64,000 nucleotides of DNA from Desulfovibrio ferrophilus (GTDB lineage Bacteria; Desulfobacterota; Desulfovibrionia; Desulfovibrionales; Desulfovibrionaceae): the NCBI RefSeq assembly GCF_003966735.1, contig NZ_AP017378.1, forward strand, positions 248,001 through 312,000, in the 5' to 3' direction. Both the position numbers and the translations under genes were made by a program. Below are positions 1 through 64,000 of the stretch, piece by piece. How positions within the stretch are numbered: position 1 is the stretch's first letter; each line of letters begins with the position of its first letter. The notes below the pieces were generated by a model. It did not search any database. It worked only from the letters and a program-made list of their open reading frames with translations, and was not told the DNA's origin.

Positions 1-783
1 CAGAGGCATGTGCCACAGCTTCTGGGCACCGTGGCGGGCAAGCGGGTCAATGAACCAGGAATCCGTGACTGCAAGGTGGGTTTGTTTCCAGAATGGAGAG
101 CGCAGGCCGCTGATCAGGTGGAAGGGATTGTCCACGCACCATACGCAGACGGTCACTCCTGCGGCTTCCAGCAGGTGGTAAACCTCTCCGTGCGGGTCCA
201 GGCCCCGGAAGTTGACGGACAGAAAGAGAGCGGGTTGCTGTTTGCGCAGGATTGCCGGAAGTTCGGCTCCTACGGCTTTGGGGGTGAGGCGAAGCACTTC
301 GAAACCTGCCCCGGTCAGGGCAGTTTCCAACTCGTTGTGCAGCAGGTCCGCCTGCGTGGTGGGCAGGATCACCGTGCGGGCAGGGCGGGGCGTCACGCCG
401 CTTGTGGCCTTGAGCCATCGGCAACGGCCCGTGATCCTTCCCCAGAAGGTGGGGAACATGCGCACGGCTGGCAGATAAATGATGATTTTGGCGCGGGCGA
501 GCAAATCATCGTCCAGGTCTTCGGGATCAATGGATTTCCAATGGCTCGGCAGAGCTGCTTGCCACTGGGGGGGCATCTGCCCCTTGTACTCTGGGGCCTC
601 GATGACGTATACGGCCTTTCCCGAGCCGGCCAGCAGGGCAAGTTCGGACGGGTCAGGACCCACGCCAAGGATAACGACTTCGGAGCCACCGGGCAGTCGT
701 TCGTACTGGGTGGGGCCGTCTGGCAGGCTCTGGAGCTTGCCCAACTCGTTTTTGATGCGAATGCGCTGTGGTCGTTTGTTCAT
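1..783 (-). CDS. CgeB/DUF3880-type glycosyltransferase, 5' part only
   Basis: An open frame of 261 codons starts at an ATG at 783 and runs off the left edge without a stop, so only the N-terminal part is present. The protein begins MNKRPQRIRIKNELG. It then has a nucleotide-sugar-like opening (VVILGVGPDP), followed by a stretch with LSVNFRGLDP and VWCVDNPFHL. These resemble the N-terminal half of the CgeB/DUF3880 family, whose members are predicted glycosyltransferases acting on surface polysaccharide or glycoproteins; this assignment is from memory. The gene is divergent from rlmE, with 131 bases between start codons. The plus-strand reading frames in the same place look like shadows. The acceptor and sugar cannot be predicted. 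Confidence 0.7.
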   Translation of the reverse strand, partial: MNKRPQRIRIKNELGKLQSLPDGPTQYERLPGGSEVVILGVGPDPSELALLAGSGKAVYVIEAPEYKGQMPPQWQAALPSHWKSIDPEDLDDDLLARAKIIIYLPAVRMFPTFWGRITGRCRWLKATSGVTPRPARTVILPTTQADLLHNELETALTGAGFEVLRLTPKAVGAELPAILRKQQPALFLSVNFRGLDPHGEVYHLLEAAGVTVCVWCVDNPFHLISGLRSPFWKQTHLAVTDSWFIDPLARHGAQKLWHMPL

Positions 784-914
784 GCTGCTGACCGGGTTGT
801 TGTTACTTTGTTTCTAACCTGCCTGAAGAGATGAATTCTTTCAACGGGCGGCTAGGTGTTGCGGCCATGTGCGGTCGCCTGTTACAAGATGAAATCTCGT
901 GGGCTAATATCCTT

Positions 915-1520
915 ATGAAGAATTACCGTGATCACTATTTCAAGCGCGCTAAGCAGGATAATTATCCGGCGCGTTCCGTGTACAAGCTGCAAGAGCTGGA
1001 CAAACGTTTTTCGCTGTTCAAGCTCGGCATGACTGTGCTCGATCTCGGGGCCGCTCCCGGCTCCTGGACCCTGTGGGCTGCCAAGAAGGTCGGCCCCAAG
1101 GGGCGTGTTCTGGGCGCGGACATTCAGGATACGGATACCCATTTTGCGGACAACACCGTCTTTATGCTGGAGGACGTGTTCAACAGGTCCGAGACATTTG
1201 AGGCTGCCCTGGCCTCCACGGGACCATTTGATATCGTCCTTTCGGATATGGCCCCAAAGACTACTGGTCATAAATTTACCGATCAAGCCAGATCCATGAG
1301 CCTGTGCGAGGAAGCCCTGGCCGTGGCTTGTGTAACCTTGGTAAAGGGCGGTCATTTTGTGGTCAAGGTCTTCCAGGGACCAGAGGACCAGATCTATCGT
1401 GAATCCATGCGGAAGCTCTTTAGCCGGGTCAAGACCTTCAAGCCCAAGAGTTCCCGTTCGGAAAGCAAGGAAATGTTCTATGTGGGGATGGGCTACAAGG
1501 GCCTACCCGATCAGCAATAA
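915..1520 (+). CDS. rlmE: 23S rRNA (uridine-2'-O)-methyltransferase RlmE (FtsJ/RrmJ)
   Basis: This is a 201-residue SAM-dependent methyltransferase of the RrmJ/FtsJ type, which 2'-O-methylates a uridine in the A-loop of 23S rRNA in the large ribosomal subunit. It starts [20 protein letters not shown], the usual RlmE opening. The SAM site is [12 protein letters not shown]. The catalytic tetrad K-D-K-E is present: K in the N-terminal SVYKLQELD segment, D in [10 protein letters not shown] in VVKVFQG and E near SRSESKE. An upstream in-frame start would add 28 residues that look unlike the family; the ATG at 915 gives the usual length of about 200. It precedes yebC by 47 bases, so the two may be co-transcribed. 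Confidence 0.93.
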
Positions 1521-1567
1521 CCACGCTCCCCGCAGGAGGGGGCGGATCAATACCTTTTGGAGGAATC

Positions 1568-2314
1568 ATGGCTGGACACAGTAAATGGGCCAACATTCAA
1601 CACCGCAAGGGGCGTCAGGACGCCAAGCGCGGTAAGCTCTTCACCAAGGCCGCCAAGGAAATCATCATCGCAGCCAAGAATGGTGGCGATCCGAATATGA
1701 ACGCCCGTCTGCGCGCCGCCATCGCCGCAGCCAAGGCTGTGAACCTGCCCAAGGACAAGATCGAGAATGCCATCAAGAAAGGCACCGGCGAGCTTGAGGG
1801 TGGCGATATGTTCGAGGTGCAGTACGAGGGCTATGGGCCCGGTGGTATTGCCCTGCTGGTCGAGGCCGCAACAGACAATAAAAACCGTACCGTGGCCGAG
1901 ATTCGCCACCTGCTGACCCGCAATAACGGCAGCATGGGCGAGGCTGGTTGTGTGGCCTGGATGTTCGACAAGAAAGGCACCCTGTACTTCCCCAAGGAAG
2001 ACTTCACCGAAGACGCCGTGATGGAAGTGGGTCTGGAAGCCGGAGCCGAGGATGTTTTGGATGATGGCGAGGCCTGGGAAGTGCGTACTGCCCCCGAGGA
2101 TTTTGCCGACGTGCAGCAGGCCTTTGACGATGCAAGCATGACGCCTGCCAGCGCTGAGGTGCGCATGATCGCGCAGAATAACGTTGATGTGGACCTGGAC
2201 ACCGGACGCAAGCTGATCAAGTTGATCGACATGCTTGAGGACAACGAAGACGTCCAGAATGTGCACAACAATGCCGAGTTGCCCGACGAACTGTTCGAGG
2301 AGATGGCGGGCTAG
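1568..2314 (+). CDS. yebC: YebC/PmpR family DNA-binding regulatory protein
   Basis: This 248-residue protein opens with [18 protein letters not shown], the family signature, and ends near [18 protein letters not shown], also typical. The length matches the family's usual size of about 240-250. YebC/PmpR proteins are cytoplasmic; they have been described as DNA-binding regulators and, more recently, as helpers of translation at proline-rich stretches. The sequence does not separate these roles. A strong ribosome-binding site, GGAGGA, lies just before the ATG. It is followed after 16 bases by ruvC. A yebC-ruvCAB order is widespread and supports the assignment. Confidence 0.95.
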
Positions 2315-2330
2315 CCCGCTGGTCACTCTT

Positions 2331-2843
2331 ATGGCAGATCGTGGCATCGTTGTCCTGGGGATCGACCCCGGATCCCGGGTGACAGGCTATGGCCTGGTGC
2401 GCGAGGTTTCAGGTCAGGCGACTCTGGTGGCCACCGGAACGGTGCGCACCGGGTCCGTCAAGGACCTGGGAGTGCGCCTGGGCAAGATCTACTCGGGCAT
2501 CGCCGCGCTTATCGAGGAGCACGGTCCGCACGAGGCTGCCGTGGAAAACGTCTTTGTCTCCAAAAACACCATGAGCGCTTTGAAGCTCGGGCAGGCGCGC
2601 GGGTCCGCCATTGCGGCCTGCGCCGTGGCCGGGTTGCCGGTGGCGGCCTATGAACCCACGGTGGTCAAGAAGAACCTCGTGGGGACGGGACGAGCTGCGA
2701 AATCCCAGGTGGCCTATATGGTGGCCAATTCTCTGGGCATGAAGAACCCCGGTTGGCCCGAGGACGCCTCGGATGCTTTGGCGGTGGCGTTGTGCCACTT
2801 GAACCAGCGGCGGATGAATCGGCTTATTGGGGAGGCTTCATGA
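2331..2843 (+). CDS. ruvC: Holliday junction endodeoxyribonuclease RuvC
   Basis: The 170-residue RuvC nuclease cuts Holliday junctions bound by RuvAB during recombinational repair. The RNase H-like fold is recognisable from VLGIDPGSRVTGYG (first catalytic Asp), the AAVENVFV strand (catalytic Glu), KKNLVGTGRA, and the C-terminal acidic pair in WPEDASDALA. A longer reading frame exists upstream, but it overlaps yebC and lacks family similarity. The ATG at 2331 gives a normal length. The stop codon overlaps the ruvA start (ATGA), which implies translational coupling. Confidence 0.96.
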   Translation: MADRGIVVLGIDPGSRVTGYGLVREVSGQATLVATGTVRTGSVKDLGVRLGKIYSGIAALIEEHGPHEAAVENVFVSKNTMSALKLGQARGSAIAACAVAGLPVAAYEPTVVKKNLVGTGRAAKSQVAYMVANSLGMKNPGWPEDASDALAVALCHLNQRRMNRLIGEAS

Positions 2844-3457
2844 TTGCGTTTCTCGCAGGAACTGTTGCCGCCCGCACCCAAGGTGGATGCGTGGTGCTGA
2901 CCTCCGGTGGCGTTGGCTATGAAGTCGGCATGACCCTGGCTGCTGCTGCCTCACTGCCCAAGGTCGGTGGCGAGGTGGAGCTATTCGTGCAGACCATTGT
3001 GCGTGAGGATGCCATCGAGCTTTATGGGTTCACCACGTGGGATGAGCGGATGCTGTTTGCGACTCTGCTCTCCATCAATAAATTGGGACCCAAGACAGCT
3101 CTGGCCATTTTGGCGGTATTCACCCCGGACGATCTGCGTCGCCTGGTGCTGACCGATGATTATACCCGATTGATTCAGGTGCCCGGAATTGGCAAGAAGA
3201 GTGCTCAGCGCATCTTCCTTGATTTGAAGTTCAAGCTCGAAGGGCAGGGCGCTTCAGGCCCTGCACCGTCTCTGCCGTCGTTGGATGGTAGCGCGGTCAA
3301 CGCCTTCCGTGATGCTTTGGCAGGGCTGACCAACCTAGGCTACGACGAGGGTGAATCCAGAAAGGTCTTGGAAGAGGTATTCACCGATCAGGCTGATCTG
3401 GATGTGGGGTCCGCCCTGCGCGAGGCCTTGAAACGCATTGCCAAGAGGCGAGCATGA
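2840..3457 (+). CDS. ruvA: Holliday junction DNA helicase subunit RuvA
   Basis: RuvA (205 residues) binds the four-way junction as a tetramer and loads RuvB. The N-terminal OB-fold is recognisable from [21 protein letters not shown] and the [11 protein letters not shown] strand. The two helix-hairpin-helix motifs lie in [16 protein letters not shown] and [14 protein letters not shown]. The C-terminal domain III (residues about 155-205) contacts RuvB. The start is fixed by the four-base overlap with the ruvC stop and a GGAGG just upstream. Its own stop overlaps ruvB in the same way. Confidence 0.96.
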
Positions 3458-4455
3458 GCCGCGTCGTGAATATCCCGGACGAGACCATCCGCCCCAAACG
3501 GCTGGATGATTTCATAGGTCAGAATGAATTGCGTTCCAATTTGCGCGTGTTCATGTCTGCAGCTCTGGAACGCGGGCAGGCCATGGATCACACATTGCTT
3601 TACGGCTGTCCGGGGCTGGGCAAGACCACTCTGGCCCAGATCATTGCTGCCGAGCTGGGTGTGAATCTGATCAGTACTTCTGGACCGGTTCTGGAACGAA
3701 GTGGCGATCTGGCGGCCATCCTGACCAATCTGGACCGGCACGATATCCTGTTCGTGGACGAGATCCATCGCATGCCGCCCACCGTGGAGGAGATCCTCTA
3801 TCCTGCCATGGAAGATTTCAAACTGGACCTTGTCATCGGGCAGGGACCGGGCGCGCGCACCGTGAAGATCGATCTGGAACAATTCACCCTGGTGGGGGCC
3901 ACCACGCGCATCGGACTGCTGACTTCGCCGCTGCGTGACCGCTTCGGTGTGATTTCTCGTCTGGAGTTTTATTCGCCAGAAGACCTTGCCCGCATCGTGA
4001 CCCGCGCGGCAGGTATCCTGGATGTGGAATTGTCCGAGAACGGAGCCATGGTTATTGGGCGTCGCTCGCGTGGCACCCCGCGTATCGCCAACCGACTTCT
4101 GCGCCGAGTGCGTGATTTTGCCCTGGTCGAGGGCGATGGCGTGGTCAATGCCAAGGCCGCCGAACAGGCTTTGGCGCGCATGGACGTGGATGATTCCGGC
4201 TTGGATTATATGGACCGCAAGATCCTGGAGACACTGATTCATCATTATGGCGGTGGCCCCGTGGGAGTGAAAACTCTGGCCGTGGCCTGCTCCGAGGAAG
4301 TGCGTACCATCGAGGAAATTTATGAGCCGTATCTCATGCAGTGCGGCTTTTTGAAGCGGACCCCGCGAGGGCGGGTGGCTACACCCCGCGCCTATGCGCA
4401 TCTGAACCTGATTTCCGCCGCCCCAGGCGACCAAGGGAACCTATGCAAGTCGTAA
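3454..4455 (+). CDS. ruvB: Holliday junction branch-migration ATPase RuvB
   Basis: The 333-residue AAA+ motor drives branch migration with RuvA. Visible motifs are the N-terminal [12 protein letters not shown], Walker [13 protein letters not shown] (the common GPPGLGKT has one substitution), Walker [10 protein letters not shown], sensor-region [20 protein letters not shown], the [17 protein letters not shown] arginine-rich segment, and the winged-helix C-terminus ending with [15 protein letters not shown]. It overlaps ruvA by four bases, and thyX begins inside its last codons. The first 25 residues are shorter than in some homologues, but the start is set by the overlap. Confidence 0.97.
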
Positions 4456-5111
4456 GTCCATCTTTTGATATCATGTCCATGCCTGATGGCGAGGATGTTC
4501 TGAAGCATATCGAGGCCGCTGGCCGGACCTGCTACAAGTCCGAGGACAAGATTACCCCGGATTCGGCCGCCAAGTTTGTGAAGATGATCTTGAAGAGCGG
4601 GCACGAGTCAGTTGTGGAGCATGCCTCGGCTACGGTGCGCTTTATTTGCGACCGGGGCGTGACCCATGAACTGGTCCGTCATCGCATTGCGGCCTATAGC
4701 CAGGAATCCACTCGCTACGCCAATTATTCCAAGGACAAGTTCGGTAATGAGATTACCGTGATCCGCCCCGTGTTCTGGAAAGAAGGCACCCCCGAGTACG
4801 AGCGCTGGAAACGGGCCATGCAAGCCACAGAAGCGGCTTATCTGGACATGATCGCCAACGGTGCACGCCCTGAAGAAGCACGGAGTGTCTTACCTAACAG
4901 CCTGAAGACCGAGATTGTGATGACCGCCAATCTGCGCGAGTGGAGGCATGTCTTCCGCCTGCGCTGTAGCGGCCCGGCACATCCTCAGATTCGGGAAATC
5001 ATGCTGCCGCTTTTGGATGAATTCGCTCGGCGCATGCCTGCTTTATTCGAAGACCTGCGTGAGCAGTTCGCCCCGGCCATCGAGAAGTTCAAGCCCTTGG
5101 TCGAATCCTAG
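4443..5111 (+). CDS. thyX: Flavin-dependent thymidylate synthase ThyX
   Basis: ThyX makes dTMP from dUMP using methylene-tetrahydrofolate and FADH2. The diagnostic RHR-X7-S motif is at residues 79-89 (RHR, seven residues, S). Also visible are [12 protein letters not shown] and the C-terminal [22 protein letters not shown]. With the ATG at 4443 the protein has 222 residues, close to the family norm. A longer frame starting at 4341 lies inside ruvB and is rejected. No thyA is seen in the window. A tetrahydrofolate-regenerating DHFR is not needed with ThyX, which fits an anaerobe. Confidence 0.96.
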
Positions 5112-5117
5112 GAGCAC

Positions 5118-5333
5118 ATGATGGATGATCATGCCGATTGCAAGCCGTATGTCGATGAGACAGGCAATCTGGTTTTTCCCAAGCAGTGCGATGAACAGTA
5201 CTGCTGGTGGGGCGGTGGCAAAAAGCTTGTAGAGATTCTTGTAGAGCTGAAGGTCTCCAAGACAGTCTGGCAGCGTTACAGTCCTGAACCCTATCCTGAA
5301 GAACTTCACAAAGAGAACTATCCGCTTCTGTGA
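5118..5333 (+). CDS. Small conserved-looking protein of unknown function downstream of thyX
   Basis: This is a 71-residue protein with start ATGATG preceded by AGGAG at a good distance, only six bases after the thyX stop. The sequence is acidic at the N-terminus, has three cysteines (C8, C24, C29) and a WWGGGKK segment, then a helical region and a proline/tyrosine-rich end. No family was recognised. The ribosome-binding site and tight spacing support translation with thyX. There is no signal peptide or membrane segment. Confidence 0.6.
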   Translation: MMDDHADCKPYVDETGNLVFPKQCDEQYCWWGGGKKLVEILVELKVSKTVWQRYSPEPYPEELHKENYPLL

Positions 5334-5350
5334 TCCTGACATATCGTCTC

Positions 5351-5375
5351 TAATCGCTGCTAATCGCCGTAATCG
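5351..5375. repeat. Three TAATCG direct repeats
   Basis: TAATCG occurs at 5351, 5361 and 5370, about one helical turn apart. This phasing suggests a protein-binding array (iteron-like), but three hexamers could also arise by chance. Confidence 0.35.
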
Positions 5376-5726
5376 TCTTTATAACCGACTGCTGTTGTCG
5401 GATATGGCGAAGGCGGTTGGCAGTGCTTCATCGATTCTTCCTCCCCCTGAATTTGTTCTTCGGCCCGCTTGTGTTTCACATGCGGGATGTTTCACGCATT
5501 CATGAAAACCGTTGGATTCCAAGGACCATTCGTCTTTTTTCGTGCTTAAAACAAAGCGATAATTTTCTGTGTTAAGAGATGTAAAGTGGAGGTCTGTGGG
5601 AGTGCTTGCGGGCCGTGGGCTCCCACCTGTCAAGAATAAAGAGAATCAAAAAGCCGACATTTTCGAGCTTAAAGAAATGATTTCAGAATAAATTATTAGG
5701 ATTTTGATTAAAAATTGAGGATACCC

Positions 5727-5735
5727 TGTGGATAA
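5727..5735 (-). promoter_or_regulatory. Perfect DnaA box
   Basis: TGTGGATAA on the plus strand is the exact complement of the consensus DnaA box TTATCCACA. It lies about 210 bases before the dnaA start and directly beside the AT-rich stretch. It could serve DnaA autoregulation or origin function. Confidence 0.6.
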
Positions 5736-5945
5736 CTTTTCCATACAAATACATCTTGACCCCGGGAAAGCCTTGACCTGCGGTGCTTCCCCCCGAGTCA
5801 CGGTGAAACGGGCGCTTACAGGTATTGTTATGTATATTAGATGTTTATGTGAAAATGAGGTGGGGAGAACAGTGATTGTTACGAACCTGCAACACCCGGA
5901 TAACCCCTGTTGCGAAAGCATGAACAAGGACCTAGAAATCACAAC

Positions 5946-7331
5946 ATGCTGAATGCTTGGCCCCAGATACTTAATATCCTCGAGAAAACTCTCAATCCCG
6001 GGCTGTACCAGGTTTGGATCAAACCACTGGATGCAGAGGTGAAAGACGGATTTCTTAAGCTCTATGCCCCGAATCCCTTTGTGGCTTCGTGGGTACGCGA
6101 CAGGTTATCCGACTCCATTGCAGAGGCGGCGACTCAGGTCATGGGCTCTCGGCCCAGTATCGAAGTGGCTGTCAGGCCCAAGGCCATGCAGTCCGCCCCT
6201 TGTCCGACAGAGGATTCAACGCCTGTTGCTTCAAACAGTACCAGGCGTACTGGTGACCGTACTCAGGCCAAGCTCCTTGGATTGCCCAATCTGGCGCCAA
6301 GTAGCCTGAAGAGTTGCAACTGGCAGTTCAGCTTCGATGATTTCGTGGTGGGACCATGTAATGAGTTGGCCTTTGTGGCTTCCCAGAGCATGTGCCGATC
6401 CGGGATGGATTTTGACCAGTTGTTTCTGAATTCCTCTCCCGGCTTGGGCAAGACTCATCTGCTGCAGGCCATTGGCAGGCAGATCGCCAGGAGCAGCAAC
6501 CGCTCAAACGTGCGAGTCGGATATCTGACCGCCGAGCAGTTTGCCACTCAGCTGATCCTTTCCCTCAAGTCGCGCCAGGTGGACCGTTTCAAGGACAAGT
6601 TCCGCGAGAAGCTCGATGTTCTTCTTCTTGAGGACATTCACTTCCTGCAGGGCAAGGAACACACGCAAGACGAACTGCTGGAGACCTTGAAGGCCTTGCA
6701 GGCCCGGGGATGCAAAGTGGTCATGTCCAGCTCGTTCTTGCCGCGCGAGTTGAAGGATGTTGATGATCATCTGGCTTCGCGCTTGTGCTCGGGCTTTCTG
6801 ACCACCATTGATCGCCCTTGCCTGGAGACCAGACGCAATATTCTGGAGTCCAAGGCCAAGTTGCATCAGGTGCAGCTTCCGCGAGACGTTTCCGAAATGC
6901 TGGCCGAAAATTTGAAGGATGATGTTCGCCAACTGGAGAGCTGCCTGCAAAGTCTGGTGCTCAAGGCCCGTCTTCTGGGGCGCGGCATTACCCCGGATTT
7001 GGCGGAAAGCGTACTCCGGAACTATACCATTGCGGATGTCAGTTCCATCGGGTTCCAGAAGATCGTGAGTCATGTCTGTTCGTATTTTGAGCTATCGCAA
7101 CAGCAGTTGGCGTCAAAATCTCGAAAACGGGACATCGTTCAGGCTCGGAATACAGCATTTTTCCTGACCCGCAAGTACACCGATATGCCACTCAAGCAGA
7201 TCGGTTCCCATTTCAACCGTCGCCATTCCACCGTCCTTAAGGGCATCACCAACGTGGAACGCGAAATCAGCCTTCAAACCCCCCTCGGGCGCCAGCTCGA
7301 CACCGTCGTTCAGAAGATCAAGACCTCATAA
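5946..7331 (+). CDS. dnaA: DnaA-type replication initiator, divergent paralogue
   Basis: The 461-residue protein has the DnaA domain order: N-terminal domain I (MLNAWPQILNILEKTLNPGL), a variable linker (about 85-120), the AAA+ domain (about 125-350) and the helix-turn-helix domain IV (about 370-461). Several signatures are altered. Walker A is SSPGLGKTH (163-171), with Ser in place of the first Gly. Walker B is LLLEDIHF instead of the usual IDDIQF. The DNA-contact motif is FNRRHSTV where most DnaA have FGGRDHTTV. The ATG at 5946 is chosen because it begins domain I; upstream frames add nothing familiar. There is no dnaN, recF or gyrB nearby, so this is probably not the main oriC-linked dnaA. 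From memory, some desulfovibrios carry two annotated dnaA genes; this looks like the second. Confidence 0.85.
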   Translation: MLNAWPQILNILEKTLNPGLYQVWIKPLDAEVKDGFLKLYAPNPFVASWVRDRLSDSIAEAATQVMGSRPSIEVAVRPKAMQSAPCPTEDSTPVASNSTRRTGDRTQAKLLGLPNLAPSSLKSCNWQFSFDDFVVGPCNELAFVASQSMCRSGMDFDQLFLNSSPGLGKTHLLQAIGRQIARSSNRSNVRVGYLTAEQFATQLILSLKSRQVDRFKDKFREKLDVLLLEDIHFLQGKEHTQDELLETLKALQARGCKVVMSSSFLPRELKDVDDHLASRLCSGFLTTIDRPCLETRRNILESKAKLHQVQLPRDVSEMLAENLKDDVRQLESCLQSLVLKARLLGRGITPDLAESVLRNYTIADVSSIGFQKIVSHVCSYFELSQQQLASKSRKRDIVQARNTAFFLTRKYTDMPLKQIGSHFNRRHSTVLKGITNVEREISLQTPLGRQLDTVVQKIKTS

Positions 7332-7519
7332 AGGGCATAAGGATCCGTTTGTAGGGAGCAAAAGGCAGGCTGTAGGGAGCTTGCCTGGCGCTCCCCATGG
7401 ACTTTTGTCCGGGGGAACCGGTCTGAAGAGCTGCCCGTTTTGGTGCAAGCCAGGTGTAGGGCTTCTCAGGTCGAGTTTTCAGGGGGGCCTGGGCGTGTGC
7501 CGAACGAGGCGCATGGTGA

Positions 7520-8275
7520 TCAGGCTTCCAGCGCTACCAATTCCATCTTGCCCCAGACGGTGATCTTGCCGTCGCATTGGGCGAAGACTCCATCCAGTCC
7601 GAACGCTTCGGCGCGAGCTGTAACCCGTTCCAGATCCCGCTGTGACCGAAGGATATTGCACAGTGCCGTGGCGGCTGCGTCGGCAAGGCTGGCATTGTGT
7701 GAGCGGGCAACAACCAGTTCGCCGCGTCCAAGGGAGAGCGAATGGCCGATGGTCGCCGAGGAGGCGCACAGGGAGCAAGGAAAATCATCCTGCTCCAGAG
7801 CAACCCCAAGGCTGGCGCCTCCGGTCGGATCAGCCAGAATGGCAGCTACCCGGCGGCGGGTGGAACACAGGTAGATGTCCCCACCGTTTTCCACCAGTAT
7901 GTCCGGGCTTTGGTCCATGAGGGCACGAGCAGTGAATTCGGCTACAGTGCCAGCCACGGCTGCCATGGGGCCAACTCCGCACAGCTGGGCGGCGTCGGCC
8001 ATGGAGCGAATGAGGGCTGGGGCGGATTCTGGCACATCCACAGGCGTCAGGCTGGGCCCGAAGGCAGGATTGAGGGCCATGTAGGCCTTGATCTGGCCGC
8101 GCAGGCCGGTCACGATTCGAGAGACCTCGGCGCTCAGGTCAGACTGCGCCACTACGAGCAGGTCCGTTTCCTCGACCACAACCTGGAAGGAGGTTTCTCC
8201 TTGTGCCGGAGTGATTCCAGAGCGGTAATCACGGTGGGTGCCAGTGTGTACGTGTTCTTGTTTTTGCTTGGGCAT
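7520..8275 (-). CDS. UPF0280 family protein (ApbE-like fold)
   Basis: This 251-residue protein resembles the uncharacterised UPF0280 family, which I recall as distantly related to the flavin transferase ApbE. Visible marks are HRDYRS near the N-terminus, MAAVAGTVAEF in the middle, DILVENGGDIYL (like the ApbE N-x-GGD loop) and GHSLSLGRGELVVARS. No signal peptide is seen. It is the last gene of a minus-strand run of exported proteins and follows the neighbouring gene after 114 bases. The ATG at 8275 has no clear ribosome-binding site, so the start is uncertain. The function of the family is not known to me. Confidence 0.75.
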   Translation of the reverse strand: MPKQKQEHVHTGTHRDYRSGITPAQGETSFQVVVEETDLLVVAQSDLSAEVSRIVTGLRGQIKAYMALNPAFGPSLTPVDVPESAPALIRSMADAAQLCGVGPMAAVAGTVAEFTARALMDQSPDILVENGGDIYLCSTRRRVAAILADPTGGASLGVALEQDDFPCSLCASSATIGHSLSLGRGELVVARSHNASLADAAATALCNILRSQRDLERVTARAEAFGLDGVFAQCDGKITVWGKMELVALEA

Positions 8276-8389
8276 ACAGTGCCCACGGTGCTGTAAAATC
8301 TCAGCGGATGCAAGTCCGGTCTTCGCAGATTCCGAAATAGGATATTCCGGGCTGGTCCAGCATGAGGGGCAGCGCCCTGCAACGTGCAG

Positions 8390-9502
8390 CTAGAAGACCA
8401 CCACGACTTGGCAGCGGTCCAGAAAGTTGCCGGATTCAGCAAGGACGTTTTGCAGGAAATCGGCATCCGCCGGAGGAATTTGCAGCTTTCCATCTACAGC
8501 CTGGGCGCGGATGATTTTAGGGGCGGCACCGGCTCGTTGACTTTGTTGGGCCTGAGCAAGTTCCCGGTAGTAACGCACAAATCCTTGTCCGATACCTTTT
8601 TTAAAATCCACCGAGTCGGCAGGGTAGAGGAGTCGGTCTCCACTGACGATGTTGGGCCGCAGAGTGGGTTTGAAGTCGGTTCCGCGTGCATCGATAATCA
8701 GCCCTGTCGTGGCTCGTGCTTCGGCTCGGACTGCTGGAGGCAGGGAGGGGGCGCTGCTGCGTTGCTGCGCTGCTGCGGGTGGTTGTTGAGATCCTCGGTT
8801 CTCCAGTTGACGGAGACGGGTGTCCAGTTCGGAAAATTTCCGGCGTGTTTGCATATCCAAGGGATCATTACCGGTGGCAGGGCTGGTGCCCGAGTCGTTG
8901 GAGAATGTCTCCAAGGCATTGGTCAGAGCGGCCACTCGTGCCTCAAGAATGCGTACCCGTTCTTCCAGCGGGCTGGTGCGGTTGACGCCAGCAGGTGCCG
9001 TGGGACTGCCGCGATCAAGGATTTCCCGCGCCAGCTCTCCGGTCAGGGGAACGCTTACAGTCACGCGTACCGATCCGTCAGCCAGCATTTGCTCAGCCAC
9101 GATCGTCGAGTGTGCGAGGATGCCCTGCACACGCGAAGTGACCAGGTCGTTTTGCACCAGCAGATTGCGAACGGTGGTTTGGGAGTCGATGCGTACCTGG
9201 CCCACTACTTCCATGAGATTGCGCCGGGCATCAAGGACAGCAGCTCGTCGAGCCGCAGCCCGGGCCTGGGCCAGATTGGCGGCGTTGGCAGGGGGAGCGC
9301 CAGTGCCCGAAGCCACTGCCTTGGCGTCTTCCCAGTCGATAAAACCAACCCCTGCAACGTATTCCACACTGGCCTCCTGGGCAGCAGCCGAGGTGGTCGC
9401 GTATGCCGGGGGCACCGAGTGATTCATGCCGAGGAAGGCGGCAAACAGCGCCAGCAGCATGAGTGCCGCGGTTGAGTTGTGGGAGCGCGTGGGGTGGTGC
9501 AT
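8390..9502 (-). CDS. Exported protein with LPP20-like domain
   Basis: The 370-residue protein has an N-terminal hydrophobic signal segment (about 10-36) followed by a region (about 45-160) with AARRAAVLDARRNLMEVV and QVRIDSQTTVRN. This pattern is typical of LPP20-type envelope proteins with an alanine-rich helix. A coiled-coil stretch (about 180-240) and a Q/P/A-rich linker follow, then a second globular part ending in RCQVVVVF. There is no lipobox cysteine at the expected place. It is nine bases downstream of the lipoprotein gene, so the two are almost certainly one transcript and may act together at the outer membrane. The exact role is unknown. Confidence 0.65.
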   Translation of the reverse strand: MHHPTRSHNSTAALMLLALFAAFLGMNHSVPPAYATTSAAAQEASVEYVAGVGFIDWEDAKAVASGTGAPPANAANLAQARAAARRAAVLDARRNLMEVVGQVRIDSQTTVRNLLVQNDLVTSRVQGILAHSTIVAEQMLADGSVRVTVSVPLTGELAREILDRGSPTAPAGVNRTSPLEERVRILEARVAALTNALETFSNDSGTSPATGNDPLDMQTRRKFSELDTRLRQLENRGSQQPPAAAQQRSSAPSLPPAVRAEARATTGLIIDARGTDFKPTLRPNIVSGDRLLYPADSVDFKKGIGQGFVRYYRELAQAQQSQRAGAAPKIIRAQAVDGKLQIPPADADFLQNVLAESGNFLDRCQVVVVF

Positions 9503-9511
9503 GGCGATCTC

Positions 9512-11644
9512 CTATGGGAGCGGGCAACCCGCAACCGGAGCTTCCAGCGCAGGAGCCAGCAGTACCGGTCCGAGCACGGAAATTCCAGGGTCGGTTTCCC
9601 AATGGTTTTCACGTAAATCCAGTGCAGTGGAAGAAAAATTCTGAACGTCAAAAGGAGCATTGCCCGAAAAGCTTGTTTGGCGAATGCTCGGGGCCAGACC
9701 TGTGCCCTGGGCCACGATGCCGCCCATTCCGCCGTTGCCCTTGATAAGTGAACAGGTCATGTCCGGTGCTGCGCCGTCGGACAGCTGCATGCCGGCCTGG
9801 CTGGACGAACGGATGACGGTTCCGATCAGGCGGGGGGCACTCTCCTGGATGTTCAGGCCAATGCGGGCTCCGAGGATGCGGGCATGGCTGAGCAATACCC
9901 GCGAGTCCTGGCTCAGTGTCAGGCCTTCCCACGATCCGGGGCGTGAATCGGGGGTTTCGGGCACCAGACGCACAGGCTGTTCAACTGTGCCGTAAGTCGT
10001 AAGTTTTCCTCCGCTCACGGTGATTCCGCTGCCGGGTGTAAACCGTATGATTACACCGGGGGCAATGTGCAGGGCGGAATTCGTGGGCACGATCAATGTG
10101 CTGCTGACGAGATACGGGCTGTACTCCGGTCCCAGAAAGAGAAGCTCGGGGACCGTGCCGCCAAGGGTGGATGAGGTTACTGCGGCTGCGGCCAGCGCAG
10201 GTTCCGGCAGAGGGGTTGCCTTGATTCCAGTGCTGAAGGTGCTGCGATTGCCAGCTTTGTCTACGGCGCTGACACGCAGGAAGCGAGGGTCGAAGTTGTC
10301 CAGGTCATCCACTGTGGCGCTAGGAGTTTCACTACGTAGCGCAAGGGTGAAACCGGTCAGACCCCTGGGGGAAGCCCAGACTTCATAGTTTTGCAGGTCA
10401 GAGACATTCACTGGCGACCAGCGGAGCAGGATGCGGCCATCCTGAACCGTGGCGACGAGGTCTGTCGGTGCCGGGGGCGGGGAGGCATCGATGGATAAGG
10501 AACGACGCAGGACGCGTATGCTGCGGTTGCCGGAACCATTGACCAACACGCCGCGAGCAATAATACGCGAGGCTTCGATTCCGCGCTCGGGGATGTAAGC
10601 TCCCTGATAGATTTCACGGGCATCCAGTTCGCGCATGGCCGCTGCCAATTCCTCAGGTGTCGGCGTGAGGCCTGACGCCTCGAATTGATCCTCCAATGCG
10701 TTCAGGATTTGCCCGCGCAGGACGCGCCGCTGCGATGGCGGGGCCGGGCGTAACTCGACGGTTTCCGAAAAGCCATCCTGCGCGTTGAGTTGTGCTGTGG
10801 CGCGTGCGCCAGGCGCACCCACCAGCCGGAAGATCATGGGCTCGCCTTCGCGATACAGGGACGCTTCCTGGGCTGTGGTGAAAAGGTCCAGCGCTGGGGC
10901 TGCTGCCAGGAATCGACCACTTGAGGAGGAGACGCGGATGGTGCCTACTATTTCACGGAACAGGGCATCCGTCTCTCGCAGCAGTTGTTCTTCGCGTAGA
11001 TTCCAGAGCGAGGACAATGCGGACAGTGCCAGCCCTACGGGGGTGATGGATACACCGCCACCGAACCCCCGGCTGACGTGCACGGCACGCCAGAGCAGTT
11101 GGCCCGAGGGCAGAGCGATCATGCGGACCCGGCAACCCACTGCCGTCTGGGAAACGATGCCTGCAAAGGTGCGGTCAAAATGCGTGACTTCGCCGATAAC
11201 AACAGCGTCCACACCCAGCAGGGAATGGAGCTTTGCCGGGTTTTCTTCCAGCAGGGAGCTGACGGTCTGGTAAGTATCCAGTTCGGCCCCGGACAGTCGG
11301 ACATCTGTTTCCAGCAGTTCCTGGTCTGCAAAGGGCATGGCTGCAAGGTGATTATACATGCCCCGGCGAACCACATCTCGCGGGTCCTCGGCCTCGGGAG
11401 CCAGAGACCACTCTGCCGGATCGCCGCCAAAAGGCAGAACAGCCAAGGTGCGCGGGGGATTGTCCACCATGAATTTGGTGTTTTCGTATTCGCCGGAGAA
11501 CACCTCGAACGGTTCGCCACTGTCCATAGAGGCAGGGGCACCGGCTCTGGGGGTGCTGCGTTTTCCTGAACAGCCGCTGAGCATGGTGGCGGCTACTGTC
11601 AGGGTCAGCGCCAGTAGAATGACGGCTATGCGCGGAAGCCTCAT
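9512..11644 (-). CDS. Large lipoprotein: DUF799-like domain, FN3 domain and C-terminal beta-helix
   Basis: The ATG at 11644, preceded by GGAGGA, gives a 710-residue protein with a signal sequence and lipobox ending in LSGC (Cys25). A longer frame from 11731 would bury the signal peptide and is rejected. The first part (about 50-230) has LAVLPFGGDP and GVDAVVIGEVTHFD, resembling the DUF799/GNA1162 outer-membrane lipoprotein group. A fibronectin type III-like segment follows (DLVATVQDGRILLRWSPV). The C-terminal part (about 530-700) has short repeated strands typical of a right-handed beta-helix (IAPGVIIRFTPGSGITVSGG). Such helices often bind or process polysaccharide. It is co-transcribed with the LPP20-like gene. 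Confidence 0.7.
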   Translation of the reverse strand: MRLPRIAVILLALTLTVAATMLSGCSGKRSTPRAGAPASMDSGEPFEVFSGEYENTKFMVDNPPRTLAVLPFGGDPAEWSLAPEAEDPRDVVRRGMYNHLAAMPFADQELLETDVRLSGAELDTYQTVSSLLEENPAKLHSLLGVDAVVIGEVTHFDRTFAGIVSQTAVGCRVRMIALPSGQLLWRAVHVSRGFGGGVSITPVGLALSALSSLWNLREEQLLRETDALFREIVGTIRVSSSSGRFLAAAPALDLFTTAQEASLYREGEPMIFRLVGAPGARATAQLNAQDGFSETVELRPAPPSQRRVLRGQILNALEDQFEASGLTPTPEELAAAMRELDAREIYQGAYIPERGIEASRIIARGVLVNGSGNRSIRVLRRSLSIDASPPPAPTDLVATVQDGRILLRWSPVNVSDLQNYEVWASPRGLTGFTLALRSETPSATVDDLDNFDPRFLRVSAVDKAGNRSTFSTGIKATPLPEPALAAAAVTSSTLGGTVPELLFLGPEYSPYLVSSTLIVPTNSALHIAPGVIIRFTPGSGITVSGGKLTTYGTVEQPVRLVPETPDSRPGSWEGLTLSQDSRVLLSHARILGARIGLNIQESAPRLIGTVIRSSSQAGMQLSDGAAPDMTCSLIKGNGGMGGIVAQGTGLAPSIRQTSFSGNAPFDVQNFSSTALDLRENHWETDPGISVLGPVLLAPALEAPVAGCPLP

Positions 11645-11820
11645 CCGGAATCCTCCGTGATCGAGGGGTGTTGAATCAAAGTTCTCGTGGCACGCTACGT
11701 GCGCGCGTGGGCATGGGATGAAGGCATGCAAGATTCATCCCTTGTCTCAAGGGGAAAGTATTGCATGCACTTCAAATGAAGGCAATTGATCAGCAAGCCT
11801 GGGAGGTTGAGGATGTGAGC

Positions 11821-12939
11821 TTATCCCAGACGGTCGTGTGCAAGGGCCAAGTATGGTTCCAGCCCGGATTCCACATCCTCGGGCCATTGGAATCCCTGGG
11901 GGCGAGGGGTATTGAGTGCCTGTTCGATGGCAAGAGCCAAAGCCTGGGCATCGCCGGAATCGTCCACTATGCGGTCGGGGGGCAGGAAATAGCTTGAGCC
12001 GTTGTCCTTGGAGGAAATAACTCTGGTGCCACTGGCCAAAGCCTCGAGCACCGCATTGGAGCAGGTGTCGTAGAATGAGGGCAGGCAAAACAGATCACTG
12101 GCTTGATACAGGGAAGGCATGTCGTCCACGCGTCCCAAAAATGCCACACGATCCTGGACGGCCAGGGACTGGGCCAAGGCTTTGAAGCGCCCGGGATTAC
12201 GGTCACCGGCCACATGGACCCGCACTTCGCGTGGCAGCAGCGCCAAGGCCCGAATCAGGGTGCCCAACCCTTTCAAGGCAAAGTTTGTTCCTGCCAGCAC
12301 GATCAACTGATCTGCTGCTCCCAGGCCCATGTTGCTGCGAATGAGGGTGCGCTCATCCTCACTGGCCGGAGTGAACCTGGTCAGGTCCGGGCGGTTGTAG
12401 ATGACTTTCATCTGGCGCTTGTCCAGCCAGGGATGGGCGTCCAGTAGCCAGTCCTGAACGCGATGCGAAACGGCAATGCACAGCTCCTGGTTCTCCAGAG
12501 CGCGTCGCTCCAGATGTCGAATCAGCCGGTTGGCTGGGGCCAATCGTCTGCGCAACATCTTGAATTCACGCTCGAAACCTTGAGCGTAGGCCCGTTTGGA
12601 CAGTCTCCAGAATTCGGATAGGGGGCCACCGCTCATGCGTAGAACGTCCTGGCGGACGGTCTTGCCCATGGAAATGGTCAGGCCGTAGCCCCCACGTTTG
12701 CGTGCTTGTTCCGCGGCATATGCGTACCAGGCGATTTTTGCAGCGCGTCCCAGAGGGGGGCGCCCCACGGGAACAACGTTGACCCCTTTGGGTTCTGCAG
12801 TCTCCTGCCGGGCGCAGATGAAGTCTACCGGGTAGCCATTGGCCGTCAGGATGTCGGCAAGGCGGAAGGCGAAGCCCTCGGCTCCGCCATAGGTGGACAG
12901 TTTGGGCAGCATCAAGGCAATGCGGTTATTCCCGCTCAT
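11821..12939 (-). CDS. GT4-type glycosyltransferase
   Basis: The 372-residue protein has the GT-B layout. The N-terminal domain opens with IALMLPKLSTYGGAEGFAF (GGAE loop typical of GT4). The C-terminal nucleotide-sugar domain contains VIYNRPDLTRF, LAGTNFALKGLGTLI, VAFLGRVDDMPSLYQASDLF and the EX7E-type segment TCSNAVLEALASGTRV. GT4 enzymes transfer sugars to lipopolysaccharide core or other surface glycans. It overlaps the neighbouring glycosyltransferase gene by four bases, so both probably act in one pathway. Donor and acceptor are not predictable. Confidence 0.85.
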   Translation of the reverse strand: MSGNNRIALMLPKLSTYGGAEGFAFRLADILTANGYPVDFICARQETAEPKGVNVVPVGRPPLGRAAKIAWYAYAAEQARKRGGYGLTISMGKTVRQDVLRMSGGPLSEFWRLSKRAYAQGFEREFKMLRRRLAPANRLIRHLERRALENQELCIAVSHRVQDWLLDAHPWLDKRQMKVIYNRPDLTRFTPASEDERTLIRSNMGLGAADQLIVLAGTNFALKGLGTLIRALALLPREVRVHVAGDRNPGRFKALAQSLAVQDRVAFLGRVDDMPSLYQASDLFCLPSFYDTCSNAVLEALASGTRVISSKDNGSSYFLPPDRIVDDSGDAQALALAIEQALNTPRPQGFQWPEDVESGLEPYLALAHDRLG

Positions 12940-14036
12940 GACGGCTCTCCCCGGTATACGGCAAGGGTACGTTCCAGAAAGGCCTCGCCGGACAGATTTT
13001 CCATTGTCTTTGCCTGTTGGGAGACGAGTCCCCGACGGGTGGATTCCGGCTGAGCCCAGGCGATGGATTCAGCCATATTTTTAACACTGTTCGGCGGGAA
13101 CAGGGCGCGGCCGGAAATGAGATCGGGCATCACACCTACGGTGGTGCCGATGAGCGGAACGCCGCAGGACATGATTTCCAGAGCCGCTCGGGCGATGGTT
13201 TCGGACCATTTGGAGGCAATGACTCCAAGGTCCATGGCCGAGATGATGTCTGCCACATCCCGGCGGCTGCCGGTAATGACCGTGGCGTCACTCATGCCCG
13301 AGTCGTTGATCCAGTTCTGGACTTGCTCTTGTGTCGTGGCGGTAGGGAATCCGGCTAGCATCAATTTCAGATGAACGTTGCCATCAGCCCGCAGGCTGGC
13401 AATGGCCTGGATCAGTTCGCGCTGTCCTTTGACTTCATCGAACCGCCCCAGCAAACCGACCACAAGATCGTCTTCGCCAAAGCCGAATTCGGCGCGCACA
13501 CGGGCCCGACCATCAACCGAGAAGGCGAAACGCGCACGGTCCACTCCTCCCAGAATGCGGTGCAGATTGCAGTCCCGGATGGGGAAATGTTCGCGGAAAT
13601 GGCCGTACATCACCGAATTGGTGGCGATCACGGCATCGGCCACGGAGGCGTGCAGCCAGCGGTTGATGGGATCATGCTTCGGGAGCCTTTGATCGCCCCG
13701 CGTACGAATCAGGCGGAAGGAATTGGAGCGTTTTTTGAGCAGACTCCACAACCAGAAGGATTCACCCCGGTGGCAGTTCACGGCGTGTGGCTTGAACTCC
13801 GTCACAAGTTGCGACAGCTCGCGATAGACGTGCGCCACCTTCAGTGGGTTGGACGAATTGAGTGGCAAGGTGCGTACGTCAAGATTCCACTCCTGAGCCT
13901 TGGCGTGGCTTTCAGTGTCTTCCAGGGTCAGAACCAGGGATTCGTGCCCGGCATCTTGCAACAGGCGTGCGAGGTACAGAGCGTACCAGGAGGTGGCGTT
14001 GAACCAGCGGACGTTGGCGACTTGGATGATGCGCAT
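12936..14036 (-). CDS. GT4-type glycosyltransferase
   Basis: This is a second GT-B glycosyltransferase of 366 residues. The N-terminal part starts MRIIQVANVRWFNATSWYAL. The C-terminal half has VVGLLGRFDEVKGQRELI, LMLAGFP, TVITGSRRDVADIISAMDLG and the acidic segment SETIARAALEIMSCGVPL, the usual GT4 donor site. It is the upstream gene of the pair (ATGA overlap with the next). No signal peptide or membrane helix is seen, so it likely acts on the cytoplasmic side of the inner membrane. Probable role: lipopolysaccharide or capsule assembly, by inference. Confidence 0.85.
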   Translation of the reverse strand: MRIIQVANVRWFNATSWYALYLARLLQDAGHESLVLTLEDTESHAKAQEWNLDVRTLPLNSSNPLKVAHVYRELSQLVTEFKPHAVNCHRGESFWLWSLLKKRSNSFRLIRTRGDQRLPKHDPINRWLHASVADAVIATNSVMYGHFREHFPIRDCNLHRILGGVDRARFAFSVDGRARVRAEFGFGEDDLVVGLLGRFDEVKGQRELIQAIASLRADGNVHLKLMLAGFPTATTQEQVQNWINDSGMSDATVITGSRRDVADIISAMDLGVIASKWSETIARAALEIMSCGVPLIGTTVGVMPDLISGRALFPPNSVKNMAESIAWAQPESTRRGLVSQQAKTMENLSGEAFLERTLAVYRGEPS

Positions 14037-14228
14037 GCGGCTTTGTATGGATATTGCACGGGATTTGCAAGAGATGCGTCAGTGGCGACGGGATTTCGTC
14101 GGCACCCGCTTGAAAAGAATGACACCTCGTCGTCAGAATGGCAAGATGGCGAGGCTTGGGATTGATAAGCAGAGAGGCCCATGGCAACTGCCGGGACCTC
14201 TGCTGTGTGATGATGACGAGGGTGGGCC

Positions 14229-14594
14229 TTAGCGCAGGCAAGCTTCCTTCTTGCTGACGGCTTCGGCCTTGATGCGATCAAGAAGCTCAGCAAGTGCGGC
14301 TTTGACGTTTTCGCGGAAATCGCCGGCCACGATGATAAAGAGCAGGTCGTCGCCAGGCTTCAGACAGCCGGATTTGGCCTCGGCCATGGCGCGCCAGATG
14401 CCGGGGCGTTGTTCGAATTCCTGGCACAGGGCGGCAATCTTGTCGTGGTCCGGGGTGACCTCGACGCCGGTGACTTCGGCACCGTCAGCTCTGGATGTGG
14501 CGCGGACCACGCCGTTATGAACAAGGACCATGCCCACGTTCTTGGCGAAATCGGGATCGGCCTTTAACTCGGCAATAGTTTTAGTGATATCCAT
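14229..14594 (-). CDS. moaE: Short MoaE-like molybdopterin synthase catalytic subunit
   Basis: The 121-residue protein aligns by eye with MoaE, which inserts sulfur from MoaD thiocarboxylate into precursor Z during molybdopterin synthesis. The similarity includes GMVLVHNGVVR (like the GxVR loop) and the end GDFRENVKAALAELLDRIKA then SKKE. These match the R, the K and the second K of the MoaE active site. It is shorter than typical MoaE (about 140-150) and lacks the usual HR and WK pairs (FR and SK here). AAGGAG precedes the ATG. No moaD is adjacent. The gene is divergent from the 891-residue gene with only 33 bases between start codons. Confidence 0.7.
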   Translation of the reverse strand: MDITKTIAELKADPDFAKNVGMVLVHNGVVRATSRADGAEVTGVEVTPDHDKIAALCQEFEQRPGIWRAMAEAKSGCLKPGDDLLFIIVAGDFRENVKAALAELLDRIKAEAVSKKEACLR

Positions 14595-14627
14595 CTGCTA
14601 ACTCCTTTCGGAAAATGGTAGGGAACG

Positions 14628-17303
14628 ATGTACAAGCTTTCGTCACTGCTCAAGGATCTGCCGACGCTGCATGAAAGCAGGATGTCGTCTTCCGGCTTTG
14701 CCGTGTGGATCGTCTGGGCGGATGAACTGACCGATGCCATTCCGTCTACCTTCCGGGATTTCGGTGGCATGGAAATCTCATCGGAAAATCAGCATTCCTT
14801 GTGGTTCTTCTTTACCAAGGATGTTTTCCACGCCATGGCTCGGCTGCAGGTCTGGGCCAACCTGAACGACCTTCCGGTCTATATCCAGATCTTGCCTGCC
14901 AATCTCGGAATAGGGTTCCAGTTGGAGATGGCCTTGTCAATCTCTTCGGAACTCTATTCTCAGCAATCCAATCTGCCCGATGAGTTCGAGGTCTGGGTAC
15001 ACCCCAAGGTCCGGCAGGAAGCGGATGGTATCCCCGGCATCACTCTTGAAAAGATCGATAAACTCTACTCGGGCATTGCGGCGGCCTCATGGACAAAATT
15101 GTTCGGTGACCCGCGTATGGGATTTGCCTCGACCCTGGGCTGGTTTTTCATTCTGAAGCCTCTGGGCAATCCGATGGATAAGGCCTTCATCGAAGGCTGG
15201 CGCAATTTTTTCCTCGAGATTGAGAAGATATTAAAACGCCTGAAGCTCAAGTACATTGTTTCTGAGGGCTACCTGACCTTCGAGTTGGATTCCTACAAGA
15301 ATCTGGACCGCTGGTGCCGTGAAATTCTGACGATGATTCGCGGAACCAAGGACTGCGAGGAATGCAATTACTGGCCAAGCGTCATGCTGGCCGTGGAGAA
15401 GGCTGGCTATCAATTCAATGACGAATTGCCCAACAAGATTCCCATTGAATGGGATCAGATGGCTCCAGATTTTCCACACATGAGTTATCGAACGGCTTTT
15501 CTGCTGGGTGATAATTACAAGATCAAGGATGTCAGCTACAGCTTCGAGCGGAGCCGGATGACCGACTGGTGTTACGTTCACATGTCGGATCTGGATTCCA
15601 TCTTTGAGGAACAAGGCAGTTTGAACATCACTCTGCCCGTTGGGCTTCTGGCAGGTAAGGAACGGCCTTGTTTCTATTGTGGACTGCGCAGCCACACCGA
15701 AACCGAGTGTCCCACGCGAACGTTGCAGGATTTGGACAACAAGGTGTGGAAGGACATTTCCATGATGGGGCTGGACTCCATCAATATGAATCTCAAGGAG
15801 TTGGGTGAGGCGGTCAAGGATGAGCCTGTTTCCGGCATGGAGCGGCTCTTGGGCGGAGCTGAAAGCGCAGGCACAATGCTGCGGGCCCTGTTCGAAATCA
15901 ATGCCCCCGTGCAATTGAGATACATGCCAATGATCTGGCGTTCTCTGGGGAAGGATTTGCCTGCGGGATTATACAAGCTGGCGCCTTTGGAAAAAAGTTC
16001 TCTGACCAAGGCCTATGACATGTTTCTGGCTGGTGAGGCCGCAGAGGCAGAGCATGAGGCCAAGGAAGGGGCGTTGCGCAATCCTCGGGATTTCCAGTAC
16101 CGCACATTGTTGGGGTTCCTCCTGATGGAGCGCGGCGACCTGGACCGGGCTATCGGTTACTGGAAGGAAGCCGAACCCCTGGGCGATTCCCCCATTCATT
16201 TTGCCTATCACAAATATCTTCAGGCTCGTGGTTTGGAGGTTCAGGGGCGTTTTGACGGAGCCATGAATCTCTACAAGGAAGCCTACGCATTGTGCCCGAA
16301 ATGGGATGAGCCGCACTACCGTCAGGCGGTCTGCATGGTGAAGATGGGTTTTTCGGAACATGCCGTGGGGTTGATTGATCAGCTGCTGGATGATGATGCC
16401 AACCTTTTCAATCGTATCATTATTGACCCCGAAGCCGAGCGCGGAGTGGTGCAGATTTTGGCCAACCTCCATGGGCGTTGGGTTGCTGCACAGGAAGGGG
16501 CAAAGGATGGAGAGCAGAAGCTGCGAAGCCTGATCGAAGAGGTTGAGGATTGGTTTGGCAAAGACCATGAATACAGCATGAAAATGAAACGCCAGATTGG
16601 TAACATTCTCCAGCTGGCCGAAATTGAGAACTATGTGGTCTTCAACAAGCTGATTTCCGGGAAACTCAACGTCAGTCGTTCGTTGAAGTCTAACGTGGAC
16701 AAGGAAGTAAAGGTCCTGCAAAAGCAGGCCGAGCAGTTTCGTAAGCGATTGAAGGGCATTCATGAGGAGATATCATGGTTTCCTTTTCCTCGTGCCCTGC
16801 GTGAGTTCAACAGGGATTTCAATTTTTGTGTGACCAAGTTGAATTGGGTGAAGCAGCAGCATTTCAAGGTGGCCAAGAATTTCCGCATGAGCCATGAGTT
16901 CTTCAAACAGGTGGACGAGAATCTCAAACGTCTGTCGTCGCGCCTGGTCACGTTGAGGATTGTACGGGATGCTACTCTGTTTGCCTTACTCATGGGCAAG
17001 AGTTTTATGTGGATGGAGATCGTAGGGCTGGGGTTGGCCTTGGTTGCCATGCCCGTGGCTGTCGTCGTGGGTGAGAATTTTCATTACGCATGGTTGACCG
17101 AGTTCATCGAGGGACAGCGCTGGGGGATTCAGAAGGGGTTGATCATTGTCGTGAGTGTGCTTGCGTTTACTGTTTCGTTGCTCAAAACGGCTCTGGTCTT
17201 TGAAAAACGCAAGGCGAAGTTTTTTGACGAGCAGAAGGAGTTGGCCAAGAAGCACATGGCTCGGCAGGCCAAGACTCGGCAGGCCAAAACTCGGAGGAGA
17301 TAG
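14628..17303 (+). CDS. Large unknown protein: CCHC zinc knuckle, TPR region, two C-terminal membrane helices
   Basis: The 891-residue protein could not be assigned to a family. Seen in order: an N-terminal alpha/beta region (1-340); a zinc-knuckle motif CX2CX4HX4C at residues 348-361 (Cys348, Cys351, His356, Cys361); a TPR-like helical region (about 460-590, for example LLGFLLMERGDLDRAIGYW); a coiled-coil-prone region (about 685-740); two hydrophobic helices (about 793-815 and 830-855); and a very basic tail with a repeated RQAKT. There is no signal peptide, so most of the protein is probably cytoplasmic and anchored by the C-terminal hairpin. AGGGA precedes the ATG. It ends in its own terminator. 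Confidence 0.7.
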   Translation: MYKLSSLLKDLPTLHESRMSSSGFAVWIVWADELTDAIPSTFRDFGGMEISSENQHSLWFFFTKDVFHAMARLQVWANLNDLPVYIQILPANLGIGFQLEMALSISSELYSQQSNLPDEFEVWVHPKVRQEADGIPGITLEKIDKLYSGIAAASWTKLFGDPRMGFASTLGWFFILKPLGNPMDKAFIEGWRNFFLEIEKILKRLKLKYIVSEGYLTFELDSYKNLDRWCREILTMIRGTKDCEECNYWPSVMLAVEKAGYQFNDELPNKIPIEWDQMAPDFPHMSYRTAFLLGDNYKIKDVSYSFERSRMTDWCYVHMSDLDSIFEEQGSLNITLPVGLLAGKERPCFYCGLRSHTETECPTRTLQDLDNKVWKDISMMGLDSINMNLKELGEAVKDEPVSGMERLLGGAESAGTMLRALFEINAPVQLRYMPMIWRSLGKDLPAGLYKLAPLEKSSLTKAYDMFLAGEAAEAEHEAKEGALRNPRDFQYRTLLGFLLMERGDLDRAIGYWKEAEPLGDSPIHFAYHKYLQARGLEVQGRFDGAMNLYKEAYALCPKWDEPHYRQAVCMVKMGFSEHAVGLIDQLLDDDANLFNRIIIDPEAERGVVQILANLHGRWVAAQEGAKDGEQKLRSLIEEVEDWFGKDHEYSMKMKRQIGNILQLAEIENYVVFNKLISGKLNVSRSLKSNVDKEVKVLQKQAEQFRKRLKGIHEEISWFPFPRALREFNRDFNFCVTKLNWVKQQHFKVAKNFRMSHEFFKQVDENLKRLSSRLVTLRIVRDATLFALLMGKSFMWMEIVGLGLALVAMPVAVVVGENFHYAWLTEFIEGQRWGIQKGLIIVVSVLAFTVSLLKTALVFEKRKAKFFDEQKELAKKHMARQAKTRQAKTRRR

Positions 17304-17331
17304 CCGGAACGAGATGAATGGTCTTTTGCGT

Positions 17332-17359
17332 GCGGGCAGTTGTCTGTCCGCTCTTTTTT
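17332..17359 (+). terminator. Intrinsic terminator of the 891-residue gene
   Basis: An eight-base-pair stem, GCGGGCAG / CTGTCCGC (one G-U pair), with loop TTGT is followed by TCTTTTTT. It lies 29 bases after the stop codon. Confidence 0.75.
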
Positions 17360-17363
17360 GACC

Positions 17364-17391
17364 AAAAAAAAGCGGGAGCCGAAGCTCCCGC
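17364..17391 (-). terminator. Intrinsic terminator of dsrC
   Basis: A perfect eight-base-pair stem (GCGGGAGC / GCTCCCGC, loop CGAA) is followed on the minus strand by eight T. It sits 25 bases past the dsrC stop, back to back with the plus-strand terminator. Confidence 0.88.
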
Positions 17392-17415
17392 TCAAGAATC
17401 AAATCCGAATGCGAT

Positions 17416-17733
17416 TTAGACGCAGCCGGTGGGCTTGGGCAGGCCAGCCATCTTGCAAGCGCCCTTACCGGGACCGGAGGGGAACAGCTCGTAGATGTGC
17501 TTCAGCTTGAAGCCAGTGACCTTGGAGAGGATGCGCACCATGGGTGCGATACCGTTCTTCTTGTAGTAGTCCTGCAAGAAGTCGAGAACCTTCTGGTGCT
17601 CGTCGGACATCTCTTTAATGCCTTCGGACTCCTGAACGTACTCAACCCACTCGGGGCTCCAGTCTTCAAAGCGCTGCAGGAAACCGTCTTCATCAATCTC
17701 AAAGCTTTTGCCTTTAAATTCAACAGTAGCCAT
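17416..17733 (-). CDS. dsrC: DsrC, sulfur-carrier substrate of dissimilatory sulfite reductase
   Basis: The 105-residue protein matches DsrC in length and sequence (MATVEFKGKSFEIDEDGFL; DYYKKNGIAP; CKMAGLPKPTGCV). Both conserved C-terminal cysteines are present, Cys93 and Cys104, ten residues apart. DsrAB uses these to form the DsrC trisulfide in sulfite reduction; TusE-type relatives have only the last one. It is therefore a working DsrC of the sulfate-reduction pathway in the cytoplasm, re-reduced by DsrMKJOP. It is monocistronic: AAGGAGG precedes the ATG and a strong terminator follows. The dsrAB genes are not in the window. Confidence 0.97.
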   Translation of the reverse strand: MATVEFKGKSFEIDEDGFLQRFEDWSPEWVEYVQESEGIKEMSDEHQKVLDFLQDYYKKNGIAPMVRILSKVTGFKLKHIYELFPSGPGKGACKMAGLPKPTGCV

Positions 17734-17991
17734 GTTCGTCCTCCTTTGAGGTGTTTGAACGTATCAAAGACGTTCCCAAAAAAACTGACGAATGCCAGAG
17801 TTAAACCTGAGCCGGAAAACCGGCAACCTATTGAACAAGCAGCTTCCGCTACTCAACTCCGTTGTGTTTTCTCCGAACTGGCCGGTGAAAAGTTAGGTGA
17901 GTCTAATGGCGCTCATGGTTTTTTGTCAATGGATTCTACCGGGAAATCGTCGAAAATATCGTTCTTGAAGAGTGACTTCAATTCCGATCTC

Positions 17992-19719
17992 TTAGCTTCC
18001 CAGTAGTTCTTCAATATGTTCGCGTGCAAAGTCCAGGTCAGCATCCAGTTGCAGGGCGTTGGCCAGACAATGCAGGGCTTCTTCTGTCTGCCCCAGGAAT
18101 TTGTAGCACAGGCCCAGATTTGCAAGGTCCATGGCTGATCCTGAATCCAGATCCAGGGCAGCTTTGAAGTCTTTGGCTGCGGTTTCGTATCTTCCGCTCT
18201 TGAAGTGGGATACACCACGCAGGTTGAAGTACTCCTTGACCTCGTCCGAGAAACTGATGGCCCGATCAAGATGGGGCAATGCGGTTTCGAAGTCTCCGGC
18301 CTGGGTCAGGGCGAAGGCCTGATAGAATGCAGCCAGTCCTTTATCCTCGGAGTCATCCTGCAGGGGCTCGGCCATGGCAAAGAGTTCTGTTGCCAGGGGC
18401 ATGTCGCCCCCCTTCAAGGCGACCATGGCCCGATAGAATGGCATGAAATGCGCGTCAGGGTAGATTTCTTCCAGAATGTCGAGGCTCTTTTCGGCCACGG
18501 GGACGGGCATGTCCTCGGCCAGGATGCGTCCCACGAACATGCCCAGGCTGGCGCGTTCGGTGCGCTCGCGGAACAGGAAGCCGGGGACGAGATTGTAGTT
18601 GGCCGGGATGCCAAGTTCCGGGTGGGTCGTGGCTACGCTGTACAGGGTGTAGCCCATGGCTGTAAGGCCGCGGGTAAGGCCCATCAGTTCATCCAGAATG
18701 TCGTCGCTCTCCAGAGTGGGCAGGCTGCTCAGGGGGACAACGGGGCCTTCGGTGAGCCACTTGAAGTCTTCGACAGCAAGATACTTGGGCAGGCCGGAGG
18801 CTTCGTAGTTGGCACCGGTCTCGAAGTCGCCTCCCAGTTGCGCAACCTCTGTCAGGGCTCGGATGGCGGCTTTGGCCGGAGACGATGCTGTTCCTGCCGT
18901 GTAAACGATCTCGCTCTTTTCAGGGAAGGTCGCGGGGTCGTATGCGATGGCAGCGACTGTTGGCGCGGGAAAGCCCAGAGTCATGTCCTTGAGCCAGACT
19001 TTGAGGCCGTTGTCCCGGAAACAGGCGAGGAGCCTTGCCAAGACAGGGTCCTCAACGGCGTCGAGGTCGATGGTGGGCATTTCCGGGGTGGTGCGATCCG
19101 TCACGGCGCAGACATGCCGCTCGATGAGTTCGGCTGCTCCCTGCGCAATGGACTCCTCATAGGTGTTTCCTGCGCTGGAACCGTTGAATTCGTTGAGCTT
19201 CTTGAACAGGTCCAGGGGAATGTATTCTTCACGCCCCTGGGAAATATTGGTTACCGGTGTGAACTTCCACTGCACCAGATCAAGGATGCGAACCGCGTTC
19301 GCCGCGGAGATGTCGTCTCCGGCGGCTTTGATAATCTGGGTGATGTCCATGACCTTGCCGGGCCACTTATCAAGGGCTTCGCTCCAGGTGGCGGTGGTGA
19401 AGTCGCCATAATCATCCCAGAAGGAAAAGTAGCTGAAGCGTTCGGTCAATTCCATCAATGCCGAGGCTTCGGCCTGGATGGGGGAGGCTCCTTTGCCCAT
19501 CTGCTTGCGGGTGGGCATGACCTTGCGTGCCCCTGGGCCAGTGATGGAAAGAAACACGGGGATGTCCAGGCGGCCGGTATCGATGCGTCTGGTTTCGGCG
19601 AGGATGTCGTTGCCATAGTCTTCCAGCAGCTTGCGCACGCGGGCAACGGTATCCTCGGGTGCAATGGCCTTGTCCTGGTCGGTAGTATAGGTCTTGATGC
19701 AGCTTTTGAGTTCGATCAT
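17992..19719 (-). CDS. YcaO-domain protein with C-terminal TPR repeats
   Basis: The 575-residue protein has an N-terminal YcaO domain (about 45-400) and TPR repeats (about 415-575, for example LAAFYQAFALTQAGDFETAL). YcaO ATP-binding signatures are intact: SALMELTER (86-94), AELIER (197-202) and RALTEVAQ (288-295). YcaO enzymes use ATP to activate peptide amides and form thioamides or azolines; E. coli YcaO instead affects RimO-dependent methylthiolation of ribosomal protein S12. The ATG at 19719, with AGGAT upstream, is preferred over TTG at 19722. It lies four bases after the methyltransferase gene and upstream of dsrC. Substrate unknown; a link to sulfur transfer is an inference from the neighbourhood. 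Confidence 0.85.
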   Translation of the reverse strand: MIELKSCIKTYTTDQDKAIAPEDTVARVRKLLEDYGNDILAETRRIDTGRLDIPVFLSITGPGARKVMPTRKQMGKGASPIQAEASALMELTERFSYFSFWDDYGDFTTATWSEALDKWPGKVMDITQIIKAAGDDISAANAVRILDLVQWKFTPVTNISQGREEYIPLDLFKKLNEFNGSSAGNTYEESIAQGAAELIERHVCAVTDRTTPEMPTIDLDAVEDPVLARLLACFRDNGLKVWLKDMTLGFPAPTVAAIAYDPATFPEKSEIVYTAGTASSPAKAAIRALTEVAQLGGDFETGANYEASGLPKYLAVEDFKWLTEGPVVPLSSLPTLESDDILDELMGLTRGLTAMGYTLYSVATTHPELGIPANYNLVPGFLFRERTERASLGMFVGRILAEDMPVPVAEKSLDILEEIYPDAHFMPFYRAMVALKGGDMPLATELFAMAEPLQDDSEDKGLAAFYQAFALTQAGDFETALPHLDRAISFSDEVKEYFNLRGVSHFKSGRYETAAKDFKAALDLDSGSAMDLANLGLCYKFLGQTEEALHCLANALQLDADLDFAREHIEELLGS

Positions 19720-19723
19720 CAAA

Positions 19724-20458
19724 TTATCCTGCGAGTTTGCGTGGAGTCATGCGAATGACGTCGCACAGGAAGCGCTCGGTGTCGCCATCCTCGGTGGTCT
19801 TGCAACCGATGGTCTTGGAGGCTTGATGGAAATCCTGTTGAATGAGCTTGAAAAATCGCATAGCCTTGCGTTTGTGATCCCGGGAAATGAGAATCTGGGC
19901 CTCGGCTTCATGTTTGATATGAGCATTCAGGAATTTGGCAAGACCCCTGTGCAGCTTTTCGATGTACAGGACCTCTGCTCCGATAATGTAGTTGAAGCGT
20001 TTGCCCAAGCGATCTTCACTGAAGTCAGCACGTTGCACCTTGACTCGGTCGCTCAGGCCGTTTTGCAGAATATTGATTTGCGAGAAGATCAGGGCGTCGG
20101 GATTGATGTCCGTGATGACGGATTCAAAACCGTAAGCTCCGGCTGCCAGTCCGCAAACGCCGACGCCAGCACCGATTTCCAGCAATGTGGCGTTGTCTGT
20201 TTTGGGCAGGGTTCCGATCATGTGGGCAAGGATAACGGATGAAGGCCAGATCTTGGCCCAGAAGGGTAATTCGATGCCGTCTCGACCCGCGTGGGACGCG
20301 ATGCGCTCCACGTACTCGATCATGTTGGTGATCTGCAAAACCTGAAGGGTATGCCCGCCTGCGGACACCGGCTCGAAGGCGACTTCAAAGCGCTGGCTTG
20401 CATAGTCCAGCAGTTCGTCCAGAGGTGCGGCCAGAGAGATGGTCTCGTTGGTACTCAC
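19724..20458 (-). CDS. Class I SAM-dependent methyltransferase (Methyltransf_16-like)
   Basis: The GTG at 20458, preceded by GGAGG, gives a 244-residue protein. Longer frames run through the tRNA genes and are rejected. The SAM site is TLLEIGAGVGVCGLAAGAYG, followed by VITDINPDAL. The preceding FWAKIWPSSVILAHMI is typical of the Methyltransf_16 group, which contains protein-lysine methyltransferases. It is translated just before YcaO (four bases apart), so it may modify the same target protein; this is an inference. No signal peptide. Confidence 0.8.
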   Translation of the reverse strand: MSTNETISLAAPLDELLDYASQRFEVAFEPVSAGGHTLQVLQITNMIEYVERIASHAGRDGIELPFWAKIWPSSVILAHMIGTLPKTDNATLLEIGAGVGVCGLAAGAYGFESVITDINPDALIFSQINILQNGLSDRVKVQRADFSEDRLGKRFNYIIGAEVLYIEKLHRGLAKFLNAHIKHEAEAQILISRDHKRKAMRFFKLIQQDFHQASKTIGCKTTEDGDTERFLCDVIRMTPRKLAG

Positions 20459-20492
20459 GTAAGGTCCTCCCGGTTTGACCTGGTCGGGGAAT

Positions 20493-20522
20493 AAAAAAAA
20501 CGCCGGCTCAAAAAGCCGGCGT
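20493..20522 (-). terminator. Terminator downstream of tRNA-Gly/tRNA-Cys
   Basis: A perfect CGCCGGCT / AGCCGGCG stem is followed on the minus strand by a run of eight T. It separates the tRNA transcript from the methyltransferase gene 35 bases further on. T-rich flanks on both sides could make it work in both directions. Confidence 0.85.
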
Positions 20523-20532
20523 TTCATTTTTA

Positions 20533-20607
<75 letters not shown>

Positions 20608-20610
20608 TTG

Positions 20611-20685
<75 letters not shown>

Positions 20686-20705
20686 CCATGAACCGAGGAC
20701 TTGAG

Positions 20706-20734
20706 CGTATAGTCCAGAGATTTGATGCTGTCAA
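20706..20734 (-). promoter_or_regulatory. Sigma-70 promoter for tRNA-Cys/tRNA-Gly
   Basis: On the minus strand TTGACA (20734-20729), 17 bases and TATACG (20711-20706). The expected transcription start is just before the tRNA-Cys 5' end. Confidence 0.8.
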
Positions 20735-20845
20735 TGATCATCTGGAAGAAATTCAAATCCCCATCGATTCGGTGGGAACCTACCTGTTCCTGCGCCGGTG
20801 GGCAAGCCCCAAAATGCCGTTGTGCGCGATTTTTTTGGTAGGAAT

Positions 20846-20872
20846 GAAAAAGGCCGGTCATTGACCGGCCTT
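20846..20872 (-). terminator. Terminator of the second tRNA-Gly gene
   Basis: A near-perfect inverted repeat of 11-12 bases (AAGGCCGGTCA / TGACCGGCCTT) is followed by T residues on the minus strand, directly after tRNA-Gly. It makes that tRNA a separate transcript. Confidence 0.8.
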
Positions 20873-20881
20873 GGAAATTCG

Positions 20882-20956
<75 letters not shown>

Positions 20957-20990
20957 TCACGTGGTGCTTCGTCGTTGAAGCGAGAAGTCT

Positions 20991-21018
20991 TCTATCCAGA
21001 CAGGCCTCCAACTGTCAA
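20991..21018 (-). promoter_or_regulatory. Promoter for the second tRNA-Gly
   Basis: TTGACA (21018-21013) with a 16-base spacer and a weak -10, GATAGA (20996-20991), about 35 bases before the tRNA 5' end. Confidence 0.55.
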
Positions 21019-21035
21019 CAGAAAAACTAAAAAAA

Positions 21036-21794
21036 TTATGATTTTTGCCAGACCAGGGCGTTGGCTCCGTTCAGGGCCTTGAAGGACTGCCCCTTCAAAA
21101 TACCTGTATGTACTTTACTTGCGTCATCGACTCTCGCTCCGGCCAGGGCGTTAACCCCAAGATTGAACAGGCTGGGCGCAAACGGGGTGCTTGGTCCTAG
21201 AATCAGAATGTAGGCGTCATTGCGGCACAGGTTGAGCAGGTCGGCAAGGGTGCCGTTGAGCAGGGCAGTGCCGGTGATGGCAACCACATCAGCCTCGGGG
21301 AGAACCAGACGAGCGTCGGTTGCGGGCAGGTCACCCGGACGTGGGGCAAGCTCCAGAACCGAGAGCTGCGCAAACTCGGGTCGCATGTGTTCCACAAAAG
21401 GGAAGTGCCCGATAATGACCACATTTCGGCCAATACCATGTTCAAGGATCAATCCCTGGCCCTTGGTCTGTTTCAGGATGGGGGGCTCCGGCATCAGGGC
21501 GTTGGCTGCCGCCAATCCAAGGGATTGGGCCTGCGGGATGAAATTGGGTGGATGGAGAAGCCACTGGGCAAGCTCCAGGCCGGAAGGAGGCAACTCACTC
21601 AAGTCTGGCTGACTCAAGTCGCCAAGACCATGTGATCCCTGGCATGAGGCCAGTCCGGTTTGGTCGCCACAGCTCACGGCGACCATATGCGAACCAATGG
21701 ATATTTTGGTGATTGGAGCCTCCGCGTTTTGCAGGTCAGCGAGAATATCTTTCAGTATGCGATGTTGGGTGGTATGCTTTGGCGATTGTGGCAT
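21036..21794 (-). CDS. DUF364/DUF4213-type protein (putative heavy-metal chelation domain)
   Basis: The 252-residue cytoplasmic protein resembles the DUF4213-DUF364 pair. An N-terminal part contains IGSHMVAVSCGDQTGLAS. A Rossmann-like C-terminal part has VVIIGHFPFVEHMR, LPEADVVAITGTALLNGTL and ILILGPSTPFAPSLFNLGVNALAG; the last pattern is characteristic of DUF364. Family members are suggested to bind metals or metal-chelators, but the role is unproven. The gene stands alone, with a tRNA promoter starting right behind its stop codon. Confidence 0.75.
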   Translation of the reverse strand: MPQSPKHTTQHRILKDILADLQNAEAPITKISIGSHMVAVSCGDQTGLASCQGSHGLGDLSQPDLSELPPSGLELAQWLLHPPNFIPQAQSLGLAAANALMPEPPILKQTKGQGLILEHGIGRNVVIIGHFPFVEHMRPEFAQLSVLELAPRPGDLPATDARLVLPEADVVAITGTALLNGTLADLLNLCRNDAYILILGPSTPFAPSLFNLGVNALAGARVDDASKVHTGILKGQSFKALNGANALVWQKS

Positions 21795-22006
21795 TGAGCA
21801 TTCCGGCGGTTGATAGTTACGCGATGCGGGGGTTCACCCAGGGCAATCTGTCGGAATGCCCGAAAAAACAGGGAAACATCGCAGAAACATGAAACTAATA
21901 CGCAGGACTTTACTTTTCAAGGCGTTATGAATTAAAACGTCGCTCTTGATATCGGTTTTGATGGTTGGGCAATCGACCGTTGAGCCTCTTGAACGGAGGG
22001 ATACAT

Positions 22007-22369
22007 ATGGAAGCCAAGGATCTCGAATTCTTTCGGAAGTATCTGACTCAGGAACTTGATGATATTCTGCGCAAGGGCGAGGAGACCATCGAGGACATGA
22101 CCGAGACGCGTGAGGTCTACGCAGACCCGGCTGACCGGGCCACTGCGGAGTCCGACCGCTCTTTTACCCTGCGACTTCGCGACCGCGAGCGCAAGCTGAT
22201 CAAGAAGATTCAGGCTGCACAGCGTCGTATTGACGATGGCTCATTTGGCTATTGTGAAGAATGCGGCGATGACATCAGCGTGGAACGTCTAAAGGCCCGC
22301 CCGGTGACTACGCTATGCATTGAATGCAAGAGCCGTCAGGAAGAAGAGGAAAAGGTCCGCGGCGACTAA
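22007..22369 (+). CDS. dksA: DksA/TraR family zinc-finger regulator
   Basis: The 120-residue protein has the coiled-coil N-terminal half with acidic tip (DPADRATAESDRS) and a four-cysteine zinc finger: CEEC, 17 residues, CIEC. DksA-type proteins bind the secondary channel of RNA polymerase and, with ppGpp, adjust rRNA and stress promoters. GGAGGG precedes the ATG at 22007; an upstream start at 21965 would add 14 unrelated residues. The next gene follows after 22 bases. Confidence 0.9.
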   Translation: MEAKDLEFFRKYLTQELDDILRKGEETIEDMTETREVYADPADRATAESDRSFTLRLRDRERKLIKKIQAAQRRIDDGSFGYCEECGDDISVERLKARPVTTLCIECKSRQEEEEKVRGD

Positions 22370-22391
22370 ACCCCGCCTGTAGACTGCCATC

Positions 22392-23912
22392 ATGGAAGCC
22401 AACTTCTTCCGCTGTCTGGCGCGCGATCTGGTCCGAGAATTGTCGGGCTCTCGCGTCGACAAAATATACAATCCCGCCCCCGATGTCTGGACCTTCAAGG
22501 TCGGGACACATGGGGGCGCTTCGTTTTTGCTCCTGCGCGCAAGTCAGCGCCAGGGACTCCTGTTTCTGACATCGGAAAAACCGGCAAATCCGGCCAGCCC
22601 CTCGGCACAATGCATGTGGTTCAGGAAGCGACTTGTAAATCGTCGCCTGCTCGATGCTTGCGTGGATTGGACAGCGCGGGCCGTGGCCTTTGCCTTGTCT
22701 CCGGGTGAAGGAAACTGGCTGATGCTGTCTCCACAGGGAGCTCCAGCCCTGGTAGATCAGCTGCCTGCTGGATTTGGCGACGAACCGCCGTGGCCCGAGT
22801 TCAGGGCCTTGGCAGATGAAGACGCCTGGCTCAGTTACCCGCAGCTGACTCCACCGCTACGGCGGTTGTTGAGTACCATGGCTGAGGGGCGGGGACAGGC
22901 CGTGCTTGATGCTGTGCGTCGGGGAGGTTGTTCGCAATTCTTCCTGTATCAGGGCGCGGGTGGGCCACAGTTGTTGCCATGGCGTTTGCCCGAGACTCTG
23001 CGCGATTCCCGTAGCGAGAGTGTCTACGCAAGTGCCCTTGAGGCGGCAGATGAACTGGGGAGAGGGGAACTCTTTCCGCATTTGCGGGATTTGGCCGAGG
23101 CCGGTGAACGGAGTGCTTTGAAGGTCGAACGCCGGAGGATGAAACGGTCGCTGGCTTCTGTGGATAGGGATCAGGAACGTCTGGAGGGGATGGTTGCCCT
23201 GTCGCGGTATGGCGAAGCCCTGCGTGGCGAGCTGTATCGGTTGGACAAGCATGAGAAGCTTAAAGAAGTGGAAGTGCCGGGGCCCGACGGCGAACCGTTG
23301 TGTTTGGAACTGGACAGGCGCTTGACCGTGGCCGAAAACATGGAACGTTTTTTCAAGCTGGCAGCCAAGGGGCGACGGGGCCTCGAATTTGTGAAGATCA
23401 GACGCAGGGAGCTTCTACGTCGTCAGGCTGAACTGGAGCAGGGACGGCTGCCCGACGAGATCATGGAGCGGCTGGAACGGGGCGAGCAGCGGAGCAAGGT
23501 GCGGCAGGTTCCGCCCACGGTACGCAAAGGGTTGTCCGCGTTTCGAACCGAGGACGGCTTTGCCGTGTACCGGGGCAAGAATGCCCAAGCCAATCATGAT
23601 CTGGTGCGCAAGGTGGCCAGTCCCTTCGATCTTTGGTTTCATGCCCGAGGTGGTGCGGGGTCACACGTTGTGCTGAGGCGGGACTATCCGGACCAGGATG
23701 TCCCGCAGCGTAGCCTGGAGCAGGCCGCGACTCTCGCCGGACTTCGGAGTTTCGCGGCGGGTAATGCCCGTGCCGAGGTGATCTGCGCCCAGGTCAAGCA
23801 CGTTCATGCCGTCAAAGGTGCTGGGCCCGGCAAGGTGACTGTGGATTTGGAAGTGGCGGCCTTGAGCGTGAGTCTGGACCCTGAATTGGAAAAGCGCCTT
23901 GGTGTGGATTGA
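22392..23912 (+). CDS. NFACT family protein (RqcH/FbpA-like ribosome quality control factor)
   Basis: The 506-residue protein has the NFACT-N region at the start (MEANFFRCLARDLVREL, KIYNPAPDVWTF), a coiled-coil middle (about 230-380) and the NFACT-R domain with DLWFHARGGAGSHVVLR. RqcH binds stalled 50S-peptidyl-tRNA complexes and adds C-terminal alanine tails. It is shorter than the 570 residues of Bacillus RqcH. The Asp-Arg pair needed for tRNA recruitment is not obvious: the position I would align reads A-R in DWTARAVAF. A tailing function is therefore uncertain. It is likely co-transcribed with dksA. Confidence 0.85.
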   Translation: MEANFFRCLARDLVRELSGSRVDKIYNPAPDVWTFKVGTHGGASFLLLRASQRQGLLFLTSEKPANPASPSAQCMWFRKRLVNRRLLDACVDWTARAVAFALSPGEGNWLMLSPQGAPALVDQLPAGFGDEPPWPEFRALADEDAWLSYPQLTPPLRRLLSTMAEGRGQAVLDAVRRGGCSQFFLYQGAGGPQLLPWRLPETLRDSRSESVYASALEAADELGRGELFPHLRDLAEAGERSALKVERRRMKRSLASVDRDQERLEGMVALSRYGEALRGELYRLDKHEKLKEVEVPGPDGEPLCLELDRRLTVAENMERFFKLAAKGRRGLEFVKIRRRELLRRQAELEQGRLPDEIMERLERGEQRSKVRQVPPTVRKGLSAFRTEDGFAVYRGKNAQANHDLVRKVASPFDLWFHARGGAGSHVVLRRDYPDQDVPQRSLEQAATLAGLRSFAAGNARAEVICAQVKHVHAVKGAGPGKVTVDLEVAALSVSLDPELEKRLGVD

Positions 23913-24185
23913 TTCTTAAAAATCAACCACTGCGGTTGCGTGGGAAAGATTTCTTATGGCTGATGCAGGCCGCTATAGATGGGTAACCATTATGGTTGGT
24001 TGCATTTGGCCTTGCTTTGAGTAAGCCGTTCAAAAGCGTGCAAATGAACGTAATATCGTCGCCTAAACAGCGTAAAAGAGAGTGGATGTCAGGTGCAAAA
24101 CTCTCTCAAAGCTGACGCTTGCTCTTCCGTAAGCCAAGGGTTGAGAAAGTCGCAGCAACGCCGCAGACGTTCACTTTTCAGCTGT

Positions 24186-24458
24186 TTATAGTTTGTCGAA
24201 GAACATCAAGCCGCCAATGACCATGAATCCTGCGGCGGCGATCTTTTTGACCAGATCGGCCGGGATTTTGTCGCAGATGAGGGATGCGAACATCACGCCC
24301 AGAAAACTCACGGTGACCAGGGCCAGGGATGAGCCTATGAACACGGTCCAGGGCTTTTGGGTCTTGGCGGTCATCATGATGCAGGCCAGTTGAGTCTTGT
24401 CGCCGAGTTCGGCCAGAAACAGGGTTGCAAAGGTGGTCAGGAACAATTTGAAATCCAT
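24186..24458 (-). CDS. TMEM165/GDT1 (UPF0016) family cation transporter, half-size
   Basis: The 90-residue membrane protein has one GDT1 unit: MDFKLFLTTFATLFLAELGD with the family ELGDKT motif, then two more hydrophobic helices. Full-length GDT1/MneA proteins have two such units (about 190-200 residues), so this form should work as an oligomer. The family exports manganese or exchanges calcium/manganese. The ATG at 24458 is chosen at the start of the family similarity. About 110 bases of 5' leader with hairpin potential precede it. Confidence 0.85.
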   Translation of the reverse strand: MDFKLFLTTFATLFLAELGDKTQLACIMMTAKTQKPWTVFIGSSLALVTVSFLGVMFASLICDKIPADLVKKIAAAGFMVIGGLMFFDKL

Positions 24459-24575
24459 GGTATCCTCGCTTGCATGGTGTGGCTGTCCCGCGTACACCGC
24501 GAGAGCGGGGAAAGTAATGGTGGCTCAGGCCCTGATTCCCCGGCACGATTGGACGAATGCCTCAATGATGACTAT
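24459..24575 (-). promoter_or_regulatory. Long structured 5' leader of the GDT1-family gene, possible riboswitch
   Basis: On the minus strand a -10-like TATAGT lies at about 24573-24578. About 110 bases of leader follow before the ATG. The leader contains GGGGAA paired at a distance with TTTCCCC, and a second GC-rich hairpin around CGCGGTGTACGCG. Genes of this family are often preceded by the manganese-sensing yybP-ykoY riboswitch; I cannot confirm that consensus here. Confidence 0.3.
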
Positions 24576-24616
24576 ATAATGGTTCACATCGAACGGTAAA
24601 GGCGGATGGAAACTGC

Positions 24617-25594
24617 ATGGTGAAGACGAGTTGTCAGGAACGCTCTCTCGAGTTTGAAGACTATGAGTTGGTGCGCGAGTTGTTCGGCCCGCAAGAAGCC
24701 AATCTTGCTGCTGTGGCCAAAGGCACAGGGGTGCATGTTCAGTCGCGCGGCAACAAGGTGTTCATGAAAGGCGAGAATGAGGATGACCTGAATCAGGCTG
24801 CTAACGCGCTGGTTCAGCTGTATGCCCATGTCAAAGCCGGACATGCCGTGTCGTCGCGAGATGTGGATCACGCTTTGGGAATTTTGAACACCGACCCTGG
24901 TGCCCAGATCAAAGATGTTTTTCGTGATGAAATTTTTGTTGTCTCCCCCAAGAAGCAGATCAGCCCCAAGACTTTGGGACAGCGCGACTACCTGCAGGCC
25001 ATTCGCGAGAGCGACCTGACTTTCGGCATCGGTCCGGCAGGAACGGGGAAAACCTATCTGGCCGTGGCCATGGCCGTATCCAGCCTGTTGGCGCGTAAGG
25101 TCAAACGTATTGTGCTGACCCGCCCGGCTGTGGAGGCCGGAGAGCGATTGGGTTTTTTGCCCGGTGATCTGGCAGAGAAGATCAACCCTTACCTGCGCCC
25201 TTTGTACGACGCCCTGCATGATATGCTGGACTTTGCAAAGGTCCAGGAGATGCTGGATACCAATATCATCGAGATTGCGCCCCTGGCTTTCATGCGCGGA
25301 CGCACTTTGAATGACGCCTTTATCATCCTGGATGAGGCGCAGAATACGACGCCTGAACAGATGAAGATGTTTTTGACCCGCCTGGGCTTCGGAGCCAAGG
25401 CCGTTGTTACGGGCGATGTCACGCAGATCGATCTTCCCGGCAAATCGTCTTCGGGCCTGGTCCAGGCCGCCAGTTGCCTTGGGGGAGTCGAAGGGATTTC
25501 CTTCATCAAATTCCACGAGGGCGACGTGATTCGTCATCCTCTCGTTGGAAGGATAGTCATGGCTTATGAGCGCTACGAAAAAACCAAGAACTAA
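24617..25594 (+). CDS. phoH: PhoH-like ATPase
   Basis: The 325-residue protein has an N-terminal KH-like part (about 10-90) and the PhoH P-loop domain with Walker A GPAGTGKTYLAVAMA (about 139-147), LTRPAVEAGERLGFLPGD, Walker B FIILDEAQNTTPEQMKMFL and VTGDVTQIDLP. PhoH proteins are RNA-linked ATPases, frequently encoded next to ybeY as here. It overlaps the next gene by 29 bases, so translation is coupled. A promoter with TATATA and TTGGAC lies upstream. Confidence 0.94.
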   Translation: MVKTSCQERSLEFEDYELVRELFGPQEANLAAVAKGTGVHVQSRGNKVFMKGENEDDLNQAANALVQLYAHVKAGHAVSSRDVDHALGILNTDPGAQIKDVFRDEIFVVSPKKQISPKTLGQRDYLQAIRESDLTFGIGPAGTGKTYLAVAMAVSSLLARKVKRIVLTRPAVEAGERLGFLPGDLAEKINPYLRPLYDALHDMLDFAKVQEMLDTNIIEIAPLAFMRGRTLNDAFIILDEAQNTTPEQMKMFLTRLGFGAKAVVTGDVTQIDLPGKSSSGLVQAASCLGGVEGISFIKFHEGDVIRHPLVGRIVMAYERYEKTKN

Positions 25595-28085
25595 GAAGAA
25601 AGGCAACCGCCCGAATCGTTCCGAGCCTGCCTCCGTGCCGCGTACAGTGGCATCGGGAGTGGGCTTGTTCCTGTTTACGTTGCTCCTGCTGTCCGCACTG
25701 GCAGGGGTGAAATTCAGCTCTGGTCCACCGCTGTATCTGGCGGGTGACATCGCCGAACAGGATGTGACCGCTCAGCGTGATCTCCTGGTGGAGGATGTGG
25801 ACGCCACCCGACTCAAACGCCAGCAGGCGGCTGAGGCCCAACCCTCTGTTTTTGATCTGGATATGGAGCCCTTTGCTGAACTGGAGCAGGGGGTTCGCGC
25901 CGCGTTTTTGGCTGTGAATTCAGCCACGACGGAGACCATGGAGGATGTGCGCTGGCAAGTGGCCGAGGATCTCAACGCGGAAATCAGCAAATCCACCGTT
26001 GCCATCTGGCAGCGGGAGGATTTTCAAAACCTCGTGTTGGCTCGGGTTCTGCCGTGGATGCATGATTATCTTCAGGCTGGGGTCGTGGAGAGTGCCGTTG
26101 CTCTGGATGATCTGAAATCCGGATTCGTGATGCGCGATCTGGTTCAGGAGTCTGAGATCCTGCGCACTGATCTGGGGGCTGTGGCCGATATCCGGAGCCT
26201 GCGCAGTGATCTGGCTCTGTATATGAAGCGTGAGCTCAAAAAACCTTTGGTCATACGCAAAGCCACCTGGGCGTTGGTGGGACCCTTGGTCCAGCCAAGC
26301 CTTGCTCCGTCGCCAGCGGAGACTTCAGCCCGGGTGATGCGCGCCATGGAGGCCGTGACTCAGGTCTACATTCCGTTGCGCGAAGGGCAGATCGTGGTCC
26401 GTCAGGGCGAGGCCGTGACCACGCAACAGCAGTTGAAGCTTCAGGCCATGTTCAATGCCACACCGCAGGCCTATACGGTACAGCGTGCAGTGGGCATCTT
26501 CATGATCAGCATCCTGCTGGGACTTGGGCTGGCCCTGTGTCAGCGCGCCGGGTTGTGCCAGGCGCTGGGTGCCAAGGATTATGTGTTGCTGTCCATGGTG
26601 CTCCTGTTGTTTGGTGGGCTGGCAAAGTTTTTGTCCCTGACGGCGCATCCTTTGGGAGGCAGATTGGCCAGTGATATTGTGGCCTATAGCTTGCCTGTTC
26701 CGGCTGCTGCGGGTGTTCTCGCGTTGTTCCTTCCTTATGCTGTAAGCATTTTTTCCCTGATCATCGTGGCTTTTTTATGCACCCAGATGCCTGGCGGTGA
26801 CCTGGCCCTGTTCTCGTTCTATTTCGTGGGCGGGCTGTTGCAGATCTTTGTGGTCAAGCGCGCCGAGACTCGTAGTGAACTCCTGGCCAGCGTGTTGCCT
26901 CTTCTTGCCGGACTTTCACTGGCTTGGATTGGTGTGAGCTTCATGGATTACAAGGGGCTTAACCACGCCCTGGCAGGTGGGGCATATGTCCTGGCTGGTG
27001 GTGTCGTCTCCCTGATTCTTGTCCTGTCTCTGGCGCCAATCGTGGAGCTCTTGCTGGGCTATACGTCTCGCTTCAGACTGATGGAGTTGATGAGTCTGGA
27101 ACAGCCGCTGATGCAGGAACTGATGGTCACCGCACCGGGCACGTACCACCACTCCATCATCCTCTCCAATATGGTGGAGGCCGGTGCACGTGCCATTGGA
27201 GCCAATTCGTTGCTGGCCAAGGTCGCGGCCCTGTATCATGACGTAGGGAAGCTCTCCAAGCCCCTGTACTTTATTGAAAATCAGATGGGGGGTGAGAACA
27301 AGCACGATAAGCTTGCGCCTTCCATGAGTGCCCTGATTTTGACCAGTCACGTGAAGAAAGGCGTGGAGATGGCCCGCGAGCACAAGCTGGGGCAGGAGAT
27401 CGAGGACCTCATTCAGCAGCATCACGGCACAATGCTTATCTCCTATTTCTACCACCGGGCCACGGAGCAAGCCGAGGCCAAGGGTGAGGAGCCGCCGCGC
27501 GAAGAAGAATTTCGTTATCCCGGCCCCCGGCCTCAAACCAAGGAAGCCGGACTGCTGCTTCTGGCGGATGCCATCGAGGCCTCCAGCCGGACATTGGTGG
27601 AGCCGACGCCCAGCCGCATCAAGGGACATATCGAGACCATCATCAAGAAGATCTTTACCGACGGGCAGTTGGATGAATCCGAGCTGACCCTCAAGGACAT
27701 GCATGAGATCTCCGAGGTCTTCCATCGCATTCTGACGGGTATCTTCCATCAACGCATCGAATATCCCAGCGCAGACAAGGATAAAAGTGCGGATTCCGAC
27801 GATAGGCCCGCCGGGAAGAATGGTGAAAACCAGGATGCCAGAACTACCGAAACTCCTGTCGATAAGAACGTGCAGCGTGCCGGTGTCCGTGAAGCGCATG
27901 TCTCTGGCCTTGCCAAGTCTGCGGATGGCGAGTCCAACGAAGAGAAGGATGTCTCCTCTGCTAAGGACAAGGGGGGGCGCAGTGGTCATAACCCCGAGCA
28001 GGACCCCACGGGGCAGACCTCGCATCGTGATGCCCGTGATGGCGCTAACGTTCTGAAATTCTCCAAGACCAGAGGCAACCGATGA
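25566..28085 (+). CDS. pgpH: 7TM-HD phosphodiesterase, PgpH-like (c-di-AMP hydrolase candidate)
   Basis: The 839-residue protein has an N-terminal helix (about 30-50), an extracytoplasmic 7TMR-HDED-type domain (about 55-300), a cluster of membrane helices (about 304-500) and a C-terminal HD domain with HHSIILSNMVEAGA, ALYHDVGKLSKP and QQHHGT. This is the architecture of PgpH, which cleaves c-di-AMP to pApA. A charged, disordered tail of about 100 residues (rich in K, D, S, N, G) extends past the HD domain, longer than in family members I recall. The cdaA synthase is 20 kb away in the same window. It overlaps phoH and ybeY. Confidence 0.9.
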   Translation: MSATKKPRTKKKGNRPNRSEPASVPRTVASGVGLFLFTLLLLSALAGVKFSSGPPLYLAGDIAEQDVTAQRDLLVEDVDATRLKRQQAAEAQPSVFDLDMEPFAELEQGVRAAFLAVNSATTETMEDVRWQVAEDLNAEISKSTVAIWQREDFQNLVLARVLPWMHDYLQAGVVESAVALDDLKSGFVMRDLVQESEILRTDLGAVADIRSLRSDLALYMKRELKKPLVIRKATWALVGPLVQPSLAPSPAETSARVMRAMEAVTQVYIPLREGQIVVRQGEAVTTQQQLKLQAMFNATPQAYTVQRAVGIFMISILLGLGLALCQRAGLCQALGAKDYVLLSMVLLLFGGLAKFLSLTAHPLGGRLASDIVAYSLPVPAAAGVLALFLPYAVSIFSLIIVAFLCTQMPGGDLALFSFYFVGGLLQIFVVKRAETRSELLASVLPLLAGLSLAWIGVSFMDYKGLNHALAGGAYVLAGGVVSLILVLSLAPIVELLLGYTSRFRLMELMSLEQPLMQELMVTAPGTYHHSIILSNMVEAGARAIGANSLLAKVAALYHDVGKLSKPLYFIENQMGGENKHDKLAPSMSALILTSHVKKGVEMAREHKLGQEIEDLIQQHHGTMLISYFYHRATEQAEAKGEEPPREEEFRYPGPRPQTKEAGLLLLADAIEASSRTLVEPTPSRIKGHIETIIKKIFTDGQLDESELTLKDMHEISEVFHRILTGIFHQRIEYPSADKDKSADSDDRPAGKNGENQDARTTETPVDKNVQRAGVREAHVSGLAKSADGESNEEKDVSSAKDKGGRSGHNPEQDPTGQTSHRDARDGANVLKFSKTRGNR

Positions 28086-28501
28086 GTGTCATCTCCATGG
28101 CGGTTCGACCAGGCTTGAATCCCTCCATGATTGTGGGGAAGAGTGAGGCCCATGCTCTGGCTGTTCGCGTTCTGGAAGCTTTGGGCATGGATGATGCCGA
28201 GTTGGAGTTGACCCTGACCGATGATCGGGAGATGGCCCGCCTGCATCAGGCCACTCTGGGCCGCACCGGGCCGACCAATGGTCTGGCCTTCAATGACGAA
28301 GACTCCGAGCGTCCGGAGTACCTGGGCGAGGTGGTCATCTCCGTGGACACTCTGGCCCGGGAATGTGATTTGTACGGCCAGCCTCCTTTGGAGCACATGG
28401 CCCGGCTCATGGCTCACTCCTTTCTGCATCTGGCGGGGATGGATCACAGCCCGGAGATGGACGAACTGACCGAGGCCGCAGTGGATGCCATCATCGGTTG
28501 A
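28082..28501 (+). CDS. ybeY: Endoribonuclease YbeY, 16S rRNA maturation
   Basis: The 139-residue metalloprotein has the YbeY metal site HSFLHLAGMDH near the C-terminus (the common form is HGxLHLxGxDH; Ser replaces Gly), preceded by YLGEVVISVDTL. YbeY is needed for 16S rRNA 3' end maturation and ribosome quality control. It overlaps pgpH by four bases. The phoH-pgpH-ybeY order is a common arrangement. Confidence 0.93.
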   Translation: MSVISMAVRPGLNPSMIVGKSEAHALAVRVLEALGMDDAELELTLTDDREMARLHQATLGRTGPTNGLAFNDEDSERPEYLGEVVISVDTLARECDLYGQPPLEHMARLMAHSFLHLAGMDHSPEMDELTEAAVDAIIG

Positions 28502-28597
28502 TTCCGGCTGTTTTCGGGCCTCTGTCGCTAATTTGTGATTTGACTCATCCTGTCTCTTGTTGTTTTCTCTTCGTTCCGGGAACACAAGGAGATATGA

Positions 28598-28999
28598 ATG
28601 CCTGTCTACTGGTTCGACGGCCTGGCCGTGAACGTGGAAAAAATAGATTCACAGCACAAGAAACTCATCGACATGATCAACGGCCTGGAAAAGGCCATTG
28701 AAATGAGGCGAGGCACATCTCAGTTGACCCTTCTGGTTGATGAGATGATCGGTTACGCCCGTACTCATTTCAATGCCGAAGAAGGCCTGATGAACCGCTA
28801 TGGCTACCCGGAATTCGATAGCCATGTGGCTGAGCATGAAGCGTTTATCGACAAGACCATGTCTTTGGCTTTTGCCCCCGATGATGACGAAAATCGTCCC
28901 GTAGAGGTCTTGAAATTTTTGCGCGAGTGGCTGGTGAATCACATCAATGGCACAGACAAACCTCTGGGGCCATTTCTCAATGCCCAAGGCGTACGCTGA
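28598..28999 (+). CDS. Bacteriohemerythrin
   Basis: The 133-residue single-domain hemerythrin carries the di-iron ligand pattern: H in DSQHKKL, HxxxE in THFNAEE, HxxxH in HVAEHEAF, and HxxxxD in NHINGTD. Such proteins bind O2 in oxygen-exposed anaerobes. AAGGAG precedes the ATG. It stands alone with an intergenic gap on both sides. There is no signal peptide or chemoreceptor fusion, so it is a free cytoplasmic carrier or sensor. Confidence 0.92.
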   Translation: MPVYWFDGLAVNVEKIDSQHKKLIDMINGLEKAIEMRRGTSQLTLLVDEMIGYARTHFNAEEGLMNRYGYPEFDSHVAEHEAFIDKTMSLAFAPDDDENRPVEVLKFLREWLVNHINGTDKPLGPFLNAQGVR

Positions 29000-29125
29000 A
29001 CTCGCGTCTTTACTCCCGTTTTCCACTCATCTATTATCTTTACAACCCTTGTGCTTCGGGGTTAACTATTCGTTTTTCCTCCGCTGGAAGGGGGCAAATT
29101 GAACGACAACAAGGGGATCATTCCC

Positions 29126-30028
29126 ATGCCCAGACATTTTCTGAGTATTCTGGATCTGGATAAAGACACCGCTCATGCCTTGGTCAAACGCGCCAAGGAG
29201 ATGAAAGAGTGTGATTTTCATAGTGATCTGCTGGCCGGCAAGACCGTTGCCCTGATTTTCGAGAAAGCTTCCACGCGAACCCGCGTGTCCTTCGAAGTCG
29301 GCATCAATCATCTGGGCGGCAACTCGCTGCTCATGACCCCTGCGGAATCTCAGCTGGGCCGAAGCGAGCCCCTGTCCGACACCTCGCGCGTGTTGTCGCG
29401 CTACTGCGCGGGAATGGTGGTGCGGACCTTTGGTCAGGAGATCGTGGACGAGCTGTCGCATTATGCCTCGGTCCCGGTGATCAATGCCCTGACGGACATG
29501 TATCATCCCTGTCAGGTGATGAGCGATATGCTGACCATGTACGAACGCACTCCCGATCTGGCGAATCTCAAGGTTGCCTGGGTTGGTGACGGCAACAATA
29601 TGGCTCATTCGTTCATCAATGCAGCGATCCTGTTCGGGTACGAGTTGGTTCTGGCCTGTCCCGAAGGCTATGACCCCGATCCCAATCTGATGGCTCACGC
29701 CAAGGCCGAGGGTGCACGTGTGACTCTGGTTCGCACGCCTGAGGAGGCCTGTGAAGGGGCGCATTACGTCAATACCGATGTCTGGGCGTCCATGGGACAG
29801 GAAGAGGAGCAGAAGCAGCGCGAGGCTGCCTTTGCTGGCTTCATGATCGATGATGATATGCTGGCTGTTGCCGACTCTGAAGTGAAGGTCATGCACTGCC
29901 TGCCCGCCCATCGCGGTGAGGAAATTTCTGAAGAGGTCTTTGAGAGCGAACGTTCCATCGTCTTCGATCAGGCGGAAAATCGTCTGCACATGCAGAAGGC
30001 CATCATGGAATGGATTTTCAGCGAGTAA
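29126..30028 (+). CDS. argF: Ornithine carbamoyltransferase
   Basis: The 300-residue enzyme makes citrulline from ornithine and carbamoyl phosphate. Motifs: STRTR (carbamoyl phosphate), YHPCQVMSD (HPCQ), WVGDGNNMAHSF and the C-terminal MHCLPAHRGEE. The ATG at 29126, with AAGGGG upstream, is chosen over a TTG at 29099. It is followed by argG (169 bases) and argH, completing citrulline to arginine. Confidence 0.96.
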   Translation: MPRHFLSILDLDKDTAHALVKRAKEMKECDFHSDLLAGKTVALIFEKASTRTRVSFEVGINHLGGNSLLMTPAESQLGRSEPLSDTSRVLSRYCAGMVVRTFGQEIVDELSHYASVPVINALTDMYHPCQVMSDMLTMYERTPDLANLKVAWVGDGNNMAHSFINAAILFGYELVLACPEGYDPDPNLMAHAKAEGARVTLVRTPEEACEGAHYVNTDVWASMGQEEEQKQREAAFAGFMIDDDMLAVADSEVKVMHCLPAHRGEEISEEVFESERSIVFDQAENRLHMQKAIMEWIFSE

Positions 30029-30197
30029 TAAATTGTTGGAATATGCGCGACGGTCTTGAATTTCCCTTGCGCCGCGCACCAGCACATATTGAACGGCCTG
30101 AATAAGGGTCCGAAACGCTGGTAGATTTATGGCGTTGAGCCAACATCAAAAAACACCCCGGGTGGCCGGGAGACCATTCAATATTTAGAGGTTTGTA

Positions 30198-31397
30198 ATG
30201 AGTGATATCAAAAAAGTCGTCCTGGCTTACTCCGGTGGCCTGGATACCTCCGTCATCCTGACCTGGATCAAGAACACCTACAACTGCGAGGTCGTGACTC
30301 TGACTGCCGACCTCGGCCAGGGCGAGGAGCTGAACGGCATCGAGGAAAAGGCTCTCAAGACCGGAGCGATCAAGGCCTATGTCGAGGATCTGCAGGAAGA
30401 ATTCGCCCGGGATTTCATTTTCCCCATGATGCGTGCCGGAGCCCTGTACGAGGGCCGTTACCTGCTGGGAACCTCCATAGCCCGCCCGCTGATCTCCAAG
30501 CGTCTGGTGGATATTGCCCATGCCGAAGGTTGCCAGGCCATCGCCCACGGCGCCACCGGCAAGGGGAATGATCAGGTGCGTTTCGAACTGGCCGCTGCGG
30601 CCCTTGACCCCAGCCTGAAGACTATCGCCCCCTGGCGTGAATGGGATCTGACCTCCCGCACCGATTGCCTGGAGTACGCCGCAGCCAATGGCATCGACGC
30701 CCCTGTTTCGCATTCCAAGCCTTACAGCTGTGACCGCAACCTGCTACATTGCAGTTTCGAAGGCGGCGAGTTGGAAGATCCCTGGAACGAGCCCGGCGAA
30801 TTTTCCTACGCCATGTGTGTGCCGGTGGAGCAGGCCCCCGACGAGGGCGAGATCATTACCATCGATTTCGAGCAGGGTGATCCTGTTGCAGTGAACAACG
30901 AGCGCATGAGCCCCGCTGCCATCATGATCAAACTGAACGAGCTGGGCGGACGCCACGGCATCGGCCGTGTGGACATGGTGGAAAACCGCTTCGTGGGCAT
31001 GAAGTCCCGTGGCGTGTACGAAACCCCGGGTGGAACCGTGTTGTTCTCGGCCCGGCGTGATCTGGAAGGCATCACCATGGACCGCGAGGTCATGCATCTG
31101 CGCGACAGCTTGATCGTTCGCTATTCCGAAATGGTCTATAACGGATTCTGGTTTGCCCCCGAGCGTGTGGCCTTGCAGGCTCTGGTGGACGACACCCAGA
31201 AACGCGTTACCGGCTCCGTGCGCCTGAAGCTCTACAAGGGGCAGGCCATTCCGCTGGGCCGCAAGTCCCCATATTCGCTGTATCGTGAGGAACTGGCGAC
31301 CTTTGAGACGGATCAGGTCTACAATCAGGCCGACGCCGCCGGGTTTATCACCCTGCAGGGTCTCAGGTTGCGCGGCTACGGCACCAAGGGAGAATAA
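30198..31397 (+). CDS. argG: Argininosuccinate synthase
   Basis: The 399-residue ATP-dependent enzyme joins citrulline and aspartate. The N-type ATP motif is AYSGGLDTS, with [10 protein letters not shown] and [19 protein letters not shown] further on; the length is standard. AGAGG precedes the ATG. It touches argH directly: the argH ATG begins at the base after the argG stop. Confidence 0.97.
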
Positions 31398-32786
31398 ATG
31401 GCCGACAAGAAGATGTGGGGCGGACGTTTCTCCGAGGGCACTGCTGCCTCGGTGGAAGAATATACCGAATCCCAGAGTTACGATCGGGTCCTGTACGAAG
31501 AGGATATCCAGGGGTCCATGGCGCACGCTCGCATGTTGGCACGCCAGGGTATCCTCACGTCCGATGAAGCCGAAGAAATCGTCCAGGGCCTTGGCCGTGT
31601 GCGTGACGAGATCGAGGCCGGCGAGTTCGTCTGGAAGCGCGAGCTGGAAGACGTGCACATGAACATCGAGTCGCGCCTGACCGAGCTGATCGGCCCCTTG
31701 GGCGGCAAGCTGCACACTGGTCGTTCGCGTAATGATCAGGTCTGCCTGGATTTCAGGCTATACGTGGCGCGTCGTCTGGACGAGTGGAAGGATCTGCTGG
31801 CAACGCTGGTTTCCGTTCTGGCTGACAAGGCCGATGATAATCGCGAGGTGCTGCTGCCTGGCTGCACGCATTTTCAACCTGCACAGCCCGTGTCTCTGGC
31901 TCATCATCTTCTGGCCTATGCTCAGATGTTCAAGCGTGACCATCAGCGAGTAGAGGGTTGTATCGGACGCACGCGCATCTCTCCTTTGGGAGCAGCAGCT
32001 CTGGCAGGCACCACCTATCCTCTGGACCCGGCCTTCGTGGCTGAGGAACTGGGCATGAACGGTGCCTTTGCCAATTCGCTGGATGCCGTGTCCGACCGTG
32101 ATTTCGCCATCGAGGCCGTGTTTACCGCTTCGTTGACCATGGCCCATCTCTCTCGCCTGTGCGAGGAGTTCGTCATTTGGGCCAACCCTGCCTTTGGTTT
32201 TCTGGATCTGCCCGATGCTTTTGCCACCGGGTCGTCCATCATGCCGCAAAAGAAGAACCCGGACGTGGCCGAACTGATGCGCGGCAAGACCGGGCGGGTC
32301 TATGGTGCCCTGACCACTCTGATGACTTTGATCAAGGGACTGCCGCTGGCCTACAACCGCGACATGCAGGAAGACAAGGAACCTTTCTTTGATGCCGATC
32401 GGACTGTGCGCGCTTCGTTGTCCATCATGGCTGATATGCTGGAAGAGATGGGCTTCAACGAGGACCCCATGCGAGAGGCTCTGTCCAAGGGCTTTCTGAA
32501 TGCCACCGAACTGGCGGACTATCTGGTAGGCAAGGGCTTGCCGTTCCGCGACGCGCACCATGTCTCCGGCGCAGCCGTAGGCTATGCCGAGCGCGCAGGC
32601 AAGGGGCTGGAGGATTTGACTCTGGACGAACTCAGATCATTCTCGGAGTTGATCGAAGAGGATGTGATGGAGACGCTTCAGTACGAAACCGCCGTGGCCC
32701 GCCGCGAGGCCCCTGGTGGAACCGGTCCGGAATCAGTGGATCGTCAGATTATGGATTTGACGGACTGGTTGGATAGCCTTCAGTAG
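31398..32786 (+). CDS. argH: Argininosuccinate lyase
   Basis: The 462-residue enzyme splits argininosuccinate to arginine and fumarate. It starts [11 protein letters not shown] and contains [28 protein letters not shown] and the superfamily signature [12 protein letters not shown] with the catalytic serine. It is the last gene of the arginine run and ends in a strong terminator 27 bases later. Confidence 0.97.
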
Positions 32787-32812
32787 GCTAGTTTGAAATG
32801 AATCAACAAACA

Positions 32813-32846
32813 AAGCGCGCTCTGGTGTATCCAGAGCGCGCTTTTG
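32813..32846 (+). terminator. Intrinsic terminator after argH
   Basis: An 11-13 base-pair stem (AGCGCGCTCTGG / CCAGAGCGCGCT, loop TGTAT) with TTTT after it on the plus strand. Confidence 0.9.
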
Positions 32847-32908
32847 TATTGCGAACACATCAAAGCTGCACTTTTGACTGTCCAAGAACAGTCATCTGCT
32901 GTGTTGCT

Positions 32909-32965
32909 GCAAAAAGTTCAAACTCTTTCGTATGTCGTATACGTGGCGAGCTTGAACTTTTTTGC
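32909..32965. repeat. Long imperfect palindrome with nested hairpin between argH and infA
   Basis: Arms GCAAAAAGTTCAAACTC (32909-32925) and GAGCTTGAACTTTTTTGC (32948-32965) pair with one mismatch and one indel. A second stem, CGTAT / ATACG (32929-32943), sits in the loop. T-runs on both sides allow termination in either direction, including for infA. The arrangement also resembles a repetitive extragenic palindrome. Confidence 0.7.
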
Positions 32966-33056
32966 GTCCCCCATCCCACTATTCTTGAACAGTCTGGAAT
33001 GAGGACTTCATCAACAGCTAGCAGCCTGAAAAATGTATCGAAAGCGTCGTTGCTAA

Positions 33057-33275
33057 TTAGCGCGGGCGGTAGGTGATGCGGCCACGGGTCAGGTCGTAGG
33101 GAGAAAGCTCCACTGTGACCTTGTCGCCGGGCAGCACACGGATGCGGAACTTGCGCATCTTGCCGGAAATGTGTGCCAACACTTCGTGATCGTTCTCAAG
33201 TTTGACTCGGAACGTCGCGTTAGGCAGCGCTTCTTCGACTGTGCCCTGAACTTCAATTGCTTCTTCCTTGGCCAT
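33057..33275 (-). CDS. infA: Translation initiation factor IF-1
   Basis: The 72-residue S1/OB-fold protein begins [20 protein letters not shown] and contains [20 protein letters not shown] and ILPGDKV-like [20 protein letters not shown], matching IF-1 exactly in length and pattern. GGAGGA precedes the ATG. A promoter lies 68-95 bases upstream and the palindrome at 32909-32965 is downstream, so it is a single-gene unit. Confidence 0.97.
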
Positions 33276-33342
33276 GAATCCTCCATCAATGACGGTCTGC
33301 CCGCTGTTTTTTCCGTCAAACGAACGGTTGCGGGTCTGAATG

Positions 33343-33370
33343 GATATAATCAGGAAGGTGGTTGAGTCAA
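33343..33370 (-). promoter_or_regulatory. Promoter of infA
   Basis: On the minus strand TTGACT (33370-33365), a 16-base spacer and TATATC (33348-33343). Confidence 0.6.
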
Positions 33371-33416
33371 GTCGGAGTCCTCATCGGCCGTAGGAATAAT
33401 AAAAGGAGATCCAACA

Positions 33417-33737
33417 ATGGTTGTACTTTTTTGTTGGGAATATGTGCTTTTGTCTAGCTCGGGTAGCGTTTGTCGGGCCTTGTATATGCTTTTTGAGTGC
33501 ATGCGGGTGCAAAAGCCACTCCTCACCGCGGCAGAAATTAAAGATATGAATATTATTTGTAGGCCTTCAGCCGTTGGTCCAGAGTTCCGGTATGCAGCTC
33601 AAAGAGATGGTCGTCATAATCATGGAAGTACAGCGACTGAGCTTCGCCCGGAATCCTCTGGCGACCGGCATGAACCTCAAGTCCCATGCCACGAACTCGT
33701 TGCGCGTATGTCTCCAGGAGATTTTCAGAAACCTTGA
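33417..33737 (+). CDS. Doubtful small reading frame behind a strong ribosome-binding site
   Basis: AAAAGGAGAT lies just before an ATG at 33417, as good a start signal as any in the window. The 106-codon frame after it runs into the antisense of fosX from 33553. Its first 45 residues are hydrophobic and cysteine-rich (FCWEYVLL); the rest looks like a shadow frame. It may be a short leader peptide, a gene remnant or chance. Confidence 0.2.
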   Translation: MVVLFCWEYVLLSSSGSVCRALYMLFECMRVQKPLLTAAEIKDMNIICRPSAVGPEFRYAAQRDGRHNHGSTATELRPESSGDRHEPQVPCHELVARMSPGDFQKP

Positions 33738-33951
33738 ACGCGACATGGTTGTAGGAAGGCTCAGGCAGAGGTTCTCCCTCCATGATCGCTATCCAGACAC
33801 CACCGACCATGAAAAAACGTTCCGGCGCGATGGAGTGGAGTTCCTCTCCACTGGCGTAAACCTGCTCGGCGTCGAATACGGTCGTCAGGAATCTGGACGT
33901 CCGCTCAAGATCGCGCACGATGAACGTGATATGACTGAGTCCTTCTATCAT
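33553..33951 (-). CDS. fosX: FosX-type fosfomycin hydrolase
   Basis: The 132-residue vicinal-oxygen-chelate protein follows FosX residue by residue: MIEGLSHITFIVRDLERT, PERFFMVGGVWIAIMEG, YNHVAF and HLFELHTGTLDQRLKAY. Metal ligands His7, His69 and Glu118 and the FosX-specific general base Glu44 all sit at FosX numbering. FosX opens the epoxide of fosfomycin with water using Mn(II), in contrast to FosA/FosB thiol transferases. GGAGGAG precedes the ATG. No mobile element is near, and base composition is like the surroundings, so it looks native. A different natural epoxide or glyoxalase-like substrate is possible. Confidence 0.9.
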   Translation of the reverse strand: MIEGLSHITFIVRDLERTSRFLTTVFDAEQVYASGEELHSIAPERFFMVGGVWIAIMEGEPLPEPSYNHVAFKVSENLLETYAQRVRGMGLEVHAGRQRIPGEAQSLYFHDYDDHLFELHTGTLDQRLKAYK

Positions 33952-34055
33952 GCAGGTTCTCCTCCGCGCCCATAACGTCCTTCTTCGCTTGAATGGTTCA
34001 CCGTTCCTGATGCACTTTCATCATTCGCGCCAGCGGTAGCCCGACTACGTTGGGC

Positions 34056-35693
34056 TTACTTGCCAAAGGGGCACTTGGGGAAGGTGCAGGCCTTGCACTG
34101 CAGGCAGAAGCCACCCTCGCCCAGGCGAGCCAGATCCGCGCGCGTGATGCGCTTGCCCGCCAGCAGGCGCGGCAGGATCAGGTCGAATCCGGTAGTCTTG
34201 TAGAACAGGGCACAGGCCGGGACGCCCAGCACCTGCACCGGGCCGATGTGGCCGATGAGGGTCATGGTTCCGGGCAATACCGGCATGCCGTAGAGCGCGT
34301 CGGCAGCCATTCCTGCGTCAGCCAGGGCGTGGCGGGTGACATCGTCGGGGTCCACGCTCATGCCCGCTGTAGTCACGATGAGGTCTGCGCCCTGGACGAT
34401 CAGTTGTCGGACACCGTCGGCGATCTTCTCCCGGTCATCAGGTACGAGCAGGCTGCCTCGGACCTCGCTGCCAAGTTTCTCGATTTTGCTGGTGATGATG
34501 GGTGCGAATTTGTCTTCGATCAACCCCTGGAAGACCTCGGTTCCCGTGACCAGAATACCAACTTTTGCCTTGCGCAGGGGCAGCACCGAGAGCAGTGGCT
34601 CGTCGCCCAGTGCGGCAAGAGCGCGGCTGTAGTTGTCGCGCGAGATATAGAGGGGGATGGCGCGGCTGCCCGCTACGTCTTTGCCTGCCTCGACAAGCAG
34701 GTCGCCCTGGCGGGTGGCGCACATCACGTCGGGCGCCATGTTGAAACGCGTCAGTGCTTCCAGATCAATGGACAATAGCCCACCATGCTCCGCGCGGAAA
34801 TTGATCTTGCCTTCCGAGGCCGGGAGGTCATAGGCGATGCCGTCACCGGCGATACGCTTGGCAAAAGCCTCCACCGCATCGTTTTCATGCACCCATTCGT
34901 CGCCGGGGTGTTCCCCTTCCACATAGACATGGTGTTTGCCCATCTGCTGCAGGCGACAGACGTCTCCTGCAGTCAGGGCTTGCCCGGCCTTGAAGGCCGG
35001 TTCCTTGGTCTCGCCGGGCTTGATTTCGGTCATGTCGTGCAGGGCCTTGCCGCCCACGGCGTCTTCAACGGCGACAGCTTCTAGCTCTGGAGCACTCTGT
35101 GACGGAAGCTCGGGAATGGCGGCATCCGTAAGCTGATAGGGCGCTTCACCCTGGCAGCCTCGGCAGATGGCGCCGTCCTTGCCGGGATAGGGCTCGCCGC
35201 AGGACGGACAGACATGGACACCGCCCATGTGGGCATGTCCCAGCCAGCGCTTGTCGATGACGATGGGCTGGATGGAGCAGATGGACGGGCCGGCGGTTTC
35301 GATCTCCGCAAACAGTTTTTCGGTGTCCTGCTCGGCCTTGGGCTTCAGCTTCAGGAACCAGGAGCGGATTTCGGGCCAATTCTCCAGTTTCTTGGCATCC
35401 ACGGCCACCCGAAAGCCCTCGCCCGTAAATTTGTCGTAGAGCGATACGGCATAGCGGCCCAGGTTCAGGACCTTCATCCAGTTGTTGCCCACAGAACATA
35501 ATGTCAGCAGTTGTACGGCGTCGGGCAGGCATTTGCCGGATTCCACCATAGCCTCGAACAGTGTGTCCTTGGGCAGGCGTTTCTTGGCTTCCTCTACCAT
35601 GTAGCCGCCAATGAGCAGTCCCGGTGCCGGATAGCCATGGAACTCGCGAGCTTTTTCCTTGAACTCCTCGAACGTGTACTCACCGATATTCAT
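34056..35693 (-). CDS. FmdE-domain protein fused to a MoeA/MogA-type molybdopterin-binding domain
   Basis: The 545-residue protein has an FmdE-like N-terminal domain (about 10-155: YPAPGLLIGGYMVEEAKKRL, CLPDAVQLLTLCSVGN). A zinc-ribbon-like segment with two CxxC pairs follows (HVCPSCGEPYP and CRGC, about 180-205). The next part resembles MoeA, with a MoCF_biosynth domain (VGILVTGTEVFQG, TTAGMSVDPDDVT, GVPACALFYKTTGFDLILPR). The C-terminus is a four-cysteine cluster, CX2CX2CX4C, that could hold an Fe-S or zinc site. Relatives in desulfovibrios are often labelled trehalose-binding, a label I would not trust. Probable role: molybdenum or tungsten cofactor handling for formate- or aldehyde-oxidising enzymes; inferred. 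Confidence 0.8.
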   Translation of the reverse strand: MNIGEYTFEEFKEKAREFHGYPAPGLLIGGYMVEEAKKRLPKDTLFEAMVESGKCLPDAVQLLTLCSVGNNWMKVLNLGRYAVSLYDKFTGEGFRVAVDAKKLENWPEIRSWFLKLKPKAEQDTEKLFAEIETAGPSICSIQPIVIDKRWLGHAHMGGVHVCPSCGEPYPGKDGAICRGCQGEAPYQLTDAAIPELPSQSAPELEAVAVEDAVGGKALHDMTEIKPGETKEPAFKAGQALTAGDVCRLQQMGKHHVYVEGEHPGDEWVHENDAVEAFAKRIAGDGIAYDLPASEGKINFRAEHGGLLSIDLEALTRFNMAPDVMCATRQGDLLVEAGKDVAGSRAIPLYISRDNYSRALAALGDEPLLSVLPLRKAKVGILVTGTEVFQGLIEDKFAPIITSKIEKLGSEVRGSLLVPDDREKIADGVRQLIVQGADLIVTTAGMSVDPDDVTRHALADAGMAADALYGMPVLPGTMTLIGHIGPVQVLGVPACALFYKTTGFDLILPRLLAGKRITRADLARLGEGGFCLQCKACTFPKCPFGK

Positions 35694-35793
35694 ATCGTTC
35701 TTCCCGTTGGGGTTAGATCAAAGTTTCGAGCAGCATACGCCGAGCAGGAAAAAAGAAAAAGTGGAGAAAGGAGTCTTGTGATGGAAAGAACAT

Positions 35794-35822
35794 GGCGGCG
35801 AAGCATGAGATGCTTCGCCGCC
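35794..35822 (-). terminator. Hairpin after the alcohol dehydrogenase gene
   Basis: A perfect 13-base-pair stem (GGCGGCGAAGCAT / ATGCTTCGCCGCC, loop of three) lies 32 bases past the stop. The T-tract on the minus strand is poor, so it may terminate weakly or protect the mRNA end. Confidence 0.6.
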
Positions 35823-35854
35823 ATGAGTGAATGCGTGCTGTCGGGTTGTGCGGC

Positions 35855-37036
35855 CTAGAAGGCCTCCCGGAAGATGACCTCTGCACGGTTCGCATCAATG
35901 GGCGTCAGCGGGCCAAAGGGTTGGCGCCCTTCCATGACTTTGTCGGCCAGATAGCGGAGTTTATCCTCGGGGACGCCCGCTTCGCGCAGATTGGCGGGCA
36001 TGTTGATGCGCTTGTACCAGTCTTCCAGACGCTTGATGCCCTGCTGTGCGGCAGTCATGTCATCGGATTCGGTCACGTCCATGACGTTGCGTGCAAAGGC
36101 GGCTAGCGGGGCGATATTTTCTGGGTTTTCTCGCATGACAAGGCGCATCCAGGCCGGGGTCAACAGGGCCAGTGAAACTCCGTGGGTCATGTCGTTCAGG
36201 CTGGACAGTTCGTGCCCCAGGAAGTGGATGGGAAAGCCGGCCATGGGCTTGCCCAACATCAGTTGCAGCCCTGCCAAAGCCATGGAACTGGCCCAGAGCA
36301 GGTTGGCGCGTGCCTCAAGGTTGTCCGGTTCAGCCAGCGCAGTTTCGGCGTTGTCCAACACCACGCGCATCAGGCCTTCATTCATGCGGTCCTGCACTTG
36401 TGTCCCCGGAGCGGGATTGAAGTACTGCTCCATCAGGTGACACAGGATGTCTGCAGCGCCCGCGGCAGTCTGCTTGGGGGGGAGGGTTGCGGTGTAAGCC
36501 GGGTCCAGAATGGAGAAACGCGGGAAGAGTCCGGGATGGAAAAGTACGAGTTTCTTGTGGTCCTCGCCAGCAGTGATGACCGCTCCGTTGTTCAGCTCTG
36601 ATCCGGTCGCAGCCAGGGTCAGCACCGTACCCAGTGGGACGGTGGTTTGAGCCATGGCCTTGCCCGTGAGCAGGTCCATGACGTCCCCGTCCAAGTATGG
36701 GGCACCAGCGGCAATGGCCTTGCAGCAGTCAATGACCGATCCACCGCCCACAGCCAGGATGAAGTCCAGATTCTGGTCGCGGATCATGGTGATCCCTTCG
36801 CGCACGCTCTCCACTCGCGGATTGGGCTGAATGCCTGTCAGCTCCGCAAAGGGCAGCCCCGCGTTGTTCAATTCCCGCACCACCTCGTCGTAGACGCCGT
36901 ACTTCTTGATGGAGCCGCCGCCATAGGCCAGCAGCACGCGTGTGGCGCCGTGGGCTTTGAGGGCTTCAGGAAGGGCAGCAATCTGGCCAACGCCGAAATG
37001 CACCTGTGTGGGGATATGAAAAGTGAAATTGTTCAT
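35855..37036 (-). CDS. Iron-containing alcohol dehydrogenase
   Basis: The 393-residue NAD(P)-dependent group III alcohol dehydrogenase has GGGSIKKYGVYDEV, VGGGSVIDCCKAIA (nucleotide site) and the iron ligand region HFLGHELSSLNDMTHGVSLA with further His and Asp. It should interconvert acetaldehyde and ethanol or a related pair. The ATG at 37036 has GGAGGAT upstream; 18 extra residues from 37090 are unlikely. It lies behind eutBC but after a terminator and with its own promoter, so it is probably expressed separately. Acetaldehyde from ethanolamine is a plausible substrate, by context. Confidence 0.88.
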   Translation of the reverse strand: MNNFTFHIPTQVHFGVGQIAALPEALKAHGATRVLLAYGGGSIKKYGVYDEVVRELNNAGLPFAELTGIQPNPRVESVREGITMIRDQNLDFILAVGGGSVIDCCKAIAAGAPYLDGDVMDLLTGKAMAQTTVPLGTVLTLAATGSELNNGAVITAGEDHKKLVLFHPGLFPRFSILDPAYTATLPPKQTAAGAADILCHLMEQYFNPAPGTQVQDRMNEGLMRVVLDNAETALAEPDNLEARANLLWASSMALAGLQLMLGKPMAGFPIHFLGHELSSLNDMTHGVSLALLTPAWMRLVMRENPENIAPLAAFARNVMDVTESDDMTAAQQGIKRLEDWYKRINMPANLREAGVPEDKLRYLADKVMEGRQPFGPLTPIDANRAEVIFREAF

Positions 37037-37069
37037 CGTGTATCCTCCGTGTTGGGGTTCTTGTCCCAT

Positions 37070-37098
37070 TGTATAGGGGGTTGGTTTCATTTGGGCAA
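37070..37098 (-). promoter_or_regulatory. Promoter of the alcohol dehydrogenase gene
   Basis: On the minus strand TTGCCC (37098-37093), 17 bases and TATACA (37075-37070), 34 bases before the ATG. Confidence 0.65.
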
Positions 37099-37141
37099 GA
37101 AGGCAGCGATAAGTGCCCTAGGCACCGATTGGGAACTGGCG

Positions 37142-37166
37142 AAAAAAAGGCCCCGCGCGGGGCCTT
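37142..37166 (-). terminator. Terminator after eutC
   Basis: A perfect palindromic stem AAGGCCCCGC / GCGGGGCCTT followed by seven T on the minus strand. It ends the eut transcript before the dehydrogenase gene. Confidence 0.85.
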
Positions 37167-37228
37167 GAAAGGGGCGATAATGATGCGCCTAGCTCGTGCC
37201 AAGTGTGGACACTTCGATTCCGGTGCGA

Positions 37229-38074
37229 TTAGGCAGGGGCGTCCTCGGACTTGGTCAGGGCTGTCAGGGCAATGCCGAAGGGCAGATGATTTGCAGGCAT
37301 TTTATCTTTCAGAGCCACGCCCGAGGTCTTGATGCGCAGGGCTTCTTCCATGAGGTAAGCCAGTTTTTGCACGCCGTCCTTGATGGAGAGGCCGCCTTCA
37401 CGGACGTTGGAGATGCAGTTGCGAGCTTCGTCAGTGGTGCCCGGCTTGGCGTTATAGGTCATGTAGACCCCCAGCGAGTTGGGGGAGCTGAGGCCCGGGC
37501 GTTCACCAATCAGGATCACGACCACCTCGGCCTGAAGGATGCTGGCGATTTCGTCGGCCACGGCCACACGCCCGTTTTCCACCAGACAGACCGGTGCGAC
37601 GCTGAGGGCGGCATGTTTGGTCAGCCCCAGAAAGCCACGTGCAAAGCTGAGAGCGTTTTCGTGGATGGCGCGGGAAGACAGACCGTCCGCGATGACCAGG
37701 CAGAGGTCGAAGTCCTTGACCTGCGTCTCCAGAAATTCGCGTGAGACCGTGCTGAGTTTTCTGCCCTTGTCCGGGCGAGTCAGGTACTCCTCCCGGTCTG
37801 CAACAGCACTATTTAGGCGCAGATGCCGTATCCCTGCGATTTCGAGTCCGTGCGCCAACTCGTCAATTTTGAAGGGTTGGTGAACGGCATCCCTGGCCTG
37901 TGCATGAGCCAGCTTGAAGGAGAGGCTCTCGGACAGTGGCAAACTTGTTCCACAGCGTCCGAGTCCGATGCGGGCATCGGTGAAGCATTTCAGCTCGGTC
38001 CAGGGATCGGCGGTGACGAATTGGCTGCTGTCCGTCGACTTTTGTGTTGTTGCAGGTGTTTTCCTGGTGCTCAT
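37229..38074 (-). CDS. eutC: Ethanolamine ammonia-lyase small subunit EutC
   Basis: The 281-residue subunit partners EutB in the adenosylcobalamin-dependent cleavage of ethanolamine to acetaldehyde and ammonia. Family marks are DARIGLGRCGTSLPLSESL, LCLVIADGLSSRAIHENA, VVVILIGERPGLSSPNSLG and the C-terminal cysteine in DEARNCISNVREGGLS. It overlaps eutB by four bases. No eutA reactivase, acetaldehyde dehydrogenase or microcompartment shell gene is seen in the window, so the pathway here is the simple, non-compartmented form or is completed elsewhere. Confidence 0.95.
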   Translation of the reverse strand: MSTRKTPATTQKSTDSSQFVTADPWTELKCFTDARIGLGRCGTSLPLSESLSFKLAHAQARDAVHQPFKIDELAHGLEIAGIRHLRLNSAVADREEYLTRPDKGRKLSTVSREFLETQVKDFDLCLVIADGLSSRAIHENALSFARGFLGLTKHAALSVAPVCLVENGRVAVADEIASILQAEVVVILIGERPGLSSPNSLGVYMTYNAKPGTTDEARNCISNVREGGLSIKDGVQKLAYLMEEALRIKTSGVALKDKMPANHLPFGIALTALTKSEDAPA

Positions 38075-39450
38075 TTCAGACCGTCCGACAGGCCTAGAAG
38101 GTTGTTGGATTTCAAAATGGGCAGGAGTTGCCCTTCCCGGTCATGAACACCAACGGATTCAAGCCATGTGGCGAATTCAGGAGCCGGTTTCAGATTCAGC
38201 AATTTGCGTAGATACGCAGCGTCGTGGAACGAGGTCGACTGGTAGTTGAGCATGATGTCGTCGGCGCCGGGAATCCCCATGACAAATTTGCAACCCGCTG
38301 TTCCCAGCAGGGTCAGTAGAACATCCATGTCATCCTGGTCGGCCTCGGCATGGTTGGTGTAGCAGATGTCTACACCCATGGGCAGACCCATGAGTTTGCC
38401 GCAGAAATGATCTTCCAGCCCGGCGCGCATGATTTGTTTGCCATTGTACAGATATTCCGGGCCAATGAAGCCGACAACCGTGTTGACCAGCAGCGGGTCG
38501 AAGGCCCGCGCTACGGCATAAGCTCTGGCCTCGATGGTCTGCTGATCCACGCCGTGGTTGGCGTTGGCGGACAGGGCGCTGCCCTGACCTGTTTCGAAAT
38601 ACATGCAGTTGTTGCCCACGGTCCCACGGTTCAGGGACAGGGTGGCCTGATGGGCATCCTTGAGCAGGCTGAGGTTGATGCCGAAGCTGGCGTTGGCTTG
38701 CTCGGTGCCAGCGATGGATTGGAAGCAAAGGTCCACAGGCGCGCCGTTTTCAATGGCTTCCATGGTTGTTGTCACGTGGGTCAGGACGCAGGTTTGGGTG
38801 GGGATTTCGTGCTTCTGCACCACCGAATCCAGCATCCAGAGCAGCTTGGTGATGTTATCGAGATTGTCGGTGGCGGGGTTGATGCCGATGACAGCGTCTC
38901 CGCAGCCATACATCAGCCCGTCAAGAGTGGATGCCGCAATGCCTTTCATGTCGTCGGTGGGGTGGTTGGGCTGCAGGCGTACGGAAAAGGTGCCGGGCAG
39001 GCCGATGGTGTTCCTGAAACGAGTCACGACTTCACATTTGGCGCCCACGAGGATCAGGTCCTGCATGCGCATCAGCTTGGAGGTCGCGGCTGCCATTTCT
39101 GGGGTGATGCCCGGAGCCAAGGCGGTCAGGGCCTGGGGTGTTGCAGCGTCGGTCAGCAGCCAGTCGCGCAGTTCACCCACTGTGAAGCCGCTTATGGGGG
39201 CAAAGGCGCCCTTGTCGTGACCGTCGATGATTAGTCGTGTCACCTCGTCGCCCTCGTAGGGGATGATGCATTCGTCAAGAAATCTGGTGAGTGGGACGTC
39301 TGCTAGCTCGATCTGTGCCCGGACCCTCTCTTCCTCTGTTTGTGCCGCAACTCCGGCCAGCACATCGCCGGAGCGCAGTGGCGTGGCCTTGGCCAGGAGT
39401 TCCTTGAGGGGCCTTGCTTTTTTCTTTGGCGTTGTCAGGGCAGTGCTCAT
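38071..39450 (-). CDS. eutB: Ethanolamine ammonia-lyase large subunit EutB
   Basis: The 459-residue catalytic subunit forms the TIM barrel that holds substrate and cobalamin. Recognised stretches are LSANANHGVDQQTIEARAYA, RLQPNHPTDDMKGI, GLMYGCGDAVIGINPATDN and VMGIPGADDIMLNYQSTSFHD. Length is standard. The N-terminus is lysine-rich but has no signal peptide. It is transcribed after the TRAP transporter genes with a hairpin in the 109-base gap, and is translationally coupled to eutC. A cobalamin riboswitch was looked for upstream and not recognised. Confidence 0.96.
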   Translation of the reverse strand: MSTALTTPKKKARPLKELLAKATPLRSGDVLAGVAAQTEEERVRAQIELADVPLTRFLDECIIPYEGDEVTRLIIDGHDKGAFAPISGFTVGELRDWLLTDAATPQALTALAPGITPEMAAATSKLMRMQDLILVGAKCEVVTRFRNTIGLPGTFSVRLQPNHPTDDMKGIAASTLDGLMYGCGDAVIGINPATDNLDNITKLLWMLDSVVQKHEIPTQTCVLTHVTTTMEAIENGAPVDLCFQSIAGTEQANASFGINLSLLKDAHQATLSLNRGTVGNNCMYFETGQGSALSANANHGVDQQTIEARAYAVARAFDPLLVNTVVGFIGPEYLYNGKQIMRAGLEDHFCGKLMGLPMGVDICYTNHAEADQDDMDVLLTLLGTAGCKFVMGIPGADDIMLNYQSTSFHDAAYLRKLLNLKPAPEFATWLESVGVHDREGQLLPILKSNNLLGLSDGLK

Positions 39451-39472
39451 GGATGGATTTCTTTTGTTGAAT

Positions 39473-39496
39473 CCGGGGGCGAGTCATCGCCCCCGG
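39473..39496 (-). terminator. GC-rich hairpin between dctM and eutB
   Basis: A perfect ten-base-pair stem CCGGGGGCGA / TCGCCCCCGG with a four-base loop, without a T-tract. It may stabilise or separate parts of the mRNA. Confidence 0.45.
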
Positions 39497-39559
39497 GATA
39501 GTTGATGATATTCCTGTTGCCAGTGCGCTTTCAGCGCGGTGATGCCTGTGTGCCGGTTG

Positions 39560-40882
39560 CTATTTACCGAAGTAGAGCTTGGGCAGATACAAGGCGATCT
39601 CCGGGAAGGCCATGATCAGGCCAAGACCTATAACCATTAGGATAACAAATGGCACGATGGAACTGTAGATGTCCACCAGTGTGATTTCCTTGGGTGCCAT
39701 GGCTTTCATCAGGAACAGGTTGTAGCCAAACGGTGGCGTCATGTACGCGATCTGGCAGGTGACGGTATACAGCACGCCGTACCAGATGGGGTTGAAGCCC
39801 AGGTGGATGATCAGCGGAATGTACAGGGGGGCGACGATGACCAGCATGGCCGTGTCGTCCAGGAACATACCCATCACGATGTAGGAGACCTGCATCATGA
39901 TCAAGACACCCCAGGGGGACAGACCCCAATCCTCGATGAACAGCTTCTCGATGGCGTGCACCGCGCCCAGGCCATCGAAGACCGCGCCGTAGGCCAGGGC
40001 CGCCAGGATGATCCACATGAACATGCAGCTCACGCCCAGTGTCTGCTGCAGTGTGTTGTCCATGACCTCACGTGAAAGGCGTTTTTTGACAATTGCGGCA
40101 AGCAGGGCGGCGGCTGCGCCAACAGCAGAGCTCTCCACCAAGCTGGTGACACCCATCATGAATAGTCCGGTCACCGAGAAGACAATGGCCAGAGGCAGAA
40201 CACCGGCGCCGAGCAGCTTGAACTTCTCCCAGGAGGGGATGTCTCGTTCTTCCTTGGGGAGTACGGGGCCCATCTCGGGGTTCAGCTTGCAGCGGATCAC
40301 GATGTAGCCAATGAAAAGGACAGCCAGAAGCAGGCCCGGGAAGACTCCGGCCAGCCACAGCTGGCTCACGGGCTGGCGTGCGATCATGCCGTAGAGCACC
40401 AACACGATGCTGGGCGGAACCATGATACCCAGCGAGCTACCCGCCTGAATAACGCCTGTGACCATGCGCTTGTCGTATCCACGTTTGAGCATCTCCGGCA
40501 GAGCGATGCTGCTGCCGATGGCCATGCCTGCCACGGACAGTCCGTTCATGGCCGAGATGGCGACCATCAGGACAATGGTGCCGATGGCCAGCCCACCATG
40601 GAGCGGTCCCATGAAGACGTGGAACATCTTGTACAGGTCGTTGGCAATGCCGGATTCCGAGAGCATATAGCCCATGAAGATGAACAGGGGCAGGGTCAGC
40701 ATCGGGTACCAGTTGAGCAGGACGATGCTGGCATTGAACGGCATCTCAGCGCCGCCGTTGCCCCACAGGGCCAGGGAGGCCGCTGCGGCCACGAAACCGA
40801 CGGCTCCGAAGACGCGCTGGCCTGTAAGAAGCATGATCATCAGCGAGGTGAACATCAAAAGACCGATCATTTCATAGCTCAT
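39560..40882 (-). CDS. dctM: TRAP transporter large permease DctM
   Basis: The 440-residue membrane protein has about 12 hydrophobic segments and the DctM patterns VAISAMNGLSVAGMAIGSS, GSSLGIMVPPSIVLVLYG and GMFLDDTAMLVIVAPLYIP. It moves substrate into the cell using a sodium or proton gradient. The ATG at 40882 overlaps the dctQ stop by one base and is preferred over a start 28 codons upstream inside dctQ. The substrate may be ethanolamine or a related amine, by context only. Confidence 0.93.
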   Translation of the reverse strand: MSYEMIGLLMFTSLMIMLLTGQRVFGAVGFVAAAASLALWGNGGAEMPFNASIVLLNWYPMLTLPLFIFMGYMLSESGIANDLYKMFHVFMGPLHGGLAIGTIVLMVAISAMNGLSVAGMAIGSSIALPEMLKRGYDKRMVTGVIQAGSSLGIMVPPSIVLVLYGMIARQPVSQLWLAGVFPGLLLAVLFIGYIVIRCKLNPEMGPVLPKEERDIPSWEKFKLLGAGVLPLAIVFSVTGLFMMGVTSLVESSAVGAAAALLAAIVKKRLSREVMDNTLQQTLGVSCMFMWIILAALAYGAVFDGLGAVHAIEKLFIEDWGLSPWGVLIMMQVSYIVMGMFLDDTAMLVIVAPLYIPLIIHLGFNPIWYGVLYTVTCQIAYMTPPFGYNLFLMKAMAPKEITLVDIYSSIVPFVILMVIGLGLIMAFPEIALYLPKLYFGK

Positions 40883-41391
40883 TACAGTTCCTCTCCTTTG
40901 GCCTTGGCCAGATCCTTGAAGAAGTTGGAGAGGGACTGCAGCAGCATCAGCAGGATGCCGATGCACATGATAATCTTGATGGGCGACATGGGTGGGTTCC
41001 AGGCGGAGTAGTTACGCTGGCCGTATTCCAGGGAATAGGCCGTGCTTGAAATGCCGCCGTAGAGCAGCGTGCCAAGGTAGAAGAGCAGGAAAAACGAGGT
41101 GATGGCATCCATGGTTGCCTGAGTTTTGGGCTTCCATGTGCTGTAGAGCACGTCCATGCGTACGTGCGCCCGCAGAATCATGGAGAACCCACCTCCCAGA
41201 AGGTAATAGGCAGCCATGGTGAATTGGGACAGTTCCACAGCCCAGATGTGCGGGGTGTCAAAGACGGTTCTTGATATGGATGAGAACAGCAGAATCCCCA
41301 TCATCACGAATACGAGGTACATCGTGGCTGTGCCGACATAGAGATTAATCTTGTCGACGTATCGCACGTAGGTTTTGATTGCATTTGGCAA
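40882..41391 (-). CDS. dctQ: TRAP transporter small permease DctQ
   Basis: The protein has four hydrophobic segments, with FSSISRTVFDTPHIWAVELS and ILRAHVRMDVLY, typical of DctQ. No good ATG exists near the start of similarity. A TTG at 41391 with AAGGAAGAG upstream gives 169 residues and is preferred; a frame from 41550 would pass through the dctP terminator. It is coupled to dctM. Confidence 0.85.
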   Translation of the reverse strand: MPNAIKTYVRYVDKINLYVGTATMYLVFVMMGILLFSSISRTVFDTPHIWAVELSQFTMAAYYLLGGGFSMILRAHVRMDVLYSTWKPKTQATMDAITSFFLLFYLGTLLYGGISSTAYSLEYGQRNYSAWNPPMSPIKIIMCIGILLMLLQSLSNFFKDLAKAKGEEL

Positions 41392-41507
41392 GGCTTTTCT
41401 CTTCCTTGTGTGGCTTGGGAGGCAGCGCCACCGAGGGCGGCACTGGGGTTGGGTTACGGTTGACGCTGTGGGTTTCAGCCGTGCCGTCGCGCCCGGCTTC
41501 TGAACAG

Positions 41508-41548
41508 AAAAGGCCTCTCCCGGTCGGCGATCCGGCCCGGGAGAGGCC
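41508..41548 (-). terminator. Terminator/attenuator between dctP and dctQM
   Basis: A perfect 12-base-pair stem (GGCCTCTCCCGG / CCGGGAGAGGCC) followed by TTTTC on the minus strand, 49 bases after the dctP stop. Partial read-through would give more binding protein than permease. Confidence 0.8.
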
Positions 41549-41597
41549 ATGCGTTCAGGTCAATGGGCGCGCGTTTTTGCCACCCGATATCAGTGGG

Positions 41598-42659
41598 CTA
41601 GTAGCGGTAAGGCTTGCCAGCCTTCTTCATGGTTTCTGTGTATTCCTTGAGTATCTTGACGATCTTTGCGCTTCTGGGACTCTTGGCAGCCAATTCGTCC
41701 CAGTATTTCATGGCCTCGTTTTCGACGATGGACCATTCTTCTTCGGGGATGGTGGTCAGTTCCAGCTTGCCGCCGTGAGTGCGGTAGTAAGCCTCTCCCC
41801 ACCAGTACCAGTGCAAGCGGTAGTAGTGAGAGCTGTCCATGGAAAGCTTGAATAGGGTTTTCAGATGCTCAGGCAGGGCCTCCCATTTGTCGGAGTTGGC
41901 AAAATAGGAGCCAGCCCAAGCGCCGGAGATGTTATTGGTCAGGTAGTACTTGGTCACATCGGCCCAGCCCACTGTGTAGTCTTCGGTGATGCCGGACCAG
42001 GCAATGCCATCGAGTTCGCCGGTTTGCAGTGCGACTTCAACATCTTCCCAAGGCAGGGTGACGGGGACAACGCCGAAACGCTTCAGGAAGCGTCCGCCGG
42101 TGGGGAAGGTGAAGACTCGCTTGCCTTTCAAGTCCTTGACGCTACGGATGGGTTCGCGCGTGGCAAAGTTGCAGGGGTCCCAGGAGCCAGCGGAAAGCCA
42201 CTTGACGCCATCGACTTCACTGTAGGCTTCTTCCCAAATTTCCTTGAGCCCGTAGTGGTTGAACAGGGTGGGCACATCCAGCGAATAACGGGAGGCAAAG
42301 GGGAAGTAGGCGGCGAAAATGGAGACATCAACGGGTGCAGCGATGGAATCGTCGTCGCTCTGGACCGCATCGATGGTGCCGCGCTGCATAGCCCGGAACA
42401 GCTCGCCGGTGGGGATCAGCTGGTCGGCATTGTACAGTTCGATGACCATTTCATTATTGGCAGCCTTGTTGAAGGCTTCGATCTGGGGCTTGATGACGTG
42501 CTCCGCCAGGGCAGGGCCTGCGTAGGTCTGCAGTCGCCAACGAATGGTGGACTTCTGCGAGGCATGTACGAAGGGGGCATTGACGACGGTGCCTGCTGTG
42601 GCTGCTACGGCCGCCGTGGCACCGACTCCGGCCTTTTTAAGGAATTCTCTTCTTTTCAT
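41598..42659 (-). CDS. dctP: TRAP transporter substrate-binding protein DctP
   Basis: The 353-residue periplasmic protein has a twin-arginine signal (MKRREFLKKAGVGATAAVAA) and DctP-type sequence: LAEHVIKPQIEAFN, GELFRAMQRGTIDAV, IRSVKDLKGKRVFTFPTGG, LQTGELDGIAWSG and the C-terminal helix rich in W and Y. It belongs to the group labelled for mannitol/chloroaromatic or dicarboxylate substrates; the actual ligand is unknown. Next to eutBC it may bind ethanolamine or a precursor (inference). It is the first gene of the block. Confidence 0.93.
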   Translation of the reverse strand: MKRREFLKKAGVGATAAVAATAGTVVNAPFVHASQKSTIRWRLQTYAGPALAEHVIKPQIEAFNKAANNEMVIELYNADQLIPTGELFRAMQRGTIDAVQSDDDSIAAPVDVSIFAAYFPFASRYSLDVPTLFNHYGLKEIWEEAYSEVDGVKWLSAGSWDPCNFATREPIRSVKDLKGKRVFTFPTGGRFLKRFGVVPVTLPWEDVEVALQTGELDGIAWSGITEDYTVGWADVTKYYLTNNISGAWAGSYFANSDKWEALPEHLKTLFKLSMDSSHYYRLHWYWWGEAYYRTHGGKLELTTIPEEEWSIVENEAMKYWDELAAKSPRSAKIVKILKEYTETMKKAGKPYRY

Positions 42660-43140
42660 CCGTCTTCTCCTGTGGGGTTGTTGAGTTCTACGTCCAGAGG
42701 CTGGGAGGTGCCGCTATTTGTTTGCAGGAGTAGAGCAATAAGCGTTCCTATGTGTTCTTTGAATTGTGAACAAATAAGAAAATCAATTGGTTAGAAGTGC
42801 TTAGCTGATATATCGATTAAAATAATGAGTGGAATAGCAAAGAGAAAGATCAAAATAAATTTTTAATTTTACAAAAATGTAACTTTAAGTGTCTGTAATT
42901 AAAACAAATTTGTTAAATTAAAAGAATTAATCTTGTCGCTGCCCGGTTGGGCTAGGGCTTGTGTCTAAAGGTGAAGGAGAGTGTGGTTCAGTCTTTGCAC
43001 CGGGCGATGGTGTGTATTTTGTGAGGTAATATTTGCAGTCAATGTAATGCAATGGAAGTTGATTCAGTTGTTTTGGCTCTTGATTGTAATGTGTTGTAAT
43101 TTTTTAGTCAGGTTTTTGGGTGTGACCAGTCTCCTGTTGG
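42660..43140. other. AT-rich intergenic region upstream of dctP and the GT2 gene
   Basis: About 480 bases without a gene, much more AT-rich than the rest. It must hold the divergent promoters of dctP and the glycosyltransferase. A perfect 12-base palindrome AACAAATTTGTT (42903-42914) is a possible operator. No sigma-54 site or tRNA-derived repeat was found. Confidence 0.5.
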
Positions 43141-43161
43141 ATGCCGGTAGGTGGGGGTATC

Positions 43162-44415
43162 GTGTCTAGTGCGTGCGTAGGAATCGTTGTTCCTGTCTAT
43201 AATGCTTGGAGTTTTACGGAAAAATGTCTTGAGTCTATTGCCGGAGCTTGTGCCGGTGTCGAATTGGAAATTGTCGTAGTTGATAATGGCTCCATCGACG
43301 AGACGCCTTCTGCTTGTCCTGTTCTCGGGGGGAGGTTGTTTGGAGACAGGTTCCATTATGAGCGCTTTGAAACTAATTTGAATTTCGGACCTGCGTGTAA
43401 TGCCGGTGCAAAGCTGATTTCGGCCGAATATGTTTTTTTTCTCAATAATGACATAACGGTTGAATTCAATTGGCTTGAACCTCTGCTCGATGCTTTTGAT
43501 CGGCAGTGCGCCATTGGCGCGGTCTGTCCCCTGTTGTTGTATCCGGAGACGAGGCGGGTGCAGCATCTGGGAGTGGCCTTCAGCCCAATTCAACAGGTGG
43601 AGCACCTGTTTCAATATTTCCCCGAGGATCATCCGGTTGTCTCGCAGCCGCGCTCTCTTCAAGCTATCAATGCCGCGGCCTTGATGATGCCTCGAGCGCT
43701 GTTTGTGGATATTGGAGGGTTCGAGCCTGGGTATGTAAACGGATTTGAGGACCTTGAACTGTCCATGGAGATCCGACGAAGAGGAAAAGGGTTGGTGTGC
43801 GTTCCCGGTTCGCGGATGCTGCATTATGAATCTCAGTCGGGAGGACGGTTTGACGCCGACGACGAGAATAGTGAGCGCTTCGCAGAGCGTTGTGGTGGCG
43901 AGATTATTTCTGATATGAACGATTTGTTGGAAAGCGCGGGCTACAGGCTTGATGTGACGCCCTGGTTTGATGCGTATGCGGTATTGACGGAAGCCCGCGT
44001 TCAGGAGCTTGCAGCGACAGATCTTGCAGGGTTTACCCTTCAGGAGGTCTGGGAGATGCTGCAGGCGGAGCCGTTGTGGAATCAAGGGTATGATCTCTTG
44101 GCTCGGTCGCTTGAGGCCATTGCAAGGTGGAGCGAAGCTGTTGAGATTCGATTGTTGCAGCAGCAGTTGTGTCCCTCAATGGAAGCGCTTCGCGCTTTGG
44201 GCAAGTGTGCGAGCAAAGCAGGACGGCCGCAGGTTGCGACTCAGTGTTTCGAGTATCTGCAACAATACCAAAATCTCATGACTGACCCGGATTCCAGAGC
44301 CAGAAGGTTCCGCGAGATCAACAAATATCTTTCCAAGCAGCCCGAGAGTGTTGTGTCAGTGTATCGTGCGGCTTTGTTGGCGCGGGGGCATGCGGAAGGG
44401 GTTGTTGACGGCTGA
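43162..44415 (+). CDS. GT2-type glycosyltransferase with helical C-terminal extension
   Basis: The protein has about 417 residues if it starts at the GTG at 43162, which has a GGTGGGGG before it; an ATG at 43141 has none. The GT-A fold is clear: VGIVVPVYNAWSFTEKCLES, IVVVDNGSIDET, VFFLNNDITVE (the DxD-like NND), GGFEPGYVNGFEDLELSMEI (ED base). The last 150 residues are helical and may be TPR-like. It probably adds sugars to a surface glycan or protein. The first third is AT-rich compared with the flanks, suggesting transfer. It ends 90 bases from tRNA-Sec. Confidence 0.85.
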   Translation: MSSACVGIVVPVYNAWSFTEKCLESIAGACAGVELEIVVVDNGSIDETPSACPVLGGRLFGDRFHYERFETNLNFGPACNAGAKLISAEYVFFLNNDITVEFNWLEPLLDAFDRQCAIGAVCPLLLYPETRRVQHLGVAFSPIQQVEHLFQYFPEDHPVVSQPRSLQAINAAALMMPRALFVDIGGFEPGYVNGFEDLELSMEIRRRGKGLVCVPGSRMLHYESQSGGRFDADDENSERFAERCGGEIISDMNDLLESAGYRLDVTPWFDAYAVLTEARVQELAATDLAGFTLQEVWEMLQAEPLWNQGYDLLARSLEAIARWSEAVEIRLLQQQLCPSMEALRALGKCASKAGRPQVATQCFEYLQQYQNLMTDPDSRARRFREINKYLSKQPESVVSVYRAALLARGHAEGVVDG

Positions 44416-44463
44416 TCGGTCTGTTCTGACAAAAACAGTCTCTGCTGAACGATTACAGCAAAT

Positions 44464-44491
44464 AAGGCCGATCCCTTTTGGGGTCGGCCTT
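44464..44491 (-). terminator. Terminator after tRNA-Sec
   Basis: A 12-base-pair stem (AAGGCCGATCCC / GGGGTCGGCCTT, one G-U pair) and TTATTT on the minus strand. It may also slow the convergent GT2 transcript. Confidence 0.7.
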
Positions 44492-44504
44492 GGTCATGGT
44501 CGAG

Positions 44505-44598
44505 TGGCGGAAGCGTATAGGAGTCGAACCTACCTGTGAGGATTAGCCCACACACTGGTTTTGAAGACCAGGCGCCACACCGGTGACGAAACGCTTCC
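44505..44598 (-). tRNA. selC: tRNA-Sec (selenocysteine, UCA)
   Basis: A 94-base molecule with the features of tRNA-Sec: eight-base-pair acceptor GGAAGCGT / ACGCTTCC, anticodon TCA in GGTCTTCAAAACC, a long variable arm (GTGTGTGGG...CTCACA), G discriminator and encoded CCA. The organism therefore makes selenoproteins, such as formate dehydrogenase or hydrogenase. No selA, selB or selenoprotein gene is in the window. Confidence 0.96.
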
Positions 44599-44623
44599 CT
44601 TATTCGAGAGTTGGGAAGTATCA

Positions 44624-44652
44624 ACAATACCACCTGACTGCAACCGCTACAA
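44624..44652 (-). promoter_or_regulatory. Promoter of tRNA-Sec
   Basis: On the minus strand TTGTAG (44652-44647), 17 bases, TATTGT (44629-44624), 26 bases before the tRNA. Confidence 0.5.
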
Positions 44653-44855
44653 CCCTGCTCACGAATCGGCACCACAAGCGTCCCATTCGTAGACAGGCTG
44701 CGGGGGCTGTGGTATTTTGTAAAGATACTAAAACCCGGTGTGAAAAGTTGTAAAAATCACGGCCTACGCCATTGCCTGTGGGTCAACCGGACCTTATACT
44801 TGCCAAATGTTACGAAAAACCTCCGTCATTACGGACCTTATCGAGGAGTCTCACC

Positions 44856-46895
44856 TTGAATAATTTTGCAAGGAATCTTTTCCTTTGGGCTGCCATTTCA
44901 CTCGTCATGGTTGTCCTGTTCAACCTGTTCAATCAGCCCCCTCAGCCTCAGCTGCGCATGAGCTACACCGAGTTCCTGCAGAGCGTGGAAAAAGGAGGGG
45001 TGGACGAAGTAACCATTCAGGGTCAGAATATCTTTGGTCAGACCCGCGATGGTCAGCGCTTCTCCAGCTATGCACCTGATGATCCGAATCTGGTGAAAAC
45101 ACTGGTGGATCGCGGCGTGCAGGTCACCGCCGAACCCAACGAGGACTCCCCCTGGTACATGACCTTGCTCCTTTCCTGGTTCCCCATGCTGCTGCTTATC
45201 GGCGTCTGGATTTTCTTCATGCGTCAGATGCAGTCCGGCGGGGGAAAGGCCATGAGCTTTGGCCGTTCACGAGCCAAGATGATCACGCAGGACCAGAGCA
45301 AGATCACGTTCGAGGACGTGGCCGGAGTGGACGAAGCCAAGGAAGAGCTCTCCGAGATCGTCGATTTCCTGTCTGACCCGCGCAAGTTCACCCGCTTGGG
45401 TGGTCGCATCCCCAAGGGGGTGTTGCTCGTGGGCCCTCCCGGAACGGGTAAGACCCTGCTGGCGCGTGCTGTTGCCGGTGAGGCTGGCGTTCCGTTCTTC
45501 TCCATTTCGGGTTCCGATTTCGTGGAGATGTTCGTCGGTGTCGGTGCTTCCCGAGTGCGTGACTTGTTCATTCAGGGTAAGAAGAATGCTCCGTGTCTGA
45601 TTTTCATTGATGAGATCGACGCCGTGGGCCGTCAGCGTGGTGCTGGCCTGGGTGGCGGTCATGATGAACGCGAGCAGACCCTGAACCAGTTATTGGTGGA
45701 AATGGACGGGTTCGAGTCCAACGAGGGTGTCATCCTCATTGCGGCCACCAACCGTCCGGACGTGCTGGATCCCGCATTGCTGCGCCCAGGCCGTTTCGAT
45801 CGTCAGGTTGTTGTGCCTACCCCGGATCTTCGTGGTCGCAAGCACATCCTGGACGTGCATACCCGCCGTACTCCGCTCAGCCCCAACGTGGATACCCAAA
45901 TCATTGCTCGCGGAACCCCCGGGTTCTCCGGCGCCGATCTGGAGAACCTCGTCAACGAGGCCGCTCTTCAAGCAGCCAAGCTGGGCCAGGATTTTGTGGA
46001 GATGGAAGACTTTGAGACCGCCAAGGATAAGGTCCTGATGGGCAAGGAGCGCCGCAGCCTGATCATGAGTGACGATCAGAAACGGACCACGGCCTATCAT
46101 GAGGCCGGTCATGCACTGGTTGCCAGGATGATCCCCGGTACGGATCCCGTGCATAAGGTGACCATTATTCCCCGTGGCAGGGCGCTTGGCCTGATGATGC
46201 AGCTGCCCGAGGATGATCGTTTCAACTACACCCGTGAATACTGCGAGGCCCGCATTGCCGTGGCCCTGGCAGGCCGCGTTGCCGAGAAACTTATTTTCAA
46301 CCAGCGCACCAACGGAGCTTCCAACGATATCGAAAAGGCCACAGAGCTGGCCCGCGCCATGGTCACCCAATGGGGCATGAGCGAGGAGCTGGGACCGCTG
46401 TCCATGGCCGAGAAGGACGATAATGTCTTCCTGGGCCGCGAGATGGGCCGAGCAAAGGTGCATAGCGAAGAAACAGCTCAGATGGTCGACACCGAAGTCC
46501 GCCGTTTTGTGATTGCCGGTGAAGATCGTGCCACCCAGATTCTGGATGAGAACAAGGCGATGCTGGAGCGTGTGGCCGATGCATTGCTGGAACGCGAAAC
46601 CATCACGGGTGCTGAGCTTGATCTGCTCATGGAAGGCAAGACTCTGCCGCCGGCCAATGGCACGAGTGGCGGTGCTCCGGGCAAGTCTTCGACTGCGGTT
46701 TCCGCAGCACCGGAGGCAGATGCGACCGAAGACGCCGTCGCAGAAGGCGCACCGCAGGACAAGAGCCTGTTCAAGAAGGTGATGGACGGTGATCTGGACG
46801 TCTCCAAGGCTCAGGATAGCGAGGAGACCAAGTCTGACGACTTGGACTTCAAGCTGGAGCCCGAAGATGATGAGGCCGAGAAGAAGAACGACTAG
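44856..46895 (+). CDS. ftsH: ATP-dependent zinc metalloprotease FtsH
   Basis: The 679-residue membrane protease has two N-terminal helices (about 7-25 and 105-125), the AAA+ domain with Walker A GPPGTGKT (about 192-199), Walker [23 protein letters not shown], and the zinc site HEAGH (about 415-419). The start is a TTG at 44856 with GAGGAG eight bases upstream; frames further upstream add an unrelated 28 residues. The acidic C-terminal tail (about 610-679) is long. It degrades membrane and regulatory proteins and heads the ftsH-folP-cdaA-cdaR-glmM run. Confidence 0.96.
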
Positions 46896-46910
46896 GACCG
46901 GGATCGAATT

Positions 46911-47801
46911 ATGCAAGATCGCGTTCTTTGGAATGTAACTGGGGGAAGGGTCCTTGGCCCTGCCCCCTTTTTTGTTGTCGGCATCGTCAATGCCACGCCG
47001 GACTCCTTTTATGACGGAGGCAGGCACGACCAGACAACAGACGCCGTGAGCCACGGCATTCGTCTTCTTCAGGAAGGGGCAATGGTCCTGGATGTGGGAG
47101 GTGAGTCGACCCGTCCCTATGCCGAGGAAGTCAGTGCTGAGGATGAACTCGCACGGGTGATTCCGGTTATTCAGGGGCTCTCGGCCCATATTCGGGCCGA
47201 GGGCGAAGAAGCCGCCGTGTCCGTGGATACGTATAAAGCCGAGGTTGCTGCCAAGGCGCTGGAGGCCGGAGCCTGTATTGTCAACGACATTTCCTCCTGC
47301 CAGTTTGATCCGGGCATGATTGATGTGCTGGCCCAGTATAAACCCGGCTATGTGTTGATGCATTCTCCGGGGCGCCCCGGACAGATGCAGGACTCCCCCC
47401 GCTACGATAGTGTGGTCGACGAGATTATCGCCTTTTTCGAGAAACATATCCGCATCCTGACCGCTGCCGGTCTGCCCGAGGATAATATTGTCATTGATCC
47501 GGGCATCGGCTTTGGCAAGACCCTTGAGCATAACCTGCAGATACTGGCCAGTATAGAAGCCTTTGGTGTGTTGGGGTTGCCGCTGTTTGTGGGGCTGTCC
47601 AACAAATCCATGTTCGGGAAACTGCTGGGGCTGGAAGTTGGCGACCGCAAGAACGCCACTCAGGCGGCGATAGCCGTGCTGGCTTCACGAGGGGTGCGGG
47701 TGCACCGAGTGCATGAAGTGGCCCTGACCATGCAGACTCTGACTGTGGCCGAGGCTATGCGCCCGGGGCGTCGCGTTTTGGAAACCAAGGGAGCGCTCTA
47801 G
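46911..47801 (+). CDS. folP: Dihydropteroate synthase
   Basis: The 296-residue TIM-barrel enzyme joins p-aminobenzoate to dihydropterin pyrophosphate in folate synthesis. Motifs: VGIVNATPDSFYDGG, VLDVGGESTRP, ACIVNDISSCQFDP, IVIDPGIGFGKTLEHN and the C-terminal HRVHEV. It follows ftsH by 15 bases and precedes cdaA by three, so the genes are one transcript. Confidence 0.95.
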   Translation: MQDRVLWNVTGGRVLGPAPFFVVGIVNATPDSFYDGGRHDQTTDAVSHGIRLLQEGAMVLDVGGESTRPYAEEVSAEDELARVIPVIQGLSAHIRAEGEEAAVSVDTYKAEVAAKALEAGACIVNDISSCQFDPGMIDVLAQYKPGYVLMHSPGRPGQMQDSPRYDSVVDEIIAFFEKHIRILTAAGLPEDNIVIDPGIGFGKTLEHNLQILASIEAFGVLGLPLFVGLSNKSMFGKLLGLEVGDRKNATQAAIAVLASRGVRVHRVHEVALTMQTLTVAEAMRPGRRVLETKGAL

Positions 47802-47804
47802 GCG

Positions 47805-48554
47805 ATGATCGACTTTGGCTGGTTTCAGATATCCTGGCGGGAAGTTGTGGATATCGCCCTGGTGGCGTTCATCTTCTATCGCCTGATCCTGCTAATCCGT
47901 GGCACCCGTGCCGTGAGTGTGTTCTGGGGTCTGGTCCTCGTTGTTGTGGTCTATTATCTCTCGGGACAGTTCGGCCTGTTGACCCTCAACTGGTTGCTTG
48001 CAAATTTCCTGGGGTCCATCTTTCTAGTGGTGATCATTCTCTTCCAGCGCGATATTCGCAATGCCCTGTCACAGGTTGGCGCGGGCAGGTTCTGGCGGCG
48101 GCCTCCACTGCAGGACGATATCTTCACCCAGGTGGTGGCTGCGGTATTGTCCATGGCCTCCAAGCGGGTCGGAGCGCTGGTGGTCATCGAAAAGAACGTT
48201 CCGCTGGGTGACATCATGGAGCGAGGAGTTGAGCTGGACGCCAAGATATCGACCGATCTGTTGCGAACGATTTTTGATACCGCCACTCCTCTGCATGACG
48301 GAGCGGCAGTTATTCGAGCCGGTCGTCTTGCCGCTGCGGGTTGCATTTTGCCCCTGGCAGTGGGCATCCGGCGCAAGGCCAGTTTCGGTACGCGGCATAG
48401 AGCCGCCATTGGAGTGACTCAGGAGACCGATGCCATCGCGGTGGTGGTCTCCGAGGAACGGGGGGAAATCTCCGTGGCCATCGGCGGTAGACTGACCGCT
48501 GCTCTGGATGAAGTCCGTCTGAAACGTGTGCTGCGGCGCGCCTGGGAGAAGTAA
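47805..48554 (+). CDS. cdaA: Diadenylate cyclase CdaA (c-di-AMP synthase)
   Basis: The 249-residue protein has three N-terminal membrane helices (about 10-80) and the DAC domain with LHDGAAVI (DGA motif) and FGTRHRAAIG (RHR motif), both needed for ATP condensation to c-di-AMP. Gene order with cdaR and glmM is as in Gram-positive bacteria, where CdaR and GlmM bind and control CdaA. Confidence 0.95.
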   Translation: MIDFGWFQISWREVVDIALVAFIFYRLILLIRGTRAVSVFWGLVLVVVVYYLSGQFGLLTLNWLLANFLGSIFLVVIILFQRDIRNALSQVGAGRFWRRPPLQDDIFTQVVAAVLSMASKRVGALVVIEKNVPLGDIMERGVELDAKISTDLLRTIFDTATPLHDGAAVIRAGRLAAAGCILPLAVGIRRKASFGTRHRAAIGVTQETDAIAVVVSEERGEISVAIGGRLTAALDEVRLKRVLRRAWEK

Positions 48555-48557
48555 CGT

Positions 48558-49466
48558 ATGTTCTCCAACTGGCAATACAGACTCCTGGCATTGGTTCTGG
48601 CCTTGTCCTGCTGGTACATTGTGACTGGTCGGGAAAAGGTCGAGACCTGGGCTGAGATGCCTGTGGAAATCGTGGGTGCCCCGGAGGATCTAGCCGTGCG
48701 TGGGGATGTGCCGACACGCGTCAGGGCTCGCATCCGAGGCTCTCGGGCGCTTATTCGCAGACTGAATGAGCAGCCTCCGGTCTACACTCTGGACCTGTCC
48801 ATGTTGACTCCAGGCGAGAACGGTATTGCCCTTGAAAAGGAAGATATTCCCGTCTCCATGGCTTTAGAAGTTATGGAAATTGATCCTTCACGATTGGTGC
48901 TTACGGCGGATACGTTGATTTCCGCAACGCTGCCAGTGCGCCCTGTTTGGCGTGGTGGACCTGGCGAAGACTTCGACTTGACCCTGGCCGAGGCCGCACC
49001 CGCAGAAGTCGTGGTGCGTGGGCCAGAGCCGTTGGTGCTCACGCTGAAGGATATCCCCACGCTGGAGCGCGAAGTGCCGGGTTCCGGTGCTGGCGAACAT
49101 GTTTTCGAGACTGGCCTGGCATTACCCAAAGGCGTGTCGTCCGAAACCGCCAAGGTGGGTGTTCGGCTGGAATACGCATTAAAAACGAAATCGGTCTGGA
49201 TCAGATTGCCGGTCCGTGTGCTCCCGGAAAGCGTCAATGGTCGCAAGGTGACCCTTGTGCCCCGGACGATTCAGATTCAAGCAGTGGTGCCATTGCCTCT
49301 GCTACGGGAAAAGGAGTTCAAGTCTCTTTTTTCGGTTTCTGTCGTGGCTCCGGGCTCCTTGAAATCAGGAAAGCATGTGCTCCCTGTGACCATCAAGGCC
49401 CCCGACGGGTGTACACTGCTCAAGACTGTCCCCGAAAAAGTGGAAGTCCGTATCAAAAAAGGATAG
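48558..49466 (+). CDS. cdaR: CdaR/YbbR-domain regulator of CdaA
   Basis: The 302-residue protein has one N-terminal membrane helix (YRLLALVLALSCWYIV) and three to four YbbR-like repeats outside the membrane (patterns such as MPVEIVGAPEDLAVRGDVPTRV, RVRARIRG, VVVRGPEPLVLTL). It probably modulates the neighbouring cyclase. It starts three bases after cdaA. Confidence 0.88.
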   Translation: MFSNWQYRLLALVLALSCWYIVTGREKVETWAEMPVEIVGAPEDLAVRGDVPTRVRARIRGSRALIRRLNEQPPVYTLDLSMLTPGENGIALEKEDIPVSMALEVMEIDPSRLVLTADTLISATLPVRPVWRGGPGEDFDLTLAEAAPAEVVVRGPEPLVLTLKDIPTLEREVPGSGAGEHVFETGLALPKGVSSETAKVGVRLEYALKTKSVWIRLPVRVLPESVNGRKVTLVPRTIQIQAVVPLPLLREKEFKSLFSVSVVAPGSLKSGKHVLPVTIKAPDGCTLLKTVPEKVEVRIKKG

Positions 49467-49515
49467 TCTGCCGCCTGCGCTGATCAAGGCGACGATTCCA
49501 TAGAAGAGAGGAACC

Positions 49516-50868
49516 ATGAATAAACGTATTTTTGGTACCGACGGCCTGCGCGGCCAGGTCGGCACCTTCCCGATGCTGCCGGAAACGGCCCTCAGATTGG
49601 GGCTGGCGGCAGGTCAATATTTTCGCAACGGCAAGAAACGTCACAAAGTGCTCATTGGCAAGGACACCCGTATCTCCGGGTATGTCTTTGAGAGTGCGCT
49701 GACCAGTGGCTTCTGCGCCGCCGGAATGGACGTTTATCTTGTCGGTCCCATGCCTACTCCTGCCATTTCCTTTTTGACTCGCAGCATGCGTTGCGACTTG
49801 GGTGTTGTCATCTCCGCGTCGCATAATCCGTATATGGATAACGGTATCAAATTCTTCGATCACGAAGGCTTCAAGCTGCCCGATCAGGTCGAGGATGATA
49901 TCTCCGCCCTGATTATGGACGAGACAACCCAGTGGGACTACCCGGCGCACGATGCGGTGGGCAAGGCCCGGCGCATGTTGGACAGCATGGGGCGCTACGT
50001 CGTGGCTCTGAAGCACACCTTCCCTCATGACCGGACTCTGGATGGGATGAAGATCGTGTTGGACTGCGCCAATGGTGCCACCTACAAGGTTGCCCCCATG
50101 GTCTTTTGTGAACTGGGTGCCGAGGTGGTCCTGGTGGGCGCAGAGCCCAATGGCTTGAACATCAACGACGGATGTGGCTCCCTGCATCCCGAGGGATTGG
50201 CCGAACGGGTTCTGGCCGAAAAAGCTGATCTGGGATTGGCTCTGGATGGAGACGGCGATCGTTTGATCGTGGTGGACGAGAAGGGGCATATTTTAGACGG
50301 TGACCAGATCATGGCCCTATGTGCCTTGGATAAGATCGAGCGTGGCGTGCTGACCAACAATCTGTTGGTGGCAACCGTCATGAGTAATATGGCCCTTGAG
50401 GTCTTCATGCGCGAGCGTGGCGGGACACTGATGCGAACCGCAGTGGGTGACCGCTATGTGGTGGAGGCCATGCGCCGTGAGGGAGCCGTGCTGGGTGGCG
50501 AGCAGTCCGGGCACCTGATTTTCATGAATCATTCCACCACAGGAGACGGCATTCTGGCTGCATTGCAGTTGATGCGGGTCATGGTGGAGCAGGATAAACC
50601 TTTGTCAGATCTGGCTCATTTGATCGAACCATATCCGCAGTTGCTGATCAATGTTGCCGTGGAGCGCAAGCCTCCCTTCGAGAATGAGCCCAAGGTCATG
50701 AGCGCCGTCGCTGATGCCGAAGCCGAATTGGGAGATACGGGGCGTGTGCTGTTGCGTTACTCGGGTACGGAGGCCAAGGCCCGGGTTATGGTCGAAGGTC
50801 AGGATGAAGCCTTGGTCCGCCGCATTGCCGAGGAGCTTGCCGAGGTCGTGCGAGAAGCCTTGCGCTGA
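49516..50868 (+). CDS. glmM: Phosphoglucosamine mutase
   Basis: The 450-residue enzyme converts glucosamine-6-phosphate to glucosamine-1-phosphate for peptidoglycan and lipopolysaccharide. It starts [16 protein letters not shown]. The phosphoserine loop is [14 protein letters not shown], the metal loop DGDGDR ([13 protein letters not shown]), and the sugar loop [17 protein letters not shown] precedes the ATG. In other bacteria GlmM inhibits CdaA by contact. Confidence 0.97.
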
Positions 50869-50925
50869 TGATTGATTAAGGTATTCTGACTGTAGTTGAT
50901 ACTATTCACGAAGGAGATGGGATTG

Positions 50926-51795
50926 ATGGACATTAGCAAAGTTGTCATTCCGGTGGCTGGCTGGGGAACGCGTTCGCTCCCCGCGACCAAGAATGTGCCC
51001 AAGGAAATGCTCCCCATCTATAAGAAACCGGTCATTCAGTATGTGGTCGAAGAGGCCATTCAAACGGGACTGACCGATGTTATCTTCGTCAATAACCAGA
51101 ATAAGATGATCATTGAGGATCACTTTGATTATAACTTGGTGCTTGAGCAGATGCTGGAGCGCAAAGGGAAGACCGAGCTGCTCAAGGAGATTCGCGAAGT
51201 GGCCGAAATGGCCAACATCATCTCCGTGCGCCAGAAGGTCCAATTAGGGCTGGGGCACGCCGTGCTCTGCGCCCGTGAAGTCATTAAGGATGAGCCCTTT
51301 GGCGTGATGGTGGGCGACGACATGATGTTTGGCATCGAGCCGGGCATCAAGCAGTTGGTGGACGTTGCCAAGGCCGAGAAACTTTCGGTCATCGGTGTTG
51401 TGGAGGTCCCGCGCAACAAGGTGGATCGCTACGGCATCATGCAGGGCGAAGAGATCGGCTCTGGCGTATTCCGGGTGCGTCAGGTGGTGGAGAAACCTGC
51501 CATTGAAGATGCTCCGTCGCAGATGGCAGTGGTGGGACGTTACGTGCTGTTGCCCGAGGTGTTTGATCATCTGGACGCCATTGGCCCTGGTGTGGGCGGC
51601 GAAATTCAGCTGACCGATGCGCTGGAACGCATGGCCAAGGAAAACCGCTTGCTTGCCGTGAAGATGCATGGCCGACGCTTTGACGCTGGGGACTGGACCG
51701 AGTTCCTGACGGCCAATATCTATTTTGCTCTGCAGGACGAAGAATTGCGGGACGATCTGGTCAAGAATCTTCAGGATTTGCTGTCTTGCAAATAG
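50926..51795 (+). CDS. galU: UTP-glucose-1-phosphate uridylyltransferase
   Basis: The 289-residue nucleotidyltransferase makes UDP-glucose. Motifs: VVIPVAGWGTRSLPATKNVP (signature; Gly-Leu-Gly variants are common here), KEMLPIYKKPVIQYVVEEA, GLGHAVLCAREVI, GEIQLTDAL and GRRFDAGD. The ATG at 50926 with AAGGAG upstream is preferred over one ten codons earlier. UDP-glucose feeds surface glycan synthesis. A strong terminator follows. Confidence 0.95.
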   Translation: MDISKVVIPVAGWGTRSLPATKNVPKEMLPIYKKPVIQYVVEEAIQTGLTDVIFVNNQNKMIIEDHFDYNLVLEQMLERKGKTELLKEIREVAEMANIISVRQKVQLGLGHAVLCAREVIKDEPFGVMVGDDMMFGIEPGIKQLVDVAKAEKLSVIGVVEVPRNKVDRYGIMQGEEIGSGVFRVRQVVEKPAIEDAPSQMAVVGRYVLLPEVFDHLDAIGPGVGGEIQLTDALERMAKENRLLAVKMHGRRFDAGDWTEFLTANIYFALQDEELRDDLVKNLQDLLSCK

Positions 51796-51817
51796 CAGCA
51801 TAACGCCGCATTCTATC

Positions 51818-51852
51818 CCCGCCGGAGTGAACTGTCCTCCGGCGGGTTTTTT
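51818..51852 (+). terminator. Intrinsic terminator after galU
   Basis: A ten-base-pair stem CCCGCCGGAG / CTCCGGCGGG followed by six T. It closes the ftsH-galU gene run. Confidence 0.9.
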
Positions 51853-51873
51853 ATTCCTCTGACTCTGGAAGCC

Positions 51874-54258
51874 ATGCCCATGAATCCCGCTTACTGGCAC
51901 GTTGCGCTGCCCAGCGCCCCATTCACCACGCTGACCTATACCGAACCGGAGTATCTGCCCACGTCGGTCTGGGGAGCGGGGATGCGGGTTGTGGTCCCTG
52001 TGGGCGGTTCCACGCGCATGGGGATTTTGGTCAAGAGGTTCACGGAACGTCCAGCGGATCTGCCAGAGTCCGTGGCCTTGAAGACGCTGCTTTGGCCCGT
52101 GGAGCGCGAGGCTCTGCTCAGTGCCGATTACATGGCCCTGGCCGAGAATCTTGCCGCGCGACAGATGGAGCATACCGGGCGTGTGTTGGAAATTCTGTTG
52201 CCCTCGGGTGTGCGCGCCGTGACGTTTAGCTTTCGTCTTTATGACAAGCGTTTTCCGGCACGGTTGACACCCAAGGCTTTGCGCGGATTGTCGCCCGATG
52301 ACTTGCGGATTCTGGCAGCATTATGGGCCGATGGCCGAATGACCGTGGCCGCCACCAAGCGCCACGAAAAGCAGCAGGAATTCTGCTCACTGGCCCAGGA
52401 TCCGCCATGGCCCATACGTCCTACGGCCAAGCGGCAGATGGAAATCTGCGAGTATCTTTGGGACAATGGCCCCACTGCGCGGCCGATGCTGTCCAGGGAG
52501 CTGGGAGCAGGAGCCACGCAACCGCTGAATACCCTGATTTCCAACGGCCTGGTGACCGTTGGTCCTCCGCCTGAGTTCCATGAGCCCGAAGTTTGTGTGC
52601 TAGAACCCGAAGACCATTTAGTAGACGGCGATGGCGCTCCGGAAGCCACCGATGAACAGGCCCTGGCTCTGGATGATCTAGCCGCCGCCCTCTCTGATGA
52701 CACTCCGCAGGTTCGTCTGGTCCATGGAGTCACGGGCAGTGGCAAGACTCTGGTCTACCTGCGCCTTGCCGAACAGGCTGTGGCTGGGGGGCGATCGGTG
52801 TTGCTGCTGGCCCCGGAAGTGGCTCTGGCCTGTTCCCTGTATCGTGCCGCAACACAGCATTTCCCAGGCCGTTCGGTGCGTCTGTATCATGGCTATCAAC
52901 AGCCAAGCCGCCGCGAACAGGCCTTTATGGAGGTCGCAGCGTCCACCGGGCCAGAGATTATTGTGGGCACGCGCTCTGCGCTTTTTCTGCCCGTAGCTGA
53001 TCCTGCGTTCATCGTTCTGGACGAGGAACACGATGGTTCTTTCAAGCAGGAGGAGCGCCTTGCCTATCAGGCCAAGGAAGTGGCGCATTTCCTGGTGAGT
53101 CGTTCGGGTGGGCTGTTGGTGCTCGGTTCCGCCACTCCGGATGTGAAGACCTATCAGGCCGTAGAGCAGGGCGCGATCTCCAAGGTCTGCATGTCGACCC
53201 GTGTGGGTGGCAATGAGCTGCCACCTGTGGAGTTTGTTGATCTGCGCGAGAGCCCCCCTGACGAGGGCCCGTTTGCGCCCATTTCCGCCGAGTTGCTCAA
53301 GTCCACCGTTGCCCGGGGCGAGCAGGCTGTGATCATGCTCAATCGCCGGGGCTATGCTCCTGTCATGTATTGTCTGGATTGCGGCAAGGTTGCGCGGTGT
53401 TCCAACTGCGACGTGGGTTTGACCTACCACAAGTCCCGCGAGCGGTTGGTCTGCCACTACTGCGGTGCGGCTGAACCCTTCCCGCGCCTTTGCGAGTGCG
53501 GTGGCGCCAGCTATCTGCCCATGGGCGAGGGCACCGAGAATGTCGAGGAAGCCCTGGCACACCTGCTGCCGCCTGACGCAGGGGTGCTGCGCTTGGATAG
53601 GGATTCCACCCGCCGTCCCGGACGTATGGAGGCGATTCTGGCTGACTTTGCAGCGGGCAAGGCCAAGGTCTTGGTCGGCACCCAGATGCTTTCCAAGGGC
53701 CATCACTTTCCGGACGTGACCCTGGTCATCGTGGTGGACGGTGATCTTGGGCTGAATGTGCCGGATTATCGGGCTGCCGAACGTATGTTCCAGCTCATGG
53801 TGCAGGTCTCCGGTCGTGCCGGACGAGGAGACAAACCGGGCCGAGTACTCATCCAGACGCGCAACCCCGAGCATTACTGCTGGCAGTATGTGAAGCGGGT
53901 TGACTACGAGGGGTTCTTCGAAAAGGAAGTGGCGCTGCGCAAGAAGTATTCCTATCCACCGTTTACGCATCTGGCGCTGTTGCGCATGAATTACCCCGGG
54001 GATTTTGCAGGCGGGCATCAGGCCATTATGGATCTGGTCAAGATTCTGGGCAGTCTGGGCAAGGAACTGGGGATCCGTGTCCTGGGTCCGGCCCCATCCC
54101 CCATAGGACTCCTCAGAGGCCGCAAACGCTACCAGTGCCTGATCAAGGGCGGTGACTGGGCTGCCATTCGGGGTCTTTATGCTGAGGTGCGCAAGCGCTT
54201 GTCACCGCATTCGAAGATTCGCGTTTCTCTCGACCTTGACCCCGTCAACATGCTTTAG
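51874..54258 (+). CDS. priA: Primosomal replication restart helicase PriA
   Basis: The 794-residue protein restarts stalled replication forks. The N-terminal 3'-OH-binding region starts MPMNPAYWHVALP. Helicase motifs are VHGVTGSGKTLVYLRLAE (Walker A), FIVLDEEHDGSFKQEE, LGSATPDVKT and VSGRAGRGDKPGRV. The zinc cysteines include CLDCGKVARCSNC and LVCHYCG. The last pair is CEC where PriA usually has CPxC, one residue short. Length is slightly longer than in E. coli (732). Confidence 0.95.
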   Translation: MPMNPAYWHVALPSAPFTTLTYTEPEYLPTSVWGAGMRVVVPVGGSTRMGILVKRFTERPADLPESVALKTLLWPVEREALLSADYMALAENLAARQMEHTGRVLEILLPSGVRAVTFSFRLYDKRFPARLTPKALRGLSPDDLRILAALWADGRMTVAATKRHEKQQEFCSLAQDPPWPIRPTAKRQMEICEYLWDNGPTARPMLSRELGAGATQPLNTLISNGLVTVGPPPEFHEPEVCVLEPEDHLVDGDGAPEATDEQALALDDLAAALSDDTPQVRLVHGVTGSGKTLVYLRLAEQAVAGGRSVLLLAPEVALACSLYRAATQHFPGRSVRLYHGYQQPSRREQAFMEVAASTGPEIIVGTRSALFLPVADPAFIVLDEEHDGSFKQEERLAYQAKEVAHFLVSRSGGLLVLGSATPDVKTYQAVEQGAISKVCMSTRVGGNELPPVEFVDLRESPPDEGPFAPISAELLKSTVARGEQAVIMLNRRGYAPVMYCLDCGKVARCSNCDVGLTYHKSRERLVCHYCGAAEPFPRLCECGGASYLPMGEGTENVEEALAHLLPPDAGVLRLDRDSTRRPGRMEAILADFAAGKAKVLVGTQMLSKGHHFPDVTLVIVVDGDLGLNVPDYRAAERMFQLMVQVSGRAGRGDKPGRVLIQTRNPEHYCWQYVKRVDYEGFFEKEVALRKKYSYPPFTHLALLRMNYPGDFAGGHQAIMDLVKILGSLGKELGIRVLGPAPSPIGLLRGRKRYQCLIKGGDWAAIRGLYAEVRKRLSPHSKIRVSLDLDPVNML

Positions 54259-54498
54259 GGGCGCATCGTTCGGTCGAACTGACCTGCATTCGGTGCTTTT
54301 GAACGGCTGAATACAGCGTTAGCCTCCATCGACATGGCGCCGCCATGCCTGCTTCGGCTTCCTCGTCTTCTCCTCATTCAAAAGAACCTCGGTGCGACGG
54401 CCAGCCTCCCTCGCGATGCGTTGTTGATTATAATCCTGCGGAGAAGGGGTATCTTGTGCTTTTAAGGGATTTTCTTGCCTCTGGGGGAAGGAGGAAAT

Positions 54499-55440
54499 CT
54501 ATTTCTTCGGTTGGAACTGGGGCATGCGTGACGCCAGGAAGATGCCGCCGATGATGCTAGCACCACCCACGAAGTGGAACCAGCCCACGGGCTCGCCCAG
54601 CAGCAACCACGCTTCGAGGCCGCTGAACAGCGGCAGACTGTAGTAGACCATTCCCGCCTGCGCAGGGCCGATGCGGCTGACCGCGCCATTCCAGCACATA
54701 TAGGCCACAAGCGAGGCTCCAAGCCCGATGTAGAGGACTGATCCCATGATGGGGGAGGTGAGTTCCGGCAGGCCGTAGCGCAATATTTCCCATGCTGCCC
54801 ACGGGGTCAGCATGACCAGGCCCATGCCGAAACTGGCGGCCAGGAACGCCGTTGCCCCAATGTCTTTCGGTTTGATGCGCACCATGATGGAATAAGCCGC
54901 AAATAATGCGGCTGCCAGCAGCATCCACAGATCACCTTCGGCATAGTTCATCTCAAACAACAGGCTCAGGTTGCCACGGGTGATGATGAGCACGACGCCT
55001 CCAATGGCCGCCACAACTCCCCATAATTTATTGCGCGTGATGGGGTCGCCCAGGAACATGCGTGCGAAGAGGATGATGAAAACGGGGGAGGACGTGGAAA
55101 TGAGCGCCATATTCAGGGCTTCAGTCGTTCGTCCGGCCATGTAGATGACGGTGTTGAAGACGGTGATTCCGATCAACGACGTTGCCATCAGATATTTGAA
55201 ATGTTTCCTGATGATTTGGCGCTCCCGCCAAAGGGCCCTCGCCGCAAAGGGCAGCAGAATGACCAGTGCAGTGACCCAGCGCATGAACGCCAATGTGGCG
55301 GGGTGAACCAGTTGGCCCATCCCTCGTGAGACAATGAAATTGCCGGACCAGATAACGGTCGAGACCAAGGCCAGGCAGATTCCCAGTATCAGTGGGTTCA
55401 TGGCTCCGGGCGTAGATGGCATCGTGGTTGGTTGGCTCAA
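54499..55440 (-). CDS. DMT-superfamily (EamA) permease
   Basis: The 313-residue inner-membrane protein has ten predicted helices in two EamA halves (ALVSTVIWSGNFIVSRGM; ALFAAYSIMVRIKPKDIG; VLYIGLGASLVAYMCWNGAV). Such carriers export or import amino acids, nucleotides or other metabolites; the substrate is not predictable. A second start at codon 14 is possible. It faces priA; the 240 bases between hold no recognisable gene. Confidence 0.88.
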   Translation of the reverse strand: MSQPTTMPSTPGAMNPLILGICLALVSTVIWSGNFIVSRGMGQLVHPATLAFMRWVTALVILLPFAARALWRERQIIRKHFKYLMATSLIGITVFNTVIYMAGRTTEALNMALISTSSPVFIILFARMFLGDPITRNKLWGVVAAIGGVVLIITRGNLSLLFEMNYAEGDLWMLLAAALFAAYSIMVRIKPKDIGATAFLAASFGMGLVMLTPWAAWEILRYGLPELTSPIMGSVLYIGLGASLVAYMCWNGAVSRIGPAQAGMVYYSLPLFSGLEAWLLLGEPVGWFHFVGGASIIGGIFLASRMPQFQPKK

Positions 55441-55518
55441 GTGGTTCTCTCGCTTTGCAGGCTGGGGATGGAAACGGTAAGTCGTTTTTGGATGGTGTGG
55501 GGGAGCGATTCGACGGAG

Positions 55519-56253
55519 TTAGGCTTCCACTGCGCTCTTGATGACCATCATCACGCCCAGGACAAGGATCATTGCCATGTACAACTGGCGGTAGCCACCT
55601 TCACCCAGGCGCTTATACAGCGCGCGGCCGGCCATGACGCCGACGAGCAGAAATGGCAGGCATACTGCGGCCAGATGGGTGACCTCTGGGGTAATCAACC
55701 CCTGATAGGCCTGTGTGGCGACCACGGCCAATCCTGTCGTGAAAAAGAAGGCGATAAGTGTGCCTTTGACCATGTCCTTGTTCCAGGGCTGGAGTGAGGT
55801 GTAGACCAGAATCGGCGGTCCCTGGGAATTCAGCGCGCCTCCCAGGCAGCCAGCAACGAATCCGGCGCAGACCATCCAGGCGCGGCTGAGGACTCGTGGC
55901 GCAGGTTTGGCCAGCCATTGGTACAGCGCGTAGCCAACCAGGATCACACCCAGACTCCCCTGGAGCAGGCGTACGTCCAGCCACGTCAACAGCCAGACGC
56001 CTACTGGAATTCCCGGTAGGGAAAACAGGGTCAGGGGCAAAACACTCTTCTTCCAATCCGCCTTGAATCGATGCTGCGAAAGAATGATCAGGTTCAGGGC
56101 CTGAGCCAGCAGCACGAGTGTGGGGACAGCTACTCGGAAATCCAGCAGCAAGGCCAGCAGGGGCAGAGAAAAAAAGGCGAAGCCAAAGCCCGCTGTGCCC
56201 TGAATGAAGGCGGCTACGAGCACTACGGTTGCGACGATGGAAGTGGTCAACAT
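55519..56253 (-). CDS. TauE/SafE family permease
   Basis: The 244-residue membrane protein has eight or so helices and the family pattern FIQGTAGFGFAFFSLPLLAL at the start and GGALNSQGPPILVYTSLQ in the middle. The family exports sulfite, sulfoacetate or related organic sulfur compounds, which suits a sulfate reducer, but the substrate is unproven. It lies 27 bases downstream of the Smr gene and may be co-transcribed with it. Confidence 0.88.
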   Translation of the reverse strand: MLTTSIVATVVLVAAFIQGTAGFGFAFFSLPLLALLLDFRVAVPTLVLLAQALNLIILSQHRFKADWKKSVLPLTLFSLPGIPVGVWLLTWLDVRLLQGSLGVILVGYALYQWLAKPAPRVLSRAWMVCAGFVAGCLGGALNSQGPPILVYTSLQPWNKDMVKGTLIAFFFTTGLAVVATQAYQGLITPEVTHLAAVCLPFLLVGVMAGRALYKRLGEGGYRQLYMAMILVLGVMMVIKSAVEA

Positions 56254-56280
56254 GATCGAACCGTGAACCCCAGCAAACCT

Positions 56281-57249
56281 TTATTCATAGAGAGACCAGT
56301 CCTTGGGGATGCGGTCCCAGTGGACTTTGCCCAGGGACTTTTTGAATTTGCGCAGCAGGACGTATAACGCACCTGCACCACCGTCGCGGGGTTGGGCGGT
56401 GACAAAGGCCAGCACAACGCGCCGGAGGGGTTCGTGGGTCAGCCAGGTCTGGACCTCGTCGCGCAGGATGCCTCGTCCCTCCGGGGAGTTCTTGCCTCGC
56501 CCGGTCACGATGATCAAATGCCGTTTGCCCATGGTGTAACTTTTGCGGATGAACTCCACGGTGGCAAGAAGCGCCTGATCCACGTTCATTCCGTGCAGAT
56601 CCAGATGTGCCTCTGTGGCGTAGGCACCGGCTCGCAGCTTGTTGAAGATCTTGGGGTCCAGGCCCTCCACGTGTCCGTGCTGGTACTCGGAGGTAAACTC
56701 CAACTGGAAGTCGATCTTGCCGCGTACGAGATCGCGCAGGTGTTCACGGGCCAGCGCATCGGAGCTTTTGGCCTTCTTGGGCTCGGGCGGCACGGCTTCC
56801 TTGGGCAGATCACGGCCTTTGCCATCCATGGGAGCCACATCGCCCATGGCCTGCATGAACATGCTGTCGTCCTCTTCATTGACGACAGGCTCGTGGGAAG
56901 GTGCCTGGGGGGCAATATCCACAGGCTTGGAAGCCGGGGGAGAGGTCTTCGATGAGTCCCCTTTGTTCTTGCGACGTTCCTCGTCCTGCTTGAGCAGTGC
57001 CCCAAAGGTCACGTCTCCATCGGCCTCGCGCAGGGCTGCACGATTCTTGCGTTGGATGGTTTTGGCTCCGCTCATGGCCCGTCGGAACAATTCGTCCTCA
57101 TTTTCATAGGGGGTCTGGGCCGGTTCCGGCGGCGGTGTGAGGTTGGCCTTGCGCCTGCTGGATTTTGTCCCTTTTCCGGTGTCGGAATCGGGAAGGTCCA
57201 GCTTGGCCTTTTTCAATTTTTGGAATGGATTGTTGAATTCATCGCTCAT
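56281..57249 (-). CDS. Smr-domain protein
   Basis: The 322-residue protein has a long, charged, low-complexity N-terminal half (about 1-170, K/P/E-rich) and a C-terminal Smr domain (about 215-322) with HLDLHGMNVDQAL (LDxHG), LIIVTGRGKNSPEGRGIL (TGxG) and the family end. Smr domains are nucleases or nucleic-acid binders related to MutS2 and linked to ribosome rescue. No MutS part is present. GGAGAT precedes the ATG. Confidence 0.88.
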   Translation of the reverse strand: MSDEFNNPFQKLKKAKLDLPDSDTGKGTKSSRRKANLTPPPEPAQTPYENEDELFRRAMSGAKTIQRKNRAALREADGDVTFGALLKQDEERRKNKGDSSKTSPPASKPVDIAPQAPSHEPVVNEEDDSMFMQAMGDVAPMDGKGRDLPKEAVPPEPKKAKSSDALAREHLRDLVRGKIDFQLEFTSEYQHGHVEGLDPKIFNKLRAGAYATEAHLDLHGMNVDQALLATVEFIRKSYTMGKRHLIIVTGRGKNSPEGRGILRDEVQTWLTHEPLRRVVLAFVTAQPRDGGAGALYVLLRKFKKSLGKVHWDRIPKDWSLYE

Positions 57250-57305
57250 GATTATCTCCGGAGGGGGATTCTATGCGTGGCGGGTCTTGTGTCAAGCTGG
57301 ATTCG

Positions 57306-58658
57306 CTAGGCACTGGTTTCCAGGCGCGTAAGCACCCTGCGGGCGTAGGCCCATGAATAGACAGCGGCGGTAGAGTTGATGGCCACAATGCTCCACCAGA
57401 TGGCAGCCACACCGAAGTCCATGACTCCTGTCAGCATCCAGAAGAGCGTGACTGGGGCAATGAGCTGGCGCCAGAGTCCCATCCACAGGGCGAACATGGG
57501 ACGCTTGAGTCCCTGAAGCATGGCCACGCTGACGAAGAGCACCACATAGGCGTAGAGTAGAAATGCCATGATGCGCAGGAAATGGATGCCTTCGGCCTGA
57601 ACCTGCGGGTCGGCAGTGAAAGCCTGCATCAGCGGCGCTGCGGTAAGGAAGACGATAATTCCGCCGGGCAGCATCATCCATGCGCCGTAAATCAGAGCTT
57701 TTCGCAGGATTTCATGCACCCGTTCCAGTTTGTTTGCGCCAAGGTTCTGAGCCGTCAGGGTTAGGGTGGCGATGTTCAGCCCGATGGTGGGCATCAGGAC
57801 GATCTGTTCCACTCGGGTGGCGACACCATAGGCCGCTACCGTCGTCTGCCCGAACCGGGATACGAAATAGGTGATGATGAAAATGCCCAGGCCGATGGTG
57901 ACATAGTTGAATCCGGCGGGCAGGCTCTGGCGGGCGATGTCGGCGAATGGTCTGGCTTTGGGGAACCAGCCGCCGGAATCCGGCACCGAGTAAACCCCGG
58001 TGCGGTAAGCTTTGGTTCCAAGATAGAGCGCGCCTACGGCTTGGCAGAGGATGGTTGCTGCGGCAATGCCCGTGATTCCCATGGCGGGAAGTCCAAAACC
58101 GCCATAGATGAACCACGGATCGAGCCCGATGTTGGCGGCGGATGAGGCCATGAGCATGTTGCGAAAGCTTTTGGTGTCACCCTGAGCCTGGAGTACGGCG
58201 TTGAAAACATAGATCAGTATGGGGAAAATACTCAGCCCGAAGATGGGCAGCATGTATTGCAGGCAGGCTTCCAGATACTCATCTTGTGCCCCGAGAAGAC
58301 CGAACAGCGGTCGCGCACCGAACAGGCCGATCAATGTCAGTAGGATGGTGGTCAGCAGGCCGAAGATCAATCCCTGCCGAGCGTATTCACCGGCCTGTTG
58401 CCTATCCCCTGAGCCCAGAGCCGCTCCGATCAGGGCTGTGCTGCCCACCTGCAGCCCGCTGCCCACGGAGATAACCACGAAGAAGACCGGGAAGGCCAGC
58501 GATAGGGCTGCCTGTGCCGTTGTTCCGATGAGCCCCGCGTAATAGGTGTCCACCACGTTGAACATTGTGTGAAAGAAAAAACCGACGCTGGCGGGTATAG
58601 CGATTTTGCGGATGCATTCGGGGATGGCGCAGGAGGTGAGGCTGTTGTCGATATTCAC
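57306..58658 (-). CDS. MATE family efflux transporter
   Basis: The 450-residue inner-membrane protein has about 12 helices and the MATE halves: FFFHTMFNVVDTYYAGLIG, GSTALIGAALGSGDRQQAGEY, and in the second half VATRVEQIVLMPTIGLNIAT and TAQNLGANKLERV. MATE pumps export cationic drugs and metabolites with sodium or protons. It starts a minus-strand run with the Smr and TauE genes (56 bases to Smr). Confidence 0.93.
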   Translation of the reverse strand: MNIDNSLTSCAIPECIRKIAIPASVGFFFHTMFNVVDTYYAGLIGTTAQAALSLAFPVFFVVISVGSGLQVGSTALIGAALGSGDRQQAGEYARQGLIFGLLTTILLTLIGLFGARPLFGLLGAQDEYLEACLQYMLPIFGLSIFPILIYVFNAVLQAQGDTKSFRNMLMASSAANIGLDPWFIYGGFGLPAMGITGIAAATILCQAVGALYLGTKAYRTGVYSVPDSGGWFPKARPFADIARQSLPAGFNYVTIGLGIFIITYFVSRFGQTTVAAYGVATRVEQIVLMPTIGLNIATLTLTAQNLGANKLERVHEILRKALIYGAWMMLPGGIIVFLTAAPLMQAFTADPQVQAEGIHFLRIMAFLLYAYVVLFVSVAMLQGLKRPMFALWMGLWRQLIAPVTLFWMLTGVMDFGVAAIWWSIVAINSTAAVYSWAYARRVLTRLETSA

Positions 58659-59009
58659 GAAAATACCTTGCAGGCTTGTGCATTGAGTCTTGCGTTCAAC
58701 TCACCGCTCTCGCTGCCCAGCAAGAGAATAGGGCGTGGCCCCGGGCTGGTGGTGAATGATGATAGCGCAAGGGGATGGCGAGTTATGAAACTCAGAGTAC
58801 CTGCCATTGTCTTTGGCTGCAATGATAGAGCAGGCCAGCCTTTTGTGTTGGGCTTCACGCGGTTGCCGATGCCTGTTAGAATTCAGTTGGTCTTGCTGCC
58901 TGTGGGCGCAGCCCAGCAGACTTGCTATTGTAAAGATATACGGTGAGTTGGCCGAAAGGATAAAGAGATTCATTGACCAGACGCCAACCCTGCCTCACGG
59001 AGATCGACG
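58659..59009. other. Intergenic region with no gene found
   Basis: These 350 bases separate two divergent genes. No RNA gene or strong hairpin is recognised. A TTGCTA...TAAAGATATA stretch around 58920-58940 may be the promoter of the following gene. Confidence 0.4.
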
Positions 59010-60167
59010 ATGAAACGTTTGATTTGTGCCGCCGTTGCTGCCTTTGTCGTAGCCGCTGCCGTACTTGCCCCCGCAGCGGCCTGGGCCGCCAACGATCGCA
59101 AGGTTGTCTTTGCCTTTGATCGTAAGTTCATGCCGTTTTCCTATGTTCGGAATCAGGTCCCCACCGGGTTTGAGGTGGAACTATTTACGGCTGTACTCGA
59201 AGGCTCTGGCCTGGGCATCGAATACAAGCCTATGCGTGATTGGGAACGGGCTCAGGCGGAATTGTCCGGAGGGTTGATTCAGGTCGCGGCGGGCATGACC
59301 AAGACTCCGCTTCGGGAGAAGGTGTTCATCTTCCCCGAGACCCCCACCATGACTCTGGATCTCAAGTTCTTTGCCAATCAGACCTCCAATTATACCCACG
59401 TGGGCCAACTCAGGGGCCAGACCATCGCCGCCATTCGTGATTCACTCTATCAGCGCCTGCTTCAGGAATTTGGTGGCGTGAAGATCAAACTCTATGAGGA
59501 CGGCGAGCAAGCCCTGAAAGCGGTGCTGTCGGGCGATGCCGCTGCATATTTCGGTACCGACAAGATCGCCCGCGACATCATTGCTCGCAAGAACATGAAA
59601 AATCTGGTGGTTATCGGCTCCACGGTTCGTTCCGTGCCAGTCTACTATGCCCTCTACAAGGGGGAGACCGGGCTGCGCGATCTCATGGACAGGGGGCTCA
59701 AGCGACTGATGGTCAACGGTGAATATGACCGCATTTACCGCAAGTGGTTTGTGCCCGAGATGACCACCTCGGACATGGGCCGCCTGGTGGCCGAGGCCAA
59801 GAAGGTCCTGCCCATGGCTTATGCGCCGCACAGCGGGAAGCCCGAGGCCGCTGCCGTACTCACACGTTCGGGAGCTGTTTTCGTTGGAGCCAATATCGAG
59901 AATGCAGCCCCCGGTGCAGGAATAGGGGCTCTGGAAGTGGCTTTGACCAAGGCTGTTTCCGCCGGACAGCTCCAGATCTATGCGGCCGTGAAGATTTCGC
60001 GGACCGGGTTGGTCCTGCCGCCTTCGGCCGCTGAACGCCAGCTCCTGTGGGAGTACGGTCGGAGCGTGCTTGTTCTGCTGGAACCCAACCGTGGTGAATA
60101 CGAGGCCTGGTCACTGCCCAAACTGCTGCCGTTCCCGGACAGAATGCCCGGAATGCCTGGGTCCTGA
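59010..60167 (+). CDS. Exported solute-binding protein fused to a zinc-less cytidine deaminase domain
   Basis: The 385-residue protein has a cleavable signal (1-26, ending AAAWA), an SBP_bac_3 domain (about 30-255: FMPFSYVRNQVPTGFEVELF, AAYFGTDKIARDII, RIYRKWF) and a C-terminal segment (about 258-375) that follows bacterial cytidine deaminase almost without gaps: AYAPHS, AAVLTRSGAVFVGANIENAA, ALTKAVSAG. All three zinc cysteines are replaced (Bacillus Cys53, 86, 89 correspond to Gly306, Ser339, Glu342), and the catalytic Glu55 by Leu308. The ribose-contact pair N and E in NIENAA is kept (Asn295, Glu297). It therefore looks like a periplasmic, inactive, possibly nucleoside-binding module. No ABC permease is adjacent; glk follows after 61 bases. 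Confidence 0.85.
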   Translation: MKRLICAAVAAFVVAAAVLAPAAAWAANDRKVVFAFDRKFMPFSYVRNQVPTGFEVELFTAVLEGSGLGIEYKPMRDWERAQAELSGGLIQVAAGMTKTPLREKVFIFPETPTMTLDLKFFANQTSNYTHVGQLRGQTIAAIRDSLYQRLLQEFGGVKIKLYEDGEQALKAVLSGDAAAYFGTDKIARDIIARKNMKNLVVIGSTVRSVPVYYALYKGETGLRDLMDRGLKRLMVNGEYDRIYRKWFVPEMTTSDMGRLVAEAKKVLPMAYAPHSGKPEAAAVLTRSGAVFVGANIENAAPGAGIGALEVALTKAVSAGQLQIYAAVKISRTGLVLPPSAAERQLLWEYGRSVLVLLEPNRGEYEAWSLPKLLPFPDRMPGMPGS

Positions 60168-60228
60168 CCGATACGCCAGCCATCATTGTCAGGGCAGGGG
60201 CGCTTGCGCACCAAGGAGGGGAGAACCC

Positions 60229-61182
60229 ATGACGAAGATTCTTGCTGCTGATATTGGTGGCACCAATAGTCGTTTTGCCGTGTTTGAGGGGCGGGAAGGA
60301 TCTCTCGAAATGGAAACCTCGGTCTGGTTTTCCACCACCGATGCTGCCGACTTCGGGCACCTGTTGATTCTTCTGGAAGACAGTGATTTTCCCTTGCGGC
60401 CCTGCGATGCCGATTATGTGGCCCTGGCAGTGGCTGGCCCGGTGCTCGGGGGCAACTCTTGCAATCCTCCCAATATCGCGTGGGAAGTGGACCTCTCGGA
60501 AGCTCGGGAGAAGTACGGCTTTTCGCGTTACATTCTGATCAATGATTTTGCGGCCCAGGCCTTTGCCGTGCGCACAGCGGTGATGGGCAAGGCTCTGGAT
60601 ATTCTGCCAGGACAACCTGACGAACAGAGCGTTGTGGGAGTGATCGGTGCTGGCACGGGACTTGGCAAAGCAGCCCTTGTACCGGATGGACGGGGCCGCT
60701 GGCTGGCTCTGTCCACCGAAGGCGGTCATAGCTTGTTCCCTTTCTCTGGTCGTAGGGAGTTCGATTTTCAGCGTTTCATGATGGAACGTTGTGACCGCCA
60801 GCAGATTATTGGGGATTTGGTCCTGTCCGGGGGCGGCTTGTCCTCGATTCATGCCTTCCATACTGGTGATGAGCTTGCCCCCGCTGAGGTTGTGGCTGCA
60901 TTTGATCGTCATCCCGAAGTTCTGGAGTGGGCGGCCCGGTTCTATGGCAGGGCCTGCCGCCATCTGGCCCTTGATTTGATGGCCACGGGCGGGATTGTCG
61001 TCAGCGGAGGAGTTGCCGCCAAGGCCACGGAGCTAGTTGAACATGATTCCTTTGGGGCCGAATTCAGAAATTCGGAAACCCATCGGGATTTGTTGGCCGG
61101 GATTCCGGTGCGTCTGAACAGGTGCGAGGATTCCGGTCTGTGGGGGGCGGCTTTTTCGGCTTGGCAGCAATGCGTTGCTTAA
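60229..61182 (+). CDS. glk: Glucokinase
   Basis: The 317-residue kinase phosphorylates glucose with ATP. It has the N-terminal phosphate loop ILAADIGGTNSRFAVFE, the glucose site ILINDFAAQAFAV, VIGAGTGLGKAALVPD and STEGGHSLFPF, followed by GIVVSGGVAAK. It belongs to the bacterial Glk rather than the ROK group, which has CXCGXXGC zinc motifs. AAGGAGGGG precedes the ATG at 60229. Confidence 0.92.
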   Translation: MTKILAADIGGTNSRFAVFEGREGSLEMETSVWFSTTDAADFGHLLILLEDSDFPLRPCDADYVALAVAGPVLGGNSCNPPNIAWEVDLSEAREKYGFSRYILINDFAAQAFAVRTAVMGKALDILPGQPDEQSVVGVIGAGTGLGKAALVPDGRGRWLALSTEGGHSLFPFSGRREFDFQRFMMERCDRQQIIGDLVLSGGGLSSIHAFHTGDELAPAEVVAAFDRHPEVLEWAARFYGRACRHLALDLMATGGIVVSGGVAAKATELVEHDSFGAEFRNSETHRDLLAGIPVRLNRCEDSGLWGAAFSAWQQCVA

Positions 61183-61345
61183 AGGCAATGTCGTTGATCT
61201 GCGAATTGCGCAGAGCCTTACCAGGGCTGAGTTGCTGAACGATTACAATTCTTGATCTGTTGACTTTCTTCTTGCCTGTATCTTATATATAATGCCTCAT
61301 TGTGCATGTATTTTAGTCATTTTATCGATACAGGGGGGGAGTGTT

Positions 61346-62647
61346 TTGAAGAAAATTTGTTTTGCCATAGCAATCTGCGTTGCAATGTCCGTGGCTACCG
61401 TAGGGACGGTTCAGGCCAAGACCCTAGGCGAATTGCTGCCGGAAATGCTGACTCAGCATGAGCGCCTCAAAGCGGCGCAGGACACTGAGGAAGCCGGTCT
61501 GGAGCGCTACAAGGCCTCGAAAACGGCTTGGTATCCCAAACTCAATTTCAGTGGTGACGTAGCCCGTGAAGTGACGGACTACAATAACGCCGCCTCCGTT
61601 TCCCTGACCCGCAATATCGTGAAGTTCCGTGGTACCCAGAACATCTGGGACGCGGGCTTGGTCGATGGTGGGATCAAAGGCAACGAAGGTATGTACAAGC
61701 AGGCCGAACAGACTAAGACCTTTACCCGCCAGGGACTGCTTCTTGAGGGAGCCAACGCTTATCTACAGCTGATGAAGGCTGTGCGTACCCTTGAATACGC
61801 CCTTCAGTCCGAAGAAAATATCATGCGCCAGACAGGTATCGAGGAATCCCTCGTGGAGAAGGGCGCCGGCCTGTCTTCCGATGTCCTTCAGGCCAAGGCC
61901 CAGCTGGCCGAGGTCGCAGCGTTGCGTGTTGTCAACGAGGGGCAACTGGAAAATGCCCGCAGCCGATTCAAGGCCGTGTTTGGTTTCAGCCCGGACGATG
62001 CCCTGATCACTTCGTTTAGCTATCCCAACGCTCCTTATGCTCAGGTTCCCGGAACCGTGGACGAGGCGATCAATGTCTCCTTCCAGAAGAATCCGAGCAT
62101 CCTCATTTCCCAGAGCATGGTCGAAACCGCCGATGGTTCCGTCGAGACCGCATTGGCGAGCTTCTACCCGCACTTCAATGCCTTCGCCGAATACTGGCGC
62201 AAGGAGAACGATGGTGGGCAGAAGGACACCGTCAAGTGGGAGCAGCGTTTGGGTGTCGAGTTTAATTACAATTTCTATAATGGCGGCGGCGACACGGCCA
62301 CCTTGGCGGCTTCGCGCAAGGACCGTTCTGCTGCGGTGAACACCGTACTGGATGTTGAGCGGACCATCGAAGAGCAGGTGCGCGTTGCCTGGCAGAATCT
62401 AATCACTGCCCGCTCCAAGGCTGAATGGTTCAGAAACCAGGCCGTGATCTCCGAGGAATTCCTGGAGTTGGCACGCAAGGAGCGCAAGCTTGGCAATCGC
62501 TCTCTGCTGGATGTTCTTTCTGCGGAAGTGAATCTGAATTCTGCCCGCAGTGGTGCCATTACTGCCGAAGTGGATCAGATGATCCAGGCGTACACGCTGA
62601 TGCACGCCATGGGGCAGCTCGAACTCGACTTGTTCCCGGCTCAGTAG
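61346..62647 (+). CDS. TolC-family outer-membrane channel
   Basis: The 433-residue protein starts at a TTG (61346) with a GGGGGG ribosome-binding site and has a signal peptide ending TVQA. The body shows the two-fold TolC repeats with helical pairs (ANAYLQLMKAVRTLEYAL; RVAWQNLITARSKAEWFR), GLSSDVLQAKAQLAEVAAL and LGNRSLLDVLSAEVNLNSA. With the type I ABC exporter gene directly downstream it is the outer-membrane part of a type I secretion system. A terminator lies between. Confidence 0.92.
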   Translation: MKKICFAIAICVAMSVATVGTVQAKTLGELLPEMLTQHERLKAAQDTEEAGLERYKASKTAWYPKLNFSGDVAREVTDYNNAASVSLTRNIVKFRGTQNIWDAGLVDGGIKGNEGMYKQAEQTKTFTRQGLLLEGANAYLQLMKAVRTLEYALQSEENIMRQTGIEESLVEKGAGLSSDVLQAKAQLAEVAALRVVNEGQLENARSRFKAVFGFSPDDALITSFSYPNAPYAQVPGTVDEAINVSFQKNPSILISQSMVETADGSVETALASFYPHFNAFAEYWRKENDGGQKDTVKWEQRLGVEFNYNFYNGGGDTATLAASRKDRSAAVNTVLDVERTIEEQVRVAWQNLITARSKAEWFRNQAVISEEFLELARKERKLGNRSLLDVLSAEVNLNSARSGAITAEVDQMIQAYTLMHAMGQLELDLFPAQ

Positions 62648-62685
62648 AACACAGGTCTCAAGCTTCAGTGAATCAGTGATTACCC

Positions 62686-62724
62686 CCGGCGGGTCCGCGT
62701 GCGGCGGGCCTGCCGGTTTTTTTT
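62686..62724 (+). terminator. Terminator after the TolC-family gene
   Basis: CCGGC ... GCCGG with further GC-rich pairing inside, followed by eight T. Confidence 0.75.
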
Positions 62725-62764
62725 CGGTACTTGTACTTGGTTGAAAAGGATTGTCTGCGTACCC

Positions 62765-64000
62765 ATGGTCATGGATGAACTGATTGTCCGCCTGAAGCGG
62801 AATCCTGCATTGAGCGCTGAGCTTGTTCTGGCTTCGGTCTGTACGAACGTGTTGGCTTTGGCTGATACGATTTTCGTGATGATCGTGCTCAGGCGCTACA
62901 TCGCCTATGGGTTCGATGGCACCCTGATCATCCTTACGGCAGGAACCCTCGTTGCATTGGGCTTGCAGTGGGGAGTACGGCGTTCACGGGATATTCTGGC
63001 TGCGGACGTTAGTCGCGATTTTGACAAGACGCTGAGCGAGGACATGGCCACCGCTCTGGTGGATTCCGATGCCATGGCTTTGCAGGAGTTGCCTCCTGAA
63101 AGAGTCCGGGGCGCCGTTGTTGATTTTCAGACCACTCAATCTGCTTACGATGCCCTCAATATTGGAGCCTTGCTGGACGCTCCATTTGCCTTGATGTTTA
63201 CCGCTTCAGTCTTTTTCCTGAGTCCTTTGCTCTCACTGATAGTGCTGATTGGTGTGGCTATTTCACTGGGTGCCGGTTTGGCATCCGTGCATTTGGCGCG
63301 CCGTGGTGGTGCTGACTTGGCCGACGAGTCCGGGCGCCATCATGCCATGGTGGGAACCGCCACCCGAGCAGCCGACACCGTACGCGTTTTTGGTGGTGCT
63401 GAGTATTGCCACAAGCAATGGACGGCACAGGTAGGGCGCATTGGCGTCTTGCGCAATGTGTTGGAGGACACGCGAGGCTTGTCCCAGAGTGTGACCCTCG
63501 GTGCCGGTGTCTTTGTGCGCGTTGCCATTTATTCGGTGGGAGCCAAACTGGCTGTGGAGGGAGAATTGAGCGTCGCGGCACTCATCGGCGCGAGCATTCT
63601 GGGGTCCTATGCCATTCAGAAGGCGACAGCCTGTGCCAATGCCTATTCTCTGCTTGAGCAGGCGCGGGAAGCCATGCGGCGCATTGGTGAACTCACGGGA
63701 TTGCCTGGTGAACGTCACGCAGGAGCGATCCCTGAAACCTATGAGGGGGCCCTTGAACTCGCAGGGATGTCCTACGCCTTTCCCAATGGCAGTCCTCTGT
63801 TTCAGGGCCTTGATCTGGCGCTGGCTCCGGGAGAGGTGCTCGCTGTGCAGGGGGCTAACGGCTCCGGCAAGTCGACGCTGATGCGGCTGGTGGCCGGATT
63901 GGCTGCACCCCAGGCTGGTCGTGTGTTGGCCGATGGCAGGGATCTGCGCGAGCTGAATCCCAAGTGGTGGCGAAAGCAGCTGGCATATGTTCCCCAGGAG
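62765..64000 (+). CDS. Type I secretion ABC transporter (permease-ATPase), 3' end cut off
   Basis: An open frame of 412 codons from the ATG at 62765 runs off the right edge; a second ATG two codons later is equally possible. The N-terminal part has six hydrophobic segments (LALADTIFVMIVLRRYIAYG; FFLSPLLSLIVLIGVAI). The ATPase begins near residue 330, with Walker A GANGSGKSTLMRL, and continues to the Q-loop LAYVPQE at the edge. It belongs to the LapB/PrtD-like exporters of large RTX adhesins or proteases. There is no C39 peptidase domain. The adaptor (HlyD type) is expected just outside the window. Confidence 0.88.
   Translation, partial: MVMDELIVRLKRNPALSAELVLASVCTNVLALADTIFVMIVLRRYIAYGFDGTLIILTAGTLVALGLQWGVRRSRDILAADVSRDFDKTLSEDMATALVDSDAMALQELPPERVRGAVVDFQTTQSAYDALNIGALLDAPFALMFTASVFFLSPLLSLIVLIGVAISLGAGLASVHLARRGGADLADESGRHHAMVGTATRAADTVRVFGGAEYCHKQWTAQVGRIGVLRNVLEDTRGLSQSVTLGAGVFVRVAIYSVGAKLAVEGELSVAALIGASILGSYAIQKATACANAYSLLEQAREAMRRIGELTGLPGERHAGAIPETYEGALELAGMSYAFPNGSPLFQGLDLALAPGEVLAVQGANGSGKSTLMRLVAGLAAPQAGRVLADGRDLRELNPKWWRKQLAYVPQE

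Follow-up and report, generated by a model that had tools for sequence, protein, structure and literature searches.

The window, a stretch of 64,000 nucleotides of Desulfovibrio ferrophilus DNA (contig NZ_AP017378.1), contains at 59010..60167 (+) an uninterrupted reading frame for a protein of 385 amino acids, in which a putative signal peptide and a solute-binding domain of the SBP_bac_3 type precede a domain homologous to cytidine deaminase (CDA) that carries neither the three zinc ligands nor the catalytic glutamate. We tentatively consider this fusion to be a free-standing periplasmic binding protein that has two putative ligand pockets and is catalytically dead.

Domain architecture of the fusion protein

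The assignment of the entire ORF as an SBP_bac_3/pseudo-cytidine-deaminase fusion is based on Pfam, TIGR01354 and a family alignment. Judged by eye, its N-terminus displays KR, a hydrophobic core and AWA/AN as is typical for a Sec signal, and the putative signal peptide comprises residues 1-26 (59010..59087, +). Hydrophobic N-termini are also found in those aligned fusion members in which the start could be placed, and from the N-terminus of the query we infer that the protein is exported by the Sec pathway. The SBP_bac_3 domain covers residues 31-247 (59100..59750, +) and is recognized by Pfam (PF00497, matched over residues 33-247; E 5.8e-22, 78.3 bits as compared to a cut-off of 26.4) as well as by its similarity to solved structures. 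After a linker of about 8 residues, the pseudo-cytidine-deaminase domain follows with residues 256-376 (59775..60137, +), as judged from Pfam, TIGR01354, the structure 1ux1 and the predicted fold. In Pfam, dCMP_cyt_deam_2 (PF08211) matches residues 256-320 with an E-value of 4.5e-8, exceeding the Pfam cut-off, and both SBP_bac_3 and PF08211 were matched in 14/14 fusion members scanned. A first-pass annotation of this DNA had already placed a signal peptide and an SBP_bac_3 domain ahead of a deaminase fold, and Pfam confirms the solute-binding domain in this order, with a signal peptide that looks typical by eye. The labels 'cytidine deaminase' or 'amino-acid ABC transporter binding protein' could easily be assigned to such a protein in an automatic way, and the evidence presented here argues against both of them.

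The C-terminal domain is homologous to tetrameric cytidine deaminases

When used alone, the last 139 residues match TIGR01354, the profile for tetrameric CDA, with an E-value of 3.8e-17 over nearly the full profile length, and the score of 62.7 bits remains under the curated equivalog cut-off of 113.65. Residues 12-128 of this piece align with the CDA structure 1ux1 from B. subtilis (E 3.1e-13) nearly without gaps, just as the first-pass annotation had described the C-terminal part in relation to bacterial CDA. Modelling of the C-terminal domain alone with 11 sequences (the query and 10 relatives) led to a predicted CDA fold with a pLDDT of 83.6 and a pTM of 0.80. In a Foldseek search with this model, CDAs were the top hits (E 6e-12 for the best one, the CDA of B. 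subtilis, with 36% identity), and VIA-align superposed the model on CDA structures with Z of about 19-21 and an rmsd of 1.9-2.7 over 123-135 residues, so the structure prediction and superposition proposed earlier as a check returned a deaminase fold, at the level of a model. Since nine of the alignment rows of this model are ordinary-type CDAs, it indicates compatibility with the CDA fold more than it provides independent evidence, and the homology is carried by the sequence E-values and not by the model. A full-length AlphaFold prediction performed without an alignment had a mean pLDDT of 39, which is too low to place the domains relative to each other.

Zinc ligands and catalytic glutamate are replaced in a patterned way

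Residues were counted in an alignment of 38 pseudo-deaminase domains with 14 CDAs and are numbered according to B. subtilis CDA. In the query, Gly306-Ala-Leu308 (59925..59933, +) is found at the place of Cys53-Ala-Glu55 of active CDAs, which contains one zinc ligand and the catalytic Glu, and Ser339-Ala-Ala-Glu342 (60024..60035, +) at the place of Cys86-Gly-Ala-Cys89, which contains the other two zinc ligands. Accordingly, C53 corresponds to G306, E55 to L308, C86 to S339 and C89 to E342, and the first-pass annotation, which had reported these four replacements, was exact in its assignments. The same alignment equates the ribose-contacting residues N42 and E44 with N295 and E297 of the segment Asn295-Ile-Glu297 (59892..59900, +).

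Clearly, these replacements are not a peculiarity of the query, as each of the three zinc cysteines (C53, C86, C89) and the catalytic E55 is kept in 0/38 fusion domains. At position 53, serine (24), threonine (9), glycine (4) or glutamine (1) is encountered, and position 55 is nearly always hydrophobic (Leu in 21 and Ile in 9 domains). Position 86 is frequently occupied by Ser (13), Thr (13) or Ala (7), and position 89 by Asp (23), Glu (13) or Val (2). The four residues are therefore replaced following a pattern of Ser/Thr, hydrophobic, Ser/Thr/Ala and Asp/Glu. A comparison with relatives had been suggested at the outset, and all 38/38 compared domains lack the four residues in this patterned way. 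Relatives with intact cysteines, which would have marked the query as a simply mutated copy, did not appear; no fusion domain with an intact zinc centre was encountered among the 38 read from searches of 288 family genomes together with 297 drawn from the class and 395 drawn from the phylum.

With C53 changed to Ser/Thr in 33/38, C86 to Ser/Thr in 26/38 and C89 to Asp/Glu in 36/38 domains, the substitutions look convergent rather than random, and the zinc site might have been rebuilt as another functional centre (Ser/Thr, Ser/Thr, Asp/Glu) that employs a different metal or acid-base chemistry. Such a centre is possible, with the substitution pattern as its one argument, but we consider it very improbable, as hydrogen bonds that fill an empty zinc site would yield the same pattern, Ser and Thr bind metals weakly and, with hydrophobic residues in place of E55, an obvious general base is missing from the catalytic position.

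The retained pocket residues and a possible scaffold function

The Asn-Glu pair that was initially described as kept is indeed present in the query. In the whole family only its glutamate is well conserved: E44 is kept in 36/37 fusion domains (absent in members L065 and L066), whereas Asn42 is kept in just 23/38 and replaced by Ser or Thr in 11 others. Further residues found in the majority of the fusion domains are A54 (36/38), P20 (37/38), Y18 (36/38) and Q91 (28/38), and general fold residues (A10, A58, G35, E95, L-L-P) are retained as well. Phe24 contacts the base in CDA, and varied residues occur at this position in the fusion domains. Because Phe24 is variable and Asn42 is kept in only part of the domains, a nucleoside pocket is not assured.

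These residues bear directly on the main rival to our interpretation, namely a scaffold function of the pseudo-deaminase domain in oligomerisation, whereby the CDA fold and its tetramer surface would multimerise the SBP domains and the pocket would be vestigial. The relatives in the TIGR01354 family ('cyt_deam_tetra') are homotetrameric CDAs, and the conservation of general fold residues together with the failure to retain the base-contacting F24 would be expected for a scaffold. However, the near-pocket residues Y18, P20, E44 and A54 are among the best-conserved positions, and the zinc positions were replaced in a pattern and did not drift freely. We therefore consider a scaffold somewhat unlikely, although the conserved pocket residues could be structural.

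Distribution, phylogeny and selection

A search profile built from 14 fusion members detected the fusion in 47/288 genomes of the window's family, distributed over 16/44 genera and with one copy per genome. This profile search listed 51 genomes, and four of them (G059, G060, G244, G283), which match only in the SBP part, were not counted. Reading frames of the fusion are intact across the family genomes, and in genome G014 the fusion is split over two contigs. Outside the family, no fusion was listed among 297 genomes drawn from the class, and one further carrier (G350), located outside the class, was encountered among 395 genomes drawn from the phylum. No fusion was found in viral contigs, and the matches listed for plasmids (ten) were of the ordinary CDA type. 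Among named records, a 'Proteobacteria bacterium' MAG (L001) comes closest.

In a likelihood tree, a branch with 100/99 support sets all fusions apart from all CDAs. As all fusions are located on one side of this branch, a single origin is the simplest explanation, and the loss of the catalytic centre probably predates their diversification. Pairwise dN/dS values in the pseudo-deaminase domain range from 0.01 to 0.11, similar to those of the SBP domain; with synonymous sites near or at saturation the exact values are rough and the direction is clear. The pseudo-deaminase domain is thus maintained by purifying selection. The absence of the four catalytic positions might be ascribed to mutation or decay of a deaminase gene, or the resemblance to chance, but the loss is common to 38 divergent homologues that all fall to the same side of a single branch, frames are intact, dN/dS is <=0.11 and the TIGR01354 match has an E-value of 3.8e-17, which rules out this explanation for practical purposes and leaves it a negligible probability.

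When the 288 family genomes were searched with TIGR01354, genomes with the fusion gave at most one match, which was the fusion itself (in G077 too weak to be listed). An ordinary CDA was detected in about 37 family genomes that lack the fusion, and in no genome do the fusion and a separate CDA co-occur. Because most of these 37 genomes belong to one genus, this mutual exclusion does not weigh heavily, in statistical terms, in favour of a functional link. Two close SBP relatives that were read, L103 and L104, consist of the SBP part without a further domain, and an ordinary CDA is encoded elsewhere in the genomes of both.

The solute-binding domain lacks the alpha-amino-binding aspartate

The closest solved relatives of the SBP domain are 6h30, ArtJ, AncQR and AncCDT-1. 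In solute-binding proteins of the GlnBP/HisJ family, Arg, Thr and Ser hold the carboxylate of the ligand and an Asp holds its alpha-amino group. Arg102 (59313..59315, +), the equivalent of the carboxylate-binding arginine of amino-acid SBPs, is kept in 35/36 fusions, and upon alignment to AncQR Thr99 is kept in 34/36 and position 145 is Ser/Thr in 36/36. At the position of the alpha-amino-binding Asp, the query presents Thr183 (59556..59558, +), and comparison with AncQR reveals Pro in 23, Ala in 9 and Asp in 0/37 members. As the Arg/Thr/Ser set is kept and the Asp is never present, the ligand of the SBP domain is probably a carboxylate other than an ordinary alpha-amino acid, as far as sequence allows us to tell.

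Cyclohexadienyl dehydratases carry an acidic residue where amino-acid SBPs have the amino-binding Asp. Given that Pro or Ala occupies this position in the fusions, catalysis of the cyclohexadienyl dehydratase type was not retained as an explanation for the SBP domain.

The fusion gene looks solitary

Directly downstream of the fusion gene, after a gap of 61 bp, the window encodes a glucokinase (60229..61182, +; Pfam Glucokinase, E 1.5e-62), which is also found directly downstream of the fusion gene in several other genera. Upstream, a divergent gene for a MATE transporter (57306..58658, -; Pfam MatE) is present, a neighbour common to only three other fusion loci. A CinA-type protein (PF02464) is encoded divergently to the fusion in about nine of twenty loci. 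Since neither is universal, glucokinase and CinA were not taken as partners. Other neighbours were Smr and OEP proteins (by Pfam) and homologues of miaA, fliP, pdxJ, dnaN, hisC and cmk (by eye). In the window itself, Pfam revealed neither an ABC permease nor an ABC ATPase gene beside the fusion gene; among the annotated neighbours in other genera, for which ORF calls were rough and annotation was partial, none was recognized either. Scans for promoters and terminators gave results at chance level. The fusion gene therefore looks solitary, and as gene order is partly shared between loci, it would be mainly vertically inherited.

SBP_bac_3 domains commonly serve permeases or sensor inputs, and the fusion might be the periplasmic subunit or input of an unlinked ABC permease, sensor kinase or chemoreceptor. 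Related SBP domains occur within the same family in proteins that by eye resemble sensor kinases (L105, L106), and the window genome gave 18 matches to the query, where those listed besides the fusion cover the SBP part only. However, no adjoining gene is conserved and neighbours vary by genus, and we judge such an unlinked partner improbable.

Some additional observations were made at these loci. In the window, positions 60229-62647 encode the glucokinase and then a TolC-like outer-membrane protein, an arrangement shared by several genera (L049, L064, L065). A conserved gene for a protein of about 165-220 amino acids is found upstream of the fusion (L050, L053, L054, L056, L063), in several loci beside a CinA/hisC/cmk block; its product ends in a C-terminal motif like E.M..TE.FK.NRGDY and had no Pfam match in the one copy scanned. 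Another conserved protein of about 260-300 amino acids is encoded immediately upstream of the fusion and on the same strand in L052, L054, L056 and L057, and is a possible partner there. In L055, a second exported SBP_bac_3-like protein (263 amino acids, by eye) is encoded 1.6-2.4 kb downstream on the opposite strand.

Proposed role and comparison with known systems

In the two-pocket binding protein that we tentatively propose, an ancestral CDA-fold domain would have lost its zinc centre and catalytic Glu, most simply once, and has since been maintained by purifying selection. Sec would export the protein to the periplasm, where the SBP lobes would close on a carboxylate other than an ordinary alpha-amino acid and the deaminase-fold domain, without zinc or deamination, would keep the ribose end of the pocket and bind a nucleoside-like or ribosyl compound. 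The fusion might thus work as a two-input receptor or buffer, and would be neither an enzyme nor a subunit dedicated to an ABC transporter. A two-site sensor or scavenger for nucleosides plus a second ligand, as suggested in the first-pass annotation, might be inferred from sequence and fits because the ribose Glu is kept in 36/37 domains and no linked transporter was recognized; the loss of Phe24 and the limited retention of Asn42 speak against a simple retention of cytidine binding. More doubtful is the broader proposal of a new class of periplasmic receptor, in which a dead deaminase, possibly with a rebuilt Ser/Thr-Ser/Thr-Asp/Glu site, would sense ribosyl compounds or nucleosides and the SBP domain would sense a non-amino-acid carboxylate.

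With tetrameric CDAs (TIGR01354; B. subtilis 1jtk/1ux1), the C-terminal domain shares full-length homology, the predicted fold, the ribose-contacting Glu, A54 and the Y-x-P loop. In contrast to them, it lacks zinc ligands and catalytic Glu, is putatively exported and is located behind an SBP domain. Amino-acid SBPs (GlnBP, ArtJ, AncQR) resemble the N-terminal part in fold, profile, carboxylate-binding Thr/Arg/Ser and a terminal Y-x-x-x-x-x-K-W-F motif, whereas the fusions miss the alpha-amino Asp in all cases, possess an extra C-terminal domain and have no ABC transporter genes recognized alongside. Cyclohexadienyl dehydratase, MltF and BvgS-type sensors also employ an SBP_bac_3 domain outside of transport or in a fusion, but in these cases either the enzyme is the SBP domain as such, or the SBP domain is joined to a transglycosylase or kinase. 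Precedents exist for dead enzymes that have taken on binding or regulatory roles, and deaminase-fold domains, to our knowledge, normally act as enzymes in the cytoplasm or as secreted toxins. Both folds are known, and we could not find their combination or the fate of the active site described; a literature search, for which subscription papers were mostly outside reach, yielded no description of an SBP-deaminase fusion or of a periplasmic pseudo-CDA. A conserved, exported, zinc-free CDA joined to a solute-binding protein would represent a distinct route to a periplasmic receptor.

Other deaminases

Two genomes of one genus within the window's family (G156, G096) encode proteins (L108, L109) in which a GrpB-like domain, recognized by eye, is followed by a CDA-like domain whose CAE and PCGAC motifs are intact. 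A CDA gene of G260 that stands alone (L110) seems to be damaged, as CAE is present and the second zinc motif is unrecognizable in the open frame. A CDA encoded on a viral contig (L097; IMGVR_UViG_3300028610_000244) has the first zinc Cys replaced by His (motif HAEL). The dCMP deaminases also have a histidine here, as reportedly does a B. subtilis CDA that was engineered.
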